Source: Synergistaceae bacterium (lineage in GTDB: Bacteria; Synergistota; Synergistia; Synergistales; Synergistaceae). Taken from it: 38,919 nt of DNA. Position 1 is the stretch's first letter. Each line of letters begins with the position of its first letter. The DNA is taken from NCBI GenBank assembly GCA_031273805.1, contig JAISRE010000015.1, positions 1 to 38,919 on the forward strand, written 5' to 3'. Below are positions 1 through 38,919 of the stretch, piece by piece. The notes under the pieces were generated by a model. It saw nothing but the letters and a program-made list of their open reading frames with translations. It was not told the DNA's origin and made no database searches. The translations under genes and the position numbers were made by a program.

Positions 1-1177
1 TCTGAGACTCGTTGAGTCCCTGGCTTATCAGGAACTTCGCTATCATGTCGCCGCCGAACTTTCCGGCCGCCCACGCCGTGAGAACGCTCAAACCTTCGCA
101 CTCCGGGAGCGCCAGCCACGCGTTCTGTCCACAGCCCTCGATTTCACCGGACACAAGGAAGTATGTCAGCGAGAAGTTCGTGGTGCACCATACGTAGGAG
201 TCCTCGTTCGGCTCGCCGGTCTTGTAGATGCCGGGCTCCATCTGTATGGGCTTCTGCGGGTCGGTGAAGATATTCTGGCGAAGCGTCATGATCGTTGAGA
301 TCAGGGCGATGTCCAGTTTTGGGAATACGACGACTCCTCCGTATTTGCAGACCTCGTTAGTGGACTCGCGAAGCACGTTGTATATGTTATCGTCCTCAAT
401 GAAGTGGAGGAACGAGTACCCCATTGTCTTGATGTTCTGAAGCGCCGCGCGGCGCGCGACTGTGTTGAGCTGGAAGCGCTGAGCCAGGGAGTCTGCGGGG
501 ATGCCGAGCAGAATATCGTTGAAACCGCTCTCCTTTATCTGACCTGTGATCTCAGCTATTTCGTCCAGAGTGGCGCCCGTTACGCCCAGCACAAGACCGT
601 TTTCCTGCGCGGCCTGCGCGAGCTCCAGCGCGCTCTCCTTGACGCTGTTCACTATTACTCCGCCGTTGTCCTTTATCAGCGCTGCCGCTTCCTTGGCTGT
701 GGCCGCGTTTTTGGCGCGCACTATGATCGGACTTCCCGAAGCTGCCGCGATCTTGACGGCATCCAGGTATTTCTGCGAGTCGTCCTGCATCTGAGTGATG
801 GCTATGGCGCCAATCGTCAGGATCTCACCGACGCGCTCGAGGACATAGCCCTTGATCTGATCGACCTTATCCTTCAGTCCGTCGTCCGTGTCGTCGATGT
901 TGACCGCCAGGATGGTCTGATTGAAGAACGTCTTCTCATGACGGTAGAGATACAGCTCTCCTCCAACCTTGTTCGGACCGATCGACACCGTTTTGACCGG
1001 CGGCTCGCTGGCCGCGCCGAGAATGGCCTTCGCTTCGTCGGAGGCGTATGGACACTCGGAGAGTTCCGCCTTCTTGCCGGCCAGCTTCATTGCAAAGGCC
1101 AGGCAAGTGTTGGAGCCGCACTCCTTACAGTTTGTCTTGGGCAATAACTTCTGAATCTGCAGTCCAGTCAATGCCAT
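1..1177 (-). CDS. acsC: Corrinoid iron-sulfur protein large subunit (CODH/ACS gamma), 3' part cut by window start
   Basis: Minus-strand translation from ATG at 1177: MALTGLQIQKLLPKTNCKECGSNTCLAFAMKLAGKKAELSECPYAS..., with the N-terminal 4Fe-4S motif typical of AcsC/CdhE; open to window edge so absent from the ORF track. Confidence 0.93.
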   Translation of the reverse strand, partial: MALTGLQIQKLLPKTNCKECGSNTCLAFAMKLAGKKAELSECPYASDEAKAILGAASEPPVKTVSIGPNKVGGELYLYRHEKTFFNQTILAVNIDDTDDGLKDKVDQIKGYVLERVGEILTIGAIAITQMQDDSQKYLDAVKIAAASGSPIIVRAKNAATAKEAAALIKDNGGVIVNSVKESALELAQAAQENGLVLGVTGATLDEIAEITGQIKESGFNDILLGIPADSLAQRFQLNTVARRAALQNIKTMGYSFLHFIEDDNIYNVLRESTNEVCKYGGVVVFPKLDIALISTIMTLRQNIFTDPQKPIQMEPGIYKTGEPNEDSYVWCTTNFSLTYFLVSGEIEGCGQNAWLALPECEGLSVLTAWAAGKFGGDMIAKFLISQGLNESQ

Positions 1178-1183
1178 AATTCG

Positions 1184-4100
1184 CTACCCCCTTGCCCCAT
1201 CGATCAGCGCGTCGATGGTGTGCTTAATTTGAATCGCCGCCTCTGGATGGTACATAATGACGAGATCAGCGCCCGCGTACAGGTAGGCCTGAGCTGAGGC
1301 GAACTCGAGGGCTGCTATGCGATCTTCCACCTTGCCCCACGCCGGGAAATCCGACTCTGGAGCTTTGGCTTCCTTGATCTTGCCGGTCTCAACGCCTGTG
1401 GAGACCACCATCGGAGCGGAGAGCATCGGCTCTCCATCGAGCGCCGTCACCCGGATACGCTCCATGACAGAGTATGTGTACTCGACTCCATAACCCAGAG
1501 CGCTGGTTGTCGGGTCGATCACTATGTTCTGCTTCGGGAAATCCATGTTAGTGAGCAGTATGACCATCTGTTTCGCTATGTTGACGTCGATCGGCGACTG
1601 AGCGACCAGTGAATGCCCATACGCCATCGCGACACCGGCTATGGTCTTGTAATTGTCCTGTTCGACCCAGTTCAGGAGCAAGTTTTCACCCGCGAACGTC
1701 TGGGCCACTGCTTTCATGACCTCATTGTGCTTGTCGTAGTGCGAGTGGCCCGTGATGATGAGCGGCACTTCGACTGCCTCCAAAATGGAGCCCACCAATT
1801 TTACAGCCTCATCGGCGGACTTGTTCCCCTTCTCGGGATGGGTTCCGACGAGCGAAACGCTCAGCAGGTCCGCGCCGTATTTATTGACGCACGCGCGCGC
1901 CATCTCCACAGGGTCGTGCAGGAGATCTTTGCCGTAGATGTCCATAAGGACAGGCGGGTACTTATCTGTAATGTTGTCAAGGACCTCCAGAGCGACAAGC
2001 GGTTTGTGCGGCATATTGCCCTCCCAGAGATGGAATGGTTTCGTCGTCTCGCCGCCTATGACGTAGGTCTTTTTGCGCGTTCCGCCCTCATCCTTGGTGT
2101 TGCCCAGCTTGACCTCCCAGATCGGAGAATCGCACTTATCATGCCTGACAGCGAAGGATTTAATTGCGCTCACTATCTTCTTGGCGGGAACAGCTGAGGG
2201 CTCTGCGGGTTTATCTGCAGCAACTGCGCCTGCGCCCGCAGCAGATGGAAGAACGGCGCCCTCCGCGCCAAGGAACTGCACGGATAGCGTGTTGATGATG
2301 CTGCCGACGACCTCCTTGATCAGTTCGCCGCGGACCTCGGCCTTGAGTTTCTCCTTGAGCTCCTCGACGCTTGCCGCGTCGACGGATATCCCCTTGACCT
2401 CCTCTTCCTCGGCCTCCCCTTCCTCAGTCACTCTGGTTGGGAGCGGCGGCAGCCCGTCGTCATCCTCGCTCTGAGCGAATTCCGCCATGTCAGTCATATC
2501 GAGCGCGGGGTGTCCGACCTTCTCCATGAACGCCCTGACCTCCTCAGCGGTGGTGGCCATCGTCTCGTCAGCTATTTTGTCAAAGAAACCATCCAGGTTC
2601 TGCTCCTTGAAGCGTTTCTCTATGTCCTCGCGCAGAGATTCCTTCAGTTCCTTCGGCATCCACACGAGACGCGCGTAGCCGCCCTCTGCGAAGAGGAACT
2701 TGCGTGAGGTCAGGAAGACCTTGCCGACTCCCATGAAGCCCGGGGTCTGGGCGCCGCCGCCGACGTTGCCGGCGAGCGCGGAGAACGACATACCGACAGG
2801 CGTATCGCCGAGGAATTCGCGGTTGACCACCATGACGCCGTTGCACTCCGGGAGATAGGCGCAGATGGCCTCGAAGCAGCCGCAGCTCGTCATAGGCCTG
2901 TCCATAATCGAGTACGCGCAGAAACCTGTCACAGTCTTATGGCTGTTGGTGTATGCGTACTCGTTGACTCCGGTCCAGATTCCCTTGACCGGATCGAGGC
3001 ACTCGCCCTTCTTGACAGGCTGGTTGCCTCCGGTCTCGTCGATCTCGTACGCGGCCTTGCCGTCCAGCCAATTATACGCGCCGCAGAGGCCGAGGCGCTC
3101 CGGTGTTATGACGCAAACGTGGTTAGGCGCAAAGGCCTGGCAGAGCAGGCAGGAGTAGAAGATATCCACCGATTCGTCCGTCATGGCCTCGACGCGCTTG
3201 TTCCTGAACGCGTAGGTTTCGCGCGCTATCTTCTGACGGCGTTCGACCTCGTCAGGGTCTGTCACGAGCGTGACCTTGACCTTGTCGACAATCGCCGGGT
3301 AATCGTCGTGGAACTTCGCGTGAATTATCTTTCCGTAATCCTTGATGCGAAGGCCTTTTTTAAAGCCGTCATTCGAGATGCGCGTCCAGACTATGTCGCG
3401 CTGGCCCATGTGCCATATGCCCTCAGCGCCGTTCACGAGATGGTGAATCTGGCGCTCCAGGATTGGCTCGAAGTCCGGCTGCATCTTGCGACCGGCGACC
3501 TCGACCCATATGCCGAGAGGCAGCACTGAGCCCGGCTCGACCTCATCGACGTCCTTGCCTATCAGCTCGAACTCGTTGTCGTTGATGTCGTCGAAGTCAA
3601 CGCTCGTCACAAACTCGAACGCAGCGGACTTGTTGCCGCCGAACTCGACGTAGGTGTCCTCCTTGCGAATGCGCTCACCCTCGAACGCCGCGCCGTACGC
3701 GACTGGTATCGGAACGTGAGTGACCTTGATTTTGCAGCCTCGTACCTCGAGCGCCTTTTCCACCATGGATTCGTAGGGAACGCTGGATACGACGTGTTCG
3801 TACGTGCAGACCCCGGTCGGGAGTATCTGCGGGATAGCTGTGTCAGCTATGACAGGAAATCCGTAGTTGATTGCGCCCGCTGCGGCGGAGTACTTCTCCT
3901 CGTCGACCTCGTCCAAAGCCAGGACGAACGCGAAAACCCTGTTCTTGTTGTACTTCAGGTTAGCGGCGTAATCTCCCGGCTTGACACCGCCGAACGACAG
4001 AGCTGTCCTGCTCGCGAACCCAAGAGCGTAGACAAGGGCCGATACATCACGACCGAACGGGACAAGGCGGGTCTCCCAACCGAGCTGAACGCCCTCTGCG

Positions 4101-4660
4101 GCAAGCTGTTCCGCGAACTGCAGGCCATTTGTGCTGCCGCCCATAAAGACGTAAAGGTTCTTCTGCTGAAGCTCCTTGGCTATCTTGACGGCGGTCGCGT
4201 TGTCAGGCGCGCGCCCCGTAATCGCAGCAAACCCAGGGGCGCTCCCGTCGACGAACTCGACCCCGCGCTCCCTCATTATGACGTCGTTCGCGGCGCCCAG
4301 CCAGATGCCGTCGACCGGGTTCGGGCCCATTATGTACTTTACGGCCTCTATAGCCTCACAGGCAAAAAGCGCGGCGGCTCCAGCGTCGAGAGTCTGGCCG
4401 AGATATGGAAGCCACTTGCTGTCGGGAACCCTTGCGGGAAGGAGATCGCGAGAGTATCTGACGATATCCTCGAGGTCCTGCAGAGTCTCCATCTTTTTTC
4501 CGGTGAATGAATATATTATAGGAAGATAATAGTTGGTGCTAGGGAACCCTATAGCCTGATCCGGTCCTTTTTCCCTAATCGCGTTCGTAACCGCCTCGTC
4601 AGCTTTCCTGACCCACTCGATGGCCCCGTTAATGGCGCTTGAACAGATAAGTTTGGACAT
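1184..4660 (-). CDS. acsB-acsD: Acetyl-CoA synthase (AcsB) fused to corrinoid iron-sulfur protein small subunit (AcsD)
   Basis: 1158 aa. N-terminal ~725 aa carry AcsB hallmarks (A-cluster region SCLLCQAFAPNHVC, GLCGAYNWLDGKAAYEI, TSCGCFEAI). After an acidic/helical linker, the C-terminal ~300 aa match AcsD (LGNTKDEGGTRKKTYVIGGE..., VVIDPTTSALGYGVEYTYSVMERIR, ADLVIMYHPEA). Confidence 0.92.
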   Translation of the reverse strand: MSKLICSSAINGAIEWVRKADEAVTNAIREKGPDQAIGFPSTNYYLPIIYSFTGKKMETLQDLEDIVRYSRDLLPARVPDSKWLPYLGQTLDAGAAALFACEAIEAVKYIMGPNPVDGIWLGAANDVIMRERGVEFVDGSAPGFAAITGRAPDNATAVKIAKELQQKNLYVFMGGSTNGLQFAEQLAAEGVQLGWETRLVPFGRDVSALVYALGFASRTALSFGGVKPGDYAANLKYNKNRVFAFVLALDEVDEEKYSAAAGAINYGFPVIADTAIPQILPTGVCTYEHVVSSVPYESMVEKALEVRGCKIKVTHVPIPVAYGAAFEGERIRKEDTYVEFGGNKSAAFEFVTSVDFDDINDNEFELIGKDVDEVEPGSVLPLGIWVEVAGRKMQPDFEPILERQIHHLVNGAEGIWHMGQRDIVWTRISNDGFKKGLRIKDYGKIIHAKFHDDYPAIVDKVKVTLVTDPDEVERRQKIARETYAFRNKRVEAMTDESVDIFYSCLLCQAFAPNHVCVITPERLGLCGAYNWLDGKAAYEIDETGGNQPVKKGECLDPVKGIWTGVNEYAYTNSHKTVTGFCAYSIMDRPMTSCGCFEAICAYLPECNGVMVVNREFLGDTPVGMSFSALAGNVGGGAQTPGFMGVGKVFLTSRKFLFAEGGYARLVWMPKELKESLREDIEKRFKEQNLDGFFDKIADETMATTAEEVRAFMEKVGHPALDMTDMAEFAQSEDDDGLPPLPTRVTEEGEAEEEEVKGISVDAASVEELKEKLKAEVRGELIKEVVGSIINTLSVQFLGAEGAVLPSAAGAGAVAADKPAEPSAVPAKKIVSAIKSFAVRHDKCDSPIWEVKLGNTKDEGGTRKKTYVIGGETTKPFHLWEGNMPHKPLVALEVLDNITDKYPPVLMDIYGKDLLHDPVEMARACVNKYGADLLSVSLVGTHPEKGNKSADEAVKLVGSILEAVEVPLIITGHSHYDKHNEVMKAVAQTFAGENLLLNWVEQDNYKTIAGVAMAYGHSLVAQSPIDVNIAKQMVILLTNMDFPKQNIVIDPTTSALGYGVEYTYSVMERIRVTALDGEPMLSAPMVVSTGVETGKIKEAKAPESDFPAWGKVEDRIAALEFASAQAYLYAGADLVIMYHPEAAIQIKHTIDALIDGARG

Positions 4661-6622
4661 TTACGCCACCTCTCTCCTGTCCTTCTGCTCCAGAAGCTTG
4701 CGCTCGTACTTCTTGTTAATGCCAAGCTTCTCACGTTTCTCATCCAGCACGGCGATAATACCTTTCGCTGCCTCGATCGGATCCTCTATAAAGTGCATTG
4801 AAGCGTTGAACATCTCTTTAACATCCTCCGTCAGGAACTTGTAAACGTTCTCACTCCCAGTGATGTGGAAGGGATGACCGATGAAGACGTCTATGCCTGT
4901 AGCCACACAGTAGCAGCTTATCGAGACCGCCTTCTCGCTCATGAGCTCGGGACAGACGCCGGCAGCGGGCAGACCCGCTATGGAATCTCCGAGCCCTCCC
5001 TCTTTGACTATTTCTGTGCAGGCCTCCAGTATCCTGGTGTTGTCCACACAACTGCCCATGTGCAGCACGGGCGGGATACCCACCGCCTCGCAGACCTCTT
5101 TCAGCCCCGGCCCCGCGTACTCGAGTGCGGTCTCCGGAGTGAGTTTTCCGTCCTTACCGGAGGCTATGGCGCAGCATCCGGTCTCGACAACCAGTACGTT
5201 GTTCTTGACGAGCTCCTTCACCAGCTCGTTGCAGTACCAATCCGTCTTAAATTTGGGGTTGTTGCAGCCGACTATACCGACGACTCCCTTTATCCTGTTC
5301 TGGATAATGGCGTCGTTCAACGGGCGGAAGGACGCGCGGAACCTGCCGCCTAACATATACTTGATCTCGCGGACGCTGAAACCAGCTATGACGGTCTCCT
5401 TCTTGTCCGGTATCTTTACGTTTTTGCTGTCGCGATTCTTGAAGTTGTCGATGGCCATCTTCACCAATTCTTTGGCGCATTCGAGAGCGCGGACCTCGCT
5501 GAATTCATAAGCTATGGCCCCGATCGTCTTCGCCATTTCCGTGGTGCCTACGATCTTCGTGTGATAGTGTTCCGCGACAGTCGGAAGCGACGGCATGATG
5601 CACTGCACGTCGACGATCATCATCTCGACAGCACCGGTCACGAGCGCCAGTTCCTGCTGCAGGAAGTTGCCGGCGATGGGTATGCCGTGACGCATAAGTA
5701 TCTCGTTCGCGGTGCAGCAGATACCGCCGACAGTGACGCCCTCAGCGCCTGCGGCCTTTGCGTACTCGATTATCTCAGGGTCCTTTATCGCTATGGCTAT
5801 CATGTCGGAGAGAGTTGGCTCATGTCCGTGGACAAGTATGTTTACGTTCTTCTCCTCAAGTATGCCGAGGTTTACCTCAGTGCGGAGCGCCCTTGGCGTT
5901 CCAAACAAAATGTCGGACGCCATCGAAGCGATGCGGGAGCCGCCCCAGCCGTTCGATATGGACTGGCGGAACGCGTGCATCAACAGGTTCTTATAGTCAT
6001 GGTCAACGCCCATGTGGGTGCGATGCATGGCTTCGACGCACATCCTGTCAATTCCCTGCGGCAGAATGCCCAGATTCGACCAAGTGGTTCTTGTCTTCTG
6101 AGGAGCGAGTGAAACAGTCTGAATCGTCTCCTCCTGAGAGGTGAAGTCACTTATAAAAATGTCGGCCAGCTCACGGAGCACGTCCTTCAACTCGCGATCT
6201 TCGGTCTCTATTCCGTACAGCTTCGCTATCTCCAGGACAGCCTGCGGGTCTTTGATCTCGTAACCCACTTCCTTGCCGTGCGCAATCTCCTTGAGGAGAA
6301 GCGCAACGTGCCTTCCGTGGTCGGAGTGCGACGCGGTCCCGCCGGTAACCTCTCTCAGGAAGTTTCTGGCGGCTATCGTGTCGGCGTCAGCGCCGCAGAC
6401 GCCTCTTGGCGACTTCGGGGTGATGCGGCACGGACCCATGTAGCATATTTTACAGCACGTGCCCTCTTTGCCGAACTTGCAATGGTTCTTCTGCGTTTCA
6501 TAGCGATCGAAACATGTTTCGATACAATCAAGACTTGCTTTTTCAAGCATCTCTACCGATGCAAAATCATCCGCCTTGTCTGAAAATACAATTTCAGTTG
6601 CCATAAATTTAATACCCCCCAA
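4661..6622 (-). CDS. cooS: Ni-dependent carbon monoxide dehydrogenase catalytic subunit
   Basis: CFDRYETQKNHCKFGKEGTCCKICYMGPCRI cluster B/D ligands, HGHEPTLSD, VGCNNPK, ETGCCAIASGK, LHMGSCVDNTR; stop codon directly abuts the downstream ATG. Could equally be named acsA. Confidence 0.96.
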   Translation of the reverse strand: MGGIKFMATEIVFSDKADDFASVEMLEKASLDCIETCFDRYETQKNHCKFGKEGTCCKICYMGPCRITPKSPRGVCGADADTIAARNFLREVTGGTASHSDHGRHVALLLKEIAHGKEVGYEIKDPQAVLEIAKLYGIETEDRELKDVLRELADIFISDFTSQEETIQTVSLAPQKTRTTWSNLGILPQGIDRMCVEAMHRTHMGVDHDYKNLLMHAFRQSISNGWGGSRIASMASDILFGTPRALRTEVNLGILEEKNVNILVHGHEPTLSDMIAIAIKDPEIIEYAKAAGAEGVTVGGICCTANEILMRHGIPIAGNFLQQELALVTGAVEMMIVDVQCIMPSLPTVAEHYHTKIVGTTEMAKTIGAIAYEFSEVRALECAKELVKMAIDNFKNRDSKNVKIPDKKETVIAGFSVREIKYMLGGRFRASFRPLNDAIIQNRIKGVVGIVGCNNPKFKTDWYCNELVKELVKNNVLVVETGCCAIASGKDGKLTPETALEYAGPGLKEVCEAVGIPPVLHMGSCVDNTRILEACTEIVKEGGLGDSIAGLPAAGVCPELMSEKAVSISCYCVATGIDVFIGHPFHITGSENVYKFLTEDVKEMFNASMHFIEDPIEAAKGIIAVLDEKREKLGINKKYERKLLEQKDRREVA

Positions 6623-6664
6623 TGCTCTTCATTTAACTAAGTACATTATTTTGTCTGTTAGCTG

Positions 6665-7417
6665 TTATTTGATAACTTCCGATATGAGCTCCAAGATCGT
6701 TCTGTAGATTGGGTTGGAACCGGATACTTCCCAAACTGGTCTTGACTCCTCGGCCAGCCGGGCAATCTCTTCGTCGTATGGCAGCGCTAATATTTTTTGC
6801 GCTCCCGTGCTGTTTTGAACCCGCACGGCCGATTCAGGCAGTTCACCCCCTCGTGTGCGATTTACAAGCAAAATCAGCTTTCTGAATCCAACCCCCATCT
6901 CGCGCACGAGGCTATATAGCCGCTCCAGAGTGTTCATACCGGCGTTGGACGCGTCAGAGACCAACACCAGCACGTCCACCGACTGGACTATCCTGCGGGA
7001 GAGGTTTTCAAGCCCTGCCTCGTTATCCAGCACAACATAGGGATACTGATCTGAAAGCTCTTTGATGGCCATTTTTAGGACATTGTTCGCGTAACAGTAA
7101 CATCCGGGACCTTCCGGTCTTCCCATCGATATCATGTCAAAACCGCTGCTCTCAACAAGGCCCTGCGCAATCTTCATCCTGAGCAGTTCCTGTTTGGATA
7201 TTTTTTGAGCCTCTGCCTCGTCGCGGACTGTTTCACGCGCCGAGCCTATGGTGAAATGAATTTTTACTCCAAGCATATCGGCAAGACAGCTGTTAGGATC
7301 GGCATCAATTGCCAGAACCGGCGTCTTCCCAAGCTCCGTGAGGCTGCGGATAAACAGACTGGCGAGCGTGGTTTTTCCAACGCCGCCCTTTCCAGATAAA
7401 GCGAATAGACAGCTCAT
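6665..7417 (-). CDS. CooC/AcsF-type nickel-insertion ATPase (paralog 2)
   Basis: MSCLFALSGKGGVGKTTLASL (deviant Walker A), DADPNSCLADMLG, CYCYANN CxC motif, DNEAGLENLSRR. Start placed at 7417 (ATGA overlap with the upstream paralog stop) rather than the track start at 7486. Confidence 0.88.
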   Translation of the reverse strand: MSCLFALSGKGGVGKTTLASLFIRSLTELGKTPVLAIDADPNSCLADMLGVKIHFTIGSARETVRDEAEAQKISKQELLRMKIAQGLVESSGFDMISMGRPEGPGCYCYANNVLKMAIKELSDQYPYVVLDNEAGLENLSRRIVQSVDVLVLVSDASNAGMNTLERLYSLVREMGVGFRKLILLVNRTRGGELPESAVRVQNSTGAQKILALPYDEEIARLAEESRPVWEVSGSNPIYRTILELISEVIK

Positions 7418-8190
7418 GTCTCCAACCTCTTTATTATTTCGGCGTACCCGCCGCGAGTTTCGTCGTCCTGAACGTCGTACGGACATACCCCGTCCCGGTC
7501 GGCGTTTTTGAGAACGTCTGTATATGGCAGGAACGCAACTATCTCCCTGTTCGGCAATGCCTCCCTTACAAAGGCTTTGTCGTCCTCTCCGGTAATTTTG
7601 TTTGCGACAAACAAAACCCTTTTGATTCTGATCTCCTTGGACATCCGCTCAACCAGCAGCGCGCAATCGATCGATCGCTGCCCTGGCTCCACCACTACGA
7701 GCATCGCGTCGACGCCCTGGGACGTAGCGCGCCCGAGGTGCTCTATGCCGGCCTCCATATCCATAATCAGCGTATCCCCTTTGAAGAGGATCAGATCATT
7801 GACCAGCGCGCGTATAAACGTGTTTTCCGGGCAGGCGCAGCCGCTGCCTCCAGCCTTTACAGCGCCCAATACAAGCAGAGACACTCCCCTGTACTTGTAG
7901 GCATAGTGGTCCGCTATATCGGATACTTCCGGATTCAGCCTGAACACCTGCCCGTACTGTCCAACCTTCGCGCCTGTGCGCTCCTCGATCAAATCTATCT
8001 GCTGGGAAATGGTGACGATGCGCTGCTGTTCGCGATGCGAAATCCCAAGAGAAGACGCCAGATTGGCATCCGGGTCGGCGTCGAGGGCCAGAACTCTGTC
8101 GCCGCGCTCTGCCTTCATCAACGCAATTATGGATGCTATCGTGGATTTCCCGACTCCGCCTTTTCCAGAAACAGCTATTTTCAACCGCAT
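7414..8190 (-). CDS. CooC/AcsF-type nickel-insertion ATPase (paralog 1)
   Basis: MRLKIAVSGKGGVGKSTIAS, DADPDANLASSLG, CACPEN CxC motif, DMEAGIEHLGRATSQGVDAMLVVVEPG. Confidence 0.9.
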   Translation of the reverse strand: MRLKIAVSGKGGVGKSTIASIIALMKAERGDRVLALDADPDANLASSLGISHREQQRIVTISQQIDLIEERTGAKVGQYGQVFRLNPEVSDIADHYAYKYRGVSLLVLGAVKAGGSGCACPENTFIRALVNDLILFKGDTLIMDMEAGIEHLGRATSQGVDAMLVVVEPGQRSIDCALLVERMSKEIRIKRVLFVANKITGEDDKAFVREALPNREIVAFLPYTDVLKNADRDGVCPYDVQDDETRGGYAEIIKRLET

Positions 8191-8220
8191 TCACCCTCGT
8201 CGTTATTTTTTTGTGAAATT

Positions 8221-8336
8221 TTAAGAAGGCTGATTTATCGTTAGAGGCCTAAAGGGTGAAGATTTAAACCCTTACGGCGCCTCTTGCTCTTAAACAGCAA
8301 AACGTCGCTTAAGTGAATCAATCAGCGTTTCCTTAA
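8221..8336. repeat. Class A palindromic repeat, copy 1 (~115 bp)
   Basis: ttaagaaggctgatttatcgttagaggcctaaagggtgaag...gaatcaatcagcgtttccttaa; near-identical to the adjacent copy at 8337-8452. Confidence 0.9.
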
Positions 8337-8452
8337 ATGAAAAGCCGATTTATCGTTAGAGGCCTAAAGGGTGAAGATTTAAACCCTTACGGCGCCTCTC
8401 GCTCTTAAACGGCAAAACGTCGCTTAAGTGAATCAATCAGCGTTTCCTTAAA
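8337..8452. repeat. Class A palindromic repeat, copy 2 (~115 bp), tandem with copy 1
   Basis: gaaaagccgatttatcgttagaggcctaaagggtgaagatttaaacccttacggcgcctc...aatcagcgtttcctta; same internal sequence as copy 1 at an offset of 115 bp. Confidence 0.9.
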
Positions 8453-8490
8453 ATTAACAGGCGCGATTTATTCAAAAACTAAACGGAGCG

Positions 8491-9558
8491 TCAGTACCCG
8501 TACTTGGACTTCATCCTCTTGGTGATCGCGTCAAGCGTCTCGAATACCTTGTCGGCCTCAGCGATCGAGAGAGAACCGGTTCCGCAGGACGGGGTGAGCA
8601 CGGCCTGCTCGGTGATGACGCTCTTATCAAGCCCGGTCACTCCAGACAGCTTATCCATATTTCCCTCCAGGATTTCCTCAAGAGATTCTACAGACTCCTC
8701 CATGATCTTATTGGACGTGGGCACTATCCCCCACGCCAGGCATCTGCCCTTCTCAAGATGAGATCTCATATCATTTCCATACAATGAGACCGTTTCGCCG
8801 AATCCATACGCGTCAAAGTTGACCATGTCAACTCCGGCGTCGGTCAATATGCTCCACTCCGTGTTGCCGCAGCAATGGATCCCGGCGTACCCTCCGTCGG
8901 CGTGCACCGCGTCTATGACCTCGCTGAGATGTGAGACGACGTCGTCGCGCTGAACAGAAACATAGGTTGAGCTGCCAAAAGCGGAGAGAATTGGTTCGTC
9001 GATGAAGCAGATGATGTTTTCAGCGTACTCCTTGAATTTTTGTATCTGCCAGCGGCACTTCATCGCGATCGCCTTGATTATGACGTCGCGAAATTCCTCG
9101 TTGTAATAGATTGCACGCTTGTTCTCGTCGGTTATGGTGAGGGCGAAGCTGCACGGACCGGTGACCTGCACCTTGAGCCAGGGCAATTTTTTACCGTCGG
9201 CCTTGAGTTTTCTGTCAAGCGCGAAGAGCCCCTTCGAGAACTCTTCGGTTATCGCCATCGAGGAGCAGTCCCCGTTCCCCTCATCAGGATCCATCGCGGT
9301 CGTGTACGTATCGTAAAACGTCGCGAAATCCTCGGAATAATCCTTGGATGTGTCAAAAAACATGCGACCCTTGGCCTCGTCGATCACGACACAGGGTATT
9401 CCCTCGCTGTACTGAATCTCCATCTGCTCCCTCAGGCCAAAAAATGGAAGTTGGGGCCAGATAGGAGCGTTCTGAGACGCGAGTGCCACATCGACCGCGT
9501 GCGCCGGATTGTCATACGGCATACTGCCTATTGCAGTGCTTAAAAATTTGGGCTTCAT
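8491..9558 (-). CDS. MetE C-terminal/UROD-like zinc methyltransferase (stand-alone, no folate or corrinoid domain)
   Basis: MKPKFLSTAIGSMPYDNP..., VTGPCSFALTI, FIDEPILSAFG, putative Zn ligands GIHCCGNT...TPSCGTGSL. Confidence 0.8.
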   Translation of the reverse strand: MKPKFLSTAIGSMPYDNPAHAVDVALASQNAPIWPQLPFFGLREQMEIQYSEGIPCVVIDEAKGRMFFDTSKDYSEDFATFYDTYTTAMDPDEGNGDCSSMAITEEFSKGLFALDRKLKADGKKLPWLKVQVTGPCSFALTITDENKRAIYYNEEFRDVIIKAIAMKCRWQIQKFKEYAENIICFIDEPILSAFGSSTYVSVQRDDVVSHLSEVIDAVHADGGYAGIHCCGNTEWSILTDAGVDMVNFDAYGFGETVSLYGNDMRSHLEKGRCLAWGIVPTSNKIMEESVESLEEILEGNMDKLSGVTGLDKSVITEQAVLTPSCGTGSLSIAEADKVFETLDAITKRMKSKYGY

Positions 9559-9616
9559 AATTATACCTCCGCTATTTTTCTGTAGTTTGTACCAGCTACT
9601 TGAATCAGATTATCGC

Positions 9617-10516
9617 CTACGCCGCCTTTTTTTTGTTATACTCGTTGACAACTTTCTTAATTGCCGCAATATGTGCGGGCGTCGTTCCGCAGCATCCGCC
9701 TATGATGTTCGCTCCGGCCTTAATGAGAGTGTCCACCTGCGCCGCCATCATCTCCGGGGTCTCCGGGAACACGTCCTTGCCGTCGATGTTCTGCGGAAGC
9801 CCAGCGTTCGCGTGCACCAGGATTAAAGCGTCGGGATATGCCGTCTTCATCTCCTGCACGATCTCTATCATTCTTTCGATTCCGTTGCCGCAGTTCGTTC
9901 CAACGATATCTGACCCTGCGTCAAGAGCCGCCTTGACTGAGTCGACCGGTGAAAGGCCCATCATCGTTCTGTAAGTTCCCTGAATGGTTTTATCGAATGT
10001 GAAGGTGGTGATAATCTCCAGTTTCGTGTTTTCCTTTGTCGCCTTGATAGCGCAACAGGCCTCCTCGGCGTCGCTCATAGTCTCGATGCACACAGCATCC
10101 GCTCCGCCCTTTTCCAGCGCTATCGCCTGTACCTTAAACGCCTCGTAAAGCTCCTCCTCGGTGACTTCCTCCGTGACCAGCATCTTGCCGGTTGGGCCGA
10201 TCGACGCGATGACGAATTTATCCCCCGCGCCCTTCCTGGACGCGCGAGCCGCAAATTCGTTGATCTCCGCCGCTCTATCCTGCAAACCGAAATGCTCCAG
10301 CTTGTAATAACTTGCCCCAAAGCTGTTTGCCTCAACCATATCCGCCCCGGCGTCCGCATAACTCTTCGCTATGTCCACTACTTCGTCAAAACGATTGACA
10401 GACCACACATCCGGGCATTCTCCAGCTTTCATGCCCTTGTCGTAGAGGAATGTCCCCCAAGCGCCATCTGAAACCAATACCTTACCTGTCCTTAGCACAT
10501 CAACTATTTTACCCAT
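9617..10516 (-). CDS. Homocysteine S-methyltransferase domain protein (MetH N-terminal-like, stand-alone)
   Basis: SDGAWGTFLYDKG, EANSFGAS, ETMSDAEEACCAIKA, GTNCGNG, GGCCGTTPAHI Zn-binding motifs of the S-methyl_trans family. Confidence 0.88.
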   Translation of the reverse strand: MGKIVDVLRTGKVLVSDGAWGTFLYDKGMKAGECPDVWSVNRFDEVVDIAKSYADAGADMVEANSFGASYYKLEHFGLQDRAAEINEFAARASRKGAGDKFVIASIGPTGKMLVTEEVTEEELYEAFKVQAIALEKGGADAVCIETMSDAEEACCAIKATKENTKLEIITTFTFDKTIQGTYRTMMGLSPVDSVKAALDAGSDIVGTNCGNGIERMIEIVQEMKTAYPDALILVHANAGLPQNIDGKDVFPETPEMMAAQVDTLIKAGANIIGGCCGTTPAHIAAIKKVVNEYNKKKAA

Positions 10517-10792
10517 GTCAAACCTCCTGCACTGTAATTAAAACAGCTACCACTTTTATGGTAGTGGTGAACCAGTATTTTTTTAAGGTCTATATAAGGT
10601 TCGATTCAAAAAGGCAAGATTAAACAGCAAAACACAATGATCGGTGGATATAGTATATTCAAACCTGATAGTAACGTATTGTAAAAATTGGTGCTTTTTG
10701 GCACAATTTTGCGAAAGGTGAAAAAAGCTCATAAAATCATGTAACAGCTTTTTATCGATTTTAAATCGGTAATCCTCACATGTCAAATACGT

Positions 10793-10822
10793 TTGTGAAA
10801 ATTCGATTTCGAAGAGTACAAT
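10793..10822 (+). promoter_or_regulatory. Possible sigma70-like promoter for the DUF3786-like gene
   Basis: TTGTGA (10793-10798), 18-nt spacer, TACAAT (10817-10822), upstream of the RBS and ATG at 10882. Confidence 0.35.
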
Positions 10823-10881
10823 CACTACTATAAAAGGGTGTAAAATGTTCATAGCAGATATTTGACGAGGGAGGATAAAAC

Positions 10882-11488
10882 GATGGGCAAGGGACATGAG
10901 CAGATCTACTCCATGATTCTGCCAAAGCTTGCGGAATGCGACATTGTCCAAAACGGGCTTCGCCTTGGGGCGACACCCGTCGAGAATGGGGTGCGGATAA
11001 CATTTCTCGGCCGTGACTATGTAATTACGAGTGACGGCGTCAACCCGGAGGACGGTCTCCCCGCCGATGTGAATCACCGCAGCCTCCTGGTCTATTACAT
11101 CACCTCGAACGGTACGGGGGACTTTACATACGACTTTGCTCTGCTCGGACGGCTGACCGGCATGATCGACGGGCAGAACAACCTGGCAAACGGCATTATG
11201 AACGATCCGCTGATCCGGGAGTTCGGCGATAATTATGACAAGTTCGTCACGGCGATAACCAGTCTGGGCGGCACAGAGGTTCCGGCGTCAGGTTCGGGCA
11301 AGCACGTATGGCAGCTGCTGGTGCTTCCTAAAATTTTATCTCAAATCGTATTTTACGAGGCGGACGATGAATTTCCTGCGGACATACAGATCATGTTCGA
11401 CAGAACCGCGCCCAGATTTTTGGATTTTGAATGTCTGGCCGTCATGACCGGGGCAGTGATTAATGAACTTATCAAGCGCGGGAAATAG
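10882..11488 (+). CDS. DUF3786-like protein
   Basis: MGKGHEQIYSMILPKLAECDIVQNGLRLGATPVENGVRITFLGRDYVI..., preceded by gagggaggataaaacg. The track gives ORF start 10862; ATG GGC AAG GGA is taken here as the likely start. Family assignment by recall. Confidence 0.6.
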
Positions 11489-11626
11489 CGCTTATGGTTA
11501 AAAAATTACCATATTTGCACGATTAGTAAAAAAAGTGGTGAAACTAAATGAGGGATGCCGCTGAATAAGTACAGCCATGACGTTTTTTGCATGGCTGGTT
11601 TCTGAAATTAATGAGGAGACATAGAA

Positions 11627-11899
11627 ATGATTTCAGGATGTCCGGGGGCAGGAAACATAAAGGGCGCTCCCACAATCAAGGTGAAAATTTGCCCGGAGTG
11701 CGGCGGAGAGATAGAGCTGTTTTCCTGTGACGCGCAGGACGTCTGCCGGAGTTGTGGGTTTGTCGCATACAACGACACGCCGAGTTGCGTCAGTTGGTGC
11801 AAATATGCGGTACAGTGCGTGGGCGAGGAGATTTACGAACACTTCATGGCGTCTCGGCAAGCCTCCTCATCATCTGATGGAGACGACTTGCCGGAGTGA
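11627..11899 (+). CDS. Small cysteine-rich Zn-ribbon protein
   Basis: CPECGGEIELFSCDAQDVCRSCGF...PSCVSWCKYAVQCVG; ATG preceded by aatgaggagacatagaa. Confidence 0.75.
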   Translation: MISGCPGAGNIKGAPTIKVKICPECGGEIELFSCDAQDVCRSCGFVAYNDTPSCVSWCKYAVQCVGEEIYEHFMASRQASSSSDGDDLPE

Positions 11900-12028
11900 G
11901 TAACCAAATTTAATAGCCAAACATTGTGTACACCCTTACCGCCTAATCGGAAGCCAGTTCCCGCTGCCAAGCTCGCAATGGACTCTCACCACAAGGCTCG
12001 CGCTCATGTGGGCGCACTTTTGCACTCC

Positions 12029-12216
12029 TTAGGAAACGCTGATTAAATAACCTTCGGCTGCAATGGGCGTGTTCGCTCACCATCTTCACGTTTGCCACAA
12101 AAATGCTCCTCGGGCGTAGCTATGAAGTGCCTGCGGGCATTTTTGCGACAACAGTTTCGATGGAGAACGAATCCGCTCCATTTCGCTCGAAGAACATTTA
12201 ATCAGAGTTTCCTTAA
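12029..12216. repeat. Class B palindromic (MITE-like) repeat, 188 bp
   Basis: Terminal inverted repeats ttaggaaacgctgattaaat / atttaatcagagtttccttaa; interior also largely self-complementary (ttcggctgcaatgggcgtgttcgctcaccatc vs cgatggagaacgaatccgctccatttcgctcgaa). Confidence 0.8.
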
Positions 12217-12218
12217 GT

Positions 12219-12737
12219 TTATTTATATTGAGACCAAAATAACTGTTCCTCATCCTTTCTTCGCAAAATAAGATTTTTGAAACTTACCAAGGATAAACTC
12301 AGCGTATTGTCTATTTTAGGATATCTGCTACGAGAATTCGGATATGGAAGCGTAAGGCTAAGAAAGAAATCCAAAAAAGTCACATGCCCTGGCTCTTCCC
12401 TGTTATCGATCCACTTTCCCCACCTGCGATAGTTAGCCAAATAATCAAGTGGAAATCTTGCATCGTCTGCTACTAGCATATTCGCATCGCCGCTTAACTC
12501 AATAAAATAAAAACCTATACTCCCTGCCATACCTCCTTTGCGCAAGCTGATTTTCACTATATTTTCATACCCAACTACATCTGAGACGGCACTTAAAACC
12601 ATATCATGGTTGAGTGGCTCTGAAAAATCCACAAAGAGAGCCGCGATGATAAATGGCATAATGAGCAGCGCGATGATAAACCAAATTAAATGACGCAGTA
12701 TTCTTTTTTTGTGTCCGCTTCCAAAGTAATCAGTCAT
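12219..12737 (-). CDS. Orphan membrane-anchored protein
   Basis: 172 aa, N-terminal TM segment HLIWFIIALLIMPFIIAALFV; ATGA overlap with the upstream gene; AT-rich. Confidence 0.6.
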   Translation of the reverse strand: MTDYFGSGHKKRILRHLIWFIIALLIMPFIIAALFVDFSEPLNHDMVLSAVSDVVGYENIVKISLRKGGMAGSIGFYFIELSGDANMLVADDARFPLDYLANYRRWGKWIDNREEPGHVTFLDFFLSLTLPYPNSRSRYPKIDNTLSLSLVSFKNLILRRKDEEQLFWSQYK

Positions 12738-13387
12738 TTAGATATTTCCAACCTTATTAAAATTGCATCACCATTCACATACGGCGTTCCACTGCTATCC
12801 TGAAAATAGTATCCATTTCTCATTGATGCAATGACTTTCACGCATTCACGAGCGTATTCTCCGCTTTTGCCGGGAAAATGCATTTTATAGCCAATATAAA
12901 GATATCTGGATATATTCCCTTTATCATTAATGCCGATGCTATTTTTAAAAAGACACGAATTGTCTATTATATTAAAATAATTAAAATGAAAGTGCTCTAT
13001 GGAATCATCAAAAGAAATGGATCTTGTGCTTGATGCCCATAACATTAAAAATCTATTTGCCAAAATAGACGTCATATCTGAATAATCAACAACGTCACCT
13101 TTCATATGCACGTACTTATGATATTCGCCTGGTGGTTTTGCTATATCCAAAGCCTTCTCATCCCTCTTAAGGATCTTTACAGCTTTTATGACTGACACTT
13201 CGCCGTCCTGAAGAGATCCCGTCTCTTCTATGTAACTCTTCGCTAAGGAAGCTATGTAATCCAGGCTTATGAACATTCTGGTCACTTCCACTGCTCCACT
13301 AAAATCCCATGGCTCCTTATAGGAGAATTTTGCGAATGCCATTGACATAAATATCATTAATAAAAAAAGAAACACATATTTTTTCAT
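12734..13387 (-). CDS. Orphan secreted/membrane-anchored protein
   Basis: 217 aa, N-terminal hydrophobic MKKYVFLFLLMIFMSMAFA; C-terminal similarity by eye to the 13577-14164 product. Confidence 0.6.
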   Translation of the reverse strand: MKKYVFLFLLMIFMSMAFAKFSYKEPWDFSGAVEVTRMFISLDYIASLAKSYIEETGSLQDGEVSVIKAVKILKRDEKALDIAKPPGEYHKYVHMKGDVVDYSDMTSILANRFLMLWASSTRSISFDDSIEHFHFNYFNIIDNSCLFKNSIGINDKGNISRYLYIGYKMHFPGKSGEYARECVKVIASMRNGYYFQDSSGTPYVNGDAILIRLEISK

Positions 13388-13419
13388 AGCCTTGTCCTCA
13401 TATTATTAATTTTCTAAAT

Positions 13420-13515
13420 TTAACATGAAACTTTTAATCGAAATACACACTTAAGCGATGTTATAGATTTTTCATCACGACACACTTTATATCCCACGCA
13501 ACTGCTCTCTGTCAT
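13420..13515 (-). CDS. Micro-ORF MTESSCVGYKVCRDEKSITSLKCVFRLKVSC
   Basis: 31 aa; start overlaps (ATGA) the stop of a 16-codon hydrophobic ORF; N-terminus resembles the micro-ORF at 14174-14233. Confidence 0.3.
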   Translation of the reverse strand: MTESSCVGYKVCRDEKSITSLKCVFRLKVSC

Positions 13516-13562
13516 AAGATCAGCCACAATACTCCAATTATCAAAAATTTCACAACTCTCAT
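13512..13562 (-). CDS. Micro-ORF MRVVKFLIIGVLWLIL (hydrophobic leader-like)
   Basis: 16 codons, RBS-like agggag upstream, stop overlaps the next micro-ORF start. Confidence 0.3.
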   Translation of the reverse strand: MRVVKFLIIGVLWLIL

Positions 13563-13576
13563 TCCGCACACTCCCT

Positions 13577-14164
13577 TTAATCTTTATATTTTTGCTTGTA
13601 CGCATTAACATCCTCACTTGATAAAATAGCCGCCAGGGTCAAAATAACATCTCCGCTTCTATAGGGTTCTTCATTGATGTTTTGCAGAAATAGCGATGAA
13701 CCATAAAGCCCTTCATGTCTACCACGACAAAAATTAATCATATCTTGCTTATATTTAAAATTATTTTTTAGGAAAAATAAATCTGTAAAGCCCACGTACA
13801 ATCTGCCCGTTTGGTAATCTAGAGATACTATCGTTGCATTTCCTGGATAATTTCCCTTTCTCATATATAAAACACTCTCCGCCCAAATTGTTTCCGGCAT
13901 CCCGCGTTCAAACACACCTAAAGCCGGTAAATCGCCGCTTTCTATTCGTGTTATAAAATAATTCCGATGTGCGTAAAAATCACGTCTAAAATCACTCATT
14001 ATCATGATAAAATTACGCCCTCTATAAGGAAGTGGGGTAGTCCAATTATAAAACGCCAAATAGACTATATATATAACCATAAAAGTTATGGCAGTAAAAA
14101 AAATTTTAATATATAGATTCTCTAGACAATCAAAAAAAACAAAAGATAACTTGCGCTTATTCAT
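13577..14164 (-). CDS. Orphan membrane-anchored protein, paralog of 12734-13387 product
   Basis: 195 aa, TM segment IFFTAITFMVIYIVYLAFYNW; C-terminal region LYVGFTDLFF...EEPYRSGDVILTL vs LYIGYKMHFP...GTPYVNGDAILIRL. Confidence 0.6.
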   Translation of the reverse strand: MNKRKLSFVFFDCLENLYIKIFFTAITFMVIYIVYLAFYNWTTPLPYRGRNFIMIMSDFRRDFYAHRNYFITRIESGDLPALGVFERGMPETIWAESVLYMRKGNYPGNATIVSLDYQTGRLYVGFTDLFFLKNNFKYKQDMINFCRGRHEGLYGSSLFLQNINEEPYRSGDVILTLAAILSSEDVNAYKQKYKD

Positions 14165-14173
14165 GGCATCCTT

Positions 14174-14233
14174 TCATAGCTCGTCATGGCCGCTATAATT
14201 TTGTGTTACACCCATGCAACTGTTCACTGTCAT
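14174..14233 (-). CDS. Micro-ORF MTVNSCMGVTQNYSGHDEL
   Basis: 19 codons behind a strong RBS (taggaggcgtgtatt ATG), immediately upstream of the 195-aa orphan gene. Confidence 0.35.
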   Translation of the reverse strand: MTVNSCMGVTQNYSGHDEL

Positions 14234-14814
14234 AATACACGCCTCCTAATATATCGTTGATTTTCGCGCGATATTATTATCTATACTATACTTCATATTC
14301 AACCGAAATGGAGAGTTCTCCTGAAAACCCGTTCAAAAAACGATTCGATAATATTGTCCCGTCATCCTGTTATTTTCGAATGCCCATGCTGCCGTTCGGC
14401 CCTTCCCGCAAGTCTGCCAAGCTAGCCGGTTTCAAGTTTAGGGCGGCAGGTCTCCTCTGTGTCCGTCTTTCGGCTTTGTGGCAAATAGCCGCCAACCTCA
14501 CGCTCTTCCCTCGCCACTTCCTGTCTCCAACATCCTGTTTCATAGGTTTCGGGAAATGTTTTTTTGGGCATTGACTTAATAACTATATTAATCACATAGG
14601 AATAATATGATATAATAACACGCATGATGATGCCAGCCAGAGACCAGAGAGTTTTCGAGCGCGCTGACTTTGCTTGTGGATACGAGTCAGCGGAGTGGCA
14701 TCTTTTGGGGGGCTTGATTTTGTCTGCAACAGTAAACGGCGCAAGACGGGACTTCTCGCAAATCCGGGCAAAATTTCTTGACCGCACCGGATATCGGCAG
14801 GACCCATACTGACT

Positions 14815-15708
14815 TTGTCTCCAAGCCAGATCGTCCACGAGTTAAAATCCTCTCTTCACGCCATAGACGCATATACGCGCGCGCTCATGGAAAATTGCGG
14901 CGCTCTGTTGGATTATGAATCGCTCGGGATGATCGAGGACATCCGGGGTATATGCCGCGAGACTCTGTCTCTTGTGGAGGATCTGCTGGAATACGCTCGC
15001 GTCTCTGAGAGCCGCCCTTCGGAGGGAGACGTCAGGCGGTCTGGCCCTGTATCCCAGCTTCAGGAGACGTCCGGCTGGGGCGAAATTCCGGACGATGTCC
15101 GCGCAAACGCCAACGAAAGTGACATTCTCGACCTTGTTGGAGTCGACAACGCGCGAATTCCAGAATCATACGCGATAGCAGTCCGGGAAAACAGCCACTC
15201 CCTCCCGACACGCAACGGCGTGGGAACATACGAGAACCGCAGGCTCTACACGAACATCGTGACTGCTATCCACAAAAAATACCCGTGGCTGGAGCTTTAT
15301 GCGCCGGATCAGCGTAACGAAGCGCGAGATAAGGGGGAATTCGACTGCGAGGAGGACCTGCGCTACCTCCGGGAGCTGGTCAACATTCTGGAAAATCTTG
15401 TGCCTACCGGCGTTCATGGGATGCTGGAGGGCGTCTGCGACTTCATCCTGAACAACCCCGAATCTGAGATAAACCTGCGAGTCTTAGCGGAGAGGTTTTT
15501 CGTCAACCGCACGTACTTGAGCCTCGTCTTTCATCAGAAGACTGGGCTGCACTTCAGAGAGTATCTGATGAGGGCGCGAATGTTTCGAGCCCGCCGCCTG
15601 CTGGAATCCAGCGGCATGAAGATCAACGAGATCAGCGGCTGCCTTGGCTACAGCGACTCCGACTACTTCAGGAGACTATACAAAAAATTTATCGGCGAAG
15701 ATGCCTAA
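14815..15708 (+). CDS. AraC-family transcriptional regulator with N-terminal HisKA-like segment
   Basis: C-terminal AraC HTH (LRVLAERFFVNRTYLSLVFHQKTGLHFREYLMRARMFRARRLLESSGMKINEISGCLGYSDSDYFRRLYKKF); N-terminal HELKSSLHAIDAYTRAL...LVEDLLEYARVSES; likely TTG start, in-frame stop at 14779. Confidence 0.85.
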   Translation: MSPSQIVHELKSSLHAIDAYTRALMENCGALLDYESLGMIEDIRGICRETLSLVEDLLEYARVSESRPSEGDVRRSGPVSQLQETSGWGEIPDDVRANANESDILDLVGVDNARIPESYAIAVRENSHSLPTRNGVGTYENRRLYTNIVTAIHKKYPWLELYAPDQRNEARDKGEFDCEEDLRYLRELVNILENLVPTGVHGMLEGVCDFILNNPESEINLRVLAERFFVNRTYLSLVFHQKTGLHFREYLMRARMFRARRLLESSGMKINEISGCLGYSDSDYFRRLYKKFIGEDA

Positions 15709-15760
15709 AACGCTGCCGAACCCCCGTCGGAGTGCGGGTCACTAAGACATTGCGAACAAT

Positions 15761-16639
15761 TCAGAGCCCGGCGGAATCGAAGTCGAGGTCAGAGGTCCCG
15801 ACGGAATCAGAATCTCCTGCGCCGTGCAGCAGGCGCCACACCTTGCCGGTTATCCAGTTGAAATCGTTTGAATTGCGCACGTCGCTTATCCGTCTTGGAC
15901 GAGGCAAATTGACGTTCACAAAGCACTTTATCGTCCCGGGATTTGTCGACATCACCGCGACCCGGTCCGCCAGGAAAACCGCCTCCTCGATGCTGTGCGT
16001 GATGAATATTATCGTCTTGTGCGTCTCCTCCCAAATTCTCAACAGTTCGTCCTGAAGCGTCTCGCGAGTTTGTGCGTCAACGGCGGCGAAGGGCTCGTCC
16101 ATGAGCAGCACCTCGGGATCGAACGCCAACGCGCGCGCTATGGCGACGCGCTGTTTCATTCCGCCCGAAAGCTCATGCGGGTAGCTCTCCTCAAAGCCCT
16201 TCAAGTCCACCAGTTCGATGTACTTATCGCTTATAGCTTTCCGCTCGCTCCTTGGGACCTTCTTTACCTCGAGCCCATACTCTATGTTTTTTCTAACCGT
16301 CCTCCACGGGAAGAGGGCGTAGCCCTGCAGCACGATACCTCTGTTGAGGTCGGGACCTGTGATCTTCTTGCCGTCTATGTAGATTTCCCCGGAGGTGGGA
16401 GCGGAGAGCCCAGCCATAATGTCGAGAAACGTCGATTTTCCGCACCCGCTCGGGCCTACCATCGTGAGAAACTCGCCATCTTTGACCTTCAGATTTATAT
16501 TATAAAGAGCCGTAAAATCGTGCTTACCTCCTCCAAGGCGCTTGACGTGAAAAACCCGGTTAGTATTTCTAGCTACTATCTTAAACGAATTGATATCTTC
16601 TTCCGATATTGCGGTCTGTTCCTCAATCAGTGTCGTCAT
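15761..16639 (-). CDS. ABC transporter ATPase, nitrate/sulfonate/taurine (SsuB/TauB-like) family
   Basis: [49 protein letters not shown]. Confidence 0.93.
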
Positions 16640-16660
16640 TTTTTAACTTCCTCCTTGTCC

Positions 16661-16776
16661 TTAGAAAAGGGTTGATTTATTGTTAGAGGCCTAAAGAGTA
16701 AAGATTAAAACCCTGATAGCTTCTGCGTCCGTAAACTTCAAAAGAACGTTTTAGCGATTTAATCAGCGTTTCCTTA
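16661..16776. repeat. Class A palindromic repeat, copy 3 (diverged)
   Basis: ttagaaaagggttgatttattgttagaggcctaaagagtaaagattaaaaccctgatag...tttaatcagcgtttccttag; same length and ends as the 8221-8452 copies. Confidence 0.85.
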
Positions 16777-16779
16777 GCT

Positions 16780-17466
16780 TCACGGATATCGCTGGAAACA
16801 ATCGGCTTCACGAATGAACCCCTCCTCCATTATGAGATGTCTGTTGCCGCAGCTCACAGTATCCACCTCGTGCGTGACGAGGATTATCGTTACACCCTCC
16901 GCCGAAATCCGCTCGAACATCCGCAGAATATCGTTCGTTGTCTGCGGATCCAGATCACCGGTTGGCTCATCGGCTATCAGAAGGCACGGCGAATTTATGA
17001 GGCTTCTCGCTATGGAGACTCTGCGGAGCTCTCCGCCTGATAGCTGATCCGGATACGAGCCGACAAGGTGCGGTATGCCGGTCTGCTCCAACAGGGAAAG
17101 AGCTCTTTTCTTCGGGTCGCCCTCCCTGCTGTAAAAGTAAAAGGGGAGGAGAACGTTATCCAGCACGGTAAAATTGAACAGTATACCGTGACCCTGCGGA
17201 ATGTACCCAATCTGGCTGTTTCTCAGAAACGCGAGCTCCTTCTCATTTGCGCCGCCTATATCGCGCCCGTCGAAAACTATTTTGCCGGACGAAGGCCTCG
17301 CAAGCCCCGCAATCAAATTGAGCAGAGTGCTTTTCCCGCTCCCGGAGCGACCTGTGATGAAGATGAAATCATTTTCACCAACAGAGATATCGACGTCGTT
17401 TACCGCCAGGAACCCCGCATCGCCGCGACGGTATTCCTTCCGGAGTTTTCTTATCTCCAAAAGCAT
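16780..17466 (-). CDS. LolD/MacB-type ABC transporter ATPase
   Basis: GRSGSGKSTLLNLIAGL, LSGGELRRVSIARSLINSPCLLIADEPTGDLD. Confidence 0.92.
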   Translation of the reverse strand: MLLEIRKLRKEYRRGDAGFLAVNDVDISVGENDFIFITGRSGSGKSTLLNLIAGLARPSSGKIVFDGRDIGGANEKELAFLRNSQIGYIPQGHGILFNFTVLDNVLLPFYFYSREGDPKKRALSLLEQTGIPHLVGSYPDQLSGGELRRVSIARSLINSPCLLIADEPTGDLDPQTTNDILRMFERISAEGVTIILVTHEVDTVSCGNRHLIMEEGFIREADCFQRYP

Positions 17467-17514
17467 GGAATTTTTATTCCTTCCTCGCGCGGCCCGCCGC
17501 GTCGGCCAAGCAGC

Positions 17515-18723
17515 TCATTCCCCATCCCAGACTGAGGCTGCCGACACGGGGCCTATACGAAGAACCGAATATAGCGACGCCAGCGGCCCTACGAGAAACG
17601 ACATGAAAAACCCGGCGGCTATGAGCAGAGCCGCAGTACCTGCACGGGGCTGTATGTAGGGCAGAATCATGCCCAGATCGATGAGAGCGCGGAAGGGCAG
17701 TATCAGCAGGCAGAAAGCAAACACTCCCGCCAGGGCGCCAAACAGGCTGACGAGGGCAGCTTCGAGCAGGACGAAACGCGCTATCCACCCGACCGTCGCA
17801 CCCAGAACTCTATAAATCCTGAACTCTCCCTTGCGTTCATTTAATATGACGGTAAAGAGGACAGTCAGGACACCCACTGCCAACAGCCACAATATCGCAG
17901 TCAACGTGAAAATGACCGACATCAGCAAATTCAGATTCCTGGACAGCTCTCCTATGAAATCCTGCGGACGGATAACGTCCACTCCGGACAATCGCAGGGC
18001 ATCGTGAATCTCCCGCGTGAAAGCGACGGGATCGAGTCCCTCGTCGATATCGGCCGTTATGATCGACGCCGCACGCTCCACGTCCCGGACGTCTTCGCCG
18101 GTATAATAAAAGTACTCCTTTAAAGCTGCCCGCGCGGTCTCCATGTTGAAGAACACAGACGTATCAAACCCCATTCCGGTTTTCTCGAGACGAGCGACGA
18201 CGCGGTACTCGCTGCTGAAGAACATGAGTTTGTCTCCTGCTGTGGCGTCGATCTGACTGCCCACTATCACCTCTCCGAAGGCAAGGATCCCCGGAACTTC
18301 GCCGAGGAGCCAGGGAGCTATTACAAAGTCTGTGTTCGGCTCATATCCTATGAGCTGCACAGGGAATGAACAGTGACTGGAATCCATGGTCGCTATGAAC
18401 AGCTGAGGCGACGTCCGCGAAAACCCCTTTACGCCCGATATCTTGTCCAGAGCCTCCATATCGAGGTAGAACGCGCTTGGTTCTCCTCTCAGCAACACGC
18501 CCTCTGCGCTGTGTTGGTAGCCTATCGGCGCGAGTATTAGATCCGCGCCGAGGCGATCAGACATACTGCTCATTCCCTTTCGCAAACTGAACGTCAAGAG
18601 CGATCCGGTTATCAGAACGAACGACAGCAGGGCTACAAAACTCGCGATGCAGAAGCTGCGAAAGGGCCTGCGCCTTAAATTTTGCAAGGATATATTAAAT
18701 GCGTTCAGCCTGCGCAATCGCAT
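17515..18723 (-). CDS. FtsX-like ABC transporter permease (LolE/MacB type)
   Basis: 402 aa with N-terminal TM, large extracytoplasmic loop and three C-terminal TMs; NERKGEFRIYRVLGAT motif. Confidence 0.85.
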   Translation of the reverse strand: MRLRRLNAFNISLQNLRRRPFRSFCIASFVALLSFVLITGSLLTFSLRKGMSSMSDRLGADLILAPIGYQHSAEGVLLRGEPSAFYLDMEALDKISGVKGFSRTSPQLFIATMDSSHCSFPVQLIGYEPNTDFVIAPWLLGEVPGILAFGEVIVGSQIDATAGDKLMFFSSEYRVVARLEKTGMGFDTSVFFNMETARAALKEYFYYTGEDVRDVERAASIITADIDEGLDPVAFTREIHDALRLSGVDVIRPQDFIGELSRNLNLLMSVIFTLTAILWLLAVGVLTVLFTVILNERKGEFRIYRVLGATVGWIARFVLLEAALVSLFGALAGVFAFCLLILPFRALIDLGMILPYIQPRAGTAALLIAAGFFMSFLVGPLASLYSVLRIGPVSAASVWDGE

Positions 18724-19162
18724 TGCCTCTTGTGTCTCTTCTATACTTTCTGATCAATCTGATAGTGTTTACAGAAGCCGCAAGGGTCACCAGGAGACTG
18801 ATAACGTTAAGGGATGGAAGCGTGATGAGGCGGCAGTCCATATTATGATGCTCGCACATCCCAATCAATATGTTCGGAATCAGAAAAGCCAGAGTGCCGT
18901 TGAAGAGGATCGACAGGCTGAGCCCCGCCAGCATGGGAACTGCGCTCGACAGGATATACGCCGCGCCCAGCAGGGCGATCACAATGCCTATCCCCAGCTC
19001 GGCCCGCGCCGACCATAAGCAGTTTGTCACGTGACCGTGGTTTTGTTCACAGATTTTAAAAATATACTTGGGCCCAACCGCTATCAGAATCCCAAACACA
19101 AGGAAGAACAAACCCGCAGCAATATGTTTTATCCGTCCGCTCATCAACAAATTACCTCCCAA
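18695..19162 (-). CDS. DUF4418-like integral membrane protein
   Basis: FLVFGILIAVGPKYIFKICEQNHG....CLWSARAELGIGIVIALLGAAYIL; overlaps the FtsX-like gene. Confidence 0.65.
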   Translation of the reverse strand: MGGNLLMSGRIKHIAAGLFFLVFGILIAVGPKYIFKICEQNHGHVTNCLWSARAELGIGIVIALLGAAYILSSAVPMLAGLSLSILFNGTLAFLIPNILIGMCEHHNMDCRLITLPSLNVISLLVTLAASVNTIRLIRKYRRDTRGNAIAQAERI

Positions 19163-19207
19163 CTAAACTATGAGTGTACTGCTACCCTCTCTCTTGATTG
19201 CCTATAT

Positions 19208-19219
19208 AACATATATGTT
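19208..19219. promoter_or_regulatory. Perfect 12-bp palindrome in divergent intergenic region
   Basis: aacatatatgtt. Confidence 0.3.
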
Positions 19220-19350
19220 TAGTAGCCTTTTATCACAAAAAATATATGTTGTCAAGAAATCCTGATGTCTATCAAAGAACATAAATATTTTCAGAGATAA
19301 TCTAAATAAATTCTATAGGAATACTAGGAATTATGTGTGTATAATACCCT

Positions 19351-19393
19351 CCAATATATTATGCTGGATGTATTGGACGTGATGTTTGCACGT
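19351..19393. promoter_or_regulatory. Two adjacent dyads downstream of a TATAAT box, candidate operator
   Basis: CCAATA-N14-TATTGG (19351-19376) immediately followed by ACGTG-N7-CACGT (19377-19393); TATAAT at 19340-19345. Confidence 0.35.
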
Positions 19394-19497
19394 TCGGAAC
19401 CACAAAACCCTGTTTCTCCGGCGTTTCAGCAAGCTGAGTACGGATTTTGAATCTGGGGTGAAGAATTTGAGTTCGTTATGCGTGAGGAGGACGAAAG

Positions 19498-20397
19498 ATG
19501 AGCAAAGATGCAACCGGGGCGGAAATAAACGCCATCAAACAATTCAAAGATGATATTGAAGCTGGACTCGAGTTGGATTTCCGGAGCCACGCTCCGCGAT
19601 GGAGGGACATCAAGTCGAAATACCTGGATACCGCTTTCCGAAATATTGTCGAGTATATCAAGGGAATCTTCGGCATTATAGTCTTCCTCCTGCTGTGGGA
19701 GGTCTGTTCGAGATTTGGGATTATCGACAATATCTTTATCCCTCCGTTTTCCAAAATCTGCACGGAATTCTGGAATCTCATGAAATCCGGAGAATTGGGG
19801 TACCACACGTCCATAAGCCTTTGGAGAACCATGACGGGTCTGGGGTTGGGCATTGCGGTGGCGGTGCCGTTGGGCTTGCTGGTGGGTCAGATTCACATAG
19901 TGGAGCGATTTCTCGACCCGATACTTCAGACATTCAGGCAGACGTCCACTCTGGCGCTGATGCCGGTTTTCATACTGCTGCTCGGCCTTGGGGAGACGTC
20001 AAAGGTGGCGATGATTTTCTGGGGCGTATCGTGGCCCATACTGCTCAGCACCATCAGCGGAGTGAAGAGCGTGGACCCGCTCTTCATCAAGGCGGCAAAG
20101 TCCATGAACGAGTCCATGAGCGGGATCTTCCTCAAGATCATCCTCCCGGCGTCCCTGCCGCATATATTTACCGGCATCCGGTTGGGGGCCACCTCGTCAA
20201 TAATGCTGCTCATCGTGGCGGAGATGGTCGGCGCAAGCTCGGGCCTCGGTTTCCTCATTCACGACTTCGAGGTTAAATACGAGATCCCGAAGATGTTCGC
20301 GGTCATAGCCCTGTTCTCGATCCTGGGGCTCTCCTTGAACTACATCCTGGTGGTCGCGGAAAAGAAGATCATAAAGTGGAAACCGAATGAAGCCTAA
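19498..20397 (+). CDS. ABC transporter permease, SsuC/TauC-like
   Basis: 299 aa, PLGLLVGQ..., EAA-type loop KAAKSMNESMSGIFLKIILPASLPHIFTGIRLG. Confidence 0.92.
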   Translation: MSKDATGAEINAIKQFKDDIEAGLELDFRSHAPRWRDIKSKYLDTAFRNIVEYIKGIFGIIVFLLLWEVCSRFGIIDNIFIPPFSKICTEFWNLMKSGELGYHTSISLWRTMTGLGLGIAVAVPLGLLVGQIHIVERFLDPILQTFRQTSTLALMPVFILLLGLGETSKVAMIFWGVSWPILLSTISGVKSVDPLFIKAAKSMNESMSGIFLKIILPASLPHIFTGIRLGATSSIMLLIVAEMVGASSGLGFLIHDFEVKYEIPKMFAVIALFSILGLSLNYILVVAEKKIIKWKPNEA

Positions 20398-20448
20398 GGG
20401 CTAAAGGGCAGGAGAGCGTCAGGACCTATTTAAAAATTTGAGGAGGTA

Positions 20449-21486
20449 TTGAATATGGGAAAAAAGCGGATCGAGCGAATCATTATAGCGTTGGTAGTTG
20501 TGGCAGCAGCGGCAGGTCTGACCTACTGGATCAACGGGAGGAACGCCCCGCCGGGGAGTGCCGCGTCGGGTCGGCGCGAAATACCGGCGGATGAGAGAAT
20601 ACTCGTCAAGATTCCAACGATCCAGGGCGGCGGCCCCGCACTTATCGCAAAGGTAAAGGGGTATTTCGAAGAACAAAATTTGGAGATCGAGGAAATTGGG
20701 CAGGTACCGTCAGGAAATCAGATTCAATCCGTCATCACCGGCGACATTGATTTCACTCTTGGAAACCACACGGACAGGGAGATAGAGGCCATAGCGAAGG
20801 GAATTCCGGTGAAGGTGGTTTTAGCCCAGTCCGAGACCACGGAGGATATGCCTCACATGCGATGGATGGTCCCCAAGGACAGCGACATTCACGGTCCAAG
20901 GGACCTGATCGGCAAAAAAATAGCGATGTCATACATAACCGGCGGCTGCCCCGTGACAAATCTACGCCAATACCTCAAAGGAGGGAACGTCAACCTGAAG
21001 GAGGTGCAGATGGTGCAAATGGCGGACGGCCTCCAGGCTGCGGCATTGAACGAGGGGTTGGTGGACGTCATAACCATTCACGCGCCGGTGTCAGGAGTCG
21101 TGCGCGAACAGCTGGGCCTGCGCACACTCTTCTCGGACTTCGACACCTTCCAGGGCAGGGCCGGAAACAACATGGCCACCTCGCAAAAAATCATAGACGG
21201 CAATCCGGAAAAGGTTCGCCGATTCGTCGCCGCCATCGTGAAGGCTCAAGCCTGGATAAATGACAATCATGACGAGGCCGACAGGCTTTACGCCGAATAT
21301 CTCAAGCTGAACCCAGAGCATGTCCCGCTCTTTGACAGGACGCACTACAGCAGGGACGGCCTCGAGTACAACGAAAGGGTTCAGCTGTGGATCGACGAGC
21401 TGGTCACCCTGGGGGAGATAAAACCGGGCCAGTTTAAGGCTGAAGATATATACACAAATGAGTTCAACCCTAATTACAGAAAATAA
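20449..21486 (+). CDS. ABC transporter substrate-binding protein, NMT1/SsuA/TauA-like
   Basis: N-terminal TM anchor, ...KIPTIQGGGPALIAKVKGYFEEQNLEIE..., SGNQIQSVITGDIDFTLGN, LIGKKIAMSYITG. Confidence 0.88.
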   Translation: MNMGKKRIERIIIALVVVAAAAGLTYWINGRNAPPGSAASGRREIPADERILVKIPTIQGGGPALIAKVKGYFEEQNLEIEEIGQVPSGNQIQSVITGDIDFTLGNHTDREIEAIAKGIPVKVVLAQSETTEDMPHMRWMVPKDSDIHGPRDLIGKKIAMSYITGGCPVTNLRQYLKGGNVNLKEVQMVQMADGLQAAALNEGLVDVITIHAPVSGVVREQLGLRTLFSDFDTFQGRAGNNMATSQKIIDGNPEKVRRFVAAIVKAQAWINDNHDEADRLYAEYLKLNPEHVPLFDRTHYSRDGLEYNERVQLWIDELVTLGEIKPGQFKAEDIYTNEFNPNYRK

Positions 21487-21541
21487 AAGCTGTTTTTAAG
21501 AATTTCCACACAAAAAAATAAACAAATAAAACGGAGGTAAG

Positions 21542-22837
21542 ATGATGAGCAAGTACAGTCAGTTAAGCGCGGTGGACAAGAAAATCGAAATTCAGGGTTT
21601 TGGCATAAAAATTTTGCCGGAACTGAAGTTGGATCTCCAAAAGGAGGGGTACTATCCTGTGGCGTTGACCTGGATAGGGGACGACATCACCGGTCCCTTC
21701 TCGTTCATAGGCTATGGAGAGAACTCTCCGTTCGAGCTGCGCAAGGAGGACGGCGGCTATCACGTTTACAGGGACGACGAATATTTTTCGGAGGTCTCGT
21801 TTTACAAGAGGCCGAATTTCTGGGACCGCCAGTGGTCGATCAAAGACGGCGCCGAGGGCACGTTTTTTGTGGACGAGGGCATGTCCGGGGTCATAACCCC
21901 CTGCGCGCCCAACAGCCTCATCGCCGAAAACGACGAGGTCCGCCAGGTGACTGGCGGCAAGTTCCCATTCGTCACTCTGGCCTGCTACAACGGGCTCTCG
22001 ATATGGCCGTCCTACGGGTGCCTCTACACGAAGCAGGGCAACCCCTGCACGTTCTGCTGCATTCCGGGAGACTACGTCGAGGACCATATGCTGATTCAGC
22101 AGGAGGGCTGGCTCGACGGCATGTCCAAAGCCGTCGAAGCGGCGATCGACGAGTTGGGCAGCGATATCGAAAACTGCTCCCTGACGGTGGATTCGGGCAC
22201 ACTCCCGGGCCGGGACAAGGGCGCATGGGCGTACATCCAGATTCTGGAGGCAGTCAAGGCGCGAATAGGCAAGCTGCCGAACACAATTTATATACGCGCA
22301 GTCATCGAGCCGCCATACGACGAGGAAGTGCTGTTCAAGCTGAGGGACGCAGGTTTCACGAGCATACAGTGCGACATTGACGTGTATGACGACGCGGAGC
22401 GCCTCGAAGTGATGCCAAACGCAAAGGGCAAGCGGTCGATAGACGATTACGTGCGCATACTGACCAGAGCCAAGGAAATTTTCCCGGGCGAAGTCGCGAC
22501 CCAATTAGTTGCCGGCATTCAAAAGGACGAGAACTTGCTGAAGGGCGTGGAGCGTTTTGCCAGCGTGGGGATTCCGACGCTCGTGACCCCGTTCCTGCCG
22601 TTCGGTCAAGGCATCAACCTGGTTAGAAAGGGCAAGGCGAGCGTGCCGGGCCCGGATAAGATGAGGAGGGTATACGAGGCCTGCGGCAAAATCCTGAACA
22701 AGTACAACGTAGCCCCTCCGCAGTTCAGAGGCGGGGTGAGCTCGCTCGCGGAGACCATGGGCAGGAGGCTGAAGAGGGTGCCGTCGCTCACTAACTATTC
22801 AAAGGTGGACTCCTATGAGACGAGAAAAGCAGTATAA
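21542..22837 (+). CDS. Radical SAM protein with CX8CX2C cysteine motif
   Basis: YGCLYTKQGNPCTFCCIPGDY, followed by TIM-barrel-like strands (SLTVDSGTLPG, TIYIRAVIEPP, STQLVAGIQ-type segments). Confidence 0.8.
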   Translation: MMSKYSQLSAVDKKIEIQGFGIKILPELKLDLQKEGYYPVALTWIGDDITGPFSFIGYGENSPFELRKEDGGYHVYRDDEYFSEVSFYKRPNFWDRQWSIKDGAEGTFFVDEGMSGVITPCAPNSLIAENDEVRQVTGGKFPFVTLACYNGLSIWPSYGCLYTKQGNPCTFCCIPGDYVEDHMLIQQEGWLDGMSKAVEAAIDELGSDIENCSLTVDSGTLPGRDKGAWAYIQILEAVKARIGKLPNTIYIRAVIEPPYDEEVLFKLRDAGFTSIQCDIDVYDDAERLEVMPNAKGKRSIDDYVRILTRAKEIFPGEVATQLVAGIQKDENLLKGVERFASVGIPTLVTPFLPFGQGINLVRKGKASVPGPDKMRRVYEACGKILNKYNVAPPQFRGGVSSLAETMGRRLKRVPSLTNYSKVDSYETRKAV

Positions 22838-22851
22838 AAAATTATACTGCT
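22828..22851. repeat. Perfect 10-bp inverted repeat (hairpin) spanning stop of radical SAM gene
   Basis: agcagtataa-aaaa-ttatactgct. Confidence 0.7.
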
Positions 22852-22900
22852 ATAAAGCTTGCCCTATGTTGTAGGTCTGTAGACTTGTATCCATCCTATT

Positions 22901-22953
22901 CACGAAGCAAATCGGCGTCCGATATCCAATCTCGGCCGCCGATTTGCTTCGTG
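22901..22953. repeat. Perfect 17-bp inverted repeat, 19-nt loop
   Basis: cacgaagcaaatcggcg (22901-22917) / cgccgatttgcttcgtg (22937-22953). Confidence 0.85.
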
Positions 22954-23091
22954 CATTTCCTGTAGTAACGCCTTTATTCGATTCTCCACAATCTTGTCCC
23001 AACATGATACACTTTTGGCACGATGGTCAGTGACCGTCATGTATAGCCTGGGACAGGCTGGATTATATTGGGTTGTGCGCTCTTTTATGGG

Positions 23092-25032
23092 ATGGTGTTT
23101 AATCTGATTCATATAAAAAATCTTTCGATGAACTTTGGCGAGAAGGTCATCATTAAAAACCTCAACTGGCTCATCACTGAAAACTCCAGAGTCGGCCTGG
23201 TCGGCGACAACGGAACCGGCAAGACCACGCTGCTGCGCATACTCGCGGGCAAAACAGAGCCGGAAGGCGGAAGTGTGGAGATCCCCTCTCGCATGACTAT
23301 TGGCTATCTTCCGCAGGACCTGATCGAACTCGGAGAGGGGCGCGTCATGGATTTTTTACGTGAGAGCGCAGGGATCTCGTCCGTTCTGGACAAACTCTCC
23401 GCAGTGGAAGCGTGTATTTCCAGCATACCGGATGGATCCAGGGAGCTGGCCAGATATCTTGCTGAGCATGAGGAGATCGAGCGAAACTTCGCGCATATGG
23501 GCGGGTATGAGTTCGACTCCATTGCGCTGCGAGTGTTGAAGGGCCTTGGATTTGCCTCAGGCGACCATAATAGGCTTTGCGGCGAGTTCTCCGGCGGCTG
23601 GCGAATGAGAATAGCCCTTGCGGCGATACTCCTCAGAAAACCGGACATTCTGCTGCTTGATGAGCCCACAAACCATCTCGACACCGAGAGCATGGAGTGG
23701 ATGGAGGGATGGCTGAAGGGTCACCGGGGGGTAATGGTCTTCGTATCTCATGACAGGCGCTTCATAGATCACATGGCGACGGAGATCGCGGACATGGCGC
23801 GAGGCGAGATCACACACTATTCTATGGGATACGAACAATACCTGATCGAGCGCGCCGCAGCTCGCGAGCGGCTCGAACGAGTAATCGAGGATCAGCGTGA
23901 GCGCATTGAGCAGATACAACACTTTATCGATCGATTTCGATACAAATCGAGCAAAGCAACCCAGGTACAGAGCCGCATCAAACAGCTGGAGAAGATGGAG
24001 ATATACGAAACGGACACCCCGAACCGAGGCATTAAGATAAAATTTCCAGAAGCGTCCCGCAGCGGATACGATGTCATAAGCGCTCAGTCACTCTCCAAGA
24101 GCTACGGCAATATCAGCGTTTTTTCCGGACTCGACATCGAAATACACAGGGGCGAGCGGGTCGCTCTGGTCGGCGTGAATGGCGCCGGCAAATCCACGCT
24201 GCTGCGGCTGCTCTCCGGGACCGAGGCGCCCGACAGCGGCAGCGTGAAGAGGGGCCACAACGTCAGGATGGCCTACTTTTCTCAGGAGAGCGCACAGAAC
24301 CTCAATTACTCACACACTGTATGGGAGGAGGCGTGCAGAACAGGTCCCTCTGTGACCGAAGCGGATAAACGCAGCCTTCTTGGAACTTTTCTCTTCAGCG
24401 GCGACGACATAAAAAAAACGATACGGGTTTTATCAGGCGGAGAGAAGTCCAGAGTCGCGCTGTTTAAACTGCTCCTCTCCGACTCGAATTTCCTGATTCT
24501 GGACGAACCAACAAATCACCTCGACATGAACACGCGGGAGATATTTCAGCAGGCGCTTACGCAATACGGGGGAACGCTCCTGATTGTCTCTCACGACAGG
24601 TTTTTTCTTGACAATCTCATCCAGCGGGTGATTGAAATTCGGGGCGGGCGGCTGTACAACTACTTGGGCAACTACTCACGGTTCATCGAGCGCAGGGAGG
24701 AGATGGCGCGCGCCTCAGAGCCGATGGAAAGATGTGAGCCTGTCCCCGTCGTCGACCAGAAGGAAAAGCGTCGTCAGGAAGCAGGCGAGCGCAATAGGAT
24801 TTACAGGGAGAGGAAGGTTCTAATCGATCAGATAGAGCCGCAGGAGGCAGAGATTGAACGCTTTGAATCTCGCCGGGACGAGATCGACATGAAGCTCTGC
24901 GATCCGGAACTGCTTGCCGATTCAGCGTCGGTGCAGAAATTGATGATAGAGCGAAAATCTATAGAGGACTCGCTTGCCAGGGCTTACGAAACCTGGGAGA
25001 TACTTTCGGCGTCACTGGAAAAAATCAAATAG
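23092..25032 (+). CDS. ABC-F family ATPase (duplicated ATP-binding cassettes)
   Basis: Two Walker A (GDNGTGKTTLL; GVNGAGKSTLL), two signature motifs (FSGGWRMRIALA; LSGGEKSRVALFKLL) and LLDEPTNHLDTESMEW / LDEPTNHLDMNT; no TMs. Start taken at MVFNLIHIKN (track start 23068). Confidence 0.93.
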   Translation: MVFNLIHIKNLSMNFGEKVIIKNLNWLITENSRVGLVGDNGTGKTTLLRILAGKTEPEGGSVEIPSRMTIGYLPQDLIELGEGRVMDFLRESAGISSVLDKLSAVEACISSIPDGSRELARYLAEHEEIERNFAHMGGYEFDSIALRVLKGLGFASGDHNRLCGEFSGGWRMRIALAAILLRKPDILLLDEPTNHLDTESMEWMEGWLKGHRGVMVFVSHDRRFIDHMATEIADMARGEITHYSMGYEQYLIERAAARERLERVIEDQRERIEQIQHFIDRFRYKSSKATQVQSRIKQLEKMEIYETDTPNRGIKIKFPEASRSGYDVISAQSLSKSYGNISVFSGLDIEIHRGERVALVGVNGAGKSTLLRLLSGTEAPDSGSVKRGHNVRMAYFSQESAQNLNYSHTVWEEACRTGPSVTEADKRSLLGTFLFSGDDIKKTIRVLSGGEKSRVALFKLLLSDSNFLILDEPTNHLDMNTREIFQQALTQYGGTLLIVSHDRFFLDNLIQRVIEIRGGRLYNYLGNYSRFIERREEMARASEPMERCEPVPVVDQKEKRRQEAGERNRIYRERKVLIDQIEPQEAEIERFESRRDEIDMKLCDPELLADSASVQKLMIERKSIEDSLARAYETWEILSASLEKIK

Positions 25033-25073
25033 CCGCCAATTAAACCCGATAATGTCCGCAAACTGACGGTTCC

Positions 25074-25799
25074 TCACATGAGTGCCTTGAGGCCGGTCAG
25101 AAATTCTCCTATTCCATCGTTTGTGCGGTAATCCGCAATGTAGTCCATGGGCGTTATGTCACGGTTGCATATCACGAGCAGGGCTCCGGCGTTCTTTGCT
25201 ATGGCGGGAAACTGATTCGCGGGCGATACCTGAAGCGACGAACCCATCACAATGAATACATCCGACTTCTCCGCCGCGCTCCAGGACGCTTCAAGCGCGT
25301 CCACAGGCAGGCTTTCGCCAAACAGAACCACTCCTGGACGAAGATATCCGCCGCACTCGGGACAGGGTGTGCGCGCTATAAACTCCTCCTGCGTCGATGG
25401 GGCTCCGCACTCCATACAGCGAACCTTGCCTACGGAGCCGTGAAGCTCATATACCGTACGTGAGCCTGCTGCGGCGTGCAGACCGTCTATATTCTGGGTT
25501 ATGATGCAGCGAACTATCCCAAGCGCCTCCAGCTCGGCTAAGATTTTATGCCCGACGTTTGGCGCCGCGTCTCTCATTTGTATGAAGCGGTTTGAGTAAA
25601 ACGAGTGAAATTTGTTGTAGTTGTTCCTCATGGCTGTGACAGTGGCCAGCTCCATTGGGTCTGACACATTCCACATGCCGCCCTTCGAGCGAAAATCCGG
25701 CAGCCCCGACTCCGTGCTCATTCCAGCGCCGGTGAAAATAACCGTGTTGGAGCTATTCACCATGCGTTTGGCCAGTGATCTCAAAATTTCCTCTCTCAA
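25074..25799 (-). CDS. cobB: Sir2-family NAD-dependent protein deacylase
   Basis: FTGAGMSTESGLPDFRSKGGMW, TQNIDGLHAAAG, VYELHGSVGKVRCMECGAP...CPECGGYLRPGVVLFGE, VMGSSLQVSPA. Confidence 0.93.
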   Translation of the reverse strand: MREEILRSLAKRMVNSSNTVIFTGAGMSTESGLPDFRSKGGMWNVSDPMELATVTAMRNNYNKFHSFYSNRFIQMRDAAPNVGHKILAELEALGIVRCIITQNIDGLHAAAGSRTVYELHGSVGKVRCMECGAPSTQEEFIARTPCPECGGYLRPGVVLFGESLPVDALEASWSAAEKSDVFIVMGSSLQVSPANQFPAIAKNAGALLVICNRDITPMDYIADYRTNDGIGEFLTGLKALM

Positions 25800-25820
25800 A
25801 TCTCCTCACTCCTTGCTTCC

Positions 25821-25845
25821 CTAAGGAATCGCTGATTGATCGTTA
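25821..25845. repeat. Solo end of the palindromic repeat family
   Basis: ctaaggaatcgctgattgatcgtta; matches family terminus (AAGGAA-CGCTGATT) and the class A left end (GATTTATCGTTA). Confidence 0.55.
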
Positions 25846-27405
25846 ACTCTCCAGTTGTCGCACGACGTCTATGACCGTGCCGTCGCGCCACTCTACAACC
25901 CCGACAATTCGATCAGTCGTATGAACCGGTTCCATCGAGCCGCTCAGCCCGCGCGCCCTGTCTGCAAGTTCATCGATGGAAACGAGAGGAGTATCATCTC
26001 CGCAGTTGAACTCCTGCCATGACTCCATTAAATCCTTGCGACGCGGATTTATAGTCACGCCGTACTCAGTGACAATCGCGTCGACCACCTGGCCGGGAGT
26101 CGTCAAGGTGTGCACTCTATCCACGACACAGGGTATTCGCCCGCGAAGCAGAGGCTGAGCGATTATGGTGAGCTTAGCTCCCGCAGCTGTGTCCTGGTGT
26201 CCTCCTATCCCGTGAAGCAACGCTCCGTCAGCCTCCGTGTTGACGTTGGCGTTGAAGTCCACATCAACCTCTGTGGCGCCCAATATGACAACGTCAAGCA
26301 TGTTCACGGCCGCTCCGCAGTTCCAGGGATTGGCGTACCAGTCCGCCGATATCTCGATATGGTCAGAGTCACACGCTATGGACTTCACTGCGTCGAGGTC
26401 GAACGACTGGACGTCCATCAACTTTTTGACAAGCCCCTCCTTGAGAAGATCGACAAAGTAGCCGGTAATGCCGCCTAGTCCGAAACTCGCCCGGATATCT
26501 TTGCGCCTCATAGCCTCCTTCATGAACGCGGTAACCGCAAGCGGTATGCCGCCTGCTCCGGTCTGAAAGCTGATGCCGTCCATAAAATAAGGCGACGACT
26601 CGATCAGGCTGGACGCGTATTTAGCTATCAAGAGCCGCAGCGGGTCCTTGGTGACGCTGGTGGTGCCCGATACGATTCCCGCAGGGTCTCCAATTTTTTC
26701 GCACACCGCGACGAAATCGACATAGATACCGGGAATGGATATGGGAGAGATCGGGTAGCTTTGAAGGTTGTCGGTAACCGCTATAACGCAGTCAGCATAC
26801 TCGGCGTCGGTAAAGGCATACCCTATGGAGCCGCACGCGGATCTGCCCATTCGACCGGAGATATTGCCGGTTCGGTCTGCGGCAGGGGCCGCAATGAAGG
26901 CGGCGTCTATATGAACTTCGCCCGATATCACCGCTCTGGGCCTGCCGCCGTGACTGCGGAGGATGACCGGAGTATCCATGCCCCCCTCCGACACTAGCTG
27001 ACCTATCGGGCCATTCACGGACCCCATTATCCTGCTGACCACCCCGCTCTTTATGTGGGGAATTATATTTTTGTGAATCCCAAAAAGAGCGGTTGGGAAT
27101 ATGGTCAGGTCTCGTATGCCCATCTCCGCGCAGGCGTCAATTACTTGATTCACCACATAATCGCCATTGCGCAGATGATGATGAAAGGAGATCGTCATGC
27201 CGCTCCTGATGCCAGCGGCGGATATTGCGTCCTTTATTCCGCCCGCAACCTTGCTTCCCCCGTTCGGCACAGAGGCCCTGATTCTCCCTCCGCTGCGGCG
27301 CGCGTCAGGTTTGCGCGCGAACGGTCCTTCATATAATTTGCCGGCGGTGTCGCCGTAACCATCTATTCGTGTCGGGATGTCCCTATTTGCAGCGTTTACA
27401 GGCAT
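25843..27405 (-). CDS. citF: Citrate lyase alpha subunit
   Basis: GMTISFHHHLRNGDYVVNQV, GGHQDTAAGAKLTIIAQPLLRGRIPCVVDRVHTLTTPG, C-terminal VVEWRDGTVIDVVRQ. Confidence 0.95.
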   Translation of the reverse strand: MPVNAANRDIPTRIDGYGDTAGKLYEGPFARKPDARRSGGRIRASVPNGGSKVAGGIKDAISAAGIRSGMTISFHHHLRNGDYVVNQVIDACAEMGIRDLTIFPTALFGIHKNIIPHIKSGVVSRIMGSVNGPIGQLVSEGGMDTPVILRSHGGRPRAVISGEVHIDAAFIAAPAADRTGNISGRMGRSACGSIGYAFTDAEYADCVIAVTDNLQSYPISPISIPGIYVDFVAVCEKIGDPAGIVSGTTSVTKDPLRLLIAKYASSLIESSPYFMDGISFQTGAGGIPLAVTAFMKEAMRRKDIRASFGLGGITGYFVDLLKEGLVKKLMDVQSFDLDAVKSIACDSDHIEISADWYANPWNCGAAVNMLDVVILGATEVDVDFNANVNTEADGALLHGIGGHQDTAAGAKLTIIAQPLLRGRIPCVVDRVHTLTTPGQVVDAIVTEYGVTINPRRKDLMESWQEFNCGDDTPLVSIDELADRARGLSGSMEPVHTTDRIVGVVEWRDGTVIDVVRQLES

Positions 27406-27409
27406 AGTC

Positions 27410-28288
27410 TCAACCTCTGTTCTCAGATTTGCCCATCTGTCCCGCGCGCTCCAGAGTAAACTCTGCGCGGCGTATCACAGGAGCGTCAATCATTCGTCCG
27501 TCAAGGGCCACTGCGCCGAGTCCCCGCTCCGCAGCTTCTTTCGCAGCCGCCACTATCCTTTGCGCGGTATCGATCTCTCTGTCCGTAGGGGTGTATATCT
27601 CATGAATTATAGGTATCTGGCTCGGATGAATGACGCTCTTGCCATCGAAGCCCAGTTGTTTCACAAAACCGGCCTCTCTTCTCAGGCCATCCCCGTCGGA
27701 TATATTTGGAAACACGGTATCGAGCGCGTCGACCCCTGCCGCGCGCGCGGCCACAATTAACATTCGCCGGACCCATTCGAGCTCCGTACCCTCTTTACTG
27801 CGGCTGGTGCGCAGATCAGCGGCCAGATCCTCGCCCCCGGGGATTATAGCCGTCACCCTTGGCGATGACTTAGCTATATCATAAGCATTCCATACGCCCA
27901 GCGCGGTCTCGAGCAGGCAAAAAATTTTAGTGCTGCCCACCTGAACGCCGGATTTCGACTCGACAGATGAGATCTCCTCGTCCAGATCTTTAACGGCCTG
28001 AGGCGTCTCGACCTTCGGAGCGCGCACACCTGAAACCCCCTGAGGCACCACGAAGGATATATCCTCCCGCCAAAGATCAGTTTCAGTCCCATTGATGCGC
28101 ACTGTAACCTCGCATTTCCCAAACTCGCCCCGTTTTAACACGTCACGCGCCAAAATTCTCGCCGCATCCTTTTCATGCCTGCTGACCGAGTCCTCCAAAT
28201 CTATTATCAAACCATCCGGCTTGAAGAGATGCCCGCGCAGCAACATGTTTGGATTGTTGCCGGGAAGATAGAGCATTGTCCTCCTCAT
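27410..28288 (-). CDS. citE: Citrate lyase beta subunit
   Basis: MRRTMLYLPGNNPNML, DGLIIDLEDSVS, IPGGEDLAADLRTSRS, GFDGKSVIHPSQI. Confidence 0.95.
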   Translation of the reverse strand: MRRTMLYLPGNNPNMLLRGHLFKPDGLIIDLEDSVSRHEKDAARILARDVLKRGEFGKCEVTVRINGTETDLWREDISFVVPQGVSGVRAPKVETPQAVKDLDEEISSVESKSGVQVGSTKIFCLLETALGVWNAYDIAKSSPRVTAIIPGGEDLAADLRTSRSKEGTELEWVRRMLIVAARAAGVDALDTVFPNISDGDGLRREAGFVKQLGFDGKSVIHPSQIPIIHEIYTPTDREIDTAQRIVAAAKEAAERGLGAVALDGRMIDAPVIRRAEFTLERAGQMGKSENRG

Positions 28289-28575
28289 GATTCGTATACA
28301 CCGATGAAACGTAAATATGCAGCCTCCACGCGCGCACCGAGCACCACGTCAATGGCTCCGTTATCCTGCACATCCACTTTCAGGCATGCATCCTGTGAAG
28401 CGCCAAGCGACTCCAGCACATCGGCGACCTTAGCTTGCATAGCCGCTTTGAACCTTGCCGCACTGATGCCGGATATCTCAATTATCATGGGGCAGTCCGA
28501 CTCCGCTATGGTCACGCGGCAATCCATAGACTCAACCGTCCCAGCCTGTGCTACCTTTATGGCAGATGCGTCCAC
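28285..28575 (-). CDS. citD: Citrate lyase acyl carrier protein (gamma)
   Basis: 96 aa, KVAQAGTVESMDCRVTIAES..., ATGA overlap with citE. Confidence 0.92.
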   Translation of the reverse strand: MDASAIKVAQAGTVESMDCRVTIAESDCPMIIEISGISAARFKAAMQAKVADVLESLGASQDACLKVDVQDNGAIDVVLGARVEAAYLRFIGVYES

Positions 28576-28676
28576 GTTCTGTCCTCCTTATTATTTAGAA
28601 GCCTGATATCGTAATAGCACAGATTATTTTATTGCCAGTTTTTTTAAAAAAAGAGAGTAAATTGGCTCAATACAAT

Positions 28677-30872
28677 TCAGGAGATAGTGTATTTTACCTC
28701 CTTTGGAAAATGAACGAATTTGCTCTCAAATTCATTATAAGGCATAGGCGCCGCAAAAAGATACCCCTGGCCATAATCACAGCGGGCGCTTTTTAAAAAT
28801 TCCAGCTGATCCTCGGTCTCCACTCCCTCGCATACTACCTTTACGCCTATTTGTCCCGACATGTCGACTATGCTCTTTATAATCTTTTTGCTCCTCTCGG
28901 ATGTCACCGTCTCCTTCAGGAACTCCTTGTCGATCTTCAGCACATCAACCGGTAGTTCGCGAAGCGTATTGAGCGATGAGTAGCCCGAACCAAAGTCGTC
29001 CATGGAAATGGAGAAGCCCATTTTCTTGATCGAGTGCAGCAGCGAACGAATTGACTTGTAATCCTTGCCGAATAGAGCGCTCTCCGTTATCTCGAACTCA
29101 ATATATCGATGCGGCACATGATATCTGTCGATTACATTCGACAGTCTCGCAATATAATTTGGGAACGCCAATGTGACTCTGGAGAGGTTTACGGATATCT
29201 GATATGGAGTAAAGCCGTTATCGAGCTCTCCCTGAATCATTTGCAGCACTTTGGAGAGCATGAAAAAATCCACCTCGACTATAAAACCGTTATTCTCAAA
29301 GATAGGCACGAAAGCATCCGGAACAACGAACCCCAGCTCCGGAGAACTCCATCGAACGAGCGCCTCTCCTCCGCTGCATATACCTGATGATATACTCCAC
29401 TTCGGTTGAATATACAGCAAAAACTCCTCGTTGTTGAGGGCCTGGAACATATTTTTCTCTATATTTTTCTGCGCGCTCAGACGCTTTTGAAGGTCTTTGC
29501 AGAATACCACGTCATTGGGCCAGTGCAGTGTTTTCGCATCCTTCATAGCCAGCAGCGAGGCATCGAAGGAGTTTCTGAACATCTCCGGGTCTCTGTTGAC
29601 GCCGCAGACGCCAAATTTGAAGGATACCATCTGCCGATATTCCGTTCCCAGGATATCCGACACAGCGTTCATCAAATTTTTCCTGAGGTCGTCTATCATA
29701 TCCTCCGTCTTTCTCGACAGAGCGACGAAAACGTCGCTGTTGAGCCTTACCCCGCAGTGACAGTTCGATTTCAGCACGCCGGCCACAGCGCGAAGCAGGT
29801 TGTCTCCCGCTTTGAAACCGAACATGATGTTAAATCTATTAAAGTTTGCTATATCTATACATACCAGACAGTAATCCTCGGGCGAGCGATCCTCCAGAAA
29901 TTTTTCCACACTCAAATGCATGGACAGGCCATTTCCAAGCCCCGTGAGATTGTCCAAGCTGTTTTCCATGCGGCTGCGGACTCTGATATCATACCTCCAA
30001 CGCACGCCTATGAGCACTATTGTTATAATCAGCATGAGCAGAAGTACGAGGAATAAAGACGCGGCCTTACGTATGGAGGCTGAGAGCGTTTGCAGCGATG
30101 GCGTCGAAAAATATGCCCCTATCAGCCATCCGGCGGGCTCATTCAGCAGCATGTATGCCCTGTATCCCGGACCGCTGTCAAATGGCTCCACGAACTGAGT
30201 CCGGTTAAGCCTGCTGAATGTTGAAAGCCCCCCAGCCACTATCCCTTCATCGACATCCTCATCCCCCGATCCATTCAGGAATGAGGCGGATTTATTGCTC
30301 AGCTCGTCAAAGATCGAGATGTAACCCTTCTGCGGGTACAGCCCGGAGATGAGTTTCGAGGCGAAGCTCTCCTTGCTCTCGACATGCGCCAGGTAAAACT
30401 CGAACTCCGAGGGCACAGGCGCCAACAGAACCACGTTATTTATCCCACGTTCACGGTCATAGACCGTAGCGGCCATCCACCCCTTTTGAAAGGCATCAGG
30501 GTCGAAAGAGTGTATTTTAGAATATTTGACGCCGTCAGAGCGGTACACATTTCCCTCGAGATCCATGATAGCGAGCATGGAGCCTTTATCTGGGTTCTTT
30601 CCCCACCGTCTCTCCAGATCACTCAGCGCCCTCAGCGCGCCGTCCATATCGGCGACGTCCTTAAAATCTGTGGACTCCGCCATCGCGCTGAGTATCTTCG
30701 ATTCGTACTCGATGATCTGACGCGCCTCTCTATACGCGGTGTTGATCATTGTGAGCACCGCCTGGTGCGAGTAGTCGTCGATCGATTTATCGATTATGCT
30801 GATCAGCGTAGCACAGATCAATATTATCAAAATAGAGATCACCATGAATAGGCGAGAGAGTTTAACATCCAT
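28677..30872 (-). CDS. Membrane-anchored GGDEF(degenerate)-EAL protein, likely c-di-GMP phosphodiesterase
   Basis: Two TMs flanking a sensor region; GGDEF site reads RLNSDVF; EAL domain with EALVRW, EFEITESALF, MDDFGSGYSSLNTLRELPVDVLKID, CEGVET. Confidence 0.9.
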   Translation of the reverse strand: MDVKLSRLFMVISILIILICATLISIIDKSIDDYSHQAVLTMINTAYREARQIIEYESKILSAMAESTDFKDVADMDGALRALSDLERRWGKNPDKGSMLAIMDLEGNVYRSDGVKYSKIHSFDPDAFQKGWMAATVYDRERGINNVVLLAPVPSEFEFYLAHVESKESFASKLISGLYPQKGYISIFDELSNKSASFLNGSGDEDVDEGIVAGGLSTFSRLNRTQFVEPFDSGPGYRAYMLLNEPAGWLIGAYFSTPSLQTLSASIRKAASLFLVLLLMLIITIVLIGVRWRYDIRVRSRMENSLDNLTGLGNGLSMHLSVEKFLEDRSPEDYCLVCIDIANFNRFNIMFGFKAGDNLLRAVAGVLKSNCHCGVRLNSDVFVALSRKTEDMIDDLRKNLMNAVSDILGTEYRQMVSFKFGVCGVNRDPEMFRNSFDASLLAMKDAKTLHWPNDVVFCKDLQKRLSAQKNIEKNMFQALNNEEFLLYIQPKWSISSGICSGGEALVRWSSPELGFVVPDAFVPIFENNGFIVEVDFFMLSKVLQMIQGELDNGFTPYQISVNLSRVTLAFPNYIARLSNVIDRYHVPHRYIEFEITESALFGKDYKSIRSLLHSIKKMGFSISMDDFGSGYSSLNTLRELPVDVLKIDKEFLKETVTSERSKKIIKSIVDMSGQIGVKVVCEGVETEDQLEFLKSARCDYGQGYLFAAPMPYNEFESKFVHFPKEVKYTIS

Positions 30873-30878
30873 GACGCA

Positions 30879-31928
30879 TCACCTGTTTTCCCTCGTCTCT
30901 TTCTTCCTGTCGTACATTCTGTGATCCGCTTCGTTTATCATTTCGTGAAGTCCAAGCTGTGAAACATCGCCTATGCAATATCCCACCGAGAAATTTATCT
31001 TTTCCAGCTCATCCACATAAAGCAAGTTGTACGAGATCACACGCTCATTGACATTCGTCAGGAAACTCGATGCCATTTCCTCATTGCCATGCCTGAATAT
31101 CGCAATGAATTCATCACCGCCGTAACGCCCCACAAACCCGAATGACTCTCCCTCCTCCTTGAGAATACGACCGAGAGCCAGGATATTCTTGTCGCCTCCC
31201 CGCCGTCCAAACTTCTTATTGGCGCTTTTCAGATCATTCATGTCGAATACGAATACCGCAACGTCGTCATCCGGCGGCGAATTCGTCATACACGTTATCT
31301 CCCTCTCGCAGCTCGTCCGGTTTGGCAGCTGAGTCAGAGCGTCCTCAAACGCTATCTGTCCCAGAGATTCCGCGTTCAGTTTCAACGCGCGGGAATAAAC
31401 ATATCCCGCCAGTCCGTACAACAACAGCAGAAAGAAGACGACATCAGCGAATATGATATAATTCAACGACTTTGATATCTTGTTCTCGATATCCGCCTCA
31501 GCCAATCCGACGGTTCTGTCCACAAGGTCGAAAAATGACTCGCTCAGCATATACAGACGAGAGCAGTCCTCCGTTTCGCGAGCTCTGTGAACCTCACTCA
31601 CTATATCGACCCAGCGTCTCTGTACTTCCATCATGTTGCCCTTAAAAACTTCGCTGTCCAGCTCGTTGAGGTTGTTTATTCTGCCGCCCTCCAACAGTTC
31701 TTTTATGATAAAATCAATCCTGGACATCAGCTCGTCGTCACGATATCCCGCCATTTCCTTTTTGATCAGTCTCTGCGTACCCCCTCTTACAATGCCCGCG
31801 TAGTTCACTATCCTTGCGTTGCCCTGAAGCTGTATGATCGACTTAATTGACAGGATGCTGGTGCCAAGGAAAAGCAGGATCATTATCAGTATTGCAATGC
31901 TGTCTTTCTTGCGGAGGAGAGTTTCCAT
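30879..31928 (-). CDS. Membrane-anchored diguanylate cyclase
   Basis: Two TMs, DALTQLPNRTSCE, intact GRYGGDEFIAIF, FSVGYCIGD. Confidence 0.93.
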   Translation of the reverse strand: METLLRKKDSIAILIMILLFLGTSILSIKSIIQLQGNARIVNYAGIVRGGTQRLIKKEMAGYRDDELMSRIDFIIKELLEGGRINNLNELDSEVFKGNMMEVQRRWVDIVSEVHRARETEDCSRLYMLSESFFDLVDRTVGLAEADIENKISKSLNYIIFADVVFFLLLLYGLAGYVYSRALKLNAESLGQIAFEDALTQLPNRTSCEREITCMTNSPPDDDVAVFVFDMNDLKSANKKFGRRGGDKNILALGRILKEEGESFGFVGRYGGDEFIAIFRHGNEEMASSFLTNVNERVISYNLLYVDELEKINFSVGYCIGDVSQLGLHEMINEADHRMYDRKKETRENR

Positions 31929-32112
31929 TCAATATCGCCCTGCCTTTGCAAAATAAGCTGCTAATATTATATGTTAAAGCAAGATTCACCATCAAAGTCA
32001 AAAACGAAACAAAAACCCGGAGAAATACTGAAAAAACAGCAGGCAATATCTTTGCATACAGAGAGTATAATCAGTGTGCGAAAAAAAATTTTTTTGAAAA
32101 TGAGGAGACATT

Positions 32113-32727
32113 ATGGCAAGAACGATGGTATTTATAGATCATATGAATTTCCAAATTGCGTTAAGCGCGCTATACAATCCAGAGTCCGCGCCACGTCTGG
32201 ATTACAACGAACTCCCGAGACAGATTGTAGCGCATGCAAACGCCGGCGAACTTATGAAGACGATACTCTTCATACCCAAGCCGGATGACTTTCTGATGCA
32301 GGATGAGGGGCTGGAAAAGTACTATCTTTGGGCGACGGGAATGAGGGTTCAGCGCAACTTCGACGTGATAGAGGGCGACTATATGGCGCGCCCTACGAAA
32401 TTAAACGGGAGCATGAATATTAAAGATGGGGAGAGTTATTACAAGGTCGAAAAGGGTACTGACGTAAACATGGCCATAAATTCTCTGCGCATGGCTTTTT
32501 TCAATGCGTACGACTCTGCGATCTTTGTGAGTGGAGACACTGATTATATGCCCATATATGAGACTTTGAGAATGATTGGAAAGTTAGTAATGATAGCGGT
32601 GGTTAAAGGACAGTACATAGGGCGGCTGATACCGTGCGTGGATGGATACATCAACCTCGATAAGATCTTTTTCGAAAAATGCACACTGCGTGAAAAATCA
32701 GAACGCCGCAACGCCAGAGGGATTTGA
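32113..32727 (+). CDS. NYN-domain (LabA/DUF88-like) putative RNase
   Basis: MVFIDHMNFQIAL, KGTDVNMAINSLRMAF, SAIFVSGDTDYMPIYETLRMIGKLVMI; RBS aaaatgaggagacatt. Confidence 0.85.
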   Translation: MARTMVFIDHMNFQIALSALYNPESAPRLDYNELPRQIVAHANAGELMKTILFIPKPDDFLMQDEGLEKYYLWATGMRVQRNFDVIEGDYMARPTKLNGSMNIKDGESYYKVEKGTDVNMAINSLRMAFFNAYDSAIFVSGDTDYMPIYETLRMIGKLVMIAVVKGQYIGRLIPCVDGYINLDKIFFEKCTLREKSERRNARGI

Positions 32728-32753
32728 ACGCAAATTTGCTGTGCGGCATAAAT

Positions 32754-34088
32754 TCAATCGGACTCGACAGGCTCATCCAGCTCGTCATAATGGACGACAT
32801 CACCGAGGTTATCGAGAATCCAGTCCGCCGCGCGCCTGGCCTCGTTAAAACCATCATGGTCTATATCGAGCTGTTCGTCAAGCGGGGCGAACGGAGAGAG
32901 CTCGTCCCGTCGGCGTTCGCGTATCCAATCCCTGAACTCGATCAAAAGGTCCATCTTTATAAATTTTTTAAAAGTTTGATCGAAGCGAGGTACTCCCCAC
33001 AGCGCCCTCCGGGGAAGAAACCCCGCCGATACCAACAGGGACGTCGCTCTCTGCATATTCCGTTTGATCGCGCCCACGCGCTCCGTGCGCAGCAGCACAG
33101 CCCGGTGCCCTGCCGTAACAGCTTCGGAGACCATGTTGACGGAATCATCTGTGACGAATATCTCATCGCAGGCGCCAAGCATAGCGGGCACCGGATTTAA
33201 CGGATCCGAAGAGGCTATAAGGAGAAATCGCACGCTGGAGCTATTGGCCGCTATTCTTCGGAGAGCGTATTCCGCAGCAGGCGACGTTCGCCTGCTGGTC
33301 GCGATGTAGAGATCGACACTGATGCGCTCCGCCTCATGGAATATTCTGCCGATCTGTTTGTATATCCACTCGGCGGAGATGCGATAATTTTTGTCGTCAC
33401 CTCCGATGAGTATTCCCCACCTGCGCTCACGCGTCGGGGGAAATTCGCGCAACAGCGATTCTCCCACAAGACTGAGTTCCTCTCTCACGATAAGGTTCGG
33501 CGCTCCGACGGTGGTCAGGACATTGGAAACATCTTTAGGGCAGTCGTGCTCCGGCACGATCGCAAAGTCAAACGGCGCGGTACCTATAACACCTGGCGTC
33601 ATTATCGTGATGCAGGTGCAGCGCCATATATAACCTATAGCAATATTGTAAAACGAAGCCATCGTTCCCGCAGAGAGAAGTATCAGCGACGTGGTGTCGC
33701 CCGCCCTGATGTTGCGCTCCAACAGCCACTTGCCCAGGGTGCGCAGCGCATTTTCCCCCTCTGCCAGAGCCAGCCAGTCGCGCGCTCTGCGCCTATTGCC
33801 CTCGAGCAGCTTGAACGCCGCGCCACGGGCTTTGCGGCGTCTGATACCCTTGAGGTCCGGCACTTCGAGTTCCAATATCTCGGCGTCAGTGCGTTTCGAC
33901 AGCCACGCCGCGACGCCTCTGCTCTGGTTGAGATGTCCCCTTATTCCGTCGCTCAAGATAACGACGAGCTTCAAATTTGGAGAAGGCGGCCTATTCACGC
34001 GGGACACCCGTATGATAGGGTCATCCCAATCATCCGCCCCTCCATGTTTTTTTTTAGCAGGCCGCTTGTCATCGGCGGACATCGTCAA
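32754..34088 (-). CDS. ELM1-like (mitochondrial fission ELM1 family) putative glycosyltransferase
   Basis: LVVILSDGIRGHLNQSRGVAAWL, GGDDKNYRIS, TSRRTSPAAEYALRR, FVTDDSVNMVSEAVTAG. Confidence 0.85.
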   Translation of the reverse strand: MTMSADDKRPAKKKHGGADDWDDPIIRVSRVNRPPSPNLKLVVILSDGIRGHLNQSRGVAAWLSKRTDAEILELEVPDLKGIRRRKARGAAFKLLEGNRRRARDWLALAEGENALRTLGKWLLERNIRAGDTTSLILLSAGTMASFYNIAIGYIWRCTCITIMTPGVIGTAPFDFAIVPEHDCPKDVSNVLTTVGAPNLIVREELSLVGESLLREFPPTRERRWGILIGGDDKNYRISAEWIYKQIGRIFHEAERISVDLYIATSRRTSPAAEYALRRIAANSSSVRFLLIASSDPLNPVPAMLGACDEIFVTDDSVNMVSEAVTAGHRAVLLRTERVGAIKRNMQRATSLLVSAGFLPRRALWGVPRFDQTFKKFIKMDLLIEFRDWIRERRRDELSPFAPLDEQLDIDHDGFNEARRAADWILDNLGDVVHYDELDEPVESD

Positions 34089-34153
34089 TCACCACCTTCC
34101 GGAGCAAATTATATCGTATCGCCAAACTTGTTACGACACCGGCAACTCCCAAA

Positions 34154-35473
34154 TCAAATTATTGGAACGTATGGCCTTCTTAGCGTCCAGAGATCACTGA
34201 TCGACTCCCATGCCCGTTGAGAAGCTCCTGTCCGCCCTATGAAGTAATCTCTGCCGCGTTTTGCCGACTCACGCACTCCCGCGTCCAGGACGGTGGAGAG
34301 CAGCACGCGCTTCATCTCGTCCGAGTCGCGTACGAGGTGTGAGGCGCCGATCTCGTCCAGTTTCAAAGTCGGCGCCAAGAAGTCCTCCATGTGAGGACCG
34401 TGAAGTATCGGTTTGCCCCAGCTTGCCGGTTCCAGTATGTTCTGTCCTCCCTTTGAAACCAAGCTGCCTCCGATAAAAGCGGCGTCTGCCACGCCATACA
34501 GCTCGAAAAGCAGCCCTATGACGTCTATAACAACTATATCGGGAGGATCGGGACGCCCTGGTTCAAGCTCCGAAAAGAGCGCCGCTCTTCCAAACGGCTC
34601 GGAGATTTTAACAATCTCGCGAGCCCGTTCCGGGTGACGAGGCGCGATTATAAGGCGAGCGTCTCGGATGCCGGCGTCGGATTTAAACGCGCTGAACGCG
34701 CTGAGCGCCATCCTCTCCTCGCCCTCGTGTGTGCTGCCTGCTGTCAGGCAATATGTATCGTCCCCAATATAAAGGCGTCCGCGCAACTCGTGATTATCCT
34801 TTGACACTGACTCACTGCGGGCCATAATCGCGTCTATCTTGCAGTCGCCTATGACCTTGACATTTTGGTCGACACCGATTGCGGCAAGACGTCTCGCATC
34901 CTCATCACCGCGCGCAAGAATCAGGTCGAACAAGCTGTACGCGTTTTTGAGGCAGCAGCGTAATAATTTGGCGCGGGCTGCGGTGCGGTCTGAGATTCGC
35001 GCGTTGAGGAGGCATGTCGGGACGCCGCGCGAACGCAGCTCCGAGAGCAGATTGGGCCAGACCTCTGTCTCCATTGTCACGTATATTGACGGATTTACGG
35101 CGCTGCAGGCCCTCCGCACAATAAAGGGGATGTCCCAGGGAGCGTAGAAGTGGGATGTCATCAGTTCGCCAATCACATGTGAAGCGCTTTTTGCCCCTGT
35201 TTCGGTAACGGTAGAGACGAAAACCGCGACGTCAGGCGCACGCTCTGCCACAACTGACACGAATGGGCTGGCGCCCTGCACCTCGCCCACGGATACCGAA
35301 TGCAGCCACAGAGTCAGACCGTCCGGCGCCTGCCTGAATTTTTCGATTTTATCCGTGGAATATATGCCGCATCGCTCGTCAAAGCCAGTTGAATGCCCTC
35401 TTTCGAGAGGCCCGCGTATAAGTGGAAATATCGCGCTTGAGAGTAACCCATATGCGCGAAGGGCAAAACTCAT
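34154..35473 (-). CDS. waaA: 3-deoxy-D-manno-octulosonic acid transferase
   Basis: LWLHSVSVGEVQGASPF, ETEVWPNLLSELRSRGVPTCLLNARISDR, GSTHEGEE, APRHPERAREI, GGSLVSKGGQNILEPASWGKPILHGPHMEDF. Confidence 0.95.
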   Translation of the reverse strand: MSFALRAYGLLSSAIFPLIRGPLERGHSTGFDERCGIYSTDKIEKFRQAPDGLTLWLHSVSVGEVQGASPFVSVVAERAPDVAVFVSTVTETGAKSASHVIGELMTSHFYAPWDIPFIVRRACSAVNPSIYVTMETEVWPNLLSELRSRGVPTCLLNARISDRTAARAKLLRCCLKNAYSLFDLILARGDEDARRLAAIGVDQNVKVIGDCKIDAIMARSESVSKDNHELRGRLYIGDDTYCLTAGSTHEGEERMALSAFSAFKSDAGIRDARLIIAPRHPERAREIVKISEPFGRAALFSELEPGRPDPPDIVVIDVIGLLFELYGVADAAFIGGSLVSKGGQNILEPASWGKPILHGPHMEDFLAPTLKLDEIGASHLVRDSDEMKRVLLSTVLDAGVRESAKRGRDYFIGRTGASQRAWESISDLWTLRRPYVPII

Positions 35474-36490
35474 CTACGAAACTCCGGCCTTCAGAATCTC
35501 GTGAATGTGTATTATTCCTGACGGTTTTCTGCCATCCACCGCCACCAGGACTGAAATTTCGAGCTCCTCCATTATCCTGACCGCTTCAGTCGCGAGCTTC
35601 TCCGGATCAATTGTGCGAGGGGCGCTGGTCATACCCTCCTCCACAGGAACATCCATAGCGGTTACCCCCATGCGCTCCATCAATCTGCGCAGGTCTCCGT
35701 CAGTAAAAATTCCGCACAGGTCCCCGCATTCATCTACGACAACTGTGGCGCCATATCCCTTGCTGGTTATCTCGAAGAGCGCCTCCCGAACGGAAGAACC
35801 CATGCGGGTCACCGGCAAGCTCTCTCCCTTTCCCATAAGATCCGACACTCGCGTAAGCAGGCTTCGACCGAGCGAACCCCCTGGATGGAACATCGCAAAA
35901 TCCTCAGGTTTCAACCCTCTTAGCTTTGTCGAGATACCCGCTATCGCGTCGCCCACAGCCATCTGCACGGACGTGCTGCTCGTCGGCGCCAGACCGAGTG
36001 GATCCGCCTCTCGCTCCACTCCTGTATTCAAGGATATGTCCGAGTTCTGCGCCAGAGTCGAAGACGGCTTTCCGGTCATGGCTATCACCCGTGCTCCTAT
36101 CCTGCGGAAGTATGGCAGGATAGCCAGTACTTCATCGGTCTCCCCGCTGTTGCTTATGAGGAGCCCTATATCATCGGGGCAGACCATTCCCAGGTCTCCG
36201 TGCGAGGCCTCCGCAGCATGCAGGAAGAACGCCGGGACGCCAAGAGACGCAAGGGTTGCCGCCATCTTGCGTCCCACATGTCCTGATTTGCCAAGCCCTG
36301 ATACGACAACCCGGCCTCTGCATGACGCCACGAGCCGGGCAGCATGTACCAGCTCATATCCGATGTGCGCTGCCGCCATCTCGATGGCGCGCGCCTCGGT
36401 CAAAATAACGTCACGTCCGACCGACAGCAACTCTTCGTCCAGCATGTTGTACGCGTTCTTTTCTGACGCGCCGATTTTTTCACTCTCCAT
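35474..36490 (-). CDS. kdsD: Arabinose-5-phosphate isomerase (SIS + 2 CBS)
   Basis: SGLGKSGHVGRKMAATLASLGVPAFFLHAAEASHGDLGM, SNSGETDE, CBS domains with GIFTDGDLRRLMERMG. Confidence 0.94.
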   Translation of the reverse strand: MESEKIGASEKNAYNMLDEELLSVGRDVILTEARAIEMAAAHIGYELVHAARLVASCRGRVVVSGLGKSGHVGRKMAATLASLGVPAFFLHAAEASHGDLGMVCPDDIGLLISNSGETDEVLAILPYFRRIGARVIAMTGKPSSTLAQNSDISLNTGVEREADPLGLAPTSSTSVQMAVGDAIAGISTKLRGLKPEDFAMFHPGGSLGRSLLTRVSDLMGKGESLPVTRMGSSVREALFEITSKGYGATVVVDECGDLCGIFTDGDLRRLMERMGVTAMDVPVEEGMTSAPRTIDPEKLATEAVRIMEELEISVLVAVDGRKPSGIIHIHEILKAGVS

Positions 36491-36530
36491 GACAAATCAT
36501 CCGCCTACAATACCCTACGGTGTTCACTGG

Positions 36531-37361
36531 TCATTTTACCCAATCCAGATCGGCGAAACCAATTCCACCCCTCGTAACCCTGTCGACTTGAGCCATTTCA
36601 TCGAGCAGAGGCCCAATTTGCCCCAATGGAACCATGTTCGGGCCGTCACTCTTGGCGAGGTCCGGTTCGGGGTGGACCTCCAGAAACACAGAGTCAACCC
36701 CAACGGCAAGCGCCGCCCTGACAAGAGGCCGCACGAAGCGCCTGTCTCCGCCGCTTGAACTTCCCATACCTCCCGGGCTCTGAACGCTGTGAGTCGCGTC
36801 GAACATCACCGGAACCCCAAATCCTCTCATCACGACTAACGATCTGTAGTCAACCACCAGTCTGTGATAACCGAAAGCGCTGCCGCGCTCGCAGAGGATT
36901 ATCCCCGCAGCGCCCGCCTCGCGGCACTTCTCGACAACAGCTCCCATGTCCTCAGGCGCCAGAAATTGAGCTTTTTTCACGTTTATAGGACGTCCGGTTC
37001 TGGCCGCAGCGACCAAAAGATCGGTCTGTCTGCACAGAAAAGCCGGTATCTGAAGCATATCCGCGACCAATGCCACCCTCTCCGCCTGGTATGATTCGTG
37101 GATGTCGGTCACTACGGGAACATGCGCAATCCGCTTTATCTCCGCGAGCCATTCGAGGCCAAGTTCAAGCCCAGGCCCTCTCTCGCTGTAAATAGACGTC
37201 CTGTTGGCCTTGTCGAAAGAGGCCTTGAAAATATAACCAAAACCACGCTCCAGACATGCGTTTTTGAGTACTTCGGCGACCTCGATGCCAAGATCGAGCG
37301 ACTCCAGCATACAGGGTCCGGCCGTCACGACGAGCCGGTCTCCCCCTATGCCCAGCATCAT
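36531..37361 (-). CDS. kdsA: 3-deoxy-8-phosphooctulonate synthase
   Basis: VTAGPCMLESLDLGIEVAEVLK, FKASFDKANRTS, DIHESYQAE, FLCRQTDLLVAAA, FDATHSVQSPGG. Start placed at MMLGIGG (37361), overlapping the upstream stop. Confidence 0.95.
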   Translation of the reverse strand: MMLGIGGDRLVVTAGPCMLESLDLGIEVAEVLKNACLERGFGYIFKASFDKANRTSIYSERGPGLELGLEWLAEIKRIAHVPVVTDIHESYQAERVALVADMLQIPAFLCRQTDLLVAAARTGRPINVKKAQFLAPEDMGAVVEKCREAGAAGIILCERGSAFGYHRLVVDYRSLVVMRGFGVPVMFDATHSVQSPGGMGSSSGGDRRFVRPLVRAALAVGVDSVFLEVHPEPDLAKSDGPNMVPLGQIGPLLDEMAQVDRVTRGGIGFADLDWVK

Positions 37362-38919
37362 TTCTGTTCTTTTATTATCTTCACGAGCTTCAGCACCCTG
37401 ACTATCATTTTTTCCGGTATTTCCCACTCGGCCACATCCTCCTCTTTTTCAGTATCATAATTTTCTTCGCTGATCTCGTGACTTTCATCGCCGCAAGCCG
37501 AAATATCATCATCTATGCCGAGACATGTTTTACTCAATATCTTATATAACTTGCACCTTGCGTCCCATCCAAGCTCCTCAGCCGCGTACTCCACGACCGC
37601 GTCAAGGGCGCCGGGTCCGCCGAGGAGTCTTATGCCGACTTCGGCCATCTCGTTGCGTTTCACCGGATTGGCCAGAAGATCGAGCGCGGCGGCGGCAATT
37701 GCCCCTGATCTTGGCAGAGTCAGGATCTCAGACTCCCGCAATAATTTTTTCTGTATAAGTTTACTTCGCTCGATTATTGAGAGCACCGGGACTCCCAGTC
37801 CAGCTGAGACCTGGTTTGCCGTGCCTCCAAGCCCTATCAGCAGATCAGCCCCATAGGCCACCGGAGCGAGCGGCCCAGTATATAACCCGACTTTTGCGAG
37901 TCCCACCTGAAGTTGCAATCTATCGTCACACTTATACGGCAAACTCTCCAGCAGGAGATTTTTATCCAGCGTAGGCGCTAGCACCATAATATAGCTGCAC
38001 GTTATTTTCTCGGACATCAACGAGACCGCGTTCAGCAGCATGCCGACGTCTTCGTACGCTCTCGGTCTGCTTCCAGGCAACAGCATGACGTGCGGACGCT
38101 CCAGGTTTTTCCACGGGTCGGAGTTCACGTCAAACTCCATCGCGAGATCCATCAGCGGATTGCCGCAAAAAACCGCGTCTATTCCTGAGATTTTGAGATT
38201 ATCAGCGGTCTCGGCATCCCTTGTCCAGACCCTCTTCGCCCTCGTTTTCATCAGCCTGCGTTCCGCAAGCCAGTGGCCTCTGAGCTTTACGCTCTTTGCC
38301 GTGGCCAGAAGAACGGGAGTCAACCCCTGGCCCCACAAGGTATGCGCTAACAGATATATATCCCCCACGCATATTGGCGTGCGAAACCTCCCCCGCGCCG
38401 ACCTCCATACCCCTATCTGCCGATTTATCAGATGCAGCAGACCGTGTCTGAAATCCCTCAGCAGAGCCTTGATCGAGTACTTGATTATCCCGGCGCTCGG
38501 CATGTCTGAAGGAGGTGAAATTACCGGAATATTCCTGTCGAGATACTCCTTTCCGCAGCCCACCAGGGAAAACGCCGATATTTCGGCAAGAGGGAAGCGG
38601 TCGCGGAGCCTGGAAGCAAGTAAAGCTCCGACAGAGTCCTCGCCATAACCGTTAGACGTCACTATAAACTTCGGCATCAGCTTTTGAGAGATGGTTCGCC
38701 AGAATCGATCATCCTCATCCACTGAGACCGATATGCAGGGAATATAGAGCGGCAGTATAAAGGAAGGATTCTTGGGCATATTCTGAAGATCCTTCTCCGT
38801 GCATATGAAACCCGTTGCTTTATAACGGACCGCAAGCCGCCCCAAATAATCGAGGTCCTTACATGAAAACCTGTGATGATCACGATATGTGCGGTTTACC
38901 ACAATATTCATGCCCATAG
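37358..38919 (-). CDS. LpxK C-terminal segment fused to lipid-A-disaccharide synthase-related (LpxB-like) protein, 5' end cut by window
   Basis: N-terminal MGMNIVVNRTYRDHHRFSCKDLDYLGRLAVRYKATGFICTEKDLQNMP...PLYIPCISVSVDEDDRFW resembles the LpxK C-terminus; then PKFIVTSNGYGEDSVGALLASRLRD...HVMLLPGSRPRAYED...GLGGTANQVSAGLGVPVLSI resembles LpxB-related proteins. Track M at 38917 is probably internal. Confidence 0.8.
   Translation of the reverse strand, partial: MGMNIVVNRTYRDHHRFSCKDLDYLGRLAVRYKATGFICTEKDLQNMPKNPSFILPLYIPCISVSVDEDDRFWRTISQKLMPKFIVTSNGYGEDSVGALLASRLRDRFPLAEISAFSLVGCGKEYLDRNIPVISPPSDMPSAGIIKYSIKALLRDFRHGLLHLINRQIGVWRSARGRFRTPICVGDIYLLAHTLWGQGLTPVLLATAKSVKLRGHWLAERRLMKTRAKRVWTRDAETADNLKISGIDAVFCGNPLMDLAMEFDVNSDPWKNLERPHVMLLPGSRPRAYEDVGMLLNAVSLMSEKITCSYIMVLAPTLDKNLLLESLPYKCDDRLQLQVGLAKVGLYTGPLAPVAYGADLLIGLGGTANQVSAGLGVPVLSIIERSKLIQKKLLRESEILTLPRSGAIAAAALDLLANPVKRNEMAEVGIRLLGGPGALDAVVEYAAEELGWDARCKLYKILSKTCLGIDDDISACGDESHEISEENYDTEKEEDVAEWEIPEKMIVRVLKLVKIIKEQK

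Follow-up and report, generated by a model that had tools for sequence, protein, structure and literature searches.

Acetyl-CoA synthase and the CFeSP small subunit encoded as one polypeptide in a Synergistaceae bacterium and, as a scattered minority form, in other bacterial phyla

Few structural steps of the Wood-Ljungdahl pathway are as poorly understood as methyl transfer from the corrinoid protein CFeSP to acetyl-CoA synthase (ACS), in which the partners meet only briefly. In the acetogenic CODH/ACS and CFeSP systems of Moorella thermoacetica, Clostridium autoethanogenum, and Carboxydothermus hydrogenoformans, ACS (AcsB) and the CFeSP small subunit (AcsD) are separate polypeptides, as the original prediction for the locus described here had correctly stated for characterized acetogens. 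In methanogenic archaea, ACS and CFeSP are stably associated in one large complex (ACDS), and ACS carries an unresolved, flexible C-terminal extension that is suspected to aid its swing (PMC11474084). A further comparison comes from Dehalococcoides, in which AcsB, AcsC, and AcsD are named as separate proteins, CODH is absent, AcsE and MetF are missing, and core-MetE has been proposed to accept methyl groups from CFeSP (PMC7005905).

The locus that we analyzed lies in a window (the whole stretch of Synergistaceae DNA under study) of 38,919 nucleotides. The system to which it belongs has AcsA, AcsB, AcsC, AcsD, RACo, and CooC in common with the acetogenic one, but here AcsB and AcsD are one chain, a linker replaces the free AcsB C terminus, and acsE is no part of the operon. 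The fusion gene occupies positions 1184 to 4660 of the minus strand, where 1158 codons are read without interruption (the plus-strand reading contains stops), and Pfam and NF models confirmed the original prediction of AcsB followed by AcsD in a single 1158-residue open reading frame, with both families above curated cut-offs. The separate AcsB and AcsD polypeptides of the canonical bacterial CODH/ACS-CFeSP arrangement are therefore lacking at this locus.

The AcsB part (residues 1 to 725; positions 2486 to 4660) has all three domains of acetogenic AcsB, with Pfam matches to CODH_A_N (residues 22 to 110, the N-terminal CODH-binding domain), CdhC (318 to 472), and ACS_CODH_B_C (483 to 725), and it scores 1038.6 bits against the NF040764 (AcsB) equivalog model over residues 10 to 725 (cut-off, 800). 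Its A-cluster cysteines, C504, C507, C516, C526, C593, and C595, are invariant in 68 aligned fusions and are shared with acetogenic AcsB; the six in Moorella are residues 506, 509, 518, 528, 595, and 597. The AcsD part (residues 846 to 1158; positions 1187 to 2125) matches CdhD (849 to 1088) and NF003376 (350 bits; cut-off, 280), and the fusion scores under the cut-offs of two other AcsD/CdhD models, NF040759 and TIGR00381. A fold search placed the AcsB part on solved ACS structures (44 to 48% identity) and the AcsD part on solved CFeSP small subunits (32 to 44% identity), with TM scores of 0.94 to 0.95 to 4djd_D and 2h9a_B. In the single-chain AlphaFold2 model (mean pLDDT, 75; pTM, 0.53), the enzyme domains are mostly confident and the linker is of low confidence.

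A search for AcsB-AcsD fusions across genomes, which had been suggested along with the original prediction, revealed a widespread minority form, with both domains in a single frame (read stop to stop) in 82 of 88 related loci. Among 61 genomes searched, the window's own included, six carry the fusion, all of them in the window's genus or in one other Synergistaceae genus, and the proteins of the five relatives are 83 to 89% identical to that of the window. A scan limited to a single genome for each species, which was steered by the window protein, is biased to near relatives, and gives no frequency, yielded 80 further loci. Frequency was instead estimated from evenly drawn phylum samples, by setting genomes with any CODH/ACS match against those with the fusion. 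The fusion was found in 1 of 137 matching genomes in the sample around a Syntrophaceae seed, 1 of 95 around a Clostridia seed, and 1 of 24 around a seed from the Planctomycetes group, the one being the seed itself in each case, and in 2 of 3 and 3 of 18 (one fragmented at contig ends) around Lentisphaerae and Spirochaetota seeds, respectively. These counts make the fusion a scattered minority architecture.

Its hosts span more than a dozen phyla and are not limited to the termite-gut Synergistaceae genus; by record titles they include Synergistota, Bacillota, Spirochaetota, Lentisphaerota, Verrucomicrobiota, and Planctomycetota, as well as Actinomycetota, Acidobacteriota, Fibrobacterota, Ignavibacteriota, and others. 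The fusion is an old, widespread alternative architecture rather than a local one. No description of it was found in the open-access literature searched; it may have been noted elsewhere, or may be filed unremarked in databases under the name of AcsB or AcsD. Gene counts that demand a separate acsD may score fusion genomes as incomplete. AcsB frames longer than 1000 residues in two of the phylum samples were rejected as further candidates, the main cases fetched being ordinary unfused AcsB. Separately, some AcsD proteins of the Desulfobacterota-type sample (L112, L116, L119, and L123) lie in frames with about 180 additional N-terminal residues, which resemble a TPR repeat followed by a charged linker.

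FastTree analysis of 176 AcsB sequences (82 fused, 94 unfused) and 125 AcsD sequences (77 fused) placed all 82 fused AcsB in one clade containing none of the 94 unfused ones (support, 0.993) and all 77 fused AcsD in one clade without an unfused member (support, 0.945). Because each half forms one clade, a single fusion together with operon transfer is the simplest history. Judged from the sequences, the fusion apparently had a single origin, in which AcsB lost its free C terminus, and the operon spread between phyla, which would make the fusion a clean molecular marker by which to follow movement of the Wood-Ljungdahl pathway from one phylum to another. Hosts of different phyla interleave within the fused clade. 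The window's Synergistaceae group, for instance, is sister to a single-cell genome of a cockroach-gut Christensenellaceae (support, 100), and this pair nests among Bacillota, Treponema, and Actinomycetota, many of which, to judge from isolate names, came from termite guts; such interleaving suggests transfer between gut bacteria. The tree that gave these host groupings included only two unfused rows, and the single origin rests on the FastTree analysis. The Christensenellaceae cell is reported to transcribe CODH together with a gene for acetyl-CoA decarbonylase/synthase that is assigned to K00194, the number used for AcsD/CdhD (PMC10266427), which is a hint, and the sole sign, of expression for the fusion.

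The linker comprises residues 726 to 845 (positions 2126 to 2485), and the acidic stretch, helix, and Ala/Pro segment that had been noticed between the domains are all present there as quoted. It is about 120 residues long in the window protein and 69 to 219 residues long (median, 128) in the 68 aligned fusions. AlphaFold2 gave pLDDT values mostly of 26 to 50 at residues 732 to 822, which predicts disorder, along with two predicted helices at residues 763 to 775 and 779 to 796. A conserved helix motif at residues 781 to 798 (positions 2267 to 2320) has the consensus TKEIVxDIIxTLSxKFLG, a core that is kept in 62 of the 68 fusions, and information per alignment column rises from about 1.0 bit in the outer parts of the linker to about 2.0 in the helix and more than 3 in the enzyme domains. 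Since the other six fusions have no clear motif and some linkers are only about 70 residues long, the helix is not indispensable.

A comparable helix is absent from the C-terminal tails of unfused AcsB and the N termini of unfused AcsD that were sampled, and so the helix goes with the fusion. In nearly all unfused AcsB proteins, six residues or fewer follow the domain, and the usual ending is (D/E)P(L/I)(M/F) or something close to it, a sequence pattern which suggests that the free C terminus is under constraint. Unfused AcsB proteins of different phyla (e.g., L100, L127, and L199) stop at nearly the same position. As to the source of the linker, a remnant of the archaeal CdhD N terminus was rejected, as the match to NF003375 vanished once the AcsD residues were omitted and was thus AcsD signal; comparison of the linker with Pfam returned nothing but matches far under cut-offs, and no kinship to archaeal families was found by sequence. 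The helix is most likely a docking element that fits onto a partner surface, whether of ACS, CODH, or AcsC.

We infer that the fusion is best explained as a tether between the CFeSP small subunit and ACS. A long, flexible tether would join the two in one polypeptide, the AcsD part would be bound by AcsC as in ordinary CFeSP, and the methyl-carrying corrinoid would be held permanently near the A-cluster, with ACS still free to swing between CODH and CFeSP despite the tether. Within the complex, the tether helix would dock on a surface of ACS, CODH, or AcsC, and ACS must open for the CFeSP corrinoid to reach the A-cluster. In a modeled ACS-CFeSP complex, the CFeSP beta subunit touches the N-terminal domain of ACS and the alpha subunit delivers the corrinoid (PMC12289521); we take that beta subunit to correspond to the AcsD part. 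Like methanogenic ACDS, with its flexible ACS extension, the fusion would keep ACS and CFeSP together, and a tether from the ACS C terminus to AcsD would do covalently what the archaeal complex does non-covalently; archaeal ACS, however, is without the N-terminal A1 domain that is present here. The tether could raise the local concentration and, along with helix docking, might bring a kinetic benefit.

The original prediction also held that the fusion fixes stoichiometry. This stands for AcsB and AcsD, which are set at 1:1 because they are one polypeptide, but a fixed ratio to CODH does not follow. As a natural fusion that would hold ACS and CFeSP together at a fixed ratio, the protein is a ready subject for cryo-electron microscopy, kinetics, and gas fermentation. 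Overall, a covalent tether holding methyl-carrying CFeSP beside ACS, in a fusion of single origin with a docking helix, is the best explanation, and we consider it reasonably probable.

The disorder and variable sequence of the linker would also leave it exposed to proteases, and the fusion might be made whole and then cut there, which would undo the tether and yield ordinary, separate AcsB and AcsD with equal amounts as the only gain. We regard such cleavage as improbable, because neither a linker helix conserved across phyla nor retention of the fusion throughout its clade would be expected if the link were dispensable. The helix might, alternatively, serve mainly to oligomerize several CODH/ACS/CFeSP units, achieving by other means what archaeal ACDS achieves and leaving tethering secondary. 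Its conserved hydrophobic positions (784, 785, 788, 789, 792, and 796) would suit this role, as would the precedent of the 2.2-MDa archaeal assembly (PMC11474084), but the helix stretch has no significant hydrophobic moment (p about 0.10), and we consider a primarily oligomerizing helix doubtful.

We give little credence to the idea that translation also starts inside the linker and yields a separate AcsD. An in-frame start with a ribosome-binding site occurs in the linker of 8 of 68 fusions, compared with 25 of 68 for AcsD windows of the same size, a methionine lies between the helix and AcsD in just 7 of 68, and a ribosome-binding site precedes the real fusion start in 63 of 68; these counts make a separately initiated AcsD unlikely. 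That acsB and acsD are really neighboring genes whose intervening stop and start were lost through an assembly or sequencing artifact in this draft metagenome-assembled genome (MAG) of 172 contigs has a negligible chance of being right, because the same open fusion, with its conserved linker element, recurs across phyla in dozens of assemblies made independently, among them a single-cell genome, which excludes chance or assembly error, and because the few apparent splits have been explained, namely, L079 by a frameshift and L088 by a gap of Ns.

Neither of these two loci is accepted as a natural split, and the six of the 88 loci without a single-frame fusion are made up of them, two truncated contigs, and two loci that represent the canonical unfused cluster of one related Synergistaceae MAG (G003). 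The window's own genome (86.7% complete) gave a single match, with no second acsB or acsD, which bears out the earlier observation that acsC has no separate acsD partner; ten further genomes, chosen from various groups, likewise have no AcsB or AcsD other than the fusion. G003 has the fused operon plus the canonical CODH/ACS cluster with acsE (L202, on contig C82, and L203); the AcsB of this second cluster is 40% identical, and since the MAG is 7% contaminated, the cluster may be foreign.

The fusion belongs to an evident operon on the minus strand, transcribed in the order homocysteine methyltransferase, core-MetE, two CooC genes, acsA, fusion, and acsC. First come a homocysteine S-methyltransferase of the MetH N-terminal type (9617 to 10516; PF02574, 220.7 bits) and a core-MetE-like methionine synthase (8491 to 9558; NF002119, 38.8 bits, below the cut-off of 258). 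Two CooC-type P-loop ATPases follow, which we call cooC2 (7414 to 8190; present in 40 of the 43 fused loci whose upstream sequence is long enough) and cooC1 (6665 to 7486; conserved in position in fused loci), and then acsA/cooS, coding for CO dehydrogenase (4661 to 6622; TIGR01702, 637 bits). The acsA stop immediately precedes the ATG of the fusion, and 6 bases past the fusion stop begins acsC, the gene for the CFeSP large subunit (2 to 1177; NF003195, 376 bits, with an FeS domain), which is cut by the contig end. Across loci, the typical fused operon has core-MetE, two CooC genes, and RACo and is without acsE; in most fused loci that extend far enough, RACo rather than acsE follows acsC.

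This setting bears on methyl metabolism. Core-MetE was found in 38 of the same 43 fused loci (e.g., L010, L016, and L084) and in none of the 16 unfused loci fetched, whose flanks are shorter than those of the fused loci, and a homocysteine methyltransferase lies upstream of the CODH/ACS genes in 19 of the 43, across phyla. Such upstream genes bear on the idea that CFeSP supplies methionine synthesis. No acsE is present in the fused loci read, and a search of the window's own genome, a draft in which the contig breaks off within acsC, returned no AcsE match. Moreover, neither AcsE nor MTHFR was found in five draft genomes (G000, the window's own, and four fusion-bearing relatives, G002, G005, G008, and G031), two of which are 95 to 96% complete; the MTHFR model matched in 11 of 14 control genomes, and four of the five drafts have formate-THF ligase.

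Core-MetE, together with the failure to find AcsE and MTHFR, is a likeness of the window's genus to Dehalococcoides, but here CODH is in the operon. From these gene absences, we favor, at about even odds, acetyl-CoA/methionine methyl exchange, with CODH handling CO, over ordinary acetogenesis in the window's genus; the methyl group would then pass between acetyl-CoA and homocysteine via core-MetE and the homocysteine methyltransferase, and not from methyl-tetrahydrofolate via AcsE. In other phyla, most hosts of the fusion do have MTHFR, and a protein resembling MetH or AcsE is frequent, and so the ordinary pathway is possible there. Only tentatively do we propose a third CODH/ACS organization, next to the free CFeSP of acetogens and the non-covalent megacomplex of methanogens, in which a transfer-prone operon of single origin, a covalently tethered CFeSP, a dedicated docking helix, and a core-MetE that feeds the acetyl-CoA methyl group to methionine would be combined.

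Other genes border fused operons. A DUF3786 protein adjoins the operon in the window (10862 to 11488, plus strand), and DUF3786-like proteins lie 3' of RACo in fused loci of Actinomycetota, namely, in L023 (13284 to 13928) and, as two in tandem, in L025 (13192 to 14555). In a close relative (L208), an AraC-family regulator with a PocR sensory domain is encoded after RACo, downstream of the fused operon (17929 to 19251, plus strand).
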